A stretch of DNA of 64,000 bases from Aquila chrysaetos chrysaetos (taxonomy: Eukaryota; Chordata; Aves; Accipitriformes; Accipitridae): contig NC_044018.1 in assembly GCF_900496995.4 (NCBI RefSeq), positions 10,626,501 through 10,690,500 of the forward strand, written 5' to 3'. This document shows, one piece after another, positions 1 to 64,000 of this stretch; positions within the stretch are counted from its first letter, which is position 1; every line of letters begins with the position of its first letter. A program made the position numbers and the translations under genes. The notes beneath the pieces are model-generated. The model saw nothing but the letters and a program-made list of their open reading frames with translations, did no database searches and was not told the DNA's origin.

Positions 1-3000
1 GAGCTGCTGTGGCAGAGCCTGCCACTCGGTGACAGACCCTGAAACCAGCTGCTGGATTAAATGGACTGTGTAGAAACCCCAAGTTTGGGTAATCCCAAGA
101 AATACAAGCTCCATGACTAAAAAAGATGCTGTCAGACTGTTAAATATTCAGCTGCCAGCTGGGGTTACTATGGAGAGGGGTGGCTCTGTATGCGTTGTGT
201 GCGGTAAGAAACACCGAGGGCGTGATTTAAAGAGCCTGAAAGGAAGAAAAGCAGTCGGGACAACAATAAATGTAAGTATAAGATGGAGAGACACAAGTCC
301 AGCACCTTTCAGGCTGTTCATTTGATGAACATCGTGGTATCTCCTTTGTCTCACATTTCTTGGGTCCTATAAACAGCAGGCACTTGATCATCAAAAGGAG
401 AAGAAGAAATACTGAGAGGGGAAAAAGATTCCTTTGTGACTCAGCTATAAATAAATATGAGGAGAGGGAGGAGAGTCAGGTGTCCCCGGGACCTCCTCGG
501 CCTCATTTACTTCTTATCTACAAGGGAGAATACAGGAACAGGGAGAGCTCAGAGTTTCCTCAGCTGTCTAAAAATGACATGGGTGACTGGCAAACATGGT
601 GCAGTTAATGTCTGCAGCCAGGTAAGAACTGTGCAGAGATGCAGGTAAAGGTGACATTTCTCATCCAGTTATCCGACTGTTTGGGAGTTTGGCAGGCATG
701 CCACAGGTTACATGTGAAAGAAGGGGAGTCCCCACATCCCCTCTGCGCTGGCTGCTTGCTGCTACAGTGCCTGGCTGATAATCCTCTCCAGCCTGGGGTG
801 AACACTGCTGCCTTTGGAGGGGCTGAATATTTTCCTCTGCTAAAAAAAAATGTAATTTAAAAAAAAAAGCTCATACAAACTGCTTCTAGAGCTGATTGAA
901 CTGTTGAGTGAGCTTGAAAAGCAAGCAGTGCCTTACACACACTTAATCCATGAACTCGCCTAGGAAGCATCCCTTTTTTAAGCTAGTGACTACAGCCTGA
1001 GTGGAGAGAGGACACACACCTCGGCCTTGACGGCGCAGTTTTGTAAGAGTAATTTGTTGATCTCGCCGTACAAAGCCAAGTTACAGAAGGTGTAGGAGGA
1101 ATAAATGTTCTGCAGGCGCAGCCTAGCTCCATCAGTCCTAATCACTAATAGGCGGTTGCAGGCTTTCACCGTTGTTTTTCCTTCCTCGTTTAAAACAGAA
1201 AAACAAAGCTGTCTTCCATGACTGACAGCTGCAGAAAATAAAATCAGTTGTTTTGGCCACAAAAACAGGCTGAGCGTGAGAGTCGGCAGTGACTCAGCTC
1301 CCTCTCACCTTCCCCACTTCTGGTTTGGCCTCACTGCTGGCGAGAGGGCGGGCAGCAAAGGGGGCTCAGGACCGTGGTCCACCCTCACATCGACACGATG
1401 CCACTTAGAGGAGACCTGGAGCTGCACTCACCGCTGCTGCATCCTCACCTGCACGTGCCCCTGCGTCTGGCGGGGACAGCCTGCATCTCCCTGTGCTGCA
1501 GCTACCTCAGTTGTCCCCCAAAACCACATCTGAGCCTGGTTGCCTTCCCCGGCGGCAGGGGACTGCCCTGTATTTGTGTCTGTGCTGCTCCCCGAGACAA
1601 CAGCTTCATCAAACGCAGGTAAGATCGTTCCACGTGAAGCCAAAAGAAACGCTGGGTGTAACACTCGAAATTAATAGTCTTTGCCTGCTCGTATTTACAC
1701 TGGGGAATGTTGCACACGTGCTGCTGCATCACAGGGATGATGAATCTCCCCTAGAGATGCTCAAGAGAAAAACAGGGACTGGAACATCTCCGTAGGAGAA
1801 GTCCAGCTGAAAATTTTCCATCTGTAAAGGTGGGAGCGTCCACCAGGCTCCAGTTCTTCCAAGAACATTTAGGAAAGGATCAATGCTCAGGTGCTTGCCA
1901 GGACAAAGGACATTTACCCTCTTTCTAAAAAAGTCAGACTCCTTTATGAAGAGCGGGATGAGGGACAACAGTCAGGGTCAGACAGGAATGACTGGGAAGT
2001 GCACAAGCGAGACGTGAATCCCAGCGACAAACACAACCTTCTCAGCGCAGAGTCTTAAATGCTTCCCATTTAAGAACTGTTTTGATCCAACATCTCCTCT
2101 CAGTTTGTACAGACGGGAAATACTTGTATTCAGTAATTTAGCAATATGGTTTTCCTATACCAGGGAAAAGGTTCATTAATCTTGGCATATTAATAAATGG
2201 GCATCTATTAGCAACAAATAGGCTGGAGATCAGATTTCAAGTGCAAGGAGGTGATGCTCAGAGCAGCTTTCTGATGCCAGAAGTAGAGGTCAGGGGAGGA
2301 AAAAATTAAAATCTGACTGACTTCCAGAGGGATTTTGATAATATGGGAAAATCACAGGGGATTAGCATGCCCCGGGGTGGAGAGAGCACACAGATACCCC
2401 AGTCGGGATCCAGCCAGGGTCTGCAGCCAGGACCAGGGCTTTCAGGTGCAGTGCCAGCTGCAAATGTCCATGTAAAAGGGCAGTGCCTGGCTCGATGGGA
2501 AGGGTACGCTGGGCTGGCATGTGCCCACTGGCATGGTGGGTGGGCTGGGGGGGAGTCCTGACCTCCGTGTCTGCTGAATGGCTGATATCCCGTGTGGTCC
2601 TCTCCTGCCGAGGGGGCAACGTGAGAGCAGGAGCCACAGCTCGAGCACATGGATCCCTGTCCAGATACTCGTGACAGCCAGGATGCTGTCAGGACTGCAC
2701 GTTGCACGGGGAAAATGTGAGGAAAACAGTGTTACGTGGCAAAGCAGCAATCGAGTGAGATTTTGCTGGGTGTTCAGCTGCTGTCCAGGAGACAAAAGCA
2801 TCATACAGCACATCGTCTCAGTTTGTCAGCAATCAAAGTTGTATTTATGCATTGGCAATGGGGAGTCACCTGGGCTCTGCTTACACCAGAAATCGGCGTG
2901 CTGCTCCCGGCTGCGAGGGGCCTGAGCAGCTCGGTGGGTCCCTGACCGCTGGCAGGGCACTGTCAGCGGCGCGGGCTGTGGAAGAGGCTCCAGCTCCAGG

Positions 3001-3555
3001 CACGGACCTTCCCGCTTCACCTCTCCTGCAAAGGCTGCCTGTTGTGACGTGCAAGCACATGAGATCCCTGGTGGAGCTGTACAGAAATAGGTGTAAGAGC
3101 ACACGCCGTGGAGCGATCCCAGCCTCAGACCCCAGTGGTCAGCAGGGAGATGTCCTCCCAGTGCAGGGCACGGCCACCGGTCTGGAAAAGCCCTGGTCAG
3201 TGGACAGAGCAAGCTCTCCTCTGTCCTAACCCCTCAGTTCACTCATCTCGTGTCCCACGTGGGTGTGGACTGGATACTCCGGTCCTTGTTTCACCGGTGA
3301 AGCTCACTCATCATCCCTCAATTTAAATAAAGCTCTCAGAGTTTAGCAGGATGGAAAGAGGTCACTTTTGATCATGCAGGCTTGGTGACTACCCACGTCA
3401 GCTGTAGTGTGGTGGGTAGGACAGTCACCTTGACATTGAAGCTGTGCCTCAAAGAGGAGAGATATCTGAACGTAGGTCTGCCCAGGGAATAATAGGTGAA
3501 AGATGAGCTTGACCCCCTCCCAACTTTGTGAGTGACAGCTAACCCTCAGTGTACA
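1..3555. other. Intergenic, no gene seen
   Basis: Open frames here are short, overlap on both strands and match no family I recognise. No exon chain, RNA gene or clear repeat was seen. The stretch from about 1.3 to 3.3 kb is moderately GC-rich, which explains the chance open frames there. Confidence 0.55.
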
Positions 3556-3606
3556 GAACCAGCGTAATTTAGGTTGGAAGGACCTCAGGAGGTCACCTGG
3601 TCCAAG
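3555..3606 (-). mobile_element. CR1 LINE 3' end fragment
   Basis: The segment reads like the reverse complement of a CR1 tail: a degraded 'agaaccagcg' start, then 'ttaggttggaaggacctcag' and 'ggtcacctggtccaa', the usual wording next to the CR1 3' terminus. Only about 50 bp is recognisable, so it is a short, old, 5'-truncated copy. Confidence 0.6.
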
Positions 3607-6600
3607 GGTGGGCTAACATTGACATTAGTTCGGGTGAAACACTGGCATTAATTTCTTCTGAATTCACAGGGAACCTTAGCTGATCAAACCTCTGCTTGGT
3701 GGCAAATAATGCATCCAGCAAAGAAAAAGAAAAACAACAACACTGGCTCTCACCATGGGCTATGCTTTGCCACTCCGTGCTCTGTTCCCCGGAGACACAA
3801 CCCACCATCTTGGTGAAAGAGCTTTGGGTCACGGGGAAGGGAATGGGTTAATAAACCCCTCAGCAAATGAAGGATCATTAGAAAAAGCAGGACAGCTACT
3901 TTCTAGGATCTACAACCCTTAGACAAGGGACTCAGCTTGCCGGGAATCAGTCCCAGAGCACCACAGTAGCCCAGACAGTGCGGCTGAGTGCTGGCATGAC
4001 GCCTTTTGCACTGGGAGATTTTTGCTGAAAACATCTAATGGTTTCTTGAGAACTGCTGGGTTTTGTGGGTTTGTTTTTGTTGGGTTTTTTTTGTACTTCG
4101 GGGCTATTAATTATTTTTATAGCATCATTTTCAAGCATAACAGGAGTTGTCTAACTGGAGTTGTTTAAAATATAAAAAAGGCTGAAGAGCTTTATGAGAC
4201 ATGTCAGGAAATTCTGCAGAACAGTTATGAAACTCGCAGATTCTGGAAAATTTAAATCCTGCTGATATTATGGATGAAATCCCGTTAACATAGCTATTTG
4301 CATATGATTTTGCAGACCTACCTTTTGTCCAGAAACATATCACCCATCTGTGTTATCTACAGGGTTGCTGAGACACCCCGATAACCCTATCTGCAACAGT
4401 TCCCTTGCCCAGAAATACATGTTACAGTCTCAAATCCACCAGGGCTTTACCCTGGGCAGACAAAGACTTAAAATACGGTTAGATTGTGTCTGCCCAACAA
4501 CAACAATAGCACACATTGGCTGTAAGGACAATGTTATTATAATTTCATAAAGACTCAAATTAATACATCATCCAACAAACGTTTCTGGACAGGAAAGCAA
4601 CCTTTTCACATCCCTTCCTTACTTGAATTTGCTTCAGTTTGTTGGTAGTAGGTTTGAGAAGCTGGTGACTGAAGCCTGGATACGGCCCCTGCTTCATTTC
4701 ACAGAGCACATGGAGATGCCCAGTGCCACCCAGCAGTGGTGCCAAGAGATGAGTCGTAGCCAGTCCACTAACGGGGGCTGGGAAAGCCCACCAGCCCCAC
4801 AGCCCAGCCCCACTGCCGCTGCCTCCCCCATTCGTTTCATCCACCGATCCAGCAAATTTTGGCCTGCGAGCACTTTCTGGGTTGCTTTGTTGTTGTTGTT
4901 GTTGTTGTTGTTAATTTTTAAAGCACAGCCGCTGGATTGCCTTGCAAATTTAACATGTGAGAATGCATATTTTTCTTGGGTTTATTAAAATCATTCATGT
5001 ACAAAATTAACATGGTCTGAGAGGGGAAGTGCCGCGAGTCCTGAGACCGGTGTGTGACTACTTTATGAAATAGCCATCTGGGAATGCCTAATAAACAATT
5101 GCTTTTAATTTTAAACATCTGTATCTTTAACAATAAGAGCAGCTGATGTGGGCCTCCATCAGTCCCAGGCTCAAGCTTTAGTTGAGTAAGGACCGGCTGC
5201 AGCCTGAAATGTATCTTGTCTCACTCTGCTTCTTTGCGTGCTGGTAATTCTAGCCCTCTGTGGCTTGTCCTGGCTGATTTTCCCCTGAAACTCGATCCTT
5301 TTTCAAGGGATCAAAGGAGCAAAATGAGAAACAAGAAACTTTCGCAGTGAAATTTCAGCCACTGCCGCTTGAGCTGCGTCTCCAGTTTAATTGTCACTCC
5401 CGGCCAGCCGGCTGCTGCCTGTGGAGGAGCGTGCTGGTGTTTCCCCCCTTACATCCCCATCCCGCTGGCCCAGTTTGCCACATGGACACTCCTACTTGGA
5501 GGGGGCTAACCTGCGGAAGGGCAGCATTGCTCCTAATCGCACGGGGAATTTTACCAGTGCAACAACAGTCGTACAATTATGCTGATAAAGGGATGATTAT
5601 GCTGATAAACTGACCTCCTGAGATAAACCAATAATAATCCCAAAGTTTAACGAAGAGTTCACAAGCTTAGTATCACCAGCAGAGTGAATTATTTACACCT
5701 TGTTTGCTATATGGTATAGGGGAACCCTGCCTCCCTGCGAGGTGCTTGTGCACCAGCCCCCCCAGTCCCTGCGTGACAGCGTGCCCCCGGGCGGGAGGGG
5801 GGCTGGCACCGAATGCACCCACCCTCAGCTGCCCGGCAGCTACCCCAGGCCCCCACGGCCCTTGCACAGCCTTCAGCAGGGTGTAGGCAGCCGCCAATTA
5901 GGGGACAAGCTAGGAAAGAAACCTTCAGTGGGTATTTCTGCAGGGGTGTGCAGAGGAATGGGGGTCCCTAAACCTGCCAGATTCCTACACCAAGCTCAAG
6001 GGCCAGGCTTGGACTCCTTTAAATGACTGCAGACACCGCTTTCTCATGATCACATGGAAGGAATATGTCCAGCTTATTCTTTTGACTAGTATGTGACATG
6101 TAAAATTCCAGAAGTTTATGTTTCAAATACATGCTTGTGCTAAGGGGAATAAAAAGTGGCTGAAACCGATGTCTCAGAATACATCGTACCACTGCCGTAG
6201 CCATGTCAGTCTAAGCATGCAAGTGAAGTATCCTGTCATCCTTAGCTGCTTTCCTGGCACGATGAAGCATTAAGAACATTCTTAGATGAAGAATGTGCAG
6301 AGGAAGAATGGCTTTTTATTAAACCCAGTGGTACAGCTGAAAAAGACAGAGAAGCCTTCAGGCACCAAAGCCCTTCTTCCAGTCTGAAATCTTCCCAGCT
6401 AAATACAGGCTGAGAACAGTTGCTCTGAATTTCACACGACAGTGTTAAATCAGTGAGCCCACCCAAGAGGAGAGGCCACCAGTGTGTGGGAGCCAAGGAG
6501 GGTTGTTAGCAAGGAGCCCAGGCATTAGGCACACCTTTGCTAAATTCCTAGCTGCAACGTAATTACCACAATTTGCTTCCCTTTTTACCATTTTACTAGT

Positions 6601-8407
6601 ATATCTGTGTCTTTGTCATGCCAGCATCTCATCCTAGTTAATCCTCAGGAGTGTTTTGAGTGAAATGCAGCAATCGCCATCAATGCGAAGTGTCCTATTA
6701 CCATCAGAAGGGACTGAGCTCATTTCTGTCCCTAGCTGAAGGGCACCTTTTTTGGGAACACTTTGATAAAGAGCAAACATGGGAGCGACACGCATCATCC
6801 TGCCCATCCGCTCACCGTGGGAAGACAGATTGGTACAAGGCTGTTTTGACATAAGCTCTCTCCCATTCAGTCTCTTTGGTCTTCTAGATGCTGGCAGCTT
6901 TAGTGTCCCTCCCACCTGACTGTCAGAGGAAATGAAAATGAATTATGAGTACTTTTAGAGTAGCCTGAAATTTGGAGTTTCTTTCAGATGCTCGTGAGGG
7001 TGTGGTTGGTTTAAGCTCGAAACATACAAATTATTTTCTCCTCAGAATTAAAAAAAACAACACAAAACTCGTCTTTCTATCACTGACGTTGTCACACTTG
7101 CACACGAGGCAGTGATGTTCCTCAATATCTTCCCTGCTGATGAGGCTGAAAACACAAAGCACCCATTTCCTCCTATAAGAATCTTGAATGCAGAAGGCTG
7201 GATTTTCATCTTTTTTGATTTTTACACAGACAGTGTGACTACATCTAGCTATGCACATACCTTATGAAAAGCCCTGGTCTAAAACTCCCTCTGTTTTCAT
7301 GGGAGGAGAAAATCGGCTGTCAGCAGGAAGGGTCAGGCTGCTGCCACCAAACCCCGGAGACTCCTGCAAAGCGGGACCCGATTCTGCAGCCCTGGCTTGT
7401 TCTGCTGCCGTCAGAGGGAAAAGCCCCACAGAGCAAGGACTGTGGGGGTCAAACCTCATTGTATTAAAAAAAAACCACTGCACAAAAGCTTAGGAGCAGG
7501 AGGCAAGGCTCTTCCAGGGCAGAGCCCTGCCAGAGCCTCCTTCCCCACCGCCCGGGAGCCCCCGGCGGCTCCCTGAACTGCCCCCCTCCCCTTCCTGGGA
7601 GCCGGGAGGGAAGGGGACATTATCATGCAAATAAGCCCACCAGGAAATCCACTTTGTTTCCAAATTCCTATCTGTCTCCAGCCCTGCCACATCAAGCTTT
7701 GAATGCAGCAGAGGATGAATGGCCTAAAAGCAACGGAATTAAGCATTTAGCACAAAATCCCACCCACTGGTCCCCTTTACTTGGAAGCCAGATTTAGCGC
7801 ACACACACTAAAAGCACACAGACTAGCAAACTAGGGGAAAAATGTACACACACATTTAGTACGTGCTGTAGGCACCAATCCAATATTCTTCTTGCTCTGC
7901 TGCTACAGTTCGGTATAAGTGTCACATCAGTGCCTGGTCCAGTCTTAAACCCCACTCTTACACCCCACCTTTTAGCATGAGTTTGATATTTCAATCATGT
8001 AAGAAAAGCAGATATGTCTGTAGTTACTGTTACACCAAATGGTACTTGCTGCTGAATTACAGATGGATAATACAGCACTGACACATATAAGCACATTTTA
8101 CAGGTAACTGCAAAGCCTCTTGCTTCATGGACCCTCTGCAGAACTGGAGAGAGGTCTGTCCCTCTGTGCAGGGTGTGAGTGTCTGACCATGAAACTTAAT
8201 CTATCTGGCTGCTGCTCATCACAGACTGTGGCTTGCCACTGCCACTGGGAGCAAACCGGCAGAAAACTCCTTGCTTTCAACAAGAGCTTGGAAAAATTAA
8301 AGGGGGTAGGGGGGAAGGGGGAAGCGCAACTCATTCCCTTCCTCTAGTGGCATTGAAAAAAATGTCCATTTGTTACATCAGGCTACTCAAATCAAGCACT
8401 TAAAGAC
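3607..8407. other. Intergenic, no gene seen
   Basis: No convincing coding exon, RNA gene or mobile element was recognised apart from the TTG microsatellite at 4,888-4,912. A perfect octamer (ATGCAAAT) at 7,625-7,632 is the only motif noted, and one such site is expected by chance. Confidence 0.5.
4888..4912 (+). repeat. (TTG)n microsatellite
   Basis: About eight perfect TTG trinucleotide repeats in a row. Confidence 0.95.
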
Positions 8408-8597
8408 ATAGAATCATAGAACCATAGAGTGGTTTGGGCTGGAAGGGACCTTAAAGATCATCTAGTTCCAACCCCCTGCCATGGGCTGGGACACCTTCCA
8501 CTAGACCAGGTTGCTCAAATCCCCATCCAACCTGGCCTTGGACACTGCCAGGGATGGGGCAGCCACAGCTTCTCTGGGCAACCTGTTCCAGTGTCTC
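8408..8597 (-). mobile_element. CR1 LINE 3' end
   Basis: The left end carries the inverted CR1 terminal signature 'agaatcatagaaccatag'. It is followed by the characteristic tail text ('tttgggctggaagggacc', 'agatcatctagttccaac', 'ccagggatggggcagccac', 'ctgggcaacctgttccagtg'). The element is in minus orientation and 5'-truncated at about 8,597. It is fairly well preserved, so younger than the fragment at 3.6 kb. Confidence 0.93.
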
Positions 8598-10585
8598 TCA
8601 TATAGTTCATCTAGGTTATGTACACATGGCCTGCAGATCCTAGGCTTGAGGACCCACCCTCACAAACTATCTCACCCTAATCTGTCCTCTCTGGAGTTGC
8701 TTACCCAGCCATAGCAAGTTGCTCAGACTTTCTCCCCAGAGAGCGCTTCTCCCACACCTCCCTGCCTGCCCCAACCCAACCGATCCAGCTCAGCTCACCA
8801 GCCCGGCAGAGAAACCCCGGCTTCCCTGCAGCACTCGCTGGATGCTCCCAGCCGCACGCGGGACCGTACCTGCCCTTCCTGCTGGCTGACCAGCGCATGG
8901 AAACAGCGTGCGTGGCCCAGACACCTCCCTTTTAGTCAGGTAAAACTGGAGCGGGTGAATTCTCCCGGTGGGAATAGACCTGCGGTGGTGTGAGCCAGCC
9001 TGGTGGGAGGTGAGCAGGCAGCGGTGTTGGCAAAGCCCATATCACACGGCTTCACCCGCAAGCCCTTCCAGAGGGTGAGCATGACCCTTCTCAAGCAGTG
9101 GAGAGACGTCCGCTGGAGCTGCCTGTTTCTGCCTGCTGGCTCTAAAGGGACCTTGGACAATTAGCTTCCATGAGATATGTAACTTCAAGACTGCTGAAGT
9201 GAGCTGAAATCCTTCCTTCCCTTGGACTCCACATCTAAAGATGTCCACGAGGAGCTCCACAAGGTTTCAAAGAGACTCCTCCAGCAACAGATCTAAACCT
9301 TTCTTCAAAAGCTTCCTTGAGATAGATCCTTATCAGCTTCCTCTACCCCACCATCTCTGCTGGCTGCCTATCTGTGAAGAAGGCTTTGAGTTGCTGACCT
9401 GGAGCATCTGTATCTTCACACACAGACTGGGTTAGCCAGACCTGCAAACGGTTCTTTGGACCTGCAGGGGCAAATGGCTTGTCTTAGATAGATCTTTCAA
9501 GTCAGCTCAATGGATTATTAATGTGATTTCTATTTGTGAATAGATACTGTTATGGAACCAGCAAACCCAAAAAGAACTGGATTCACTAGTGCTACAGTCC
9601 ACTAAAATCTGAAAGATTAAACTGGGCATTTTTTCCTTTCTGAAGTCAAAGAATAAAATCTGTGAATGAATTAGTGACACTGATTCTAGCAAAATACTTG
9701 TGCACTTCCTCAAAGTACTTTTTTTTTCCTTATTGCAGTGTCCATTCTTTATTGAATTGCTAAAACAGACTTGCAACCTGTCCGACACACTGTAAGGCAA
9801 ATGGAGCTGAATTAAGTTATTGCTGCAAAACCAGAAAGCCATATAAGATGACATTGCTTCAAATTCTGCTCCCGCTCACACTCATGCAACTCCACTGTAA
9901 TATGCAGAGTTGCATGAGAGTTTAAAAAAAAAAAAAAAAAAAAAGGCAAAAACCATGCAGTTTAATTTCAATGAATAATGACCTTCCCTGGGTGGCTTCG
10001 TTTTCAGGCTGCCCAGATGAGACACCCCCACGCTGTCAGAGGGTCCAACCCACTCTCAGGGCGGGAGTGCAGAAGTGGTCTCCTCACTTGAACTGAGAAC
10101 GACGGAGACAAAGGGGGTCTTTCAGCGAGGCTTTTCTGCGTTTCCAGGACTTGCTGCTAAGGTTGCACTGGTTCATCATGGGACAAACTCCCCCGGTGGA
10201 GCTCTGGCTCTCGCCAGAACAAACACCTTTTGCAGAGGTTGAACTTGGTCTGAACAGAGTAAGGGAAGGCGCAACCTTTCCTCAGCTGGGGACATCTGTG
10301 CGGACGCAGCCAGGGAAGTCTCTGCGTGCCCAGCGGCGTGCACGGGGACTGTGAGGTGAGCTGGTTGTTGACCTTCCTTCGATGCTCTGACTAACTTGCT
10401 CCCTGTCACCTCTTCTCCGGTCAACACGGTACAGAAGACAGACTGGGACGCGACGAACACGAGCTAGTGGAGCGGATGAAGACAAGCAAGGGGAGGTCTG
10501 CATGAAACCAGCCCTTTGGCTGAATGTGCCCATGGGTCGTGGGCTGGCCCGCCCCGAGCTCGGGCCCCCGGCCGGCCGTGGCGGT
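8598..10585. other. Intergenic, no gene seen
   Basis: No gene is recognisable. The only repeat is a run of 21 A at 9,924-9,944, without recognisable retroposed sequence in front of it. Confidence 0.5.
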
Positions 10586-10984
10586 GGGCAGACCCTCCGT
10601 GTTAAACAACTTGGGCAGGCCCTCCGTGTTAAGCTTGGGCAGACCCTCCGTGTTAAGCAACTTGGGCAGACCCTCCGTGTTAAACAACTTGGGCAGACCC
10701 TCCGTGTTAAGCAACTTGGGCAGACCCTCCGTGTTAAACAACTTGGGCAGACCCTCCGTGTTAAGCTTGGGCAGACCCTCTGTGTTAAGCAACTTGGGCA
10801 GACCCTCCATGTTAAACAACTTGGGCAGACCCTCCGTGTTAAAATTGGGCAGACCCTCCGTGTTAAAACTTGGGCAGACCCTCCGTGTTAAACAACTTGG
10901 GCAGACCCTCCGTGTTAAACAACTTGGGCAGACCCTCCGTGTTAAGCTTGGGCAGACCCTCCATGTTAAAAAGCTTGGGCAGAC
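10586..10984 (+). repeat. 24/27-bp minisatellite array
   Basis: Fifteen full tandem units, then a broken sixteenth from 10,977. Each unit begins 'gggcagaccctccgtgttaa' and ends in 'acaactt', 'gcaactt' or 'gctt'. Ten units are 27 bp, four are 24 bp and one is 25 bp, summing to 391 bp. The 24-bp units lack one 'caa'. Unit types alternate in blocks, as expected for unequal exchange or slippage. Because nearly all units are multiples of three, both strands stay open for long stretches, giving repetitive pseudo-proteins that I do not regard as genes. Confidence 0.96.
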
Positions 10985-13266
10985 GCAGCTGTGGGGTGGA
11001 GCTGGTGGGTGCGACATCCTCGCACCGCAGCCGGGGCGGCCCCGGGGCGTCAGCCTGGCCGTGTCAGCACGGCTGAGTCAGGGAGGGTGGGACGAGCCAC
11101 TCCTCGTGTCCCCCTCCACCAAAGCGGCGACGCTAATGAGCAAGCGTAGCAAAAGGAGTTATGGCTCCCATCCCACCATCTGACCCTGACGGGTGGACTC
11201 CCACACGGTGATCTCACTCTGTCGGCTTACGCACAGCTTCACAAATAGCAGAGAAAGGTCACGCTCAGTTAAAACTGAAATGTGTTTTCTTGCAGCTTTT
11301 CCCCCTTGGGCCAGATGCTGTAGCCCTGACTTGGGCAAAGGTCCAATTGGAAATAATGAATGTAATTACCTTGTAAGCACCTTAGTGGAAAATATTGGTA
11401 TAGTTAATTATACAGGGATGCCATGCTAACCCATTTCCCAGTGTTTAAAATACAAATATTAACGCTTTCTCCTTTGGGGTTTTGAGAAGATTAGTTATTG
11501 CTGCAGTCTAACAGAATTTCTAAGTTTTGCAGCTATTGCAATCAGTTTAAGGAAAAAGTTTCCAGTGGTGACTTTAACAACACTGGCTGATGTTGCGCAG
11601 AACAGTGCTACGTTGCACAGAACCGGGCTTTCGATTGGCTTTGCAAGAATGAGGACTATGGCCGTGGCCCTTTAAACATCCAAAACTGAGATTTTTTTCA
11701 AAGGATGTCTTAGGACCAAAAAGTGAATTTAGGGTTCTCAAACTGAAGATAAGAGACTCACCCTTTGAATATCAGGAGAATTGAAATCCTTGGAGATGGA
11801 CACCCAAAACCTGAGACTCAGGTAGCTTTTAAGAAATCCTGGACAAATTGTCTAAGTGAAAATGCCACTATCTTTCATTAAAGATCATAGGAAACAGTGC
11901 AATAAACTCACAGCATGGACTAAGTGTGTACTCCAGCGTTTGAAGTCTTCAAAATGCAAACCCAGGTATTTCCACACTGTTTCTGACTGACTTTCCAGTT
12001 GCTGAATAAGGAGCCCACTATTTCTATGTTAGTCTGTCGAAAAAGCCCCATTGCTTTCAGTTGGCTGCTGGCAGAGCCCTCTGTGAACAAACAAGTGAAA
12101 GCCACTAAATATGTTTTACTTGCCTTGGTATTTGTTAACATCTCTGAACAATCCAGTACAGCCTAGGAGATATTCACAGTCTAGAAAAACAAAAGGCTCG
12201 ACTCCTTTCTCACGCCTTGGCAAAAGGAGTCAAAGGGCATTTACAAAAATATAAAACTGTCCTGAGATTTCCCTTATAGGTACCTAAAGGAGTTTTTCAG
12301 GAAAAAAAAAAGCAGGGGGGGGGGGGGGGGGGGGAGAAATCAGCACTTTGGGCATAGGCCTTATTGTTCAGCAAAAATCACGTAACACGTTTTGCACCGC
12401 TCTTCTGCCGGGAGCCGCTGCTGCAGGCAGCACCTGCAGGGCCTCACGCTCCGAGCGAGGGAAGAGGCAGGCATGATGTCCTGCTGGGGATCCCCGACAT
12501 GGAAAAGCCTAGACTTTTTACACTGCTGTGGGAATTAAGGAGGCCAGCAGTTAGGAAATCTAGCTAGGCAGCTTAGGAGACTGCTGCAGCACAAGCGTAG
12601 CCTCTTGCTTCTGACTCAACCCTGAGCAAAGCCCATCCACATGTCCTGCTGCAGCAAACGGGGGCACTCACTCCAAGCAAAGGGGACGTCACTAATAAAA
12701 ACTGCTTTTATCTAAGTATTTCACTAGAAAAATAAGCCCTGTTGCCTCTGCTACTTTCCAGTTTTCTGCCCGTTTTGTTACTACAGAAGCCCAAACTTCG
12801 CCCCAGCCACCGACAGCCAGCAAGGGCGAAGGGTGAAAGAGCACCCGGAGCCTGAGCCCAAGCTCACCACGTACCAGGCACAGAGGCTGCTTGTTCTCAG
12901 CAGCGACAAGGATGGATTAGTCACCACCTTGAATTTTGAGTACACTTCCACATGCAATCTGTATAGAAAAATTAAGGAAGCAGCTCCCCCAAAGGACAAT
13001 AAAACCACCATCATCTGAAAGCTGCCAGACAGGTATTTCTGCCAGTGGAGAAAATACAGCTAGAAGCATTTGCAGGCAGGGGGCAAACTCTGGTCCGGTT
13101 CAACACCATCCAGGTGTACTGTTGCAAGCTGAGGACAGCCTCCGTAAATCACAACACATCTCTCAGGTGTCAGCATAGAATCTTTTAATACTTTACATAA
13201 AAAACTGCATACACAGTTCATAATTTTATGTAAACATCATATACATCTCAGTTTTTGCCATGTCAG
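10985..13266. other. Intergenic downstream of RHOB, no gene seen
   Basis: No coding exon or known element is recognised. The sequence contains a homopolymer G run (12,315-12,334). It lies beyond the most distal candidate poly(A) signal of RHOB. Confidence 0.5.
12315..12334 (+). repeat. Poly(G) run
   Basis: Twenty consecutive G residues follow an A run. Such tracts are hard to sequence, so the true length may differ. Confidence 0.9.
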
Positions 13267-13272
13267 TTTATT
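13267..13272 (-). promoter_or_regulatory. Candidate distal RHOB poly(A) signal
   Basis: Minus-strand AATAAA, about 1.41 kb past the RHOB stop. It would end the longest transcript. Confidence 0.55.
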
Positions 13273-13523
13273 AAAAACAAAAACAGTCTCAGTACCACTG
13301 TTGAGGGAAGAGGGAGAAAAGTAAACAAACATAAATGGATACATCTGTTCTCTGAACCAGAGAAACACAAGATTATTTTCACCTGGGTTGGCTACCCTGT
13401 GAAAATAAGTTTTAAATAAACCTAAATTCTTTAAACTGCCCTTTAGTACTGAAGTCTGATGTACTCACTGCATAAAGAACAGTGCTCTCACCCATTTTTT
13501 CCAAGGCAAAAAGATACAGTGGT

Positions 13524-13529
13524 TTTATT
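13524..13529 (-). promoter_or_regulatory. Candidate middle RHOB poly(A) signal
   Basis: Minus-strand AATAAA, about 1.15 kb past the RHOB stop, within the AT-rich distal 3'UTR. Confidence 0.4.
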
Positions 13530-14440
13530 TTGTCTCGTGTCGAAATCAATTTAAAACAAGACCCAGATGAGGTTACCCAGTAAGAATGTTTCCAATGCTA
13601 CAGTGTTGTATGCAGATGACAAGTGCATTGAGTGTTTAATTAAAAAAAAAAAAAACAAACCAAAAATCCACCAAGTTGTGCAAAGTAATTTCTTTTGAAA
13701 ATAAACTTTTAAATAAGCCCAAATCAACATACTTGCAGAAGACAACATTAAAGGAAGGAGCAGGCACCAAGATCATATATGGCAATATCATCCTCTTCCC
13801 CCTTGCTCATCCTGCCTCGACTGTCAGGAGGAGGATGTCCAGCAAGGGGGACAGAGCAGTTCAGCTTCGCTTTCCAGCCCGGTGACTTCTGCAGCTGGAG
13901 TCACTTCAAGGCTTGCATTACCAGCAGGAATTGGTCACTCAGGGCAAGTTCCTTTGCACAACACAAGTCCCAGCTGGGCATCCCCTCCCCACCTCACTTT
14001 AAATAAGCACCCCCTGCACTACCCCAGTTTGCACAAGACAGAAAAGGTAAGATATATACAGGCTTCGCTTGGGATTACCCTCCCCTCCCAGTCTCGGTCT
14101 TCAGGGCACTAACTTCCACAGCAGGTCAGGCTCAGGCCGAAACATCCGCAGGAGAGGCGAGGATGCTGCAGGCAGCCCAGGAGATGCAGCCCCCTTCCCC
14201 AGCCTGCCTGGGGGGGGAGGCACATGCAGGCGGGAGGCAGAAGTCCCTTCGAGCATCTCAGCTCCGCCGCTCTCCTCTTGCAAAAGAGAGGAGGCTGTCT
14301 GGGAGCTGGGAGCAGCAGGTGGCGGGCAAAGGGGAAGAGCCGGGTGCCATGTTTGCTCAGTCCAGTCTCAGCAGCTTTTTGTTGTCGAGAGTCTGCGATT
14401 AACTTGCAGGGGCCGGCGGGAGGAGAAGACTTCTCCCCGC

Positions 14441-14446
14441 TTTATT
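14441..14446 (-). promoter_or_regulatory. Candidate proximal RHOB poly(A) signal
   Basis: Minus-strand AATAAA, about 240 nt past the RHOB stop in GC-rich sequence. It could give a short 3'UTR form lacking the AT-rich part, but may be fortuitous. Confidence 0.3.
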
Positions 14447-14682
14447 CCCAAGACTCAGGGCATGCAATCCCCCCCCCCTCTGTCCCCACGGCTGAGCCAG
14501 CACAACCCTTTTCGGCCAAGGCTAAGGGAGCACGCTCCCCCCGCCTTAGCCCCCACCCCGATTCGTTGCCAGCCCCCAGCGGAGGGGACGGGCAGATGCC
14601 GCGTGCGTGCATAACCCAGCTCCTCTCCGCCTGCCAACAGGTGACCCGGGCGCCGTGCCCGGCGCCGCGCTCCAGCCGCACC

Positions 14683-15273
14683 CTATAGGACTTTGCAGCA
14701 GTTGATGCAGCCGTTCTGGGTGCCGTAGCGCTTCTGCAAGGCTGCCCGGGTGGCGGTCTCGAAGACCTCCCGGACGCCTTCCTTGGTCTTGGCCGAGCAC
14801 TCCAGGTAGTCGTAGGCCTGGATGCGAATGGCCATGGCGCGGCCATCCTCGGTGCGCACCGGCTCCTGCTTCATGCGGGCCAGCTCGTTGCGCACGTGCT
14901 CGTCGTTGCGCAGGTCTTTCTTGTTGGCCACCAGGATGATGGGGACGTTGGGGCAGAAGTGCTTGACTTCGGGCACCCACTTCTCCGGGATGTTCTCCAG
15001 CGAGTCCGGGCTGTCCACAGAGAAGCACATGAGGATCACGTCGGTGTCTGGGTAGGAAAGGGGCCGCAGGCGGTCGTAGTCCTCCTGGCCGGCCGTGTCC
15101 CACAGGGCCAGCTCCACCTGCTTGCCATCCACCTCGATGTCGGCCACGTAGTTCTCGAAGACGGTGGGCACGTAGACCTCGGGGAACTCATCCTTGCTGA
15201 AGACGATGAGGAGGCAAGTCTTACCGCAGGCACCGTCCCCCACCACCACCAGCTTCTTGCGGATGGCGGCCAT
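14683..15273 (-). CDS. RHOB: Rho-related GTP-binding protein RhoB
   Basis: Single-exon ORF of 196 codons, the normal RhoB length. RhoB is a GTP/GDP switch on endosomes and plasma membrane that controls actin, vesicle traffic and stress responses. Visible motifs: P-loop GDGACGKT (residues 12-19), switch I with Tyr34, Thr37 and Phe39, WDTAGQE (58-64) with catalytic Gln63, NKKD (117-120), ECSAK near residue 160, and the tail CINCCKVL. In that tail Cys193 is the prenylated CaaX cysteine, and Cys189 and Cys192 are the palmitoylation sites that distinguish RhoB from RhoA and RhoC. The start at 15,273 gives the invariant MAAIRKKL; an upstream in-frame ATG would add 34 non-conserved residues. Lack of introns is normal for RHOB. 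The gene lies in a CpG island with its promoter to the right. The tail cysteines make RhoA or RhoC unlikely. Confidence 0.98.
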
Positions 15274-15609
15274 GGCCAGGCTCGCCAAGCTGGCCTTGCC
15301 GTGCAGCAGGACGATGGCAGCGCCTTCCTCCCCGCGGCCGCCGCCTCCCCCTTCCTCTCGCTTCTCACAGGGCACCGTGGCGAGCCGGGCCCGCGCAGGC
15401 AGGCGGGCGCGCCCTCCTCTCTCCCCTCACGGGCACCGTGCCTCCCTCCCCCGCCTCAGGGGAGCGCTGCGGCCGCAGGCGAGCGGCGGCGCCGCCGGGC
15501 TCGGCCCTTCGCGGGGGAAGCGCTGCCGCCGCTGGCCGGTCCGGTCCGCAGCGAACCGCCCGCCCGTCCGCGCCGCTCCGCGCTGCCACTGCCGCAAGCT
15601 CCGACCCGG

Positions 15610-15710
15610 CGCCGCTATTTAAAGGCGCTCGCGACTTTCTTAATATAGCCGCCCAATGGGAAGGCAGGGGAGTGAGGTCAGGAGGCGGAGAGCGCCGCGA
15701 TTGGCGGGGG
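15610..15710 (-). promoter_or_regulatory. RHOB: RHOB core promoter with two CCAAT elements and TATA-like box
   Basis: Reading on the minus strand, a CCAAT box lies at 15,704-15,700 (CGCCAATCGC), an inverted CCAAT (CCCATTGGGC) at 15,657-15,653 and a TATA-like TATATTAA at 15,647-15,640. A second AT-rich stretch (CCTTTAAATAGC) is centred near 15,620. Published work on mammalian RHOB describes CCAAT/NF-Y control of its stress induction, which fits this arrangement. Transcription probably starts near 15,610-15,635, giving a 5'UTR of about 340-360 nt. The start site is inferred from motif spacing only. Confidence 0.7.
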
Positions 15711-15742
15711 GCTGCGGGCGGGAGGCGGGGCGCCGAGAGGCG

Positions 15743-15838
15743 CGGGGTGGGGGGGGGGGGGGCGGGGGAGAGAGAGAGAAGGGAGGGGGGTGGGGAGGGG
15801 AGGGGAGGTGGATGGGGGGCGTGGGGGGGGGGGGGGGC
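15743..15838 (+). repeat. G-rich tract, potential quadruplex, upstream of RHOB
   Basis: Nearly pure purine or G sequence with many runs of four or more G, including uninterrupted runs of about 13 and 15 G, and an internal GA repeat. It lies 100-230 bp upstream of the inferred RHOB start, with the G-rich strand being the RHOB template strand. It satisfies a G-quadruplex pattern many times over. Run lengths may be uncertain. Confidence 0.85.
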
Positions 15839-16060
15839 CGAGGCGAGCAGCCCCGGTGCCGGTTCGAGCCGCCGTGCCGGCCCCGGGGTCGGGTGTCGGC
15901 TGTGCGGCAGGGCAGGGAAGGGCAGGGCAGGGCGGGTCCAGTCCGGCGCGGTCCCTCCCGTGGGGGCCCCGGCAGCAGCCCCGCCGCTCGGGGTGACCGG
16001 TCCTCGGAGGCTGGGCGAGCAACCGAGAAACACGGGGAGAGGGGAGGTCCCAGATGCGGT

Positions 16061-17074
16061 GCTTAAAGCCCGAGGAAAGGGGAGCCGAGGTGACTGCAGG
16101 CGGTTAAATAAAACAAAAGCGTTGGCTGGGTGTTACTGGGAAAACGCAGGACTCCAGCACTTCCCTTCCTTAAAGGAAAAAATTCATCATGTTTTGAGTC
16201 TCTCTCCTGCCAGCTCTCGGCCAAAAGGGAACAGAGGAATTACAAACCGGGAGAAGTAGAAGGCTTGAACTGAAATGCCCCTTTGGTCTCAATTTACGGA
16301 GACATCGGAAGTCACGGGAATGAAAAAATGAACGTGGAAATAAAGGAGCGCAAAAGGCTGGAGTTTCACATTGCTTGGAGGGTAGGGTGTAAGTACCTTA
16401 ATAGAAACAGATGGCTCACGCTGGCTGCGTTAATAAAGCTGTGCATCGTAAAGTCTCACACTGTGAAATTAGTGGTAGCGATTCCCTACGTCCCTGTTGC
16501 AGCTATCGCTGTCTAACTGGGTGTTGTCTCGAGCCTTTTCCCTGCAAGCATTTTCACCTAAACGATGTCCTGTGGCTCCCGCTTCTCGGGATTGGATCCA
16601 AAGTGTCCTCTCTTGCTAGCCAGCACTGGCATTAGTGAATAGAACAAAAATGAGTGATTTGGACAATATGGTTGTTATTAAAAATTGTACTTTCGAATAC
16701 CCACTTGAAGACCAAGTGCATCAGTGAGTACATCAAATTGCCTGACGGGTAACTTGCAGCAGACTGTTACAGAAGTGTGTGTCAATAGGGCAAACGGTTC
16801 ACTTAATCCTAGACATTGAAATATACTTAACCCTCTGTGAGATTTTTGCAATTCCCATTTCTCCCTGTCAGAAGAGCATGTCCCCGGATGGCAATGGATG
16901 GATTTGTTCTTTGATCTCACATAGTTTGTACGGTGTATCTTTCGTGAAGCGAATATAATAAATTCAAACTGGTGTTTGAAAAACCCCAGAAATAAAGTGT
17001 AGACATAGGCACCGGTGTTCCACAGTACCCGTGGCCCTTTAGCAGGCTAAATTGGCGGTATCCCTTTACCTCTG
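16061..17074. other. Spacer between two CpG-rich blocks
   Basis: Non-island sequence without recognisable gene or repeat. It may contain distal RHOB promoter elements, but none is called. Confidence 0.4.
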
Positions 17075-17600
17075 ACCGCTCACGGGTTTAAATTCTCCCC
17101 GACACGAAAGCAAGCTGACGATGTGGCGCGTCCTTGCGGCGGTGGAGCGTCGGCAGCGTGCAGCTATTTTCTCTACGGATAGACTCGCAACTCCGTGGAG
17201 CCGTTCTGCTCGGCAGGCGGAGTCAATCTGCCGTAGAAAGTAACTCGCCCCACGCCACCGCGCCGCTCCACGCCCCGCGAGCGCTCCCGCGGTGCCGCGG
17301 GCGGCCGGCGGGGTTTGGGCTGGAGCCCACTGCCACCTCGCGGCCGGCCCGCCGGCGGGGACCCCGGCGCCCGCACGGCTCCCAAACGGGAGCGCTCCAC
17401 CTCGGGGGTGGCAGCGGGAAAAGCTGCATCGATCGTCAGGGGTGCTGCTTCGGCGTGCGCCGGAGTCCGTCTTTATTTGGCTTTGGGGGGGGGGGGTGCG
17501 CGGAGAATCGTGCCTGGATACTTGGGTTTGTCTTTTCGTGAGCAAGACGGTTCGTTAAATAGAAAAAGGAATCGGGCACGTGAGCGGGTTTGTCGCTCGT
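17075..17600. promoter_or_regulatory. Second CpG-rich block, possible promoter
   Basis: CpG becomes dense again from about 17,075 to 17,600, separated from the RHOB island by about 1 kb of ordinary sequence. Open frames here on both strands are composition artefacts with no family match. The block lies between the head-to-head RHOB and Rho-like genes, so it could be an additional RHOB enhancer or promoter, a non-coding RNA promoter, or the first exon and promoter of the Rho-like gene starting at 21.7 kb. Only the composition is seen; the role is inferred. Confidence 0.55.
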
Positions 17601-20282
17601 GTCACCGGTGCCGTGCCATGAAAGGCAGGGAAATAGCCTGCGTACTCATCTCAAAGCACACAGCTCTTGTTCACCCAGAGTGCTGCTAGCATTTACCCGT
17701 GCGCCTCGGTGTAGAGAAAGCAAAGCGACCCACATGGGTACTCTTTTTTCAGACTTCAAAGTGGGGTGGCCTCATCCCAGCTGTCTACCGGTCCCAACTT
17801 CCAAACTGTGCTAAGGAAATACTCTACAAAGGTCCAACTAACCCAAGTCAAACCCATAGCAGGGACTCTTCTTGTAATTGAACAGTGCAGATATAGTTCC
17901 AGCACGCAGTGAGGGTCTGAGCCATAACTGCTGCTTAATTTTCTAGTGAAGTCTTGCATCTGTCGCCTTCCACACAGTTACACTAAAGGCAAAGGGCCTG
18001 ATGTTTCATCTCGCACTTTGCAAGAAAGACTGCAGCAAAGTCTGTGTAATTCCTTGACCTAGGGTTTCAAATGCTTTATATGTTTTTTCCAGAGGCTTTG
18101 TATCAGGGGACCCAGCCCTGTGACTCACTTAGGCTGAGATTGCACTCATTTCACTGTCCTAGGGTATACTCCAGCAGTGGACTCTATCAGGAACATCTAT
18201 GTCACTATGGTTATCACACATTTATGCTTAAATGTGTAGTACCTGGGACTTGATCACGGCCTGGGTTTCATACTTAATGTAAATTTGCTACATGCCACCT
18301 CTCTGCTGCAGTGGGTTAGCTCATAAATACCAGTGCACTATATAGTACCTTCCCTGAGCTGTCTAAGTGGAAGTGAGGAGGCTCTTAATTTATGTTATCT
18401 TTCCAGTTATATATATTTGCTTCTCTTCTCTGGAGCATTCTTTCTTCAGCCCATGCATGAAAGCATAAAGTGAGCCAGTTTCAAGAACAGTGGAAATCAG
18501 GGATAGAGTTGTACATAGAAGTCCTTTTCTCTTCCTGCTTGGATCGAGGCATCAGGGAAAATGGGAATCTGACCAGCGTGGCAGTGCTGTGAGTGCAGCA
18601 GACAGAGGCACGGCAGCGGTACTATAAACGAGCACAGTGGACAATAATCTGTGGAAGTGCTTCCTTCTTGGGATGGTGCCTGAGAGCACAGGTGGAAAAC
18701 CTGGAAGGAAAATAGTGAAAAGAGGCTCTGGGATGTCACAGCTTTTTCCTCTCCTTAGGGCATTTTGTACAGGACCGATTCTGTATTGAAGCATGGTTGT
18801 GGTCTGGACGACACCAGGGAGTGTAGCCAGCTCACATATTTTAGGGCTGAATTTGAACTTTATATTGGAACTTTTATATTTTCTGATCAAATTTGCACGA
18901 AGCTGAAACTTCACTTCCAGTAATCCCTAAATGTGCACTCTCTAAGCAGAGCATTAGTTCTGCTGCACCACTTACATCTGTGTGATTGATGAAGAAAGTA
19001 TGAAGTAGGAGAAAGAAGACACCACTTCTTTGCTTTCATTGCTTGTACTGGTGGTTTTGAGATTAAAACTCAGCCTTTTGTTTTTTACTTGATTTAATCC
19101 AATTGGCATTTTTTGTTGCTGAGAAGACAATTCTAGTCAATTACTAGACATTGTTTCCAGATTATATTCCCCCCCTGCTCTTTTTGCTAAACAGATCTTC
19201 TAAAGGGCATGTCTGTAACTCAGAGAATTTGTGTTCAAGCATAAATCTGTACCAAAAGCGTGAAAACTCAGTGGGGAAGGTAATCTTTCTTCTTTTTGTC
19301 AATAAGTAGGCAAGTAAGTACATTGCCTGCTGTGGCATAACGTGCTGAGGGAGCCATAAGTGCCAGTAATGGCATACTGAGTCCTGTAACGCTAGCAGCA
19401 AGCATCCTGCAGTCCTCATGCAGGCAAAGCTTCTCAGTGAAGTAAGGAAAGCAAGAGCTAGCTAAATATGAGCAGTTCACAGGCTAGTGTGAAAAAGCTC
19501 TACGTAGATGTGGGAGGACAGGCAGAAATGCTAAGTATCTGTTTCTCTAAGCTGCTAAGAGTTTCTGGCGTATATAGGAACCAGGCCACTTGTTGCGTGT
19601 CACAGCAGGTCCGTTGCTTTCCAGTGTCCCTGAAGAAAAACAGAATTTAACTCTCAGATCCCCTTGTGATCAGTACTCTCAGCAGACAAGCCAGACTGAT
19701 CTACCTAGAAACCAGAACGCCAAGACACAAAAAAGAGAAGGTGAAAAAAGACCTGTGTATCTTCATAGAGAGGTTTGGGCTAAGTACAGTGCATGTGAAA
19801 GTGCCTCATCCCAAACAAGAAATGCCTTCATGATCCTAAAGAGCTCTGTGGGGCCCACTGGCATTGCTCTTCTAGGGAGTAAGTGGGGCAAGTCAGAAGC
19901 TGATGGCTTTAATTTTGTCAAGTTCCTACGGCAAGCCTATCGGATTCATACTTGAATAAGACTCGGGAAATATGGCCTAACAGAGTAAAATTAGACCACC
20001 ACAGAAAACTAAAGCAGCCTCAGGTCTCCAGCTGACTTCAAATCAAACAAAAACAAGTTCCTCATCCTTAGGCTAAAATTTTTAGATCTAAAAACACTCA
20101 TCTTAGTTGAAGAACTCTTCTGTAGCAGAATGAAATAAATGGGCTGACCATGTAACTATACTAATCAGCAGCTACATAACTGCATCACCAATAATGCCTC
20201 TCTCTGCAGAGACCAAATTAATCTGCCTCTGGTTCCCTTTGTTCTCATTTTTTAGTGGTTGCAGGCACCTTGCAGTCTTTGT
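17601..20282. other. Intergenic, no gene seen
   Basis: Ordinary AT-moderate sequence with no coding or repeat signature recognised. Confidence 0.5.
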
Positions 20283-20375
20283 CTACCAGGAAAACTGAGA
20301 CAGAGGGAGTAGAAATGACTTGCCCAATGCCAACAAGAGAGCAGGGAATTCAGTCTTCATCTCGGAGTTCAAGAT
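20283..20375 (-). mobile_element. MIR-like SINE fragment
   Basis: The text 'aaaactgagacagagggagt', then 'gacttgcccaatgcc', then 'agcagggaattca' follows, in inverted form, the well-known MIR core (gaaactgaggcacagag, gacttgcccaaggtc). Considerable divergence indicates an ancient amniote copy. Confidence 0.5.
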
Positions 20376-20439
20376 AGTATACTTAACACTGGACAGTTCT
20401 TTCTCTTCAGACTCTCCAGTTGATAGACTTCATTTCACT

Positions 20440-20620
20440 ACTTTGAGGATGATCAAACTCTGGCACAGGCTGCCCAGAGAGGCTGTGGAGTCTCCATCCT
20501 TGGAGATATTCAAAACCCAAGTGGACACAGTCCTGAGCCGCCTGCTGGGGTTGATCCTGCTCCGATCAGGGCAGGGTGGACTAGATGACCCCTTCCCACC
20601 TCATCCATTCTTTGATTGGG
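20440..20620 (+). mobile_element. CR1 LINE 3' end
   Basis: One frame reads LWHRLPREAVESPSLEIFKT, the carboxy-terminal signature of CR1 ORF2. It is followed by CR1 3'UTR text (cagggtggactagatgacc) and a degraded terminal 'attctttgatt'. It is in plus orientation and strongly 5'-truncated. Confidence 0.92.
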
Positions 20621-21069
20621 CAATTTATTTCTCTACGATGCCTCAGCAAATCTGGAAAGGGGTGTCTTAAGGGTCTGCCTGGCAAGCCTACTGCTGTTTT
20701 ACACTCTTGTACTCTCAGCCCCCCCCCCCACAAGCAGTTTGGCACACTCAATACTAAAATGCAGACTCAGGATGAGTCTTTTGCAATAGGAATGAGGAAA
20801 TTTCTAAAGTAAACATGCTGTGATTTGTTAATGAATTACATAACTTCCACTTTATTGCCAGTAAAGTAGGCTTCTTTAAAAAACAATGATGTCATCATGT
20901 TGTCTTTGTAGATTGGTTGGCTATATTTAGAAACATCGACCTATTCCTTTAAATACTGTGGTCATCATGATAGTCTTTGAAGAGTGGTGGGAAGTTCTCT
21001 CCGCAGGGGAACCAGTGACCTAAGGAAGCTGAGCTGGCAACAGTTTTAAAAGAAACCAATCTAATACTG

Positions 21070-21245
21070 AACATCAAGAAAGAGAAGAAGGTTGATACTG
21101 GAAATCACTATCCTGTAAGTCTAACAAACTTCTATCTCATATAAATTAACTGTGAATATATGAGGACTGAAAACACTTTATTAACTCCCACATGGCAACG
21201 GATCTATGAGCAAAAGCAGCATGGACTTACACAGGATAGCTATTG
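21070..21245 (+). mobile_element. Degraded CR1-type reverse transcriptase fragment
   Basis: In plus frames, KKEKKVDTGNHYPVSLT and, about 100 bp on, EQKQHGLTQ can be read. These correspond to the CR1 RT text of the type GNYRPVSLTS and QHGF. The copy is old and carries no 3' end. It lies about 500 bp upstream of the Rho-like ORF. Identification rests on two short motifs in the right order and spacing. Confidence 0.6.
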
Positions 21246-21726
21246 CCATTGGTAGAATTCCACTAGCAGACCATGGCAGGAAAAATGTAGTCGGTAAAGT
21301 CGATTTGCATAGTTGTTCAGTACAGTGTTTTATACTCCATCTCACTCACAAAATTAAGTCATTCAATCCAGAAAATGAAGTCTGTTATGGACTGAACACT
21401 GACCATAAACAATGTCTGAGATGATAAAACAGAAATATAAGGCGCTGCAAGAGTCTTGGTTACATCCAGACTTGGTTTATGCCTTCATTTTTTGATCTAT
21501 AATAATAGTCAAGAGCAAGGTACTCACAATTTCAGAAGATTCTGATACCACAGAAATTAAAAGCGGAAAAAAAATAGGGAACAAAGGTAAGACAGAGTGT
21601 GGAGAGAAAAAAGGAGATAAGGAGAAGAATTCCAAACTAATGGAATTTCTCCTCTCCTCCTTCTACCCTGCACAAAAGCTAAAAAAAAGAAAAAAAAAGC
21701 CCAGCATGGAAATAATCCATTTTGTA

Positions 21727-21747
21727 CTTCATCTTCGTTTTCAAGGA
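21727..21747 (+). promoter_or_regulatory. Possible 3' splice site just before the Rho-like start codon
   Basis: A pyrimidine-rich stretch ending TTTTCAAG leaves only two bases before the ATG at 21,748. If used, a 5'UTR intron would join a remote first exon to the ORF. It is moderate as an acceptor and unproven. Confidence 0.3.
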
Positions 21748-22341
21748 ATGGCTGCTCTTAGGAGAAAGCTAACTGTAGTTGGAGATGACTGCTGTGGTAA
21801 GACGTGCCTCCTCTTTGCTCTGTGTCACGAGCAGCTTCCCAAGACCTACGAGCCAACTCTGTTTGACGCTTACACCACTGACACAGAAGTAGATGGGAAA
21901 GAGATGAAACTAATCCTCTTCGATGTGGCAGGGAAGAATGAAGTCAGTTACCGAAATCTCCGCTCAGTGTTCTACGAGGACACCGACATTATTTTAATGT
22001 GCTTCTCTGTGGACAGGCATGACTCACAGCAAAACATCCTTGATTTTTGGATTCCAGAAATCAAAGTGTTCTGCCCCACAGTACCTATTATTCTGGTGGC
22101 TACCAAGACAGAACTAAGGGGCGATGAAGGTATTAAGAAGAAACTAACTTCTCCAGGCAATGAGCCAATTAGCACTACAGAAGGAAAAGCTTTAGCTGCC
22201 AGCATTGGGGCATATGCTTATCTGGAGTGTTCTGCCAAGACAAAAGAAGGTATTGATACAGCTCTGGAGATTATTAGCCAATGCGCATTAAATGAGAAAA
22301 GGAGGAGAAAGAGGCACTACAGGCGCTGCCAAATTTTGTAA
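21748..22341 (+). CDS. Atypical Rho-family GTPase, RhoB/RhoA-like, intact single-exon ORF
   Basis: This 197-codon ORF begins MAALRRKL like RhoA/B and by eye shares roughly half its residues with the neighbouring RHOB. Kept: GxxxxGKT P-loop (GDDCCGKT, 12-19), switch I Tyr34/Thr37/Phe39, DxxG (DVAG, 59-62), ECSAK (160-164) and a CaaX box CQIL (Cys194), preceded by a basic tail RRRKRHYRR. Changed: Gly14 to Asp and Ala15 to Cys in the P-loop; the Trp58-Asp-Thr60 region to Phe-Asp-Val; catalytic Gln63 to Lys; two extra residues in switch II; NKxD to TKTE (119-122). The family-conserved Kozak-like start (G at -3, G at +4) is chosen over in-frame ATGs at 21,640 and 21,706. Known Rho biochemistry predicts a membrane-bound, geranylgeranylated protein with little GTP hydrolysis and altered nucleotide affinity, as in Rnd proteins. 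It could instead be a young pseudogene with an intact frame. Confidence 0.85.
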   Translation: MAALRRKLTVVGDDCCGKTCLLFALCHEQLPKTYEPTLFDAYTTDTEVDGKEMKLILFDVAGKNEVSYRNLRSVFYEDTDIILMCFSVDRHDSQQNILDFWIPEIKVFCPTVPIILVATKTELRGDEGIKKKLTSPGNEPISTTEGKALAASIGAYAYLECSAKTKEGIDTALEIISQCALNEKRRRKRHYRRCQIL

Positions 22342-23969
22342 GAGGAGTGAATATTATTTTGTTGTTGGATTTCATCCTGTGGAAAGGTAAGTAGATGTCT
22401 TTGTTGCTGTTGTGTGGGTGCTATAAAGGCTGCTTTTATAGGAGAAAAAAAATCCCTTATATCTGCAAAGTGTCACACTTGAAAAGTTGAATTTGTTTCC
22501 TTCTCCACCTCCAAAACAGGCTGAAGAGCACAATTCCAGATTTGAGCTGAGTACTGGTCTTGAGAAATGGAAATGACCAAGCTACAGTTCTCCACAGAGG
22601 TTTTTTGGTCAAGGGAGATACACACAGACTAGGACAGGCACCTAAACCAGCACTGTTGGGACAAGCACAAAAACATGTTGCTCAGTGAATCTAATCCCGG
22701 CTTCCTGGTAGCAAGGCTGAGTGGCAAGCAGCTGTGCCAACAAGGCTTCCTAGTACGCGCTCCCTTCCATACACTTCCTTGAAGGACGTTCTTAGGGAAG
22801 GGTGTCACCACGCACATATCCAATAGTCTGCTGTGCTAAATGCGGTGGGTTTCTGACTGACTGGCAGAACAGGTCTGACTTTCTCTAGGATTTATTCGCA
22901 GAGCTGGCCTGGGCTTGGTTCCATAAATGCATCAGGAATGCAACGTATAGCATAGGGTATACAATGAAGGCAGTGCTATCTCCACCTCTTCTTCAGGTAC
23001 AGGTAAACAAACTGGGGTAAAACAGCCTGGCTCTGGGGTAGGATAATCCAGTTCTTGATAGAATTCCTACCTTAAAAGTAGAGAAGTAAAAAGTCCAGAC
23101 TTCAGTTTCTAAACCTCTTTGTCCTTATGGTCTGAATGTATCTTAAATCTTTCTGTCTTTCCTTAGCACTTGCAGGCAGAAGACATGAAGTAAAGGGAAT
23201 GCCAACAACCATGCTCTCAGCTTTGCAAGTCATTAACAATCTGGAAAGAGACTGAGAAATCCTGTCAACCTAAGCAGAAAATCTCAGAGAGGCACAGAGA
23301 TGGACCAAAATGGAAGGACTTTGGGTGCATCTCCACACTACTCCTTTCTGTGAAGCACTGATTGCTGGCAGCCCAAGGAACTGAGTTATGGACTGACATT
23401 AAAGGCACAGGTCTGGAAGCGGACAAATAATGTGACTTCAGGATTTGAAGACACATGCTGTAACACAGCGGACAGAGAAACATTTCAAGATAAACCCCTT
23501 CTGATCCTGAAGTAAAGGTACAGGGCTAATTGAGCATAACCGTCATGAACTGCGAGAACATGGAAGTCTATCACTTTCTTTTGCTGACTTCCTTGGTGTT
23601 GGTTTCATCACTCTGGCAGCTCAGTTGCAGTTTCCCAGGGGGAAACAAAATAAGAATAAGCATAAATTTTTAAACCGATTATGCCACCTGGAGCTGTACA
23701 CTTAGCAAGCCAGCTTTTCCAGGTGAAAGACCTAGTAAAATACACACTTGATTTTTTTCTTACCCATTCTTCCCACCAGTATTTGTCTATTGATGGTATC
23801 ACGGGTAGAAATACTGGGGTTGGCCAAGTATTCATGACTGGATGGGTTGCTGCTTTCCTTCTACATCACTTTTTAGTAACAGTTTTTAAGTCCACAATCA
23901 CACTGTGGCATAATAACAAATGCTTCAAAGACGACACTTTACATTTCCAAAAGTACCTTTCTTCATAGA
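22342..23969. other. Downstream of the Rho-like gene, no further gene seen
   Basis: It presumably includes the 3'UTR of the Rho-like gene. No AATAAA-terminated 3' end was assigned. No other coding exon or recognisable repeat was seen. Confidence 0.4.
22383..22392 (+). promoter_or_regulatory. Strong 5' splice site match 45 nt after the Rho-like stop
   Basis: AAAG|GTAAGT is a near-perfect vertebrate donor. The exon would end at 22,386, 45 nt past the stop codon, which is inside the 50-55 nt limit that normally spares a message from nonsense-mediated decay. Use is not shown. Confidence 0.3.
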
Positions 23970-24085
23970 ATCTCTGAGCACTTTTCAACATGAATTACCA
24001 ACGCACCTCTTGGTGATAAGTAGGTGTTATTTCCTTTTTCAAAACGGAGAAGCTTAAACTGCTGCCTAAAGTAACTGTGAACCAT
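23970..24085 (-). mobile_element. MIR-like SINE fragment
   Basis: Inverted MIR-type order: 'gagcacttttcaac', then 'gtaggtgttatttcc', then 'ttttcaaaacggagaagctt' and 'gcctaaagtaactgtga'. These correspond to the MIR/L2-like tail and core. It is highly diverged. Confidence 0.45.
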
Positions 24086-25583
24086 CTACTTCTTGGAGCT
24101 TTCTTTTTCTTGACTTGTTTTCCATGCCCTTTCCCTTTTGCCTCCTGGACCATTCTTAACCTCAATTTCCTCTCCTCTCTGCTTGTGATAATCCCCTCAG
24201 TGCAACCTGATCTAGTACCCAAACTTTAAAACTCTTCTCCCTGTGCAACTTGGATGTAAGTGTGTGCTGTGCCTAAGTGCTCTCCTGATTCAGCTGGTAA
24301 CGCACATTAGTGCATTTCAAAGAGCTGTATTTATGTAGATAGGTTTAAATTGTTATTTCCATTTTATATGTGTATGTGTGGGTGGGGAGGATTAGACTGC
24401 AGATAAGTTAAAGAACACAGGTGTCTCAGGTGCCTCTGATGTGGGGTATTGAATTGGAGAGAGGCAGTTTTGCAAAGATGCTAACCACTTACTGCTCCCA
24501 TTACTTGGAAAGTTCAGACCAGTTTGGAGAATCTGAGCTTTCACTGCCCGTTGCTTAGTGGGACACTGGTCAGCTCATTGACTGGTGTCTGTTTTCAATC
24601 TAAACAAACAAGTATTTTCCTCCAGAAGGGCGCTTTGTTCAAGATAAGGGTAACTGGTTTCACTCCCAGTATTCACTGTATGTATCTCTAAATTAAACTG
24701 TTGTTACACTGATCTTAGTTTCTATTTCTTAATATTAACCTTTTAATTGGTTTTATGTGCAATAAAAAGTTAGCAATCTGTTTCCACTGCATACTCCTCT
24801 GCAACTGGAAAAGAGAAATCCGTGGGAGGTTTTTCATCATCCTTTTGCTAAAGCTGTATAAATTCTCTTTTTGCCACTTTTGTCAAAAAATCCAAATGCT
24901 CTTCCTCTTTATCTGTCGCAGAGCACTTTTGCAAGAGCAGGTTACTATGTGGCTGTTCAAGAAATCCGTTGGGCAGTTGTCCATATTTTAGGGCATCTGG
25001 CTCCCATGAGAAATCCACAGACTGGATAGTTTCCTTTTTTGTATTTTAGCATTGCCTTGCAATTCAGAAAGAAGGCGATACAGCCCAGTAGTCAGAATAT
25101 TAGCCTAAGACACATGTATCTGTGGTTGTTTCTCTATTTCACTGCAAGCTATGGTCTGCATGACCAAACAGAAGAGACTGTGCACATCTGCACTGCAAAG
25201 TGGCTGGAAGGAAGCAGTCCCCCCATAGCAGCATGGAGCTCGACGGGTGCTAGTTCGTCCTTCCCATTTAAGATTGCGTCTTCAAGGAGCCCCTGCAGCC
25301 CACAGGGCACATACACCCTCTAGGTGACGTTAGGCTTTCCATCCCCGGCCGGCCGGGATGGTGGTTGTACTCATGCACATAAAGAGCGCAGATATTAGCC
25401 GTGGGAGAGCTAGAAAGTCTGTATGAGACTGCTGCTGGGAAAGTGGTACATGCCCATATCTTAAACCTGGAACAAAAGTCAATAGTGATGAATCCATATA
25501 GAAGCAAACTGCCAGCAGTCAATACCCAGGCTAGACTTGAGCCAGAAGTGCCATCCTCTAATGCAAGTCTTTCTTCCAGTGCT
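24086..25583. other. Intergenic, no gene seen
   Basis: AT-rich sequence with no supported coding exon and no recognised repeat. Confidence 0.5.
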
Positions 25584-25690
25584 AGAGGGGAGGGGAGAGG
25601 AGGGGAGGGGAGGGGAGAAGAAGGAGAGGGAGAGGAAAGGAAAATCACAAACTGTGGAGAGGGAGAGGAAAGGAAAATCACAAACTGTTT
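25584..25690 (+). repeat. Purine-rich tract with a 33-bp tandem duplication
   Basis: A (GGGGA)n-like purine run from 25,584 leads into two back-to-back copies of a 33-bp unit (25,624-25,656 and 25,657-25,689) beginning 'gagagggagaggaaaggaaa' and ending 'cacaaactgtg' (the second copy differs at the last position). The near identity of the copies suggests a recent duplication. Confidence 0.9.
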
Positions 25691-27539
25691 TATTAACCTT
25701 TTTTTTTTTTTACTTTTGTGAATTTAAATATTGAATATTACTTTTTATTAAGGAAAATAAAAAGCAAAGGAAAGAAGTACTGTGGAAAAGAAGATGGAAA
25801 TTAATTGAACATTCATGTATCATTCAACAGGACCATTTCTAAGATGAAATACGCTGTTTACTCCCTACCACAACAGTTGAAGACAGATGTCCAATTGAAA
25901 CAGCAGGGGAATTTATACTATATTAGGTGAATATGATGATATGCATTGCAATTAAATAAGAGCTTCTTTGCGAATGAAGCAAATAAAAGATATTGATGTC
26001 TTTCAGTAGAAATAAAGAGAAAGAAAGAAAGAAAATCAGTACATAACAATAATAAGGCAATATGTGAGAGCAATTTTGCATTTTCAGTGCAAAGATAGTT
26101 TATGTATTTCATGCAGTAGTGTTGTAGTAGCCTGCATGCCTAAGAATGTCATCAAGACAAGGTTTTCAGACAAGCTGACTTTGCTGGGAAAAAAACAGAC
26201 AAGCTCCTGGACACTCATGTCTTCAAACACCTCTTCCAGATCTCGTCCGATAAAGGACCTGACTTCTTCCTATAAAGCTCTACATATTGTGATAAGCCAT
26301 GAAAGCCATGACAATCTAGAATGTGTTTTGTACAGAGATTTAGACAGAACCTGTAAGCTTCAGTAACATCTACAAAGTGACATATCAGTAGTGCTTTAGC
26401 AAAAACATACCCGCCCAGCACACAGGACAGGGGTTTGGAAAGAAGAGAAGTTTGAAACTAAAAAAAAGCCCCATGTGTCATTTCCTTTTCATTGCCTGTT
26501 TTGTGGATGGAGTGGAGAGAGGGTAATATGTCTTGCTTAGCAAGACCATTCTCCATTTTACATTAGTTTCCTGTGTAAATATGTCTTCCTAGTGGACAAT
26601 CTATCAGTCTACCTACTAATTCGTCTGTTTACTCAAAATTATCATCAGACAGGAAGCATGGTATATTTTATGAAAATAGATTCTCTTAAGCTTTTGTCTC
26701 AGTTTTCTTCGTAATATCTTGCCACTTAATCAAATTCATTTTCTGAAATGTACTGCATCTGTTTTAAATAATTCATCAGCTTAGAGTGTATCTCTGCAAT
26801 CACTTGGAGAATGACAAACTGATACAAGAGCCTGTAATTTGTTGTTATGTTCTGATGGAAATACGGGGCTGGATCATGGTATTCCTCCACAGCAGCTCAG
26901 AGTAGCATATGAAAAGGCAGAAAGACTGCAATTTTATTTGCCAAAACTAAATTTTAGGTGTCCCTAAGGCCTTGAAAGCCTCATTGTTCAGCTTCATCTC
27001 TGCTGGTGGACTTGTCTGTCATTGAAAGTACCTCCACCCTGTTGATGTGATCACATTTCAGTCTGCTCAGTTCCCTGTGCTTTTTGCCAGCTACCTCCTG
27101 TGTGAGGGTTAGACAGCTTTGGGGGGGACTTGTCTCAGCACATCCCTTGGGCTGTGCCTGTTGAAAAGACAGACTGATGGAGGAACATCTGATTCATGAA
27201 TCACACCAGTGACTGGTTTCTAAGCAGTTCGATGCCGTTGTGAGCAACTTTGTCAGCTCAGGTGTGTCTGAACCAGGCAGTGTTGCAAGGTGGATGTGCC
27301 TAGGTGCTGGGAGTGGGGGATTTAGCTGCCTGTCATCACCCAATGTTGGTTGAGAGGGAGTTTGCAAGCTTGAAGACATTAAAAAGAGCAATCTTCTCCC
27401 TTTCAATCCTTCTGCTCAGGCAGTAGGACAGTCTTTGCAGAGGCTATCCTTGGCTCAAACCCAACTGCTAGCCCAAGTGAACAGGTCGCTGTCACAAGCT
27501 GCTGAATCCGGTGGCCCAGTAGAGGCAAGGCTGCTGCAG
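25691..27539. other. Intergenic, no gene seen
   Basis: AT-rich sequence; no gene or confident repeat is recognised. Confidence 0.5.
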
Positions 27540-28250
27540 CTCCCTGCCCCCAGGTCCAGCTGGCAGTGGGGATAAGCATGTATTCCCCGTACGCACATGA
27601 GCACAAACACACATATTCAACACTTATCTACGTATATACATGGCCAGCAACACAGAAACGCTCAACACACGCAAACAGCACCAAGGGCCTCATCCTGTTC
27701 TGCTCTCTGGTTGATCAGGATGAAAGCCCATTAAGAGAATATATATATATACTTACAAAGACGTATATACACTGTGGATCCCTCTAGCCACTGGCCTGAG
27801 ACACTCGGTCTAAACAGTAGATGGCCCCTGGATCCTCTCGTTTCCAGTTGGCTCTTGCACAAACACACACAAACAGGTCTCTCAGCTGACTTCCAGAATC
27901 CACAATCTCCCCAGTAGCTGGCCAGGACCTCCTGGTCCCTCCAATAGCCAACGCACAGACCTCTGGTACCTTCAGTATCCAGCCCACGCTTACGGTTGCT
28001 TTGATACCTTCCTCCCAAAGCCTCTCATCCTACTCACCAGCTAGTCCAGCTCGACATTCACCAGTGATTCACCTAGACCCCCAAACACACATGTGCACAC
28101 AGAGTAGAGAGTCCCTCACCCAAGAAAAACATCTGAAATGGAGTTCAATGAGAAGACAGGCCCTGCTGACCAGGCGCAGGGCATGGCCAGACAGATATAC
28201 TGACCACCCGACTCTTTACATGCAGCTGGCCCCTTTTATCCCCTCATTGC
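27540..28250 (-). mobile_element. LTR-like interspersed repeat, copy A
   Basis: Reversed, the part from about 27,965 down to 27,540 matches the plus-strand sequence at about 46,960-47,340 over several hundred bases. The match includes the order gatccaggggc, a (TA)n stretch, ctgatcaaccagagag, gatgaggccct and ggtgctgttt, then gggaatacatgct. Upstream in element orientation a TATA-like GGATAAAAGG occurs at about 28,240. With no internal coding region this looks like a solo LTR or other long terminal-type repeat of an endogenous retroelement. The family is not identified, the ends are uncertain, and age is probably moderate. Confidence 0.45.
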
Positions 28251-30084
28251 TCTGTTTTCCCACATTTGTTCCTTCCCAAACCACCCAGATCCCTCCCTTT
28301 CCCCACCCTTGCGTCCTCCCCTAAACAACCCATAGTAAGTCCTGTGCAATCCCAAAACGCTCCTCTGCTGCATCCCATAATGTGTCCCATACCCCTGAGG
28401 CCGTAACTTACCCCCTCGGTCCGTAAGAGCCTTTCCCCTTAGCTCAGGGTGCTGGGTGTCCCCCTGGACCCTGGGCTGAGGCTCCCCTGGGACAGCCCTG
28501 GGGGGGCTGCATCGGGGGCTCATGTTCCCAACCGGGTTATTGGGGTTCCTCCCCCCACCCTGCCCCTGACCTCCTCCATGTCCGTGTGGTGAGGCTTTCG
28601 TCACACTCCCCAGCCACCATGGGAAGACACTTTGGGGTTTGCCCACTGCTGCCTGGCCCACAGGCTCTGCCCATCGTTGACCGCCGTTTGCCACCACTTA
28701 CTCCTGGAAGGAAGTGAAATGTGGCTGTGTTTAAAGCCTTTGGCAGGGTAAGTCTAAATAAATATTTATCAGCAGCCAAATGTAGAAGAGAGAGCTAATA
28801 AAAATGCATCTTTCGGAAGGCTCGCTGTCCACCAGTTTTCTGCAGGAAGGTAAATTTAAATTAATGTTGCACTAAAGCACTGCTTTGCTATTAAAAACGA
28901 TGAATGGGACCAGGTATATTTCCAGTGACCTGCTGTAAATATGGTATATGCTGCATTAGTAGTAAATTGCCAACAGATGATGGTGCTCTGAAATACAATG
29001 GAGGCAGCTCAGACACTTGCTTCTCTTCATCCCAGTCTCATTGGAAAGGACACACTTGCTTCTTCCCCAGCAACTGGAGCTCAAGGCCCACAGGACTCGG
29101 TCAGCCCCTGCCGTGGTTGTCAGAGCATCACCATGGTCCCCTTCGCTAAGCCAATGCTTCAGCCTCGAGCAGGGGCCACAGAGGGAAAGCTGAGGGCTCG
29201 GGAACGAGCAGCATCCAACACCTTGAAACCAAATTTGTTATTTTTCTCTGCTACCACCCAGACGGCTGGATTGCCATTACAAGACAAACTTGGCTTTATA
29301 ATTGCACGGATATGGAAAAGTCTCATGGTAACACCCATTGGGCTTTTTTGACACACTTCTGTGACGTTAGCTGTACGGATCAAGAGATGAGATGATTGCA
29401 AACTCAGCACCATCTTTTCGTTCCGTGTTTGTACAGTGCCTAACACGAGGGGCTGATCCACCCCAGAGGAGAGGCAGGAGTTCCCGCGGTGGCAGGGTCT
29501 CATGAGGTCCTTTGCTGCTGCCTGGCCACAACCCTAATGCTTTAAGACAGGAGCAAACCATCATGTCTGGTAAACTCTGTTAACCGGAGATCTGCCCAGA
29601 TTCTCAGTCTGTCAAGAAAAGAGGTTAATACAGTGACAGCACCACAGTCGCTTCTCTACGCGGTCATACACCCAATCTCAAAGACCCCTGGGGAGAGGAA
29701 GAGCCCAGGGTCAATCCTTACTCACCATGACTCATTGGGAAGCTGTCCACCCAGCGCAGGACCAGATCCTGGCACTCAGTCTGCCGCCCTAACTCAGCTA
29801 CGAATTAGTGTTAAACATGAGTGTTATTTATCTCTAATTAATTATTAAGGCAGTATTTAACAGCACTCAGGAAAGATCATATTGGTATGCGTCTGGATGC
29901 AACACAGCCCTCCCTAAATCACGCTGAAAGCTGATTTCCCTCCTGCTATATACCAGATTACTTCAGACCTGGTGCTGGTACATAAGGAGAAAATTTGTTA
30001 CCCTTCTGGAAAATCAATAGGCTCTTGGCAAACCGGGTTCAGTGCTGTTAATCATCTTGATGGCACCATCTGCCTACGTACCAA
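28251..30084. other. Intergenic, no gene seen
   Basis: The first 400 bp may still belong to the LTR-like repeat. The rest shows no recognised coding exon or repeat. Confidence 0.4.
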
Positions 30085-30985
30085 AGTAGAGCAGCAGAAC
30101 CACCCCACTGCCCACCCGAGGGCCCTGCCGCTGGCAGCTGCACGAGGACCCCCTCAGTGGCTGCAGACCCCCGGCACAGCCGGGCTGGCGCCGCTCACTG
30201 CCGCTGAAACGCTTCCAAGCCCAGCTGAAGTCGCAAGGAGGACCAGGGGACTGCGAGTTCAGAGCTCGCCGGGGACTCTGCCGTGTCCCTGCCGGGACTT
30301 CTGCTCCACGGACGGGGGCAGCGCCTCTGCCTGGTGCCCAGAAAGCGGCTGAGGAAAAGTGGAGGAGTCAAAAATGCTGAAAAAAAATCCAGCCGCCCGA
30401 GGCATCGCCGCTGGTGCGTGCAGCTCCTCCACGCCTCGCCGGCACGCAGAGGATGTGAGAAATCCCGCGGCAGAGCTTGCTGGCCGCGGACCACCGCTTG
30501 TTGCCATATGAGGCTCTGGTCTGAGGCGTCCCCAGCTGTCCGGTGAGGCAGGGTCTCCTCCCTCCTGATGGAGCTCGGTATTTCTGCAGCAGACGAAAGC
30601 AAAAAGCTGTGGGAGGACCTTCCCTGAAGGGCCAGGGTGGGCTGGAGGGGCTGGAGCCGGACCCCAGGGAGGGCTGAAGCTGGTGACACGCTGTAGCATG
30701 AGCAAAGGAGCACTGGCCGGGCTTACAGGGGACATCGCTGCAGCAGAAGTCCTGGCTGCTGCCTCCGGAGATGCGTTCGAGAGCAGCTGCTGCCGGCTGC
30801 TGGGATGGGGAAAGGACCCTCGCGCCAACGCACGAGGCTTCCCCATCCCGGCTGCCGGGTCTCTGCCTTCCCCCAGCGCCGGCCGCATCGCGCGGGACCT
30901 GCAGAAAGCCAGGCTGACTCCAGCGAGCTGGGGGAAACGGGCAGGAGCCAACGGCAGTGCCTGCCTTCCTCCTGCTCGGTATTAA
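30085..30985. promoter_or_regulatory. Orphan GC/CpG-rich block
   Basis: About 0.9 kb of clearly raised GC and CpG in otherwise AT-rich intergenic DNA. Open frames on both strands lack family resemblance. It may be an unannotated promoter, enhancer or non-coding RNA start. Borders were set by eye. Confidence 0.45.
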
Positions 30986-31793
30986 TCAGCGGTTTTCTGA
31001 ATCACAGACGTGGCTTTGTCTGTGGGACATCAACTATGAGAGTCAGAAATTAATTCAGCTTGGGAGCTTTGGATGACTCAGACTGCTGTGAAAACACCCT
31101 AGGGCAGAAATGAGATGTAGGGCAAATTCACCCTAGGGGTATCTCTCAATGGACTTTAACTGTGGATAAATTTAATTTGCAGAACTGAAGCATATTTTAT
31201 TTACTCTTTCTAAGTAGCATTTTAAATTGTAATATTCAAATAGACAATCAAGAGGCTCTTAATGGGTTGCATTTATTGAAAGAGAGTTTGATTTAAATTC
31301 CTCAACCTCGGAGTCCCAGGCATATTTTTTTTCCCCCAAGTGAATTCTCTGCTGAATTTCTCTATTGCACTAATGTATGAAAATCTGAATTCACCAAATA
31401 AACAGGCAAGATGACACAGCGCTGATAGTAGGTTGCCTGCAAGCCACCCAGTGATTCTGCTGGAAGATGTCTGGAAGTCTCAATGGAAAAGCAGGATGCA
31501 GCAGTCATTTGTGCTTTTAGGAATTTGTTAAAACAGAGCTCTTTCTCATGCATCACTGGGCTCCCAAAGATGAGTCTAAGTTATAACAGCCCTTAGGGTT
31601 CATTTAACTCTGCTGCCAAATGTCTGCCTGGGAGAAAAAAAAAAACATTTTGGTAGTTGGAAAAATATTGAAGCAAAGGATTTGAAATGCTGAGCCACGT
31701 GGACTCCTGCCTTAGCTCTCTCAGTGCAGCAATACTTCATTGCAATCAATAAATGTTTCATCATCATTTCTGGCGCAGGGCAGGGAAGCTGCA
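30986..31793. other. Intergenic, no gene seen
   Basis: AT-rich sequence without recognised gene or repeat. Confidence 0.5.
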
Positions 31794-31862
31794 AGGAGCC
31801 CAGGCTCAATTCTTGGCTCCACTCTCCACTCTCTGTGTGCTTGGAAGCATCATTTCAGGGCA
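31794..31862 (+). mobile_element. MIR-like SINE core fragment
   Basis: 'gagcccaggctcaattcttg', 'gctccactctcc' and 'ctgtgtgcttggaagcatca' parallel the MIR 5'/core text (gagccagactgcctgggttcgaat, ctctgccact, ctgtgtgaccttgggcaagt). It is in plus orientation and lies 70 bp before a CR1. Confidence 0.5.
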
Positions 31863-31933
31863 ATACAGCAGGACTTCAGTGCCCTGTTTCTTCACGACAG
31901 GCAGGCTGTGTGCTGGGGACTCCCAAGGAAGAA

Positions 31934-32556
31934 TCATAGAACAGTTTGGGTTGGAAGGGACCTTTAAAGATCATCTGGTCCAACCCCCCTGCAATGAGCA
32001 GGGGCATCTTCAACTAGACCAGTTTGCTCAGAGCCCCGTCCAACCTGACCTTGAATGTTTCCAGGGATGGGGCATCTGCCACCTCTCTGGGCAACCTGTT
32101 CCAGTATTTCACCACCCTCATCATAAAACATTTCTTCCTTATACCTAGTCTGAATCTACCCTCTTTTAGTTTAAAACCATTACCCCTTGTCCTGTTGCAA
32201 CAGGCCCTGGTAAAAAGTTTGTCCCCACCTTTTTTATAAGCCCCCTTTAAGTACTGAAAGGCCGCAGCAAAGTGTCCCCAGAGCCTTCTCTCCTCCGGGC
32301 TGAACAACCCCAACTCTCTCAGCCTTTCTCCATAGGAGAGGTGTTCCATCCCTCTGATCATCTCTGTGTCCCTCCTCTGGACCCAATCCAACAGGTCCAC
32401 GTCTTTCCTGTGCTGAGAACTCCACAGCTGGACGCAGGACTGCAGGGGGGGTCTCACCCGAGCGGAGCAGAGGGGCAGAATCCCCTCCCTCGACCTGCTG
32501 GCCACGCTGCTTTTGATGCAGCCCAGGATACGGTTGGCTTTCTGAAGTGGGGTGAG
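31934..32556 (-). mobile_element. CR1 LINE, ORF2 C-terminus plus 3' end
   Basis: In minus orientation the frame is open from about 32,556 to 32,014. It reads the classic CR1 ORF2 end: ANRILGCIKSSVASRSRE, MIRGMEHLSYGERLRELGLF, FQYLKGAYKKGG, RTRGNGFKLKEGRFRLGIRK and YWNRLPREVADAPSLETFK. The 3'UTR follows to the terminal 'agaatcatagaa' form at 31,934. An uninterrupted frame of about 180 codons makes this the youngest CR1 in the window. It is 5'-truncated. Confidence 0.95.
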
Positions 32557-35500
32557 GGTCTGGCAGGGGGTCCGGGGACCCTCAGGGTGCCCGAGAGGAT
32601 CAGCCTTCCTCTCCCTGGGCATGGGGGACGGACAGGCAGCAGGCTGTGCTGACGGAGGGGAGCAGGCAGTATTTCGGTCATACCTTCTCTGCCTGGGAAG
32701 CTGATGCTGATATCCAGGATCTGGAGGGAAGCCAGGCGGCTGTACATCATAAGAGAAACCCGACAGCAAAATCTGGGGAAGGATCTGGGAAAATTCCTTC
32801 TGAAAGAAAAGCCTCGTGCTGGAGGACACATCTGGATCCCATTTGCTCTCCATCATCTCTGGCAATGCATCAGACTGTTCAAAAGGTCTCCCCAACCCAC
32901 CCAGCCTGTGAGAGACAGGGAGCTGGATTTGGCTGTGTTTTCATAAAGTCTGGGATAGGACCAGGGGCTGAAACTCGCTTGGGGGAAGAAGTTCAGAGAG
33001 ACTTGTGTCTCCCTCAGAGGGAGTTGCAGTGGCCTTCAGGAGAAGCTCAGCAGTAAGTGAGGGGCAGTTTGGCCACATCTGCCCCCAAAATGGCACTGCT
33101 GCAACAAGAGGGGGTGTTTTAAGGCTTTGTGATTACAATGATGCAGGTTTTACATCCGTTTGATTTTCTTGCATTACTGGTGTTTGTGCCAGTTCCTCCC
33201 CTACACCCCCCAGCCAGGGATAACGCAGCGCGTGGCTGTGCCGGGGAAACCAGACCGGGTGGCAGAGAGGACAACGCAAACCTTCAGGTCAGACTCCCGC
33301 AGGAAACCAAGGGACGTGCGGCGTTCCCGCTGCCCAGCGCAGAAGCGCTCGCTGAGCGTATGCCGGGTCCGTGGCAGTGCCAAGCCCAGGGCGCTGTGTG
33401 GCTCAGCGGGTGCACAGGGAGCACTCGAGGGACGGTGACATCCTCGGCGGAGAAGTGACAGAGCGGCTCAGGTCACCTAAGCACAGCACCCATCCCTGGG
33501 AGACTCCATCACCCACCTGGGGAGCTCAGTAGCAAACTACAGGGCTATAGGGTTGGGGGAAGAGGAAGGGCCAGGGGGTCCACCTGGACCTCCCCAGGGG
33601 ACCTCTTCAGTGTCACGGTGGAGAGAAGAAGTGAAATTTCCACCCCTGAAGCAGCAGATCACTCCAGCGCTGGTCCAGGACAGTCTGCTCCCTGTCTCAT
33701 TACCTTGGGGACTGCAGGCACTTTGGGGCACATCTCCCATCACGGTGCCTGACTTCACCCAGGGGCTCCAGCCTCAAGTATCGTCTCTAGCTTCCTCTCA
33801 CCAAGCACATAAGAAATCATACTAAATACCGCAATGCCGGGTGGGAAAATGTCTGTTTTCTTTGGTTCATAATATGAACATGCAAGAAACTACATCTCAT
33901 TTGTACACTGAGTTAATCTTCCCCCTTTTCTCCACTCCCTTACCTTGGTTTCCACCAAATACTTTTTCTCCTTCTATCTGGTAGCTCCGAAACTGAGCCC
34001 ACCCCAGCTAACGGCATTGTAGGCTGTGGAGTTGTCCTGCCAAAGTCCGACAAACTTCTGGCTCTTCCATCTCTTGTTCTGTCTCTCCCAGTGACTCCAA
34101 AAAGCCATCCAGGTTCACCCCTCTGCTCTGTTCTCATTTCTTCCTTCTTCTCCCAACTGTTTCTTTGGGCCATGCATTCACCACCAGGCAAAATCCCCAT
34201 GGTTTTTTCAATAAACCTCAAGACAGAATCCAAGCCTAAGCCAAAGCCGCCCACAAAAAATGCTGGGATAGTGTTCTGGACAGCTCAGATCCTCCCGTGG
34301 AAAGGATGCTCAACATCCCAGGGGCAACATGGGTCCCAGGGCAGTGGCTTGAGAAAAGCCAGATAATGCATTGTAACCCTGGAGAATTCACTGCTTGGAG
34401 TAGTAACAAAGAAACGGTGTCATTCCCAGGTCGAAGTAACCTGCTAATACTCAAAGTGCTTTTAGCAAATTAATTAGCTATAGCTAACGCCTTTCATGGC
34501 TGGCTCATTACATCTGCCCAGGACATTTTCAGAGCAGCCAGCCAAAGTTTTTGCTCTTTCTGCACTTTCTTTTCTATGTCCTCTTACAAAAGAAAGCAGG
34601 TATATTGTTTTTACATGTATTCTTTGCTTTGCAAGCTTTATGATACACGTTACATATCTCCGTTTCTGCTTGAAGCTGTACCAATACAAGACATCTCTGT
34701 GGCTGCTGACATGTCATGATCCAGGTATTCCCTACAGGAGAGGCAGAGGAGGGAGATACATCCTTGTGAACAAGCCGAGCTAGTGGACTGATAACTCTGG
34801 TTTTCTTCTGCCCCAGGATTGCGTTCCCCCACTGTCCTACCTGAGGGAATGCTGTAAAGGGAAAAATGAGCATGTTTGCCAGTCTCACCTCTTCTAAGAA
34901 AACGCTCCTGGAGGAAATACTGTCCCACAAAGCATTTCCATGGGTCACACTATGCATATGTGATCCAAAGCGCATTGAATTGCACAGTAATTGGGGCTCC
35001 AGAATGTAAACTGTATCCACTGAAAACACAAGTGTGTTTCTTCTGCACGGTTCAGGCATTGTATGGTGCAGTTATGCTGAGACGGTGTCTGGCAAAAGGT
35101 TTCATTTTTGAGGGGGCTTCTGCACATGTACAGCACCTAGCAAAATGCAGGTCCTAATTCACAGCTACAGCTTCTCTGTGTTATGGACCAGCCCATTATA
35201 CATAAATGCTAACTGTCTTCACCAAAGCACCGAGCTACGGAAAAACTACATCTAATTGACCCTTTCCCATTGTCCCATGTGTCTATCTGTTTGCGCTCAC
35301 CTTGGATAGTGAAATGAAAAAGTCAGATTCACTTTGTGCTCAGTTACACAACTTGAGTCTTGAGCTTTACCCTGTGGGTTTCCAGCAAGCCCTGAGCTTG
35401 GCTGGGCAAGGTCCTGCACGCTCCGGGAGGCGGCTCCTGCTTCCCAAACAGCTTTGATCTCAAGACAAGACAAAGAGCCGAGTTTTTAAAGGGAGCTATG

Positions 35501-35739
35501 AAAGTACCTCTGGGGCTATCCAGCTCCAGCACAAAAGCATTTCATCTGGATTTCCAACATGGCAGGGGAACGGTTATGTTTCAAATACAGCCATGAATAA
35601 TTCAGTTTTTATGAATTTGCCTGCCTTCATAAGGGCTCATGCTGATTTAAGCCTGATGAGTTGTCGTCTTTTCTAACTAGCACCGCTTTAAGCAAAAAAA
35701 GCAAAAAAAGTCAACGGCCCTTAGGCGAATCCCCTGTCC
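32557..35739. other. Intergenic, no gene seen
   Basis: The open frame of the CR1 happens to continue to about 32,895 but loses any CR1 resemblance. A short CpG-rich patch lies at 33,210-33,450. No gene is recognised. Confidence 0.5.
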
Positions 35740-36480
35740 CGCGGCAGGGAGAGGTTGCTGCAGGGCAATGGTTGCAGCCCAGGAGAGGTCTCCGCGATGC
35801 TCCTCAGGTGGGTGCTCGGTCACGGCTGCCTGGGGGGGCAGAGGGGTGCAGGGACCCGGAGCCCACTGCTGAGGCGGGCAGGACTTGTTCCCTCTCCCCA
35901 TCGCACCTCCAGCCACAGGATCGCCCCTCTCCCTGCCACCAGAGCTGGCGTTTGTCTGAGCACCGGCAAAGCCCATCGATCTCGTTCACCTGCCCCGCGC
36001 CCCCCCCAAGACGAGCTGTTCTGCTCTGTCAGGGAATCGGACCGTCCCGTGGTACCCCAGGGCGGGCTCTGGGTAAGCCGGGGGGGGGGCTGCCTCCGGC
36101 TGCACCGTGAGACGCCTCCCTTGGCATGAGAGCGAAACCCTTCCTCGGCTTCTTCTGCACACCCCAGGGCCGCTGTGCTCTTGGTCCCACCTCGCTGCCG
36201 GGGGCCGATGCTGCCGAGCATCTTCACCATCTGCCGGCACCTCCGCAAAGCCACCTCCGGCGCCCGGAGCTGCCGGGCTGACGCCCCGGGCTCCGGCGGC
36301 TGCCCCCGGGCAGAGGAGGGCTCCTCACCCACCCCCTGGGGACCACGGCGCGGGGGACGTGCCCCCCACACGCGGCTGAGCCCACGAAGCCGAGGTCCGA
36401 GCTGAGGCCGCAGCCCGAGGGGGTGCGATGCCCACCCTGCCCGCCTCCCTCCCCGTCCGCCTCCCCCGTACCGAGGGTAT
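35740..36480. promoter_or_regulatory. Orphan GC/CpG-rich block
   Basis: Strongly GC-rich and CpG-rich, densest at 36,170-36,420, with C-runs and G-runs. Frames on both strands are open but resemble no protein family. It may be a promoter or non-coding RNA island. Only the composition is observed. Confidence 0.5.
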
Positions 36481-38530
36481 TGCCCACCGCCTGACCCCTG
36501 CCCTTAGCCCACCTTCAGGTCTCCCGAGAAAAGCATTTTGGTGTTGCCCGGGGCGCCTTTTGCATCGCAAGTCCGAGGAGTGGTGGGTTTTGCACAAAGT
36601 AAACTTAATGAGAGTGGAAAAATAGGCAGGGGGGTGCTGGGCAGGTTGGCAGCACAGCCCTTGGGGCACGGGGAGCAGGAAGGCTTGGTGCTGGGGGAGA
36701 CTGGGGGGAGACAACCCATCGGGAAGTCGGTGAAGGCTGGGGGGGGCTTTTTAGGGACCATTTCTGACCCCACAGTGGCTCGGAGTCCAGGCAGCACCGA
36801 GGGGATGAAAAGTCACCATATGCTTCTTCACCCCCAAGTCATGCTTGTGCCCGGTACACGGGGAGCCCGATACAAACCCCCAGCAGGATCCGCTGCAATC
36901 TTTTCAGCTCACTCCAAGGGGCACGGCTCTCTACTTCTCTGCGGGCATCAGGGATCCCATGGACCCCAATCCTTGGGGTATTTTGCAGCATCACCTGGGC
37001 ATGTTCAAATGCATGCTTCACATTCACCTTCCTCCGCACTTTCTCACTGCGCATGAGGCATGGCTTCTGCCTGCAAGGTGCCCACATGGCCCTGGTGGAC
37101 GGGCAGCTATCCAAGGACACCAAAGTGGTGGCTCAGCTGGTATGACTTACAGAGTGGCCCTTCAGCCAGAATGAAGCCCTGCATATTTTCTGCAGGCTCT
37201 ACACACTTACTATAGATTGTAGGTAAAAGGGGCTGCTTGGTCTTGGGAGAAAGAAGACTACTGGCATCGTTCAACCCTTCTGCTTCCTCTTCAGTAACAC
37301 GATTTCCTTTTATTTACAAACATGAATGAACTAAGCTTCACAACAGCTCAGCAAAGCTTAATTCTCATTAGCCTTCTTTTAAACAGGGTGGGATGTGAGT
37401 GGAAAGCTGAGCTTGCAGAGCCCTGGAGTAAGGCCACAGCAAAGGGAGAAGGACAGCAAGACCAATACGCTGGGAGATCCCCGGGGCACCTCTGAATCCC
37501 TAATTCAGGAACTGGGAGCAATGGGGCTGTGGTGATGCCCCTTGTGCCAGGGCTCATACCTTCTGCTGAAAATCTGTGTCCATTCTGGAGCCGTCCCTTC
37601 GGAAGAATCGTGACCTGTTGATGAAGTATGGCAACCACAGACTGAGCAATGGGAAAAGGCAAAATACTGAACTGTTGCTTTACTTTGTCCACTAATGACA
37701 CAGATGTGCTGTGGAAAAAATGGATTACGCACTAAAAGATAGGCCCAGAACATACAAACACAAAGGAAAGGAATCACTGCTGAACAAACAACTTTTATTC
37801 TGGCATTTCTGAACTTCTGGGCATGTGTCTTTGCTGCTTAGGTGTTGTACATGTCTGGATTTTACATAGGTAAAGCAGACATACAACCCAAGACTTGCAC
37901 ATATAGGAATTCTCTTTCAATTTACTTCTCATTTTCCCTTTTATCAGCTCCCCCGTTGCCTGTCATCTCACTGCATGAAAACCAGGGCATAGTCCATGAA
38001 ATTAAACAATAAGAATTAATGACCAACCTTTAGAAGAAAAAGATGATCATTTATCTGCCAGACACTCAAGCCATAGGGTTCACCGCCTCCGAGGACAAAT
38101 CTGACATGGTAGCTCGATTCTAAAAACAAATGGGCTATTTCACTACCCGTTAGTCTCACCACTAGTTCACAAACCTAGGACCACCCATTTATTGTATGAC
38201 CCTGGGTCTGCATTCTTTTTTAGCAAAAATCATTTCTTCGTGAGGAATGAGTCACGTACACGAAGACCCTGATGATATTCAACTAACTAGTCAATAAATG
38301 ATAAAGTGCAAGATACAGATCCCTCTAAACTGCTAGACTGAGTCATCCTGATGGGTAGATGTATCAGAGCCTATCCAAAGTTCCTACTACTAGTACCAAC
38401 TGTATAAAATACGGGCTTGCGATTGCCTTCCGCTGAGCCAGCTGAAGCTCTTCGAAGTGTGTACCTTACATAGCAAGCTAAGGCTACATCAGTGACTTGA
38501 CATCTGGTCAGCAGCTGGTAACAAGTACCA
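36481..38530. other. Intergenic, no gene seen
   Basis: The GC content falls gradually; no coding exon or repeat was recognised. Confidence 0.5.
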
Positions 38531-39411
38531 CAGGAGTTGAACCTGGGGCCAATGCTGTTCAGTATCTTCATGGGCTACCTGGATGATGTGACAAAATGTG
38601 CTCTCAGCAAATTTGCAGGTGGTACTAAATTAGGGGGAGTGGCTGACCTGCCGAATGGTGGAGCTTCGATCCAGAGGCACACGGAGAAACTTGAGGATTA
38701 GGCCAGCAGATGAATCCTGCAGTTCAGCAATGAGAAGCGCAAGTTCTGCATCTGGGGTGGAATAACCCCACGTGTCAGCACAGGCTGGGAACTGACTGGC
38801 TGAAAGGAGCTGGGGTTACTCATAGTGGCCTACATTAGGAGAAGTAGGGTCAGCAGATCAAGGGACATGAGTGTCCTTGTAGACTCAACACCTGTGAGGG
38901 CACACTCGGAATGTTGCATCCAATTTTCTGACCCCTCCCAAGTTCAAAAGGGAAGCGGAGGAACTGGGGAGGGTCCAGCAGAGAGCTTCCAAGATGGTTA
39001 GAGGCCTAGAGCACGTCACCTGCATGAAGAAGCTGAGGGAGTTGGGTTTGTTGAGTCTGGCAAAAGGAAGGATAAGAGGTAATCTAATAGCAACCTACAA
39101 CTCCACGAAGAAGAGTTACAAAAATGATGGAGCCAACCTCTTTGGCAGTAGCAGATGATACAGTGAAGGGCAACAGCCACAGGCTGTGGCTTGAGACGTT
39201 CAGACTAGACTTCGGGAAAATTTCTTTATCAGGAGGGCAGTGCAGAGAGATGGTGGGCTCTCCATCCCTGGTGTTTTCCAAGACATGGCAAGACAGAGTC
39301 ACAGGTGACCTAATCTAGTTTGGGGAATAGTCCTGCTCCAAGCAGGGAGTTGGGCTACAGGCCTCCAGAGGTCAGTTCCAACCCACACTTAAATGGTCTT
39401 TGATTCCCAGA
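38531..39411 (+). mobile_element. Old CR1 LINE, RT end to 3' terminus
   Basis: In plus orientation it starts with a degraded RT segment (LGPMLFSIFMGYLDDVTKCA, then FAGGTKLGG). It continues with ORF2 text (gttgcatccaattttctgac, gagggtccagcagagagctt, gagggagttgggtttgttga) and ends with CR1 tail wording (gaggtcagttccaacccac, atggtctttgattcc). Many frame breaks show it is an old copy about 0.9 kb long. Confidence 0.93.
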
Positions 39412-40724
39412 GTTGGCTGTATTTATTTCATCTCTGAAAACAGAAGCTCTACCACCGCCTCAGCGTGATGACCTGGAGAGCAAGTTAGCACTGCTGAGAG
39501 GCTCCAGTGAGGCCTTGATTACCCCCTATGTCCCAGGAAAGAGCAGGAGAGACTGAACACCAAACCCTCTGCACTGGCAGTGAACTAATAAGATAAACCC
39601 AGACGATCCAAGCAGGTGAACTGTGTTTCTGCAACAGAGGAAAACTGAAATCATTATAGACTCTGTTCTGTCTCACCCAAGGGGAAATTTCTCCTCAACC
39701 ACAAATTACAACAATCACTTCGACTTGGGCATACGAGCAAGGCTTATCAGAAAATCACCAAAGGAGGACTTTCTGTACTCTCTCACACACCGGACCACTC
39801 TTGGCTGTCCCCAGGTGTAGCCCATCTCTGATGCCTCTGAGGAAGTCAGGAAAAGACCCAGAACACATTCAGCTTTGTGCACCAAGGTAAAACTCCCAAC
39901 TGCTGGTTGCAGGTTTCCAGCTTTGAAGCATGGGATTCAATTATACTCAGGGTCTTGAGGTGAAGTATAGATCTTATGCTTACCTTGAGGGCAATGCTAA
40001 CAGTCCAGTTTTTCCCAGAGCCCATGAAGGAAGGGGCTAAGCACAGGTCACAGGGCTCTGGATCTTCGGTGACAGACAGGACCAACATGATCTTACAGCA
40101 TGGCCTGTACACACAACGGCAGCTATAGACCTCTGCCCGCCATCACGTTTGTCACTGTGCTGTAGTAATGAACGGTAAGTACACGCTGCCTCTTCCTGAC
40201 ACGTCTATTGCAAATGTCTGGTAAAGGAAAGAAAGATTCTGATTTGCATATGCTGCGGTTGAAATAGATAAGCAATCATTTTGAAAAATGAGTGTACACA
40301 CATATAAGCACCCACACATGTAGTTAAACCTTCCATCCAAGGAGAGATGAGCTTGATGCTGATTGTTTATGTTCATGCAGTAAAATTCCTATGGAATTGT
40401 TTTTCTTGGATGAAAAACAGAAACAACCACGTCAACTCACTTCATTTTAATGTCCATTTTATTGTAAATATCTTGGCATTCTCTGAGCTTTCAGCATCTT
40501 GTTTTGGCATTATAAACACCTGTGCTTGCAAACCCTAGGCAACATAAATAAAAAAACCATCTTGTTACAATAATTTCTATAGAAAATGGGATTGGTGCGA
40601 AATACTGTACTTGCAGCTTTTCAGCTCCCCTATATCTGTACACAAATGAGCAACATAGAAAGGCTATTTATCCAAAGTGTTAAGTCTTTTTGTGTTCATT
40701 ATTACTGTTCATATGTCACAGGTG
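39412..40724. other. Intergenic, no gene seen
   Basis: No coding exon or confident repeat is recognised. Confidence 0.5.
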
Positions 40725-40905
40725 CACAGAGGGAAAGGATCGGCTACATGATAAGATGCTTGACTGGACCTTGGGAGAAACAGTCACATTTTCCATACAT
40801 TTCCTGTGTGACTTCCAGCAAGCCACTTAATCCTTTCATCTTTTCATCTTCTATAGTATAGTACACCTGTGATATAAAACAGTGGCAATACCTCCTGTTC
40901 CACAA
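40725..40905 (+). mobile_element. MIR-like SINE
   Basis: 'cctgtgtgacttccagcaag' then 'ccacttaatcctttcatc' parallels the MIR core ctgtgtgaccttgggcaagt/cacttaacctctctg. Further on, a degraded 'ataaaacagtggcaatacct' parallels ataatagtacctacct. It is in plus orientation and diverged but in collinear order. Confidence 0.55.
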
Positions 40906-41119
40906 GAACTATGTGCAGACAATACCAACCCTGATTGTACTTAGGTATGCAAGGATAGGTGGCTAAAGCCACAAAAATTGTACATGTCTAACCTTTAAAT
41001 AAGCCTTTAAATTCCCATTTTTTTGGATATGGGCTGTAGATCTTCAAAAGAGCACAGTCCCATGTGGCAAGCTCCATAAATATGTGTAGGAAACAGAGAT
41101 TGTTTCAAAAAAATTATAA

Positions 41120-41265
41120 TCAGAGAAATAATATTATCCTCATTTTTAGATAAGTAGCTGAGATGCAGCTCCTTTAAGAAGCTTGCCTGACATCAGATGA
41201 AGAGCCTAGGGCAGTGGTGGGAAGTTAACCTAGACCTCCTGAGCTCATTAGTCCTTTAAGTACAC
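41120..41265 (-). mobile_element. MIR-like SINE
   Basis: Inverted MIR order: 'tattatcctcatttttagat', 'gctgagatgcagctcc', 'agaagcttgcctgacatcag', then 'gttaacctagacctcctgag'. These correspond to attatccccattttacagat, actgaggcacagag, acttgcccaaggtca and aacccaggtctcctga. Together with the copy at 40.7 kb it forms a pair of opposite orientation. Confidence 0.6.
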
Positions 41266-41997
41266 ACCCTTCATCAGGGTATACAGGGAGGGAAGACAAA
41301 GTGGCATCCCAAGAATTTTGCATTGTCTTAAGATTCAGGAGGGAAAACTATTCCTTCCTTAGCCTTTGTTGACAACTCCAGTAAAAAGCAGTGGAAGGAA
41401 ATCCTCCTAAACACTGCTTAAGCTAAGGATTTAGAAGGTGAGCAGCAACTGGCTGATCCCATTATCATACCTAACACTTGGAAAAACAGACTGTTGTTGC
41501 ATCTCTGTAGCTGCTGGTATCACCACTCAGAGGAACAGAAGGGCTGGCATTGCAGAATGAGATTGTAATCAGATACACAGCTCTGAGATGGGCTGGGAAA
41601 GGCCTGGAGGATCAAGTGACCCTGTTCCAGGAACAAAGTGTTGGGTACAGATCTGCAGAAGAAATGCTGACAGAAAGTTGACCTGAGTAACATTCGGTAC
41701 TTTGAGACACAACAAGACATCATAGGGACTAACTCCTAGACCTTTTTAGGCTATGACAGAACAGGTCCCATCCAGGAACAATCTGGACAAATAGAAAGAA
41801 AACAGCATATAATGTCTTTCCCCTAGCACAAGAGAAAAAGGGTTGAGCCTCAGGGTAATGGGAAACAACAGCGACTGCAGTGCGCTAGGTGTGAGTGAGA
41901 GCACAGCCCGTGACTTTTTTGTGCTCTGCCTTTAGAATCATGGAAATTGGTGGAAATAGCTGTGGTGGAAAATGTACGAGAACTGAGATCTCACCAC

Positions 41998-42330
41998 CGT
42001 CCTGCACACTGCTCCAAGGTTGCACTGCCCTCATGGTGAAGAAATTTTCCTGAAGTCCAGCCTGAACATCTCAAACCACAACTTGTGGCTGTTGCTCCTA
42101 GTTGCCACTACCAAGAAGAGCCTGGCTCTGTTGTCTTCACAGCTCTCCCTTGAACAGCAGGGCCCAATATTGGATGCAGTATTTCAGGTGTGTCCTCACC
42201 AGTGTTGAGTCCAAAGGGACAGAGTATTTCCTTGATCTGCTGGCCACACTTCTCCTAATGTAGCCCAGTATGTGGCTTCTTTAATTCACAGTGAGAGTAT
42301 CTTGCTGGCACATATGATGTAGGGGTTTTT
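41998..42330 (-). mobile_element. Old CR1 LINE 3' part
   Basis: Minus-orientation CR1 text is recognisable: 'aattttcctgaagtccagcc', 'acttgtggctgttgctccta', 'gtattgg'-type 'ccaatattggatgcagtatt' and 'cttgatctgctggccacact'. It is diverged, without a clear terminal octamer, and truncated on both sides. It lies about 0.8 kb beyond the transporter stop codon. Confidence 0.85.
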
Positions 42331-42698
42331 CTCCTCACTTTGTCACAAGAGAACTTATTTGTCTTTGGGGGAATTACGGGAAGGGTATTGGGTGACTGTC
42401 GCTACTTAAGTGATGTTGCCTGTGTCCTCACCACGAATGGATGGATCCCAGATGACAAGTGCATTCTCAACTGAGTAAACTAACAGAGCTTTAAAGCACT
42501 TCTCATGTCAGAGGTTTTTCTATGGCAGATGTAGGATGATTTGGGCTGAAAAGTGGTGGAACCATGTACTGAGACAGAGAAAGGACTGTTGTGACTGACC
42601 ACCTGGGACTGGAAGGAGCAAGGCAAGGCAAAAGCATGCTCCCGGAGTGAATAACTGGGTGGGAAAGGTTTTTTGTTGTGAACACGGTGTGCCCATGC

Positions 42699-42708
42699 TT
42701 TATTTATT
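42699..42708 (-). promoter_or_regulatory. Candidate poly(A) signals of the transporter gene
   Basis: Minus-strand AATAAATAAA holds two overlapping AATAAA hexamers about 435 nt past the stop codon. Another AATAAA lies closer at 42,821-42,826 (about 315 nt past the stop). Either would give a short 3'UTR. Confidence 0.5.
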
Positions 42709-43139
42709 TGAGAAGCTCTGTGGTCACAGTGGGCAGAACTAGGTGGAAATAATTAAAGGCATTGCCAGGAATGGCTTAGGGTCACAGCCTTCTCTAGGAA
42801 TAATATTTCATTGTCAGTCTTTTATTGCCTGTTGCCTCGAAATATAAGAGCTAAGATTTTGATGAACAGCTCTTCTTGGGATGGAAAATTCAAAAGCACA
42901 CATTCCTTTGGAATCTGTATGTAATCTGCCAAGGCAAAGCTGAAAATGAGAAAAAAATGTCCCCAAAATTTTAACAAAATGTGAGGAGTAATGGCTCTAG
43001 TCCCTCTCAGCTAGACATTTTAGTGACACTATCATTCTACTCATTCTCCCTTACAGAAAAATATTTTCTCAGCCTTGAAAACCAAGGTGCTGGGATAAAC
43101 CATGAAGGGCAGGCAGCCATGCGCCAGGAGGATGTTATC

Positions 43140-43373
43140 TCAGTTTGCATCCCTGGTGGTTGGAGCAACTTCCAGGAGCAACTGGAGATGTAAAGTGACT
43201 CTCTGTAAAAAGCGAGGGTGGCGTTTGAAGTGAACCAGTGGGAAATAAAGAATGATGCCACTGAAGATGAACAGGACGATGTAGAGGATCTCAGTTTGGG
43301 GTTGATCAATGATGGGAGCTACCACCAGGTACACAGCTGCCATCAGCACAATTATGGGGATGATAATTGGGAC
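43140..43373 (-). CDS. SLC7A15: SLC7A15-like coding exon 6 (last)
   Basis: The acceptor is TTTCACAG|GTC. It encodes [20 protein letters not shown], the next membrane pair ([16 protein letters not shown]) and a cytosolic tail ending [13 protein letters not shown]. That tail matches the conserved MHLQMLMEVVP tail of b0,+AT, which is needed for exit from the ER. The stop codon ends at 43,140. Confidence 0.9.
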   Translation of the reverse strand, partial: VPIIIPIIVLMAAVYLVVAPIIDQPQTEILYIVLFIFSGIILYFPLVHFKRHPRFLQRVTLHLQLLLEVAPTTRDAN

Positions 43374-46300
43374 CTGTGAAAGCAAAACATCAACGTAAAG
43401 ACTCATGTCATCCTGGGCCACTGTGGGCCTGAACAACCCTGAAGGTTCTGAAGAAGGCTTTTTAGATGAAACCCTGCTGCAGCCTGAGGTATTACCTAGA
43501 AATCTCAATTAATCCAGACATCCCATTTCCCAGCCCAGTCCTACTCCAAGGTTGAACATCCCTGCAAGAGCTACACCACTACCACACACCCTAAACCCTG
43601 GTCTTCCCTGCCCTCCTAGACCTGAAGATGCAAACTACTGGTTTTAGTGCCAGGTCTGTTCTTGCTCTCCCTACTACCTTGCATCCAAAAGCTGAGCTGT
43701 AGACGAAATACACAGCAAAGTGTCCAAATCACATAACGGAACTTTAGCACCCTTGGGCAAAAAGGTTTATTTATGTGTTGACAGATAGGTGGACAGGCAA
43801 TCTCAGAGGCTATTTCTGCAAGTCTGGTCAGAAAGCATTTAAATTTAAATTTGAAGCCATCCTCCCACAACGGCTAGTGAACGCACAAGAAAAACCAATT
43901 TCACAACAAGGTGAAAAACTGAACATTCAAGCTGGAATTTTCCATTTTTTACTTTTGTGCGTTTTATCCAACACAAGGGCACTGGTATAGACCAAAGGAA
44001 ATGTTGTTCATGGTTACCTGGGAGAGCATGGAGAAGACCTGCTGTTGGTTTCATCTATGTTAGTGGGATGCTCTACTCTGCTCCCTGTCCACTGTGTTCT
44101 AACACTTTTGGCAAAATGCTAATAAAAATGATTGTTTTCAAACCGAAGGAAATCTTTCCCTTAAATATAAACCTGCAACACACATACAGATTCTGCAGGA
44201 CATCAGCCATACATTGTCAGTTGACCTGGAACCTTCAGACATGGGCTGCTTCTAGTTAAGGAGTTAGGCCATCAAGCCAAAGGCTGCAGCAGGCTGACAT
44301 CTCACAGGACTGGCCTGGAGGACTGTGGGAGTTCTGTACGGTGTATGAAACACTACTGCAGAAACAGAACTTCTTTTCCTTAAAGCCCATTTAGCCAACA
44401 AATTGGACGAACGTCCTCATCCAGCATCCTAATTTCAGGACAGTCACAGAAGCCAGTGACTGGAATTCTTAATAGAGCACTGCTCTTCTTCACGCTAAGC
44501 CCCACAGGACACTCGATATTGCTTCGCACAGCCTGGCAGTGTCAGCCTGTCATCTATCTCCTGGAGGAACTCCATAAAAACCAGGATGTTCATTCAGTTT
44601 GTCTCAAGGAAAAGCCACTGTCCTGCATTCACAGTCTCACGGGTCCCCTGTTCCTGGGATCTTTTCTGTAAAAATATTTCCCTCAGTCACTGAGGAAGCG
44701 CTGCAGCTCAACTCATTCATGGCACCAGGGGGAAGAACAGGTAACTCCTGATTTCCTCCCACTTAGCTGTTTTGTGGGGAACAAACCTGTCCCCTGGCCA
44801 TCTCAAAGGACATGGGGCATTCTGGCTAGGTTTTTTGTCCTCTGTAAGGTTCTTACACCTGGGCTACCCTCTAAGGAGTGTGACCAAGCTCTGTGAACAT
44901 AAACAGGTGATTGCATTGTTGATCAGAATCATCCTTCATTTTCCTCTTAAATCTCTTAGAAAAAAAGAGGATATGGTAGATATATTTTCCACAGTGAGGG
45001 GACAGTGCATTATTAGCTTATCAAGACAGAGAATTCAACCTTGACTTATGCTGTATATTCACACTATCTTGCCTCTTGTGGACTTTACTGAGATAAAACA
45101 TGAAATTCAAAAAGGAAGGGCAACCACACTAAACCTGTAAGCAACGAGCCTCAGTGCTCTTTCGTCCCTCATAATGCTCTCTTAGTCATTTAGGCAATAT
45201 AGGAAAAGGGTTTGAAGGTTTTATGTTATTACTTCACCTTGTAAGATCTTGGCAGTTCTGGTTTCTTGATTTTTAAATACAGGAGACCAGAAATAGTCAT
45301 GCCATAGAAAAGCCATGCTATAAAACTGCAAGGAAAAAAAAAAGGCAGCATTACATTTAGGGTGAGATCATCCAGGAATGTCAGGCCTGCCTTGCAGATC
45401 CCAGATGTTCATATCTCCAATTAAAAAGTAGAATATTGATATAAATTCAGTAGTTCTTCCATTCATTTCTTTTCCAGCACAAACAATGAGAACTTTAGAA
45501 TGATCTGAATATTATAGATGCATTGCAATATGGGGATGAATCACATTCAGTTAGGTATATAGTGACAGAAGCGTTCATGCATTGCAAAGATGCTGGTTCC
45601 TAATAGGTTCCATCCTAATTTCTTTCTCCCCCTCTCCCCTCCACAATATTGGTTAGAAAGCAATAGCCCAGGCTCAGAAAAATATTGGAAGAAAATACTT
45701 CTAAAACAATGTCAAAAACCAGGAGCACAGGGGATGCAAACAGAAACACTACGCATACATACCTGAAAAAGTTCACGATACTGGTGAAGCTTCCTGACAT
45801 TATCATTATTAAAGACATAGCGGATGTAAACAGCAGAGCAGGGGAGGGCGTGAGGCATCGCACATGAGCCATAGACAGAATGTCTGGCTGAAAGCCAAAG
45901 CAAAACAATATACCATCATATCATGTACTCGGAGATCCTTACTCATCCCCCTCAGCTGCTGGTGGGAGCTCTGCCTGCAGCAGAGCCACTCTTAATCATC
46001 AAATAAGCATAATACAAAAGCAGTTCAGCTCCAAGGAGTGTAAACATGGAAACCTCCCTCAAGGATATTTTTATTGTGTCTCACTGATTTTGTACCAAAT
46101 AAGCTCAGTTTAGACAGGCAAGATGAGGTTTTCAAACTACTAGTGTGACAGACCAAGGCTGAGTCAAATCAGAGCTTTCCTGATCATCATCAGGATTTTG
46201 CGCGTGGTCCCACTCCTCTACCCTCCGTCACGTCTCTCTGGGACTTGAATTCTCTTGGGCTGGCTGGAAAATGAGACAAGGACTACTCCTGAAACATTTA

Positions 46301-49300
46301 TGCAACTAACCACAAAGCAAACCAGGATTTGTTCCAGAACATGGAGAGAATCATTAGCCTCTTTATTGCTTGGTTCATTGGGAAAGTTTAATGAGAAAGG
46401 CGGCTTTTTTTTTTTTTTTTTTTTATTTCCAGCTTCTGCTAAAGCTGAGTGTCTGAGAAATGGCACAAGCGTTCAGCTCTTAGTCTGGTGTGGTCAAATT
46501 CAGACCATCTGTGAACTGCTTAGCACAGAGCTTGCCATGATACAGCAGACACTGTCATCAGTAAGAGAAGCTGTGGAACCAGTAACCACCAAAACCAGTA
46601 ACCACCAACCCAGTCATCTCCACCAACCCGGTCATTCATATACATAAAAGATTCCCTCCTATGTACAAGGAGCAGAGCTGGTGCAGAGTGGTATCTTTCG
46701 CACCTGAGAGCAGAAATGCCAGATGGCACGGGGAGGAAGGACCAGAGAAGCAGAAAGGTCCAGGCGGAACACAACATGCCTGCTCAAAAGAGAGGAGGAC
46801 AAATGGAGCTCAGCCCAAGCACTGAGAGGGAGAAGAAGTGTGGGTAGGTGTGGGGGGGTGTGCCTGTGAGCGAGGGGGTCCGTACCAGCAGCTAGAGCGG
46901 GGCAGGGGCCTCGGGGGCTTGTATGCACAGGTACCAGCAACTGGGGACACTGGGATCCAGGGGCAGCTACTGGGCAGACTGAATGTCTGAGCCCAGCTCC
47001 TGAAGGGACCCACATTGTACGTATGTTTATATATATATATTTCCCACTAACAGACCCTGATCAGCCAGAGAGGGGAACAAGATGAGGCCCTCGGTGCTGT
47101 TTGTGCTAGTGTTTGTGTGAGCACTGAGTGTGTCTCAATGTGTAGATCTGTGTGGCCTGCTGAGTGTATATGTATATATACATATATATGTATGTATGTA
47201 TGTGCATATATATATGTTGTATACTTCTGTTTGTGTGTGTGTGCCTATTGGGAATACATGCTGAACTTACCGGTTGGACCAGGGAGCACGGAGCTGAGCA
47301 GCCTGACCTCTGCTGGGCTATCAGATTTGGCCCCACCTAACAAAACCAACTAAAAACCCTAGCTAGGGGACATGTAAGGCTCAGTGTCACCTTGTAATTG
47401 TTATGAAGCTTGAAGAGCAGAGATATCCTATGCTGTTTCTGAACTGGACTACCCCACGGGACGGCCGGAACACCCCTGAGACCAGCTTGGGTGGTCAGTT
47501 TTGCATGCAAAGGCAGCTTGCCAGTGCTGGGCTACCTTCCCAGCGCAAGCAAGGGTGCCTTACAACGCGCAAGCACGGCCAGGTTTCCCCTTCCTGGCAG
47601 GTGTATTGGCTAGGTCCCCCCAAGCCTGTGCCAGGTGCTCCAATACAGCAGTATTCCAGTTGTTCATTTCAAAGCTGTTCTTAAAATTCAGGGTAGATGT
47701 AATTATGTATATTTCTGAAATTACGTGGCTGAAGAAGAAAGTCAGGAGACAACATATACATTACATTTGAAAAAGATGGGGAAGAAAGTCTTTGAGCAAG
47801 AAACAAACCACTGAAGAACTATCACTCTACCAGTTGAACATACACAGTGTTTTTCTCTCTGCTTTAGTGTCACAAGAAGGTAAAGTTGCTCAAAGCAAGC
47901 CAGACCCCTTTTTTTTTGTCCTTACCATATGGCCTTCCCTTGCGGCAATGTAGCACACGCGGCCTCCGCTAAAGAACGTGCCGTTCGATGAACCAAACGT
48001 AGAGAGTGCCACCGACAGGGAGATGAGCCATGCCCAACTGCCCAGGACTTTGTCCCTGAGGTGGGAAAGAGTTCACAGCATAACATCCAGCTCGTAGATG
48101 TATCAAATACTCATCGCAGAACCAGACAGGATTCTTCCCTCCATTATTCTCACTGAAATTTTTTTCCAAAGCCTTTCTTATGATTTAAAGCCTTCTTCCA
48201 GTTCCCATAATATTTAGTCACTAGTAACTTTTGTCTTTTCCAGAAAAGGCAACTTTTCTTCCTGCCTGGTGTGTATATATATCTACATCCGTCTACATTG
48301 CAATGGTATACAAAGCTGTCACAACAGGCAAAATCCCCTTTTTTGTGTACAGATGCTGTGGCGCAAATCCTGGAGATACTGCTATTGCAGCCAACAATAT
48401 TAGCTTGGAAACTGCAGAAAAACTGTTCCCACCAGACCTGAAGAAATATCCTGCAATATAACCTCTTTCCCAATATGCCTAAGAATTTAACCCTTCAATC
48501 CCATATGCACGTATTTCTGCTACTCTGTGAGTCAGGCCTAAGCCAAAGCAATTGTTTGAATTCCAGAAGTCCAATTCTACAACATGTTCAGACATTTATG
48601 GTTTGCTTTCTCCATAATAGAAGAAGTAGCAGGGTTACAAATAGAGTTCAAGGTAAATATTTGGAAGATATGATAATCTTCTCACCTAAAAGTGAAGCTT
48701 GTTTTCTGGAATGAAGCAGCATGAGGAATATTAATTGAGTAACAAATGCTGGTGTTTGGGGTAATTATCACATACATGTACACACATATACACAAACAAA
48801 CACACTGTTCATCTAATTGGCAAAAACCCCAAATTCAAAAGTTTTTTACAACACTTTATATTTCCATCTGAACTGTATGCCTTTAAGCCATGTGTACTCT
48901 TTTTTAGTATCACCTATCCCAAACGTTCAAAAATCAAGAGTTGGGCTTTGCAAAATCATGGCAGGAGCTTATCTACAACAATAATTTCAAAAATGTAGTT
49001 TAGAAGCTTAATAACTGGGTTATGGTCCTTCAGGCTTCAAGTTATTAAGCTACTTGCAATAACCAGAACTAAAATTTTTCCCTTTTTCAGAATGATGGAA
49101 TGTGGGCATCTCCTATGATCTTGCAACTCCATAACCACAAGATCTCAAGGGAAAACAACATATATCACAAAATTAATAATAAAATCTTTAGCAATGGTGT
49201 CTTTTGCATTTATGAGATTGGTGCTTTGCTGTTTGGACCCTGAAAGTGAACTACAGGGGCTACTGTGAGTAACTTCTTACAAGCAAACTGAGATCTGCTG

Positions 49301-52300
49301 TTGCTGTTAAATCACTGGCATCAAAGAAACGCTGGGGATAGTTTCACAAGCTCCTTTTGTGGCGAAATGTCTCACCACTGAACAATGTTTCCCTCTGGCA
49401 GTTTTCTTCTTATATGGAGAACAAATGTATTTAAATGTGATATGTCCTCCTCTGGCTTGTTTATCATCCTCTATCCTTTCTTAATGACCTGAATAACTGC
49501 ATCGCTTGCTCAGGAACCACAGCCATTACACTCTCCTCAGCTTGTGGCTATCTACCTGTCCTCAAGGCTTTTGAGTGCCCAGCTTTCTGGTTGCTACTTC
49601 AACGTTTCTTCCTGAATTGCACTCTCAGGGTGAAAAGGTTAATTAGGCAGGAAAAGGAGATGTGTTAAAAAGGAGGAAGCTCACAAATAACTTGTTAATC
49701 ACGAATGATGGGAAAGGAAGTGCAGAGAAAGTTCATGACACTGCAGCTTAGTGAGGCTTTGTAACCTGTTCAAACAAAGCACTAGACCTTTAAATGCTCC
49801 TACTTATAGTGACATGAAAGGCTATTAGAGAACACATCTAGCAAGAACTCAGTCAGATCTTCAAACTGGAGATCTTGAAAATGCACACAGAAGCAAAGCC
49901 ACTGCTGACTTTTTAGGAAGAGGATGAGCAGCAACATAATCTCTGGGTATACTGTGTCATCGTTTCTGCCAGACAACTCATTTAGGGCTATCACAGAGTC
50001 TGTGCCTTTGGAAATATTTAGACTAAGGCTGGATGTTCTGGTGGAAGATCATCTGGTTAGAAGTCAATGATGCCTACATCTCTCATGACAGTCCCTTCCT
50101 TCTCTTCCTAAAATCCTTGTCTTGCACAGAGCCTGTTTAATATCACCAAACATTTCAGGTTGATGGAAGGTACAAAGAATTTCTGTGCAACTCTGGAAAA
50201 GCACAAGCCAACTTAAAGATACAATTACCAAAGGCTACCCAACCCGTGTATAAAACTTCTGCTTCTCAAAGGTGTTGTAGAGATCAGTGTCATTTTCCAT
50301 TTCCCCACAGATGGAGAAACTGAACCAAAAGACTCCGGTCCAGTCTAACTTCCAGGTGCCGAGTGGACAGGATTCACCCAGCTGGCTGCTGTCTCACTCC
50401 CAAACCACTGCCTCTGCATTAGTGGGGCAGCACATTGTCCTCTCCATTTTTCTGGAAATATCTGAAATGTGGGGCATCTCCCAGTCCCCAGGTCTGGATA
50501 TGCACCCTCGCTGCCTCCTCACCGTCTGTGGGGAGATGCTCCTGGTGTGCACTTCACCTCCTCTTTAAGGCCGTTTTCCACGGGGAAAAACATGAGCTGG
50601 AGGGGAGCCACAGGTTCCCAGTGGGAATGAATGGGAATGGGGAGTAAGGGGTGTGCTGCAGAGCACCCCATCTTGGCAGCCTAGGTGCACCTTGGAGACC
50701 ATGGGCCAGAAGAGGCTGGTCAGCCTTGGCCTTTAGTGGGGGAAGGCTATACACTGCCCCAGCAGGGACTGGCAGAATGCTTCCCTGTAACGTGGCCTGA
50801 CAGGTCTTCCTGGCCTGAGCAACGCAGTGCTGCCATTCCCACTGGGAATAGCACCTACATCTCCTGACACTCAGGAGAGAACCCATGTGTCACTGGACTG
50901 CATTGGCTGTGTTGCCACATGCAGAGCTCACCCCCAAGTGACGGCCACAGCTCTTGAAGACAGCAGTTCAGATGGAGTCATGGCTGCTAAGTAGCTCACG
51001 TTTACCAGCAAATACAGGCATGTAACCAAAGGAATGGCAATCATCACAGCTCTGGGAAGGGTCACCTGGAAAAGGGATGGCAAGGGTGTTAGGTGCAGCA
51101 CGTTCATGCCTGCACTGGGCTTTTTTTGTTTGTTTTGTCTTTGCCACCACCCATGTCCCTCATTCAAACTCCTTCACTCACTAAGCTTTTCCACAGAACA
51201 AGACTTAGATCCAGATTCACATGGCAGTTTTTACACCCGTCTCCCAAAGATGTCAGGCAAACAGTAAGGTTGCACATTTCAAAAGTTAGTCTTTAAAAAA
51301 CAAACAAGCAACCAAAAAAGCCCCAAATCTTATTCAAAAATATTTTAGTTCATAGCTGCCCAAGATGACTGTTGCATACTTCTTGGTTACTTTAATATTG
51401 ATTTATTTCTTACTAGTGTGTTACTGATGTGCTGCACCTTCCCATGAACATCCCACTGACATGGATAAAGTGCCAGTGTGTGTTGCATCACATGTAATTC
51501 CTCTACAGGCTAAATCAAAGCAGGGCAGCACAAAGGAGATTTGCTCTAGGAAGGAATTATTAATTTTTTTTCTAGTGACAGGATGCTATCTTGGAAGACC
51601 ACAGGTCATTTTAAGGCTCAATAAAATCAACAAACACCACCCTATGCAGCTGAAAGCACTGGAAAAAAGCAACTAGCAGGGTGTTCATAGAGCAACTGTA
51701 CACATCTAAAAACCTGAAACAGCAATTTTTGCATTCCCAATGTAGGACAAGATATAGCAATTCCTTACGTTGTTGCCTCCACTCTGCAAGGGTCTGAATA
51801 TCAGTGCTTACAGTCCTGTGGGAGAGGCTGCCGCATGACCCTAGGATCTTTGCTGCCATTTAGGTTAATATTTAACTGTGCATTTTCATTTAATCTGTAA
51901 AATCTTGTGTGCTGCACTGATAGAAAGCAAACTCTATACACTCTGCACTCACACAGCTCTTTCTAGAAAAGGGTTGTTCACTGCTGTAGTGTCTGATCTG
52001 TGAAAAGAGGTAATATGGCACGGAGAGGGCTGATGTAAGTTGCAAGTGAGCTACTTCAGTGCCCATACCATGGACAGAACAATGCCTAAAAAGTAGATGT
52101 TTAAAGACAAGGGTCATTCAGAGAGTTAGATTCCCTCTCCACTGAGGCTTGGCTTGCTCAGAAGTTCCCCCTCCATGCAACGAGGAGAGATAAATGGGTT
52201 TGTGATGCATACATTATGGATCAAGTCTTTCAGGGAATATGTGGTGTTAAGGCACCTTTATGGATTATAGCAGTGAGTGCTTTTCTGCTTAAATCTAGGT

Positions 52301-53368
52301 GTCTACAGTGAGATCCCCTAACCACTAAGACAAAACTTCATCCCCAAAGCACGCAAGTGCTGCCTAATAGCTTTCTTCCAGTCAATGGGGTATTTTAGTG
52401 CTTTCTTGTAGGTAGGCTGTTATTTTGCTTAGAGACTCATTTTTATCCTTTCTGGACACAACCATAGGTGTCTTGCCCCAGAAGACAGAACAAACCAGGT
52501 GGAAATCTCAGTAGTCTTTCCTCAATGCTCTAATCCTTTGATTACCCCTCTTAACACAATCACAGATAGAATCACACATATTAGCAGCAGGATTAAGTAA
52601 GTAAAACCCAGCTCCCTCACTCACCTCAGGCTTCTTCAGTTCCTCAGTTACATAGTTCAGGTTGTTCCACCCATCGTAGGACCAGAGTCCCTGGTAAAAT
52701 GCCACTCCAACTGCCCCGATACCTGCAGTTGTGTTTTGAAAAGCATTTTGAAAACTCTGAGTTTGTCCGTTGGCAAGCAGCACCAATCCGCCCACCACAA
52801 TCACCAACAAAGCCAAGAGTTTGGCAGCTGTAAAAATGTTCATAATAGACGTCGCCAGCCTCACATTGAGACAGTTGATGATAGTTAAAAGCAGGATGCA
52901 GGCAGCAGCTGTACATTTGATGACAACCTGCGGAGATGAGCATCCTGGGTAGAACGGCGCAACAGCGTATTCAGCAAAGCTCAGACAGACAGCTGCCAAA
53001 CCAGCTGGTCTCACCAGGATAACAGAAGTGTAGGCGAAAAGAAAAGCAGGAAAAGAACCAAAAATCCTCAAGATGTAAATATATTCTCCTCCAGACTCTT
53101 TAATTATGGTTCCAAGCTCAGCGTATGACAAGGCTCCAAACGTGGCCAGGAGACCACACGCTGCCCAGATAAGCAGGCTGCTGGCAGGGCTCCCCATACG
53201 ATGTAGTACCCACTCAGGGGACATAAAGATCCCCGAGCCTATCATGGTGCCTGCGATTAATGACACTCCGCTAATCAGGCCAACCTCTTGCTTCAGTCTT
53301 AATTTCTCCTTCCCTTCACTCAGATCTGTGGATGAATGAGGTGAATCTGTTGTCTTCCTTTTCCTCAT
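43140..53368 (-). CDS. SLC7A15: SLC7 light-subunit amino acid transporter, SLC7A15 (ArpAT)/SLC7A9-like, six coding exons
   Basis: Coding exons join(53,368-52,625; 51,065-50,932; 48,055-47,926; 45,887-45,763; 45,325-45,238; 43,373-43,140) make 1,455 nt, 484 residues plus stop. All introns are GT-AG, with phases 0,2,0,2,0. The product aligns end to end with b0,+AT (SLC7A9, 487 aa): TM1 motif GSGIF (44-48), extracellular Cys143 that would form the disulfide to a heavy chain (rBAT or 4F2hc), the aromatic gate [17 protein letters not shown] (228-244), and twelve expected membrane segments. It should be a sodium-independent amino-acid exchanger at the plasma membrane. Position beside RHOB suggests SLC7A15, known from mouse as ArpAT (aromatic amino acids, L-DOPA) and remembered as a pseudogene in human 2p24. 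Residue resemblance alone does not exclude another SLC7A9 paralogue. The first 248 residues lie in one exon, unlike human SLC7A9. Confidence 0.9.
45238..45325 (-). CDS. SLC7A15: SLC7A15-like coding exon 5
   Basis: It is 88 nt, with acceptor CTTGCAG|T and donor AAG|GTGAAG. It encodes [20 protein letters not shown] and KPELPRSYK, matching FAAWLFYGLTILGLIVMR plus the following basic loop of SLC7A9. Confidence 0.88.
45763..45887 (-). CDS. SLC7A15: SLC7A15-like coding exon 4
   Basis: It is 125 nt, with acceptor GGCTTTCAG|CCA and donor CAG|GTATGT. It encodes [20 protein letters not shown] then [21 protein letters not shown], matching the SLC7A9 stretch from [20 protein letters not shown] to SLVNYF. 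Confidence 0.9.
46405..46424 (+). repeat. Poly(T) run
   Basis: Twenty T residues inside intron 3 of the transporter gene; it could be the tail of an unrecognised reverse-oriented insertion or a plain homopolymer. Confidence 0.9.
46850..47340 (+). mobile_element. LTR-like interspersed repeat, copy B
   Basis: It lies in intron 3 of the transporter gene, antisense to it. It shares with copy A (27.5-28.0 kb, opposite strand) an ordered series of blocks: gatccaggggc, a TA-rich stretch, ctgatcagccagagagg, gatgaggccctcggtgctgt, then a TG/TA-rich part and gggaatacatgct. Copy B has an expanded TA/TG microsatellite (about 47,165-47,245). No internal coding region is associated, so a solo LTR or other terminal-type repeat is likely. 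Family unknown, ends uncertain. Confidence 0.45.
47926..48055 (-). CDS. SLC7A15: SLC7A15-like coding exon 3
   Basis: It is 130 nt, with acceptor CACCTCAG|G and donor ATG|GTAAGG. It encodes [20 protein letters not shown] then [23 protein letters not shown]. This matches the SLC7A9 helix with [20 protein letters not shown] and the GREGHM boundary, where SLC7A9 is also spliced as far as I recall. Confidence 0.92.
50932..51065 (-). CDS. SLC7A15: SLC7A15-like coding exon 2
   Basis: It is 134 nt, with acceptor CTTTTCCAG|GTG and donor GG|GTGAGC. It encodes [20 protein letters not shown] then [25 protein letters not shown]. This matches [20 protein letters not shown] and [22 protein letters not shown] of SLC7A9. 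Confidence 0.92.
52625..53368 (-). CDS. SLC7A15: SLC7A15-like coding exon 1
   Basis: It is 744 nt and encodes residues 1-248 without interruption: a basic N-terminus, six membrane segments, GSGIF at 44-48, SGGEY at 92-96, PFYPGC with Cys143, and TEELKKPE at the donor GAG|GTGAGT. The ATG is chosen because it gives a tail of about 28 residues before TM1, comparable with SLC7A9, and no upstream in-frame ATG precedes it. Upstream untranslated exons were not identified; a TGAGTCA (AP-1-type) site lies at 53,419-53,425. Confidence 0.93.
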
Positions 53369-56300
53369 TGTGGAAATGTTAGGAGATGTTGTTGTTAGAA
53401 GGTAATATGGAATAAGACTGAGTCATTTGAATAACAACTATCTCAGGCTTTTAGGGTTAAGTTAATAATTACAAAAGCTACACTGAACACTGTCAAGAAA
53501 TTGAAACCTACCTTCCACGTTTTGCATTCTTCCATTACCCATCTTATCTTCATAATTTATTATGGTTCAAATCCTGCCAAGATTGATTATCTTTGAATCT
53601 CACTGCAAGCAACGGTAATGGGTAGCATTCAGCACCACCTCAGAATCACTCAGCACCTTACTGGACTGTGTCCCTGATTACCCCTCCTTTAAATTATGCT
53701 TCAAATGGCATCTGAAATAAGGATCAGGTAAGCAAAATCCCCCTGCAAATCTGTACTTTATTGTTTGATTAAAAGTCAATGCTCAAACACCTGCTTTGGT
53801 GCTCATTCACATTTTCATTCCCCACTATAAAGTGATCAAACAAACAAGCCCGTCACCCAACATGCTATGGCTTTGCTCAACGCGGAAACTTTCCAGTGTC
53901 TTAATCAAAGACAGAGAAATGTTCTGCTAAAAACAGTCCAGAGACTGTTTTTCTGCACAATAGTAGGGGGCAATTCTGGCTTTTTCAAATTTTAGAAAGT
54001 GCAGGAGGAGAAGAGTGAAAAGCTATAATTACATTTTTATGGGCCCTTTTTGCCAATGTACACGAGGTAGGCACATTCTTACCAGGCCATGATCTTCAGA
54101 GAATTTTGTCACTGCTCATTATATACACATTTCAGTGCACACCCAAGAGAAACATAGCACAAGCTTTTGGAAATGCCACTGACCCCTACTTAGATATCTA
54201 ACACGTAAAATCTTAGACTTCGGGGAGGGTTCTGCTATAAAACTGAATATTGTTAACAGTGCATGAGGGTGTATTTTATGATCCGTGATACATAGGAAGT
54301 ATTGAGCAGAGGGGAATTTCCATATGGATTCCTTCGAACTTAAACTAAACTTTACTGGCTCCAATTGTACAGAAGGAGAGTTACTGTCCTTGGTGGTCTC
54401 TTGCAGACTTCTGTGGTGATAAGTACCAGAAAACGGGAGTGAGACCTTCCTCAGCCCTTCACGGAAACAGCAGACCTTGAATCTTTAAAACTATCTGTCC
54501 TCCTCAACCATTTGAGCTAAAAAAAGCATGAATATAAACAAAGAAGTACTTTTATTGTTTGTCTAAAAATTCCTTCTCTTCTAAATCATTTAGATTTCTC
54601 TTTCCTTGCCTTCTTTTTTTTTTTTTTTAAATCGTCTCACTAGCTTTGCAGTTTTCTGCAAGAGTCCAAGAGTTATCTTGGACTCTTAGCAAAACTCATG
54701 GGCCCATAAGAAAAGCAACATATACGAGTCACATAATTTCTCATGCTAAAGCAAATAAAGTTACACAAATTTCAGCATTGGGTTGGAGGCCTTTAATTAC
54801 TTCAGAGAAATTCAGCTGTGAATTCTCTGAATTTTACAGTATAAATCTTATTATTAGATGAAGGAAATAATGAGAAAAGTTTGGGGGGGGGTGTAAGGGA
54901 TATTAGAAGCCATTCCTTATACCAACTCACTAGTATTCACTAGGAAATGGATCACAGCTGGATTTCTCCTAATTTCAAAGTCACTTATAAAAACTCACAG
55001 CTGATCAAGCTGTAGCTTTAACAAAAGCAAAAAGTTACTTTATCTGTATCAAGTAGGTTTTATAAGTCTTCCTAGAAAAGATGTGAGTTCTGAGAATAAA
55101 CTTACACACCTCGTACTGCAAGGGTACAAATTAATGCATTTCAAGTTAATGGTTTACAAAGTGCTTGAGAACGTGGAGGGAGGCATCCCAGTAACGTATT
55201 TTGTTTTACTTCTACTAGGTGACAGTGCACTTCTTGTTAGCTGGTTTAGCTATTTGTAGCGTATTCTTTTTTAAAATTGCTAATCACATTGTTAGGCGAT
55301 GCTGGAATCCTTCAGAGGTCAAAAGGTCTGGTTTCTTCTGCACTATAAACACTCTACTTCTGTATGCATCCATACATGTATTATGGATACCAATCCTCAT
55401 TGAAAATGTATTCACAAAATATGGTTAAATCAATGCTAAAGGAAAAGTTAATATGACTACAGGTAGTTAAGTATCCTTCTAGTAAGGTTACAGATATATT
55501 TCCATAACTGTTCTCCTGTTTTAATGAAGGAGCTTCTTTTCTAAAGTGAAAATGCAAGGTTCTTGGAGGGCCTGAGAGGATCGTTTCAAACCTTTACAGT
55601 TCTTGCTCCTAGAAATGAAGAACTTCTAATCTAATGTTGTAAAAAGAATCAGAATTTCTTCAAACTTGATCATGTCAAAGAAATTTCTGTAAGACCACTC
55701 AGATAACCAAGATTAATTAACTGGTATATCAACAGTCTCAGTCAGTTCCTAAAAGGAGGTCTATTTCCAGTCCTAGGATCATTGTTACTCAGTTCTAACT
55801 GCTTCTACCTCAAGTAATAATGAATCTAATTAATCATGATAAGAACTTGAGGCTATTCCTGTGGAAGCTAAGACAGTCTGATTGCTTTGGATGTTTTTTT
55901 CCATAGACTTGTTCTTTTTTTCACTGATATCAGCAGTAAGGAGCAGCCATAAGATATTTTAGTCAAATGGACTGTCACCATTATAATTTGTCAAAACTGG
56001 CTATGTAAAAGGGCATCTCACTGCTCCCCTTCAAAAGACGTGTATAAGAAGGAGTAAAAAATAAAAGTACTGCTTTCTCCTTATGTGGAGTAGCAGAGCT
56101 TTGTTGCTCAAGCTGTCACATAATAAATCCACTGCCTAAACAATGCTCACTTTTCATTTACCTTTGACATTGCAATGGGCGGTTGCCATCTACTGGTCTC
56201 TAAACAATAAGGCAGCTTTGTCCAGTGAAACATGGCTGTCTACATTTGGTTTTGATATTTTGCATTACTGATTAAAAAGAAACCCTACAATAAGTATCAG

Positions 56301-58289
56301 CTCTTCAATATTAAGGTAACACAAATAGAGTATACTCGAGTAGTGAATGAAAATTCTCCTTAATGTCCTTAGGGCTATTTTTATCTCAGCAATAGCTACA
56401 AGGACTAGAGAAAGCTAATTGAAGGTAAAGGCCAATGTCAGTGGTAAGAACTAGACAAAACATGTGGGCAAATATTTTGCAATATTTAATTTTAGGTTCC
56501 AGGAGTGGTATTTGGAACACAGTTATGGGCTTGGCTTCCCTGTCCCGTGCTTGGGAAAGACTTACAAATCTCAGAATGGGGATTAAAAATAACCCACAAT
56601 CTGAGGATGGAGTGACCAAACATTGCCTGTAACTTATATTGGAGGTAGACACCAATATTATACTTACAAAATTGTGCAGGGATGAAGATTTTCTTTTTTT
56701 AAATAACAAAAAAACCACATCAAGTTGTATGAGAGGTACCAAAGGTTAGAGAACTCTTCCAGGATATAAGATGTGTGTTTGACAGCCTTCTCTACTTCAG
56801 AACATGGAAACCCACAAATCCAAGTTGAATAGCATCACCTCCAAAATGCAGGCTTTGAACTGCAATTGCAGGCAGATCTTGGTGCCTGCACTTGCGATAT
56901 AAGTAGAGATGCAGGCTTGAAAAGAGGAAAGCGGAGCTCTGAAATAAGTCTTGAGCCCAGAAGAAAAGCTGGGGTAGAGAGAAAACATACCACAGGTGCC
57001 CTGTGTGAGAACAGGAGAAGGAAAGAGGGCTCATTGAGAGGTATCTGCCTGGGGAAGGGGTGCCCTGTAGTGTTTGACTCTAAGCCTCTACCTCCCCAGT
57101 GCGTCCTGGCTCTTCTCACACCTGAGCCCTGAAACAGCGCAGCTTTGGGCCTCCACGCCGCTGGAGATGACCTGGAGCCACCAGCTCCATTCATGGTGCT
57201 GCCAGCCCCTCTGCACCCAGGGGCCAGCAGTGCTTGGTTGCCCCCAAGGGACCAAGGCCCCTGGCATGCCTTCCAGCAGAAGAAGCTCTGGCTGGGATTG
57301 TAAAAATGCCGACGTGAGCTGCAGCTAGCAAAAAACCCAGCTTGGGCTACTGGGAGTAGGAGGGGGAGGAAAAAAGGCATTTCTGAGGATGCATGACAGC
57401 CCTAGGCTTCACAACAAGAATAATCACTGAAACAGAGCTTGTTTAAATTTGGACAGTAACTGCCTTTCCCTGCCATGTTACAATAGCAGATCTGAGCCCA
57501 GGGGATTAAGAGGGAATCTAAAAACCAAGAATTTACCGTAAACTAAGTTAGTGCTTCCTGTCTGGGTCTGCAGACAGCCTGCAGCGGGGCCGCGGAAAGG
57601 TGAGGTCAAGGCTCCCCGGTCTCACTCAGTAAGGGCTCAGCATATTCTGGTTCTGCAACTATTAAACTTTGAAAGATTTCCTTTTGTTTTACAGATATTC
57701 TGCATGAAAATGTATTTGGTATCCCACATGTTGCCAGTCAGATACTGAATATCTAGTTTAGTTATCTTACTGTATTCAGGAGGAAGCTGCTAGTCTTGTA
57801 CTGCATGTTTTCTGGGCTGCTCTGTTGAGCTGGGCATAGGGCAGTAAGAGTCCCACTCTTACATGTTGCCTGGGTGTACTCTTAAATAAAAGAACTGTTA
57901 GAGAAGATAGTGATGGAACAACACAGAATAAGAACCACAGCTGAAAAGAAAATAATTACAACTTTCATGAGTACTGATCCCACCGCTGCTTGCAAAGGTC
58001 AAGAGTTGTGACTTAAAGTTCCGTTTACAAACATTTTATTTTTATTAGAAATATAAAATAATTATTAGAAGGTTTATAATAAAACTAGAAAAGATAATGC
58101 TGCTTCTGATATGATTAGAATAGCATTCTGAAGCTAAACAAGCAAATAAGGATTGCATTTTTACCACTAGACACTGCAAACATTAGAAGTCAATACAACC
58201 AGAGAAGATCCTAAGTGACCCATTGAGAGCAACAGGAGAGTATCTGTGTAAGGGTTCATTCCCCCGGCTGCTGGAGCAGTGACTTCATT

Positions 58290-58340
58290 AAAAAAAAAAA
58301 CAACAAAATACAACAAAACAACAACAACAACAACAAAACC
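58290..58340 (+). repeat. (CAA)n-rich microsatellite after an A run
   Basis: An A run is followed by imperfect then perfect CAA repeats. Confidence 0.9.
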
Positions 58341-58519
58341 CAAACCTACAAAAAATCAACAGACTTCGAGTGATGCTGGCTCCAGGATTCCACATTTTAG
58401 CACTGCAGGCAGTTATTGTTATCAAGTGCCATTGCTACATTTTCTTTCACCTACTGAAGGAATATCATAAAAATTTCTTCCTTCATTCCTGTTTACATCC
58501 CTATTTCCTGATTTTATAG

Positions 58520-58560
58520 CTATATATATACACAGTGTATATATATGTGTATATACACAG
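58520..58560 (+). repeat. TA/TG microsatellite, partly palindromic
   Basis: Alternating TA with 'cacagtg' at the centre makes a near-palindrome that could form a hairpin. Confidence 0.8.
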
Positions 58561-59798
58561 CATTCCAAACCTGTCCTGTTTTCTTTTTTCTTTTCCTAGC
58601 AGTACTTTAAATTAGCCTCAGCAATTTCTTTGCATTTGTTTGTACGCTTAAGAAATACTTTTACATTTTGGAATTCATTTTTCATTTATTTCAGTGTAAT
58701 TCAAGATTAGATTATCTTGTCCTACATGAAGTCTGTTTTGCAGACTCATTATCAAATGAATGCTGTCATTTAAATACCAGAATACAAATAAACATTTTCA
58801 TTAAAACTTTCTACCAAGCAAGTTTAAAAATAGAATTAAAACATGGCTATATTTTCAACTCCAAAATTCTGTTTAATCAGTGAAATTCATTCCTACATTT
58901 ATTAGTAGATGCATAGTAATACTTTCACTAATACTAAATGGTTTTATTATTTTTAAAACAAACTTTTATAACACATGGTTAGAGCTTAACCTATAACTTT
59001 ACATTCACTGTGTTAGATATCATTCTATAATAAAATAGTGTCCTCTGTACAATTCTTGCCAAAAACATCGTAATAATACTGGCCCAAATCATTCCAGTTT
59101 TTCTTAGGTGAAAAGGGGACATAGTAACTGAAGGTACTAAACTCAATGCCTTAAAGATTTCACCAAAACCGATACCTATCTTTTAATGAAACCCCGGGCC
59201 TGAAGGGATGTTTAAGGCTCACAGAAGGCAGCTACCTTGCCCAGCCTGCCCCACTGCTGCCGCAACAGCATCTTCCCCCTAATAACCCCAAAGACGGAAG
59301 GGCTGTTTGCCCGCCTGCCTCTTTTCTTCTTCTTAATCACAAAAGGGAGGGAGCATCCAGCTTTGGTATTGTAGCAGAGCAGAGGACCTGCTCTACTGCT
59401 AGAGGACTAGGAAAAGCACTCAGAGAACAACAGTCAGGAAGAAAAATAGGGTAGCATTGCTTGCAGCAGCTCATGAAAGTTCTGTGGGCTGCCTCTGCCT
59501 GTTTGCTTTCTCTGGGTCACGGTATGAAGTGCAGGGTGGAGCTGGGTAGGCTTATCCCTGCATCGCACCGACTGCTGTCAACACGTGTGGGGCAGATCAC
59601 TCTTCTGCTCCTCTTCCCTCCTGCTGGGGTGGGATGTACTTCAGCACGCAGTCAGGGCCAGCGTGCGGTCAGGCTTTGCCCCTACGTGCCCAAAATATTT
59701 TGTTTGTGGAGTAGGCATAGGCTGTACGATGGGCTCTGGGCCATACTTGGAGGACTGTGAAGTTGATCTCCTGGGGTAAGCTTAGTCAGGGACAAGGT

Positions 59799-59813
59799 GG
59801 GGGGGGGGGGGGG
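59799..59813 (+). repeat. Poly(G) run
   Basis: Fifteen consecutive G residues; the true length is uncertain in such tracts. Confidence 0.88.
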
Positions 59814-62800
59814 TCAGCCTGTCTCCATGCCAGTTACTGCCTAGCTTCTCAAAAAGCTAGGACAAGGGATTAATTTTAACACTCTGTTTAATTATATCCT
59901 CACTTTGACTCTGCCAAATAGCAAGGAAAAAAAAAGTTTGCCTGGAAAATTCACACAGGTTTATATCTCCGGCTGGTGCTTTATGAAGTTGTAACAAACA
60001 TGTATTTTGCAGCTAACGCTTCATCTTGTACAATTTTACCAATAGAAAAACTAATGATCTCAGGAAGATAGTGATGTGTTGAGATTGTAATTACTCCCAC
60101 CTGTATGCTTTGGTTAAAGTTACAAATAGATATGAATAAAAGGAAGGATGAAATGGATTACACATCTTTTCTCGGCCTTCCAGGGGAAGTATGTGTGGGA
60201 GATGGGGACCAGGTTTTAATTCCATTTGGTGAAGAAAAGAACTGTGCTTAAAGGCTTGGAAGACTTTTTCTGGTCCCAGATCGTAGCTTCCTAATTGCCC
60301 TTGTCCATGATGCAGTCAGTTGATAAATTCATGAAGTAATGGGGATGTCCAAGAATCACTCTGAAGTAGTATTGTTCTCTTGAATGCAAATTGGATGAAT
60401 CTACAGATGTTGTCTTCTAATTCTTAGCCCTTAGCCAAAATGAGTGGAAAGGCACTCTTATTTACACATATAAACTTCCTGTTTTGCAGTCCACTAACAG
60501 GATGTATTACGAGGGAAGAAGTTTTCCAGCTGAACTGGATTTCCGTCTGGAGCCAGCTCAAGCCAGTAGGCAAAGCAAGCCGCAGGCTGCGGGGTGTGGG
60601 CTGGTGCCTACTTTTCCTGTGCCAGGAAAATGGGAATTGATTATTCCCGTTTGAACAGCTAGTCTCTGCTTCCCACTTCCAAAGCTCTTTGCTCCCAGTG
60701 TTAGAGGAACAGCAAAGGTATAGCTGGGTGGGTGGTATAGGTTCCTCCCCCAGCAGCTCCCGCAGAAAAACAAAGTGCTGCTCTTCCTTCTTGCCCTGCC
60801 TTTTCCATTTTCTGCTACAGACACAGGCTCACCCTTGAGCCCCACCCCAGCACTGGGGGGTGCGGATGCACAAACGGCTGTTGGGCCCCGATAGGAGATT
60901 AGCTGAAGGCAGGGGTCCTGTACTGCAGCAGAGGGAGAGCTGACTCAGAAAAAGAACTTGAATTTTGCAGTATGAAAAAATACATTGTTTCAGCATGATG
61001 AATTTTTTTTTGTTCTGTGTTTGACTAACTGCCTAGGAAAACGGATGCATTGGAAACAGATGAGGTATTTTAGAAGTCTGTAAAACCTGCAGATATAATT
61101 AAAGGTAAGCCCACATACGTATGAATACACTGTCGCTATTTATGTAATACTTTACGCAATACATGCATAACATTGACACCTACTTTTCAGTATTACAGTG
61201 CTCAACCATTTTGTTTATGCTCAGGAAGCAAGCTAGGATTTCCCTTCCTGCATACATCTCTGGCATTGTACATTCACTGTGCTATGCCCTGTTGCTCTGA
61301 AGGCATGTTTGGCATAGAATAAGGTTTGGGTTCTCTATGTGGAAATGGGGGCCAGTGAGTGTTTCTTCATGCTATAATGGTGAGTTAGAATGGGGGTCTT
61401 AACTAGCTCTGAGCTGATATGGCTGTGCTGCGGTTTCATATTCAAATGGTATGTCCAGTCACGTAGACATATCTTGTTGCTTGTGGTCGGCGCCCTTGAC
61501 ACTGTGTAAGAACAGGATATTCTGGGGAGCTTCAGGTATGGTTAAGCTAGAAGTAAAAAATATAGTCTAGTGATTACACAACAAGAGCAGAGATGACCCG
61601 AGATGTCAAATGTTACCCTAAGCAAAGTCCACTTGGTGCTGGGCTGCTTGTTCAGAGCCATATCAGAAGAACCTACTGCAGTTGGGAGGATCAGTATCTG
61701 ATACGGCAATAGGCAGAAGGGTGTTGACGAACCTAAGACAAGAGAAATTATATAAGCCAAAGTACTGTTGCAGATGTTTCTTCTAGTTTATCCTCTGTAC
61801 TATGGCTTCTCATTTTTGAAGATACAGAGAATTTCTAGTTCATGCAAGTTAAGTTGGTGAGACTTTGTGCAACAAAATTAAAGCCTATGGATATGCTTTT
61901 AGGATTCTTAGAATCTTTTTCCTTGGGAAGGAAAAAAAAAGTATTCTTCCCACTCTTCCGTGTTCTGATATGGCTGAACTATCTTATTCTAAGTGCACAA
62001 AAAAAATACTGCCTCTTATTAAGAGCTCTTGTGATCGCTTCCATTGCCTGGGATATTTCTTTGAACTTTTTTCCCTTTTTAGAAATTAGAGTGTTTACTC
62101 ATTACTACTTAATATATGAAATGAGTGAGAATCAAATTGATGCTCATCTTTCAGGTTTCATTATTTGTACTGAGTATAATATGCAATCTTCAGTTCTAAG
62201 AGCCACAGTCTGCGTTCAGCATGAAGAGTTCCTGGAACTTAATCCTCCACTGGAAAGAAAAATATGTTTCTATTGAGAGACACAGGCTTTTTTCTTAAGA
62301 TAAGCATTGATAGCCACTCTGTTGTGAACGAAGTGAATGTGAATCTAAAAAGCAGCTGACATTATCTCTGGCTTTGCCACTCCAAAGGTATTCACATTCA
62401 TGTACATGAAGTGATGCCATTAGTTACTCTTGTTGTGTTACAATGATTGTCTCTGGTGGTTGTGACTCTGAGGTATGTTTATGAAGCTTGTTTATACCTC
62501 AGCCAATTATGAGGGGTGAATGACTCAGGGACAAAAGCCGTCTTGCCGGTGAAACAAGTCTTCAGCTGACAGCTTCTCAGCCATTCTAGCTTAGACTTAC
62601 TTAGCAAAGCACTTCCACGAGAGACACTTCTTTCTTAGGACAAGTTCATGAAGATCTGTGCTGCAGGGCTGCACATTCCATTCGCTGACACCTCCTCTCA
62701 TGCATTTCCTTTAAACCTCTTGCAGAACAGCTTCTTTGCAAAAGCTGATCCTGTCTACAGGAGCAATGACCATGTAACTGAATGGCAAGTCAGCATCCCC

Positions 62801-64000
62801 GCATTTTAGAACAGTCGTATAGTAGTGAGTAAGTCCAAAAATGGGATTCGTGACAAAATTTATTATAATTCAGCTGTGAATTCTCTGTTGGTCCCAAACC
62901 GAAGTGTTGTCATTTGCACTAGCTCAGTATGTTATGCCAGTTGCCAGGTAGTCACAAAAACCCCAGAGAATAGATGGTCTTTCTTGAAGACACAGTTGCA
63001 CAGACAGGTAGGGGAAACAGATGGAAATACTACCAGTTTTTTGAGCAACAGAGCAGACTGGGCTTTTCAGCACACTGAGAGCCTGGCTGTTGTCAAATGG
63101 GTTTACAGGAATCATACTAAAGAAAGGCCTTTTTGTACCAGTTTTTGCATTAAATGGGAAATTTGAAGGATGCTAAGGTAACTCAGAAGAGTTCTTCCCA
63201 CGCATGGGAAAAAAGCTTAAGGTTGTGTAGTTTTAAACATTAAAATTGGACAATGGATGCAGTTGCATATAGTGGGCTCAATGTTTCTGTATCAGAAGAG
63301 AGAGGGTTGAGACAGGAATAGCCTGTGGAGCTTGAGATACAGCAGGAGCTGAGTTAATGAACAGGTTACATGGTCAAAAGCAATAGAAGAGAAGAGTCAA
63401 CCCCGAGTTAGCATGGTGAATAGTTATGGCAGGGAAAGGCTGTGTTTGTGAAACAATTGTGGGGCAAAAGGATGCATGGACAGGAAAGTCACTCTGTACA
63501 AAGAGTCTGTGGCTTGTAAGCACATTTCTCTGAGGCCCTGGGGAGAGGCTAGCCAAAGGGGACACTTGGCCCACTGAGCCAGAGTTCTTATCTCAGTAAA
63601 CCCTCCTAGGTATTATGGTCACTGCTGGCCTAAAACATGAAATACCAACAGATTCCTATAGCAATGCGTTTAGCAGCAAGTCTTGTGAATGTAGTATTTC
63701 AGACTCATTGATTTTTTTAATTAATTAATTGTACGTCTGTTGACAAAGTGGAATCCAGAATGGTGCATTGGGTGCCTAGATTTGCTACACAGTATGTGGG
63801 AAAATTAATAACTTTGCAAGGGGATCTGCTCCTGTAAATGCACAAAACATACATCCAGATCAGCATATCTTAGAGATGTAGCTAACAAGGGACACGCTAA
63901 GGATATGAGCCACCATTCCAGGGCCCTACTCTGGAACATGGACAGATAGCTCTAATTGCTTACGAGCTGCAGTGCTGTCCTTCTGTGAAGGTGGTAGGTA

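Follow-up and report, generated by a model that had tools for sequence, protein, structure and literature searches.

The neighbourhood of RHOB in Aquila chrysaetos chrysaetos contains, 6.5 kb from RHOB and on the opposite strand, a second uninterrupted Rho-like reading frame in which positions central to GTP hydrolysis are altered. This raises the question whether the frame is a working gene or a relic and, if it works, from which Rho gene it descends and what kind of GTPase it encodes. In humans, eight subgroups make up a Rho family of 20 members, among which RHOA, RHOB and RHOC count as classical (excerpt of PMC9029563). Judged from sequence, the frame is most likely a working gene and not a relic. 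Our preferred reading, to which we assign a probability of about 0.6, is that the intronless RHOB gave rise long ago to an inverted tandem copy, that the frame is the coding exon of this copy, and that its product has been retained as a GTPase-deficient Rho protein that evolves fast but works.

A Rho reading frame beside RHOB

In the stretch of DNA analysed (64,000 nucleotides; hereafter the window), the frame (hereafter the ORF), RHOB and the sequence between them are placed as follows.

14683..15273, minus strand: RHOB, 196 aa, coding frame intact and uninterrupted, inverted relative to the ORF (translation and alignment)
17001..17750, no strand: second CpG island between RHOB and the ORF, GC 0.64-0.67, CpG observed/expected about 1.05, no gene assigned
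21748..22341, plus strand: the ORF, a divergent RHOB-like Rho protein of 197 aa plus TAA (translation; Pfam Ras; PDB Rho matches; one full genome match)

Translation of 21748-22341 gives 197 amino acids free of stops, followed by TAA. From composition alone an open frame of 197 codons has a p of about 6e-6, so that the ORF is more than chance, and homology settles the matter: it matches Pfam Ras (E 3.9e-35; RHOB, 9.1e-54), the top matches of a PDB search were RhoB, RhoA and RhoC, and 98 of 195 aligned residues are identical to those of RHOB, in line with the earlier estimate that about half of the residues had changed. The hallmarks of the Rho family are present, i.e., a Ras-type G domain, the Rho insert region (gap-free against RHOA across residues 122-137) and a C-terminal CaaX box, CQIL. 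Structure prediction was uninformative (pLDDT 39.6 for the ORF and 40.0 for the RHOB control).

A genome-wide match search with the ORF (1.234 Gb in 144 contigs; one genome) returned the ORF itself as the sole full match among the 28 matches listed, followed by RHOB with 52 percent (best candidates scored). The ORF is distinct from the RHOA, RHOC, RHOG, RHOG-like, RHOH and RHOU/RHOV-type loci of the same genome. RHOA (L009) and RHOC (L010) were recognised because their exons match the human proteins with 91 to 100 percent identity; the other loci are those that we take to be RHOG (L004), RHOG-like (L003), RHOH (L005) and RHOU/RHOV-type exons (L006, L007). The second RHOG-like frame besides RHOG (L003:1432-2022, minus strand; G000:C19) is open from the first beta strand onwards and closes with CVLL and a stop codon. 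As expected of an animal gene, no relative was found in viral contigs scanned with the ORF and likewise with RHOB, nor in bacterial and archaeal genomes scanned with RHOB only.

The ORF (plus strand) sits between RHOB and a transporter frame on the minus strand (52508-53368). The latter matches AA_permease_2 (PF13520; E 7.6e-35) and probably belongs to a transporter gene of SLC7 type; 43140-43508, which has no Pfam match, may be another exon. The window also contains a minisatellite-like repeat (10421-11183) with several open frames on each strand, which encode repetitive peptides, and a dispersed repeat in two copies of opposite orientation (20444-20513 and 32051-32120; 76 percent alike over 70 nt), the peptide of which we presume to be the 3' end of CR1. 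An Rfam scan of the window at gathering scores gave no match.

Altered catalytic and nucleotide-contacting positions

The motifs of the encoded protein, all on the plus strand, are the following.

21781..21804, plus strand: P-loop GDDCCGKT, with G14D and A15C; K18 and T19 kept (translation, alignment)
21829..21879, plus strand: switch I, with F30L, E40D and N41A; Y34, T37, F39 and Y42 kept (translation, alignment)
21922..21966, plus strand: switch II DVAGKNEVSYRNLRS, with T60V, Q63K, two added residues, D67R, R68N and P71S (translation, alignment)
22102..22113, plus strand: TKTE, base-recognition motif (alignment)
22225..22239, plus strand: ECSAK motif (translation)
22327..22338, plus strand: CQIL prenylation box after a polybasic tail (translation)

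Translation and alignment bear out the original prediction both in what it listed as kept (197 codons, the MAAxR start, GDDCCGKT, Thr37, ECSAK, CQIL) and in the changes it emphasised (Gly14 to Asp, Gln63 to Lys, two extra residues in switch II). It had not mentioned F30L, T60V, N41A, R68N, D40, F58 and the splice-site matches on both sides of the ORF. Altogether, G12, D13, G17, K18, T19, Y34, T37, F39, Y42, D59, A61 and G62 are kept, as are Y66, L69, K118, SAK and the CaaX box, and the changes comprise G14D, A15C, F30L, N41A, W58F, T60V, Q63K, R68N, D120E and the two switch II additions. E40D introduces the residue of RAC1, CDC42 and RHOG, and W58F that of CDC42. The argument built on TKTE stands for D120E, which alone in this motif is unusual among the references compared, but not for T117, which is common to RAC1, CDC42, RHOG and RHOH; TKTE as a whole was therefore rejected as a sign of lost nucleotide binding. 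The tail of the ORF (KRRRKRHYRRCQIL) lacks the two extra cysteines of RHOB. CQIL is presumably a geranylgeranyl-type box; we take N41 to be the RhoA residue modified by C3 exoenzyme, and R68 to be a RhoGDI contact.

In Ras numbering, the ORF has D at position 12 and K at position 61 and keeps A at position 59 (Rho 14, 63 and 61). These non-consensus residues at 12 and 61 place it by sequence with the GTPase-deficient atypical Rho proteins, and D14 and K63 place it outside the fast-cycling group, which is classical at 12, 59 and 61. In the excerpted text of PMC9029563, changes at Ras positions 12, 59 and 61 are the reason why RND, RHOH and RHOBTB are GTPase-deficient and do not respond to GAPs, GEFs and GDIs, and fast-cycling members keep these three positions; RAC1 F28L is fast-cycling through weaker base contact, and RHOU/V have Tyr where Phe packs on guanine. 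Through F30L the ORF resembles RHOU/RHOV and the RAC1 F28L mutant in the loss of this guanine-packing Phe (same excerpt of PMC9029563). Unlike the fast-cycling proteins, it thus combines both kinds of change, D14 and K63 not being classical.

Like RND1/RND3, the ORF has both Ras 12 and 61 (Rho 14 and 63) replaced and N68 in place of R68, but the replacing residues differ (D14 and K63, where RND and RHOH have S or V), Ala61 is kept, and the proteins stand apart in the tree. It differs from RHOH in keeping the full insert region and Y42, and the locus that we recognise as RHOH (L005) is separate in the genome. Shared with RHOH are the replacement of positions 14 and 63 and the one-exon coding layout, which is predicted for the ORF; in RHOH a single exon holds the coding region, and the exons 5' of it are non-coding (excerpt of PMC2565660). 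With RHOB, finally, the ORF has in common the start, the insert region, the uninterrupted frame, six RHOB-type residues and the neighbouring position; it departs from RHOB in half of its residues, in the loss of Gly14 and of the GTPase glutamine, in the two added switch II residues, in the absence of the extra tail cysteines together with a polybasic tail, and in the splice-site matches on both sides.

The protein would be expected to fold as a Rho protein with insert region, to retain nucleotide binding (with Mg) through G12, K18, T19, T37, D59, G62, K118 and SAK, and to reach the plasma membrane by its polybasic tail and CQIL. GTP hydrolysis and the response to GAPs would be lost through G14D, Q63K and the reshaped switch II, the tight hold on guanine through F30L and D120E, and the RhoGDI contact through R68N. 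From the predicted loss of hydrolysis and GAP response and the predicted looser hold on guanine we infer spontaneous and lasting loading with GTP, with transcription as the means of control, as in RND and RHOH. With its partly kept effector loop, the protein would engage some of the Rho effectors or compete for them. The constitutively loaded or regulatory Rho protein of the original prediction is plausible on these grounds.

The same substitutions might, alternatively, go further. D120E, F30L, T60V and the switch II insertion could together abolish stable nucleotide binding and leave a pseudo-GTPase, or dominant-interfering Rho protein, that holds GEFs or effectors; the guanine-contact and switch changes are cumulative, and none of the references used deviates at T60 or D120. 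We regard this as unlikely, since a protein that does not bind nucleotide would have little use for K18, T19, T37, D59, G62, K118 and SAK, all of which are kept, and the change from D to E is conservative.

Proposed gene structure

The candidate splice sites around the ORF are listed below (slashes mark the exon boundary and the ATG).

21726..21745, plus strand: candidate splice acceptor ttttcaag/ga/ATG, AG ending 2 nt before the ATG (score 9.1)
21746..22386, plus strand: proposed exon holding the whole reading frame (acceptor and donor scores only)
22384..22392, plus strand: candidate splice donor AAG/GTAAGT, intron from 22387; the window's sole site scoring at least 12.4 on either strand
22977..23175, plus strand: candidate acceptors of a 3' untranslated exon, AG ending at 22996 and 23175 (scores 12.8 and 11.7)

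With the exon ends of RHOA and RHOC of this genome as controls (donors 3.5 to 11.6, acceptors 7.2 to 14.7), the scoring tables proved working, if imprecise. Acceptors scoring at least 9.1 number 71 on the plus strand of the 64-kb window, which corresponds to about 0.001 at a fixed place, the place here having been chosen after the ORF was seen. The ORF likely fills one exon. Its stop codon is separated from the donor junction by 45 nt of exon; nonsense-mediated decay usually follows a 50-55 nt rule, so the stop would lie too near the junction to trigger it. In the proposed transcript, a non-coding first exon would be spliced to the coding exon and this to a 3' untranslated exon; the first exon may lie in the CpG island at 17 kb. 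That the island at 17001-17750 is the promoter and first exon of the ORF is a guess, and a donor search within it singled out no convincing site.

Probable descent from RHOB

Among RHOB, RHOA and RHOC of the same genome, the ORF looks like a paralogue of RHOB. Amino-acid sites pairing the ORF with one of the three divide 6 to 0 to 0 in favour of RHOB (two of the six RHOB-type sites, 86 and 146, also occur in fly Rho1 and may be ancestral), sites at codon positions 1+2 divide 8 to 1 to 2 in the same order, and the codon likelihood is better by 16.5 lnL if the ORF is paired with RHOB. In the protein tree the ORF groups with RHOA/B/C at 88/94, apart from RND1/RND3 and on a very long branch (1.48); RHOB is its sister with weak support (50/26), and AU tests reject none of five alternatives, including a position with RND (p 0.19; 3.6 lnL worse) or with RAC/CDC42 (p 0.30).

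RHOB is reported to be an early vertebrate retrogene (excerpt of PMC5803294, citing Sakai 2007). The simplest history would be an inverted tandem duplication of this retrogene. Given the retrogene origin, simple descent leaves the acceptor at -2 unexplained, and it may be a coincidence; otherwise it could have been regained, or inherited via a retrocopied transcript that retained the end of intron 1.

This acceptor is the starting point of another possible history, in which RHOA or RHOC gave rise to the ORF through incomplete processing, the end of the 5' untranslated intron being retained in the copy, and the position near RHOB is accidental. In the same genome, RHOA (gtttttcag/ct/ATG) and RHOC (ccccacag/cg/ATG) have an acceptor at exactly the distance found in the ORF, 2 nt before the ATG, unlike RHOB, which has none at -2; RHOG has an acceptor-like site about 21 nt upstream of the ATG (by eye). 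The polybasic tail of the ORF is closer to that of RHOC, its Q29 and E143 match RHOA/C, and third codon positions favour RHOA (RHOB:RHOA:RHOC, 13 to 20 to 4), with which the ORF shares a GC3 of 0.45. The AU tests keep RHOA (p 0.35) and RHOC (p 0.41) as sister of the protein. Against this stand the amino-acid sites, codon positions 1+2 and the codon likelihood given above, all of which side with RHOB, and the fact that the ORF adjoins RHOB. We consider descent from RHOA or RHOC rather improbable.

Fourfold-site differences between the ORF and RHOB (34/46) are similar to those between RHOA and RHOB (46/65). With this saturation, and with the caveat of RHOB's GC3 shift, the duplication that separated the ORF from RHOB looks old; relatives in other species are then to be expected, and a restriction of the gene to this lineage becomes doubtful.

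Constraint on the reading frame

The original prediction had argued that a neutral pseudogene so diverged would carry stops or frameshifts. Simulations of neutral decay, in which RHOB was evolved to the identity level of the ORF (about 50 percent) and stop-free runs were counted, agree: none of the runs from two ancestors (0/300 and 0/300, i.e., 0/600) and 13/2000 over four mutation settings remained stop-free. At an assumed rate of one indel to 20 substitutions, neutral decay should also have brought eight to nine frameshifts; the ORF has none, and its two added codons are in frame.

A second line is the distribution of the changes. The ORF agrees with RHOB at 69/117 sites invariant in six Rho-subfamily references versus 28/74 variable sites (p 0.005), a gap that is partly due to RHOB's own change, as this falls in the variable class. 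Retention is higher at sites that do not vary across all ten Rho-family references than at those invariant in the Rho subfamily alone (39/51 versus 30/66; Fisher p 0.0012), which argues for constraint because neutral decay is blind to these classes. The accepted residues provide a third line: of the 76 residues private to the ORF (absent from seven Rho-subfamily references), 25 are used at the same position by other Rho proteins (Rac1, Cdc42, RhoG, RhoG-like protein, RhoH, Rnd1 or Rnd3), compared with a shuffle mean of 14.4 and with values as high in 9/5000 shuffles.

Finally, a branch codon model (RHOA, RHOB, RHOC and the ORF; 175 codons) rejects an omega of 1 on the ORF branch (lnL -1730.35 versus -1723.98, 2dlnL 12.7, p 0.0004), a weak line with an unreliable omega estimate, as dS is saturated and several branch lengths are at their bounds; base composition differs as well (GC3 0.45 in the ORF and 0.92 in RHOB). 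Pairwise dN between the ORF and RHOB is 0.40-0.43, and dS is undefined or 27 (saturated). The ORF has 20.2 CpG per kb, compared with 8.3 in each 1.2-kb flank. An excess of fourfold-site differences over a one-lineage neutral simulation was discarded, as RHOB's synonymous change and GC3 shift could cause it.

These four lines, not all independent, say that the ORF was probably constrained at least for most of its history. Together with the predicted gene structure, they support the earlier view of a functional rather than a neutral sequence; neither stops or frameshifts nor neutral patterns of change, as a pseudogene should display, were seen.

The gene could still have worked for most of its history and have died no more than a few million years ago, too recently for a stop or frameshift to have appeared. 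One genome cannot date a relaxation of this kind, many Rho-subfamily invariants and catalytic positions are altered, and neutral decay to only 75 percent identity left 296/2000 runs stop-free. Nevertheless, a recent and traceless event would be needed, as the frame, the start, the splice-site matches and the CaaX box are all intact, and we hold a recent death to be decidedly improbable. That the ORF is a neutral RHOB relic (retrocopy or tandem pseudogene) open by luck is barely credible, despite its fast evolution and lost catalytic residues, in view of the stop-free counts at full divergence, which leave frameshifts uncounted, the constraint pattern and the window's best donor at the exon end.

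Implications for the Rho family

Among the titles listed by searches of open-access full texts, none describes a GTPase-dead Rho gene beside RHOB; the gene may be annotated or described elsewhere, for instance in subscription journals or gene databases. The preferred reading, i.e., a constrained and GTPase-deficient duplicate of RHOB, would make the ORF an atypical Rho protein, an already known kind in a new form. A more far-reaching version, which we put forward tentatively and rate at somewhat short of even odds, is that it is an old Rho gene beyond the 20 human members, retained next to RHOB in sauropsids but absent from mammals. Its product, otherwise derived from RHOB, would by nature be both hydrolysis-dead (Ras 12 and 61) and fast-exchanging (Ras 28), a self-loading antagonist of RHOB that is either permanently active or sequesters effectors.

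If true, a GTPase-dead gene adjoining RHOB would constitute a natural experiment on a non-cycling Rho protein, and the route taken by RND and RHOH would have arisen again from another branch of the family. It would also bear on how work on RHOB in birds is to be read.
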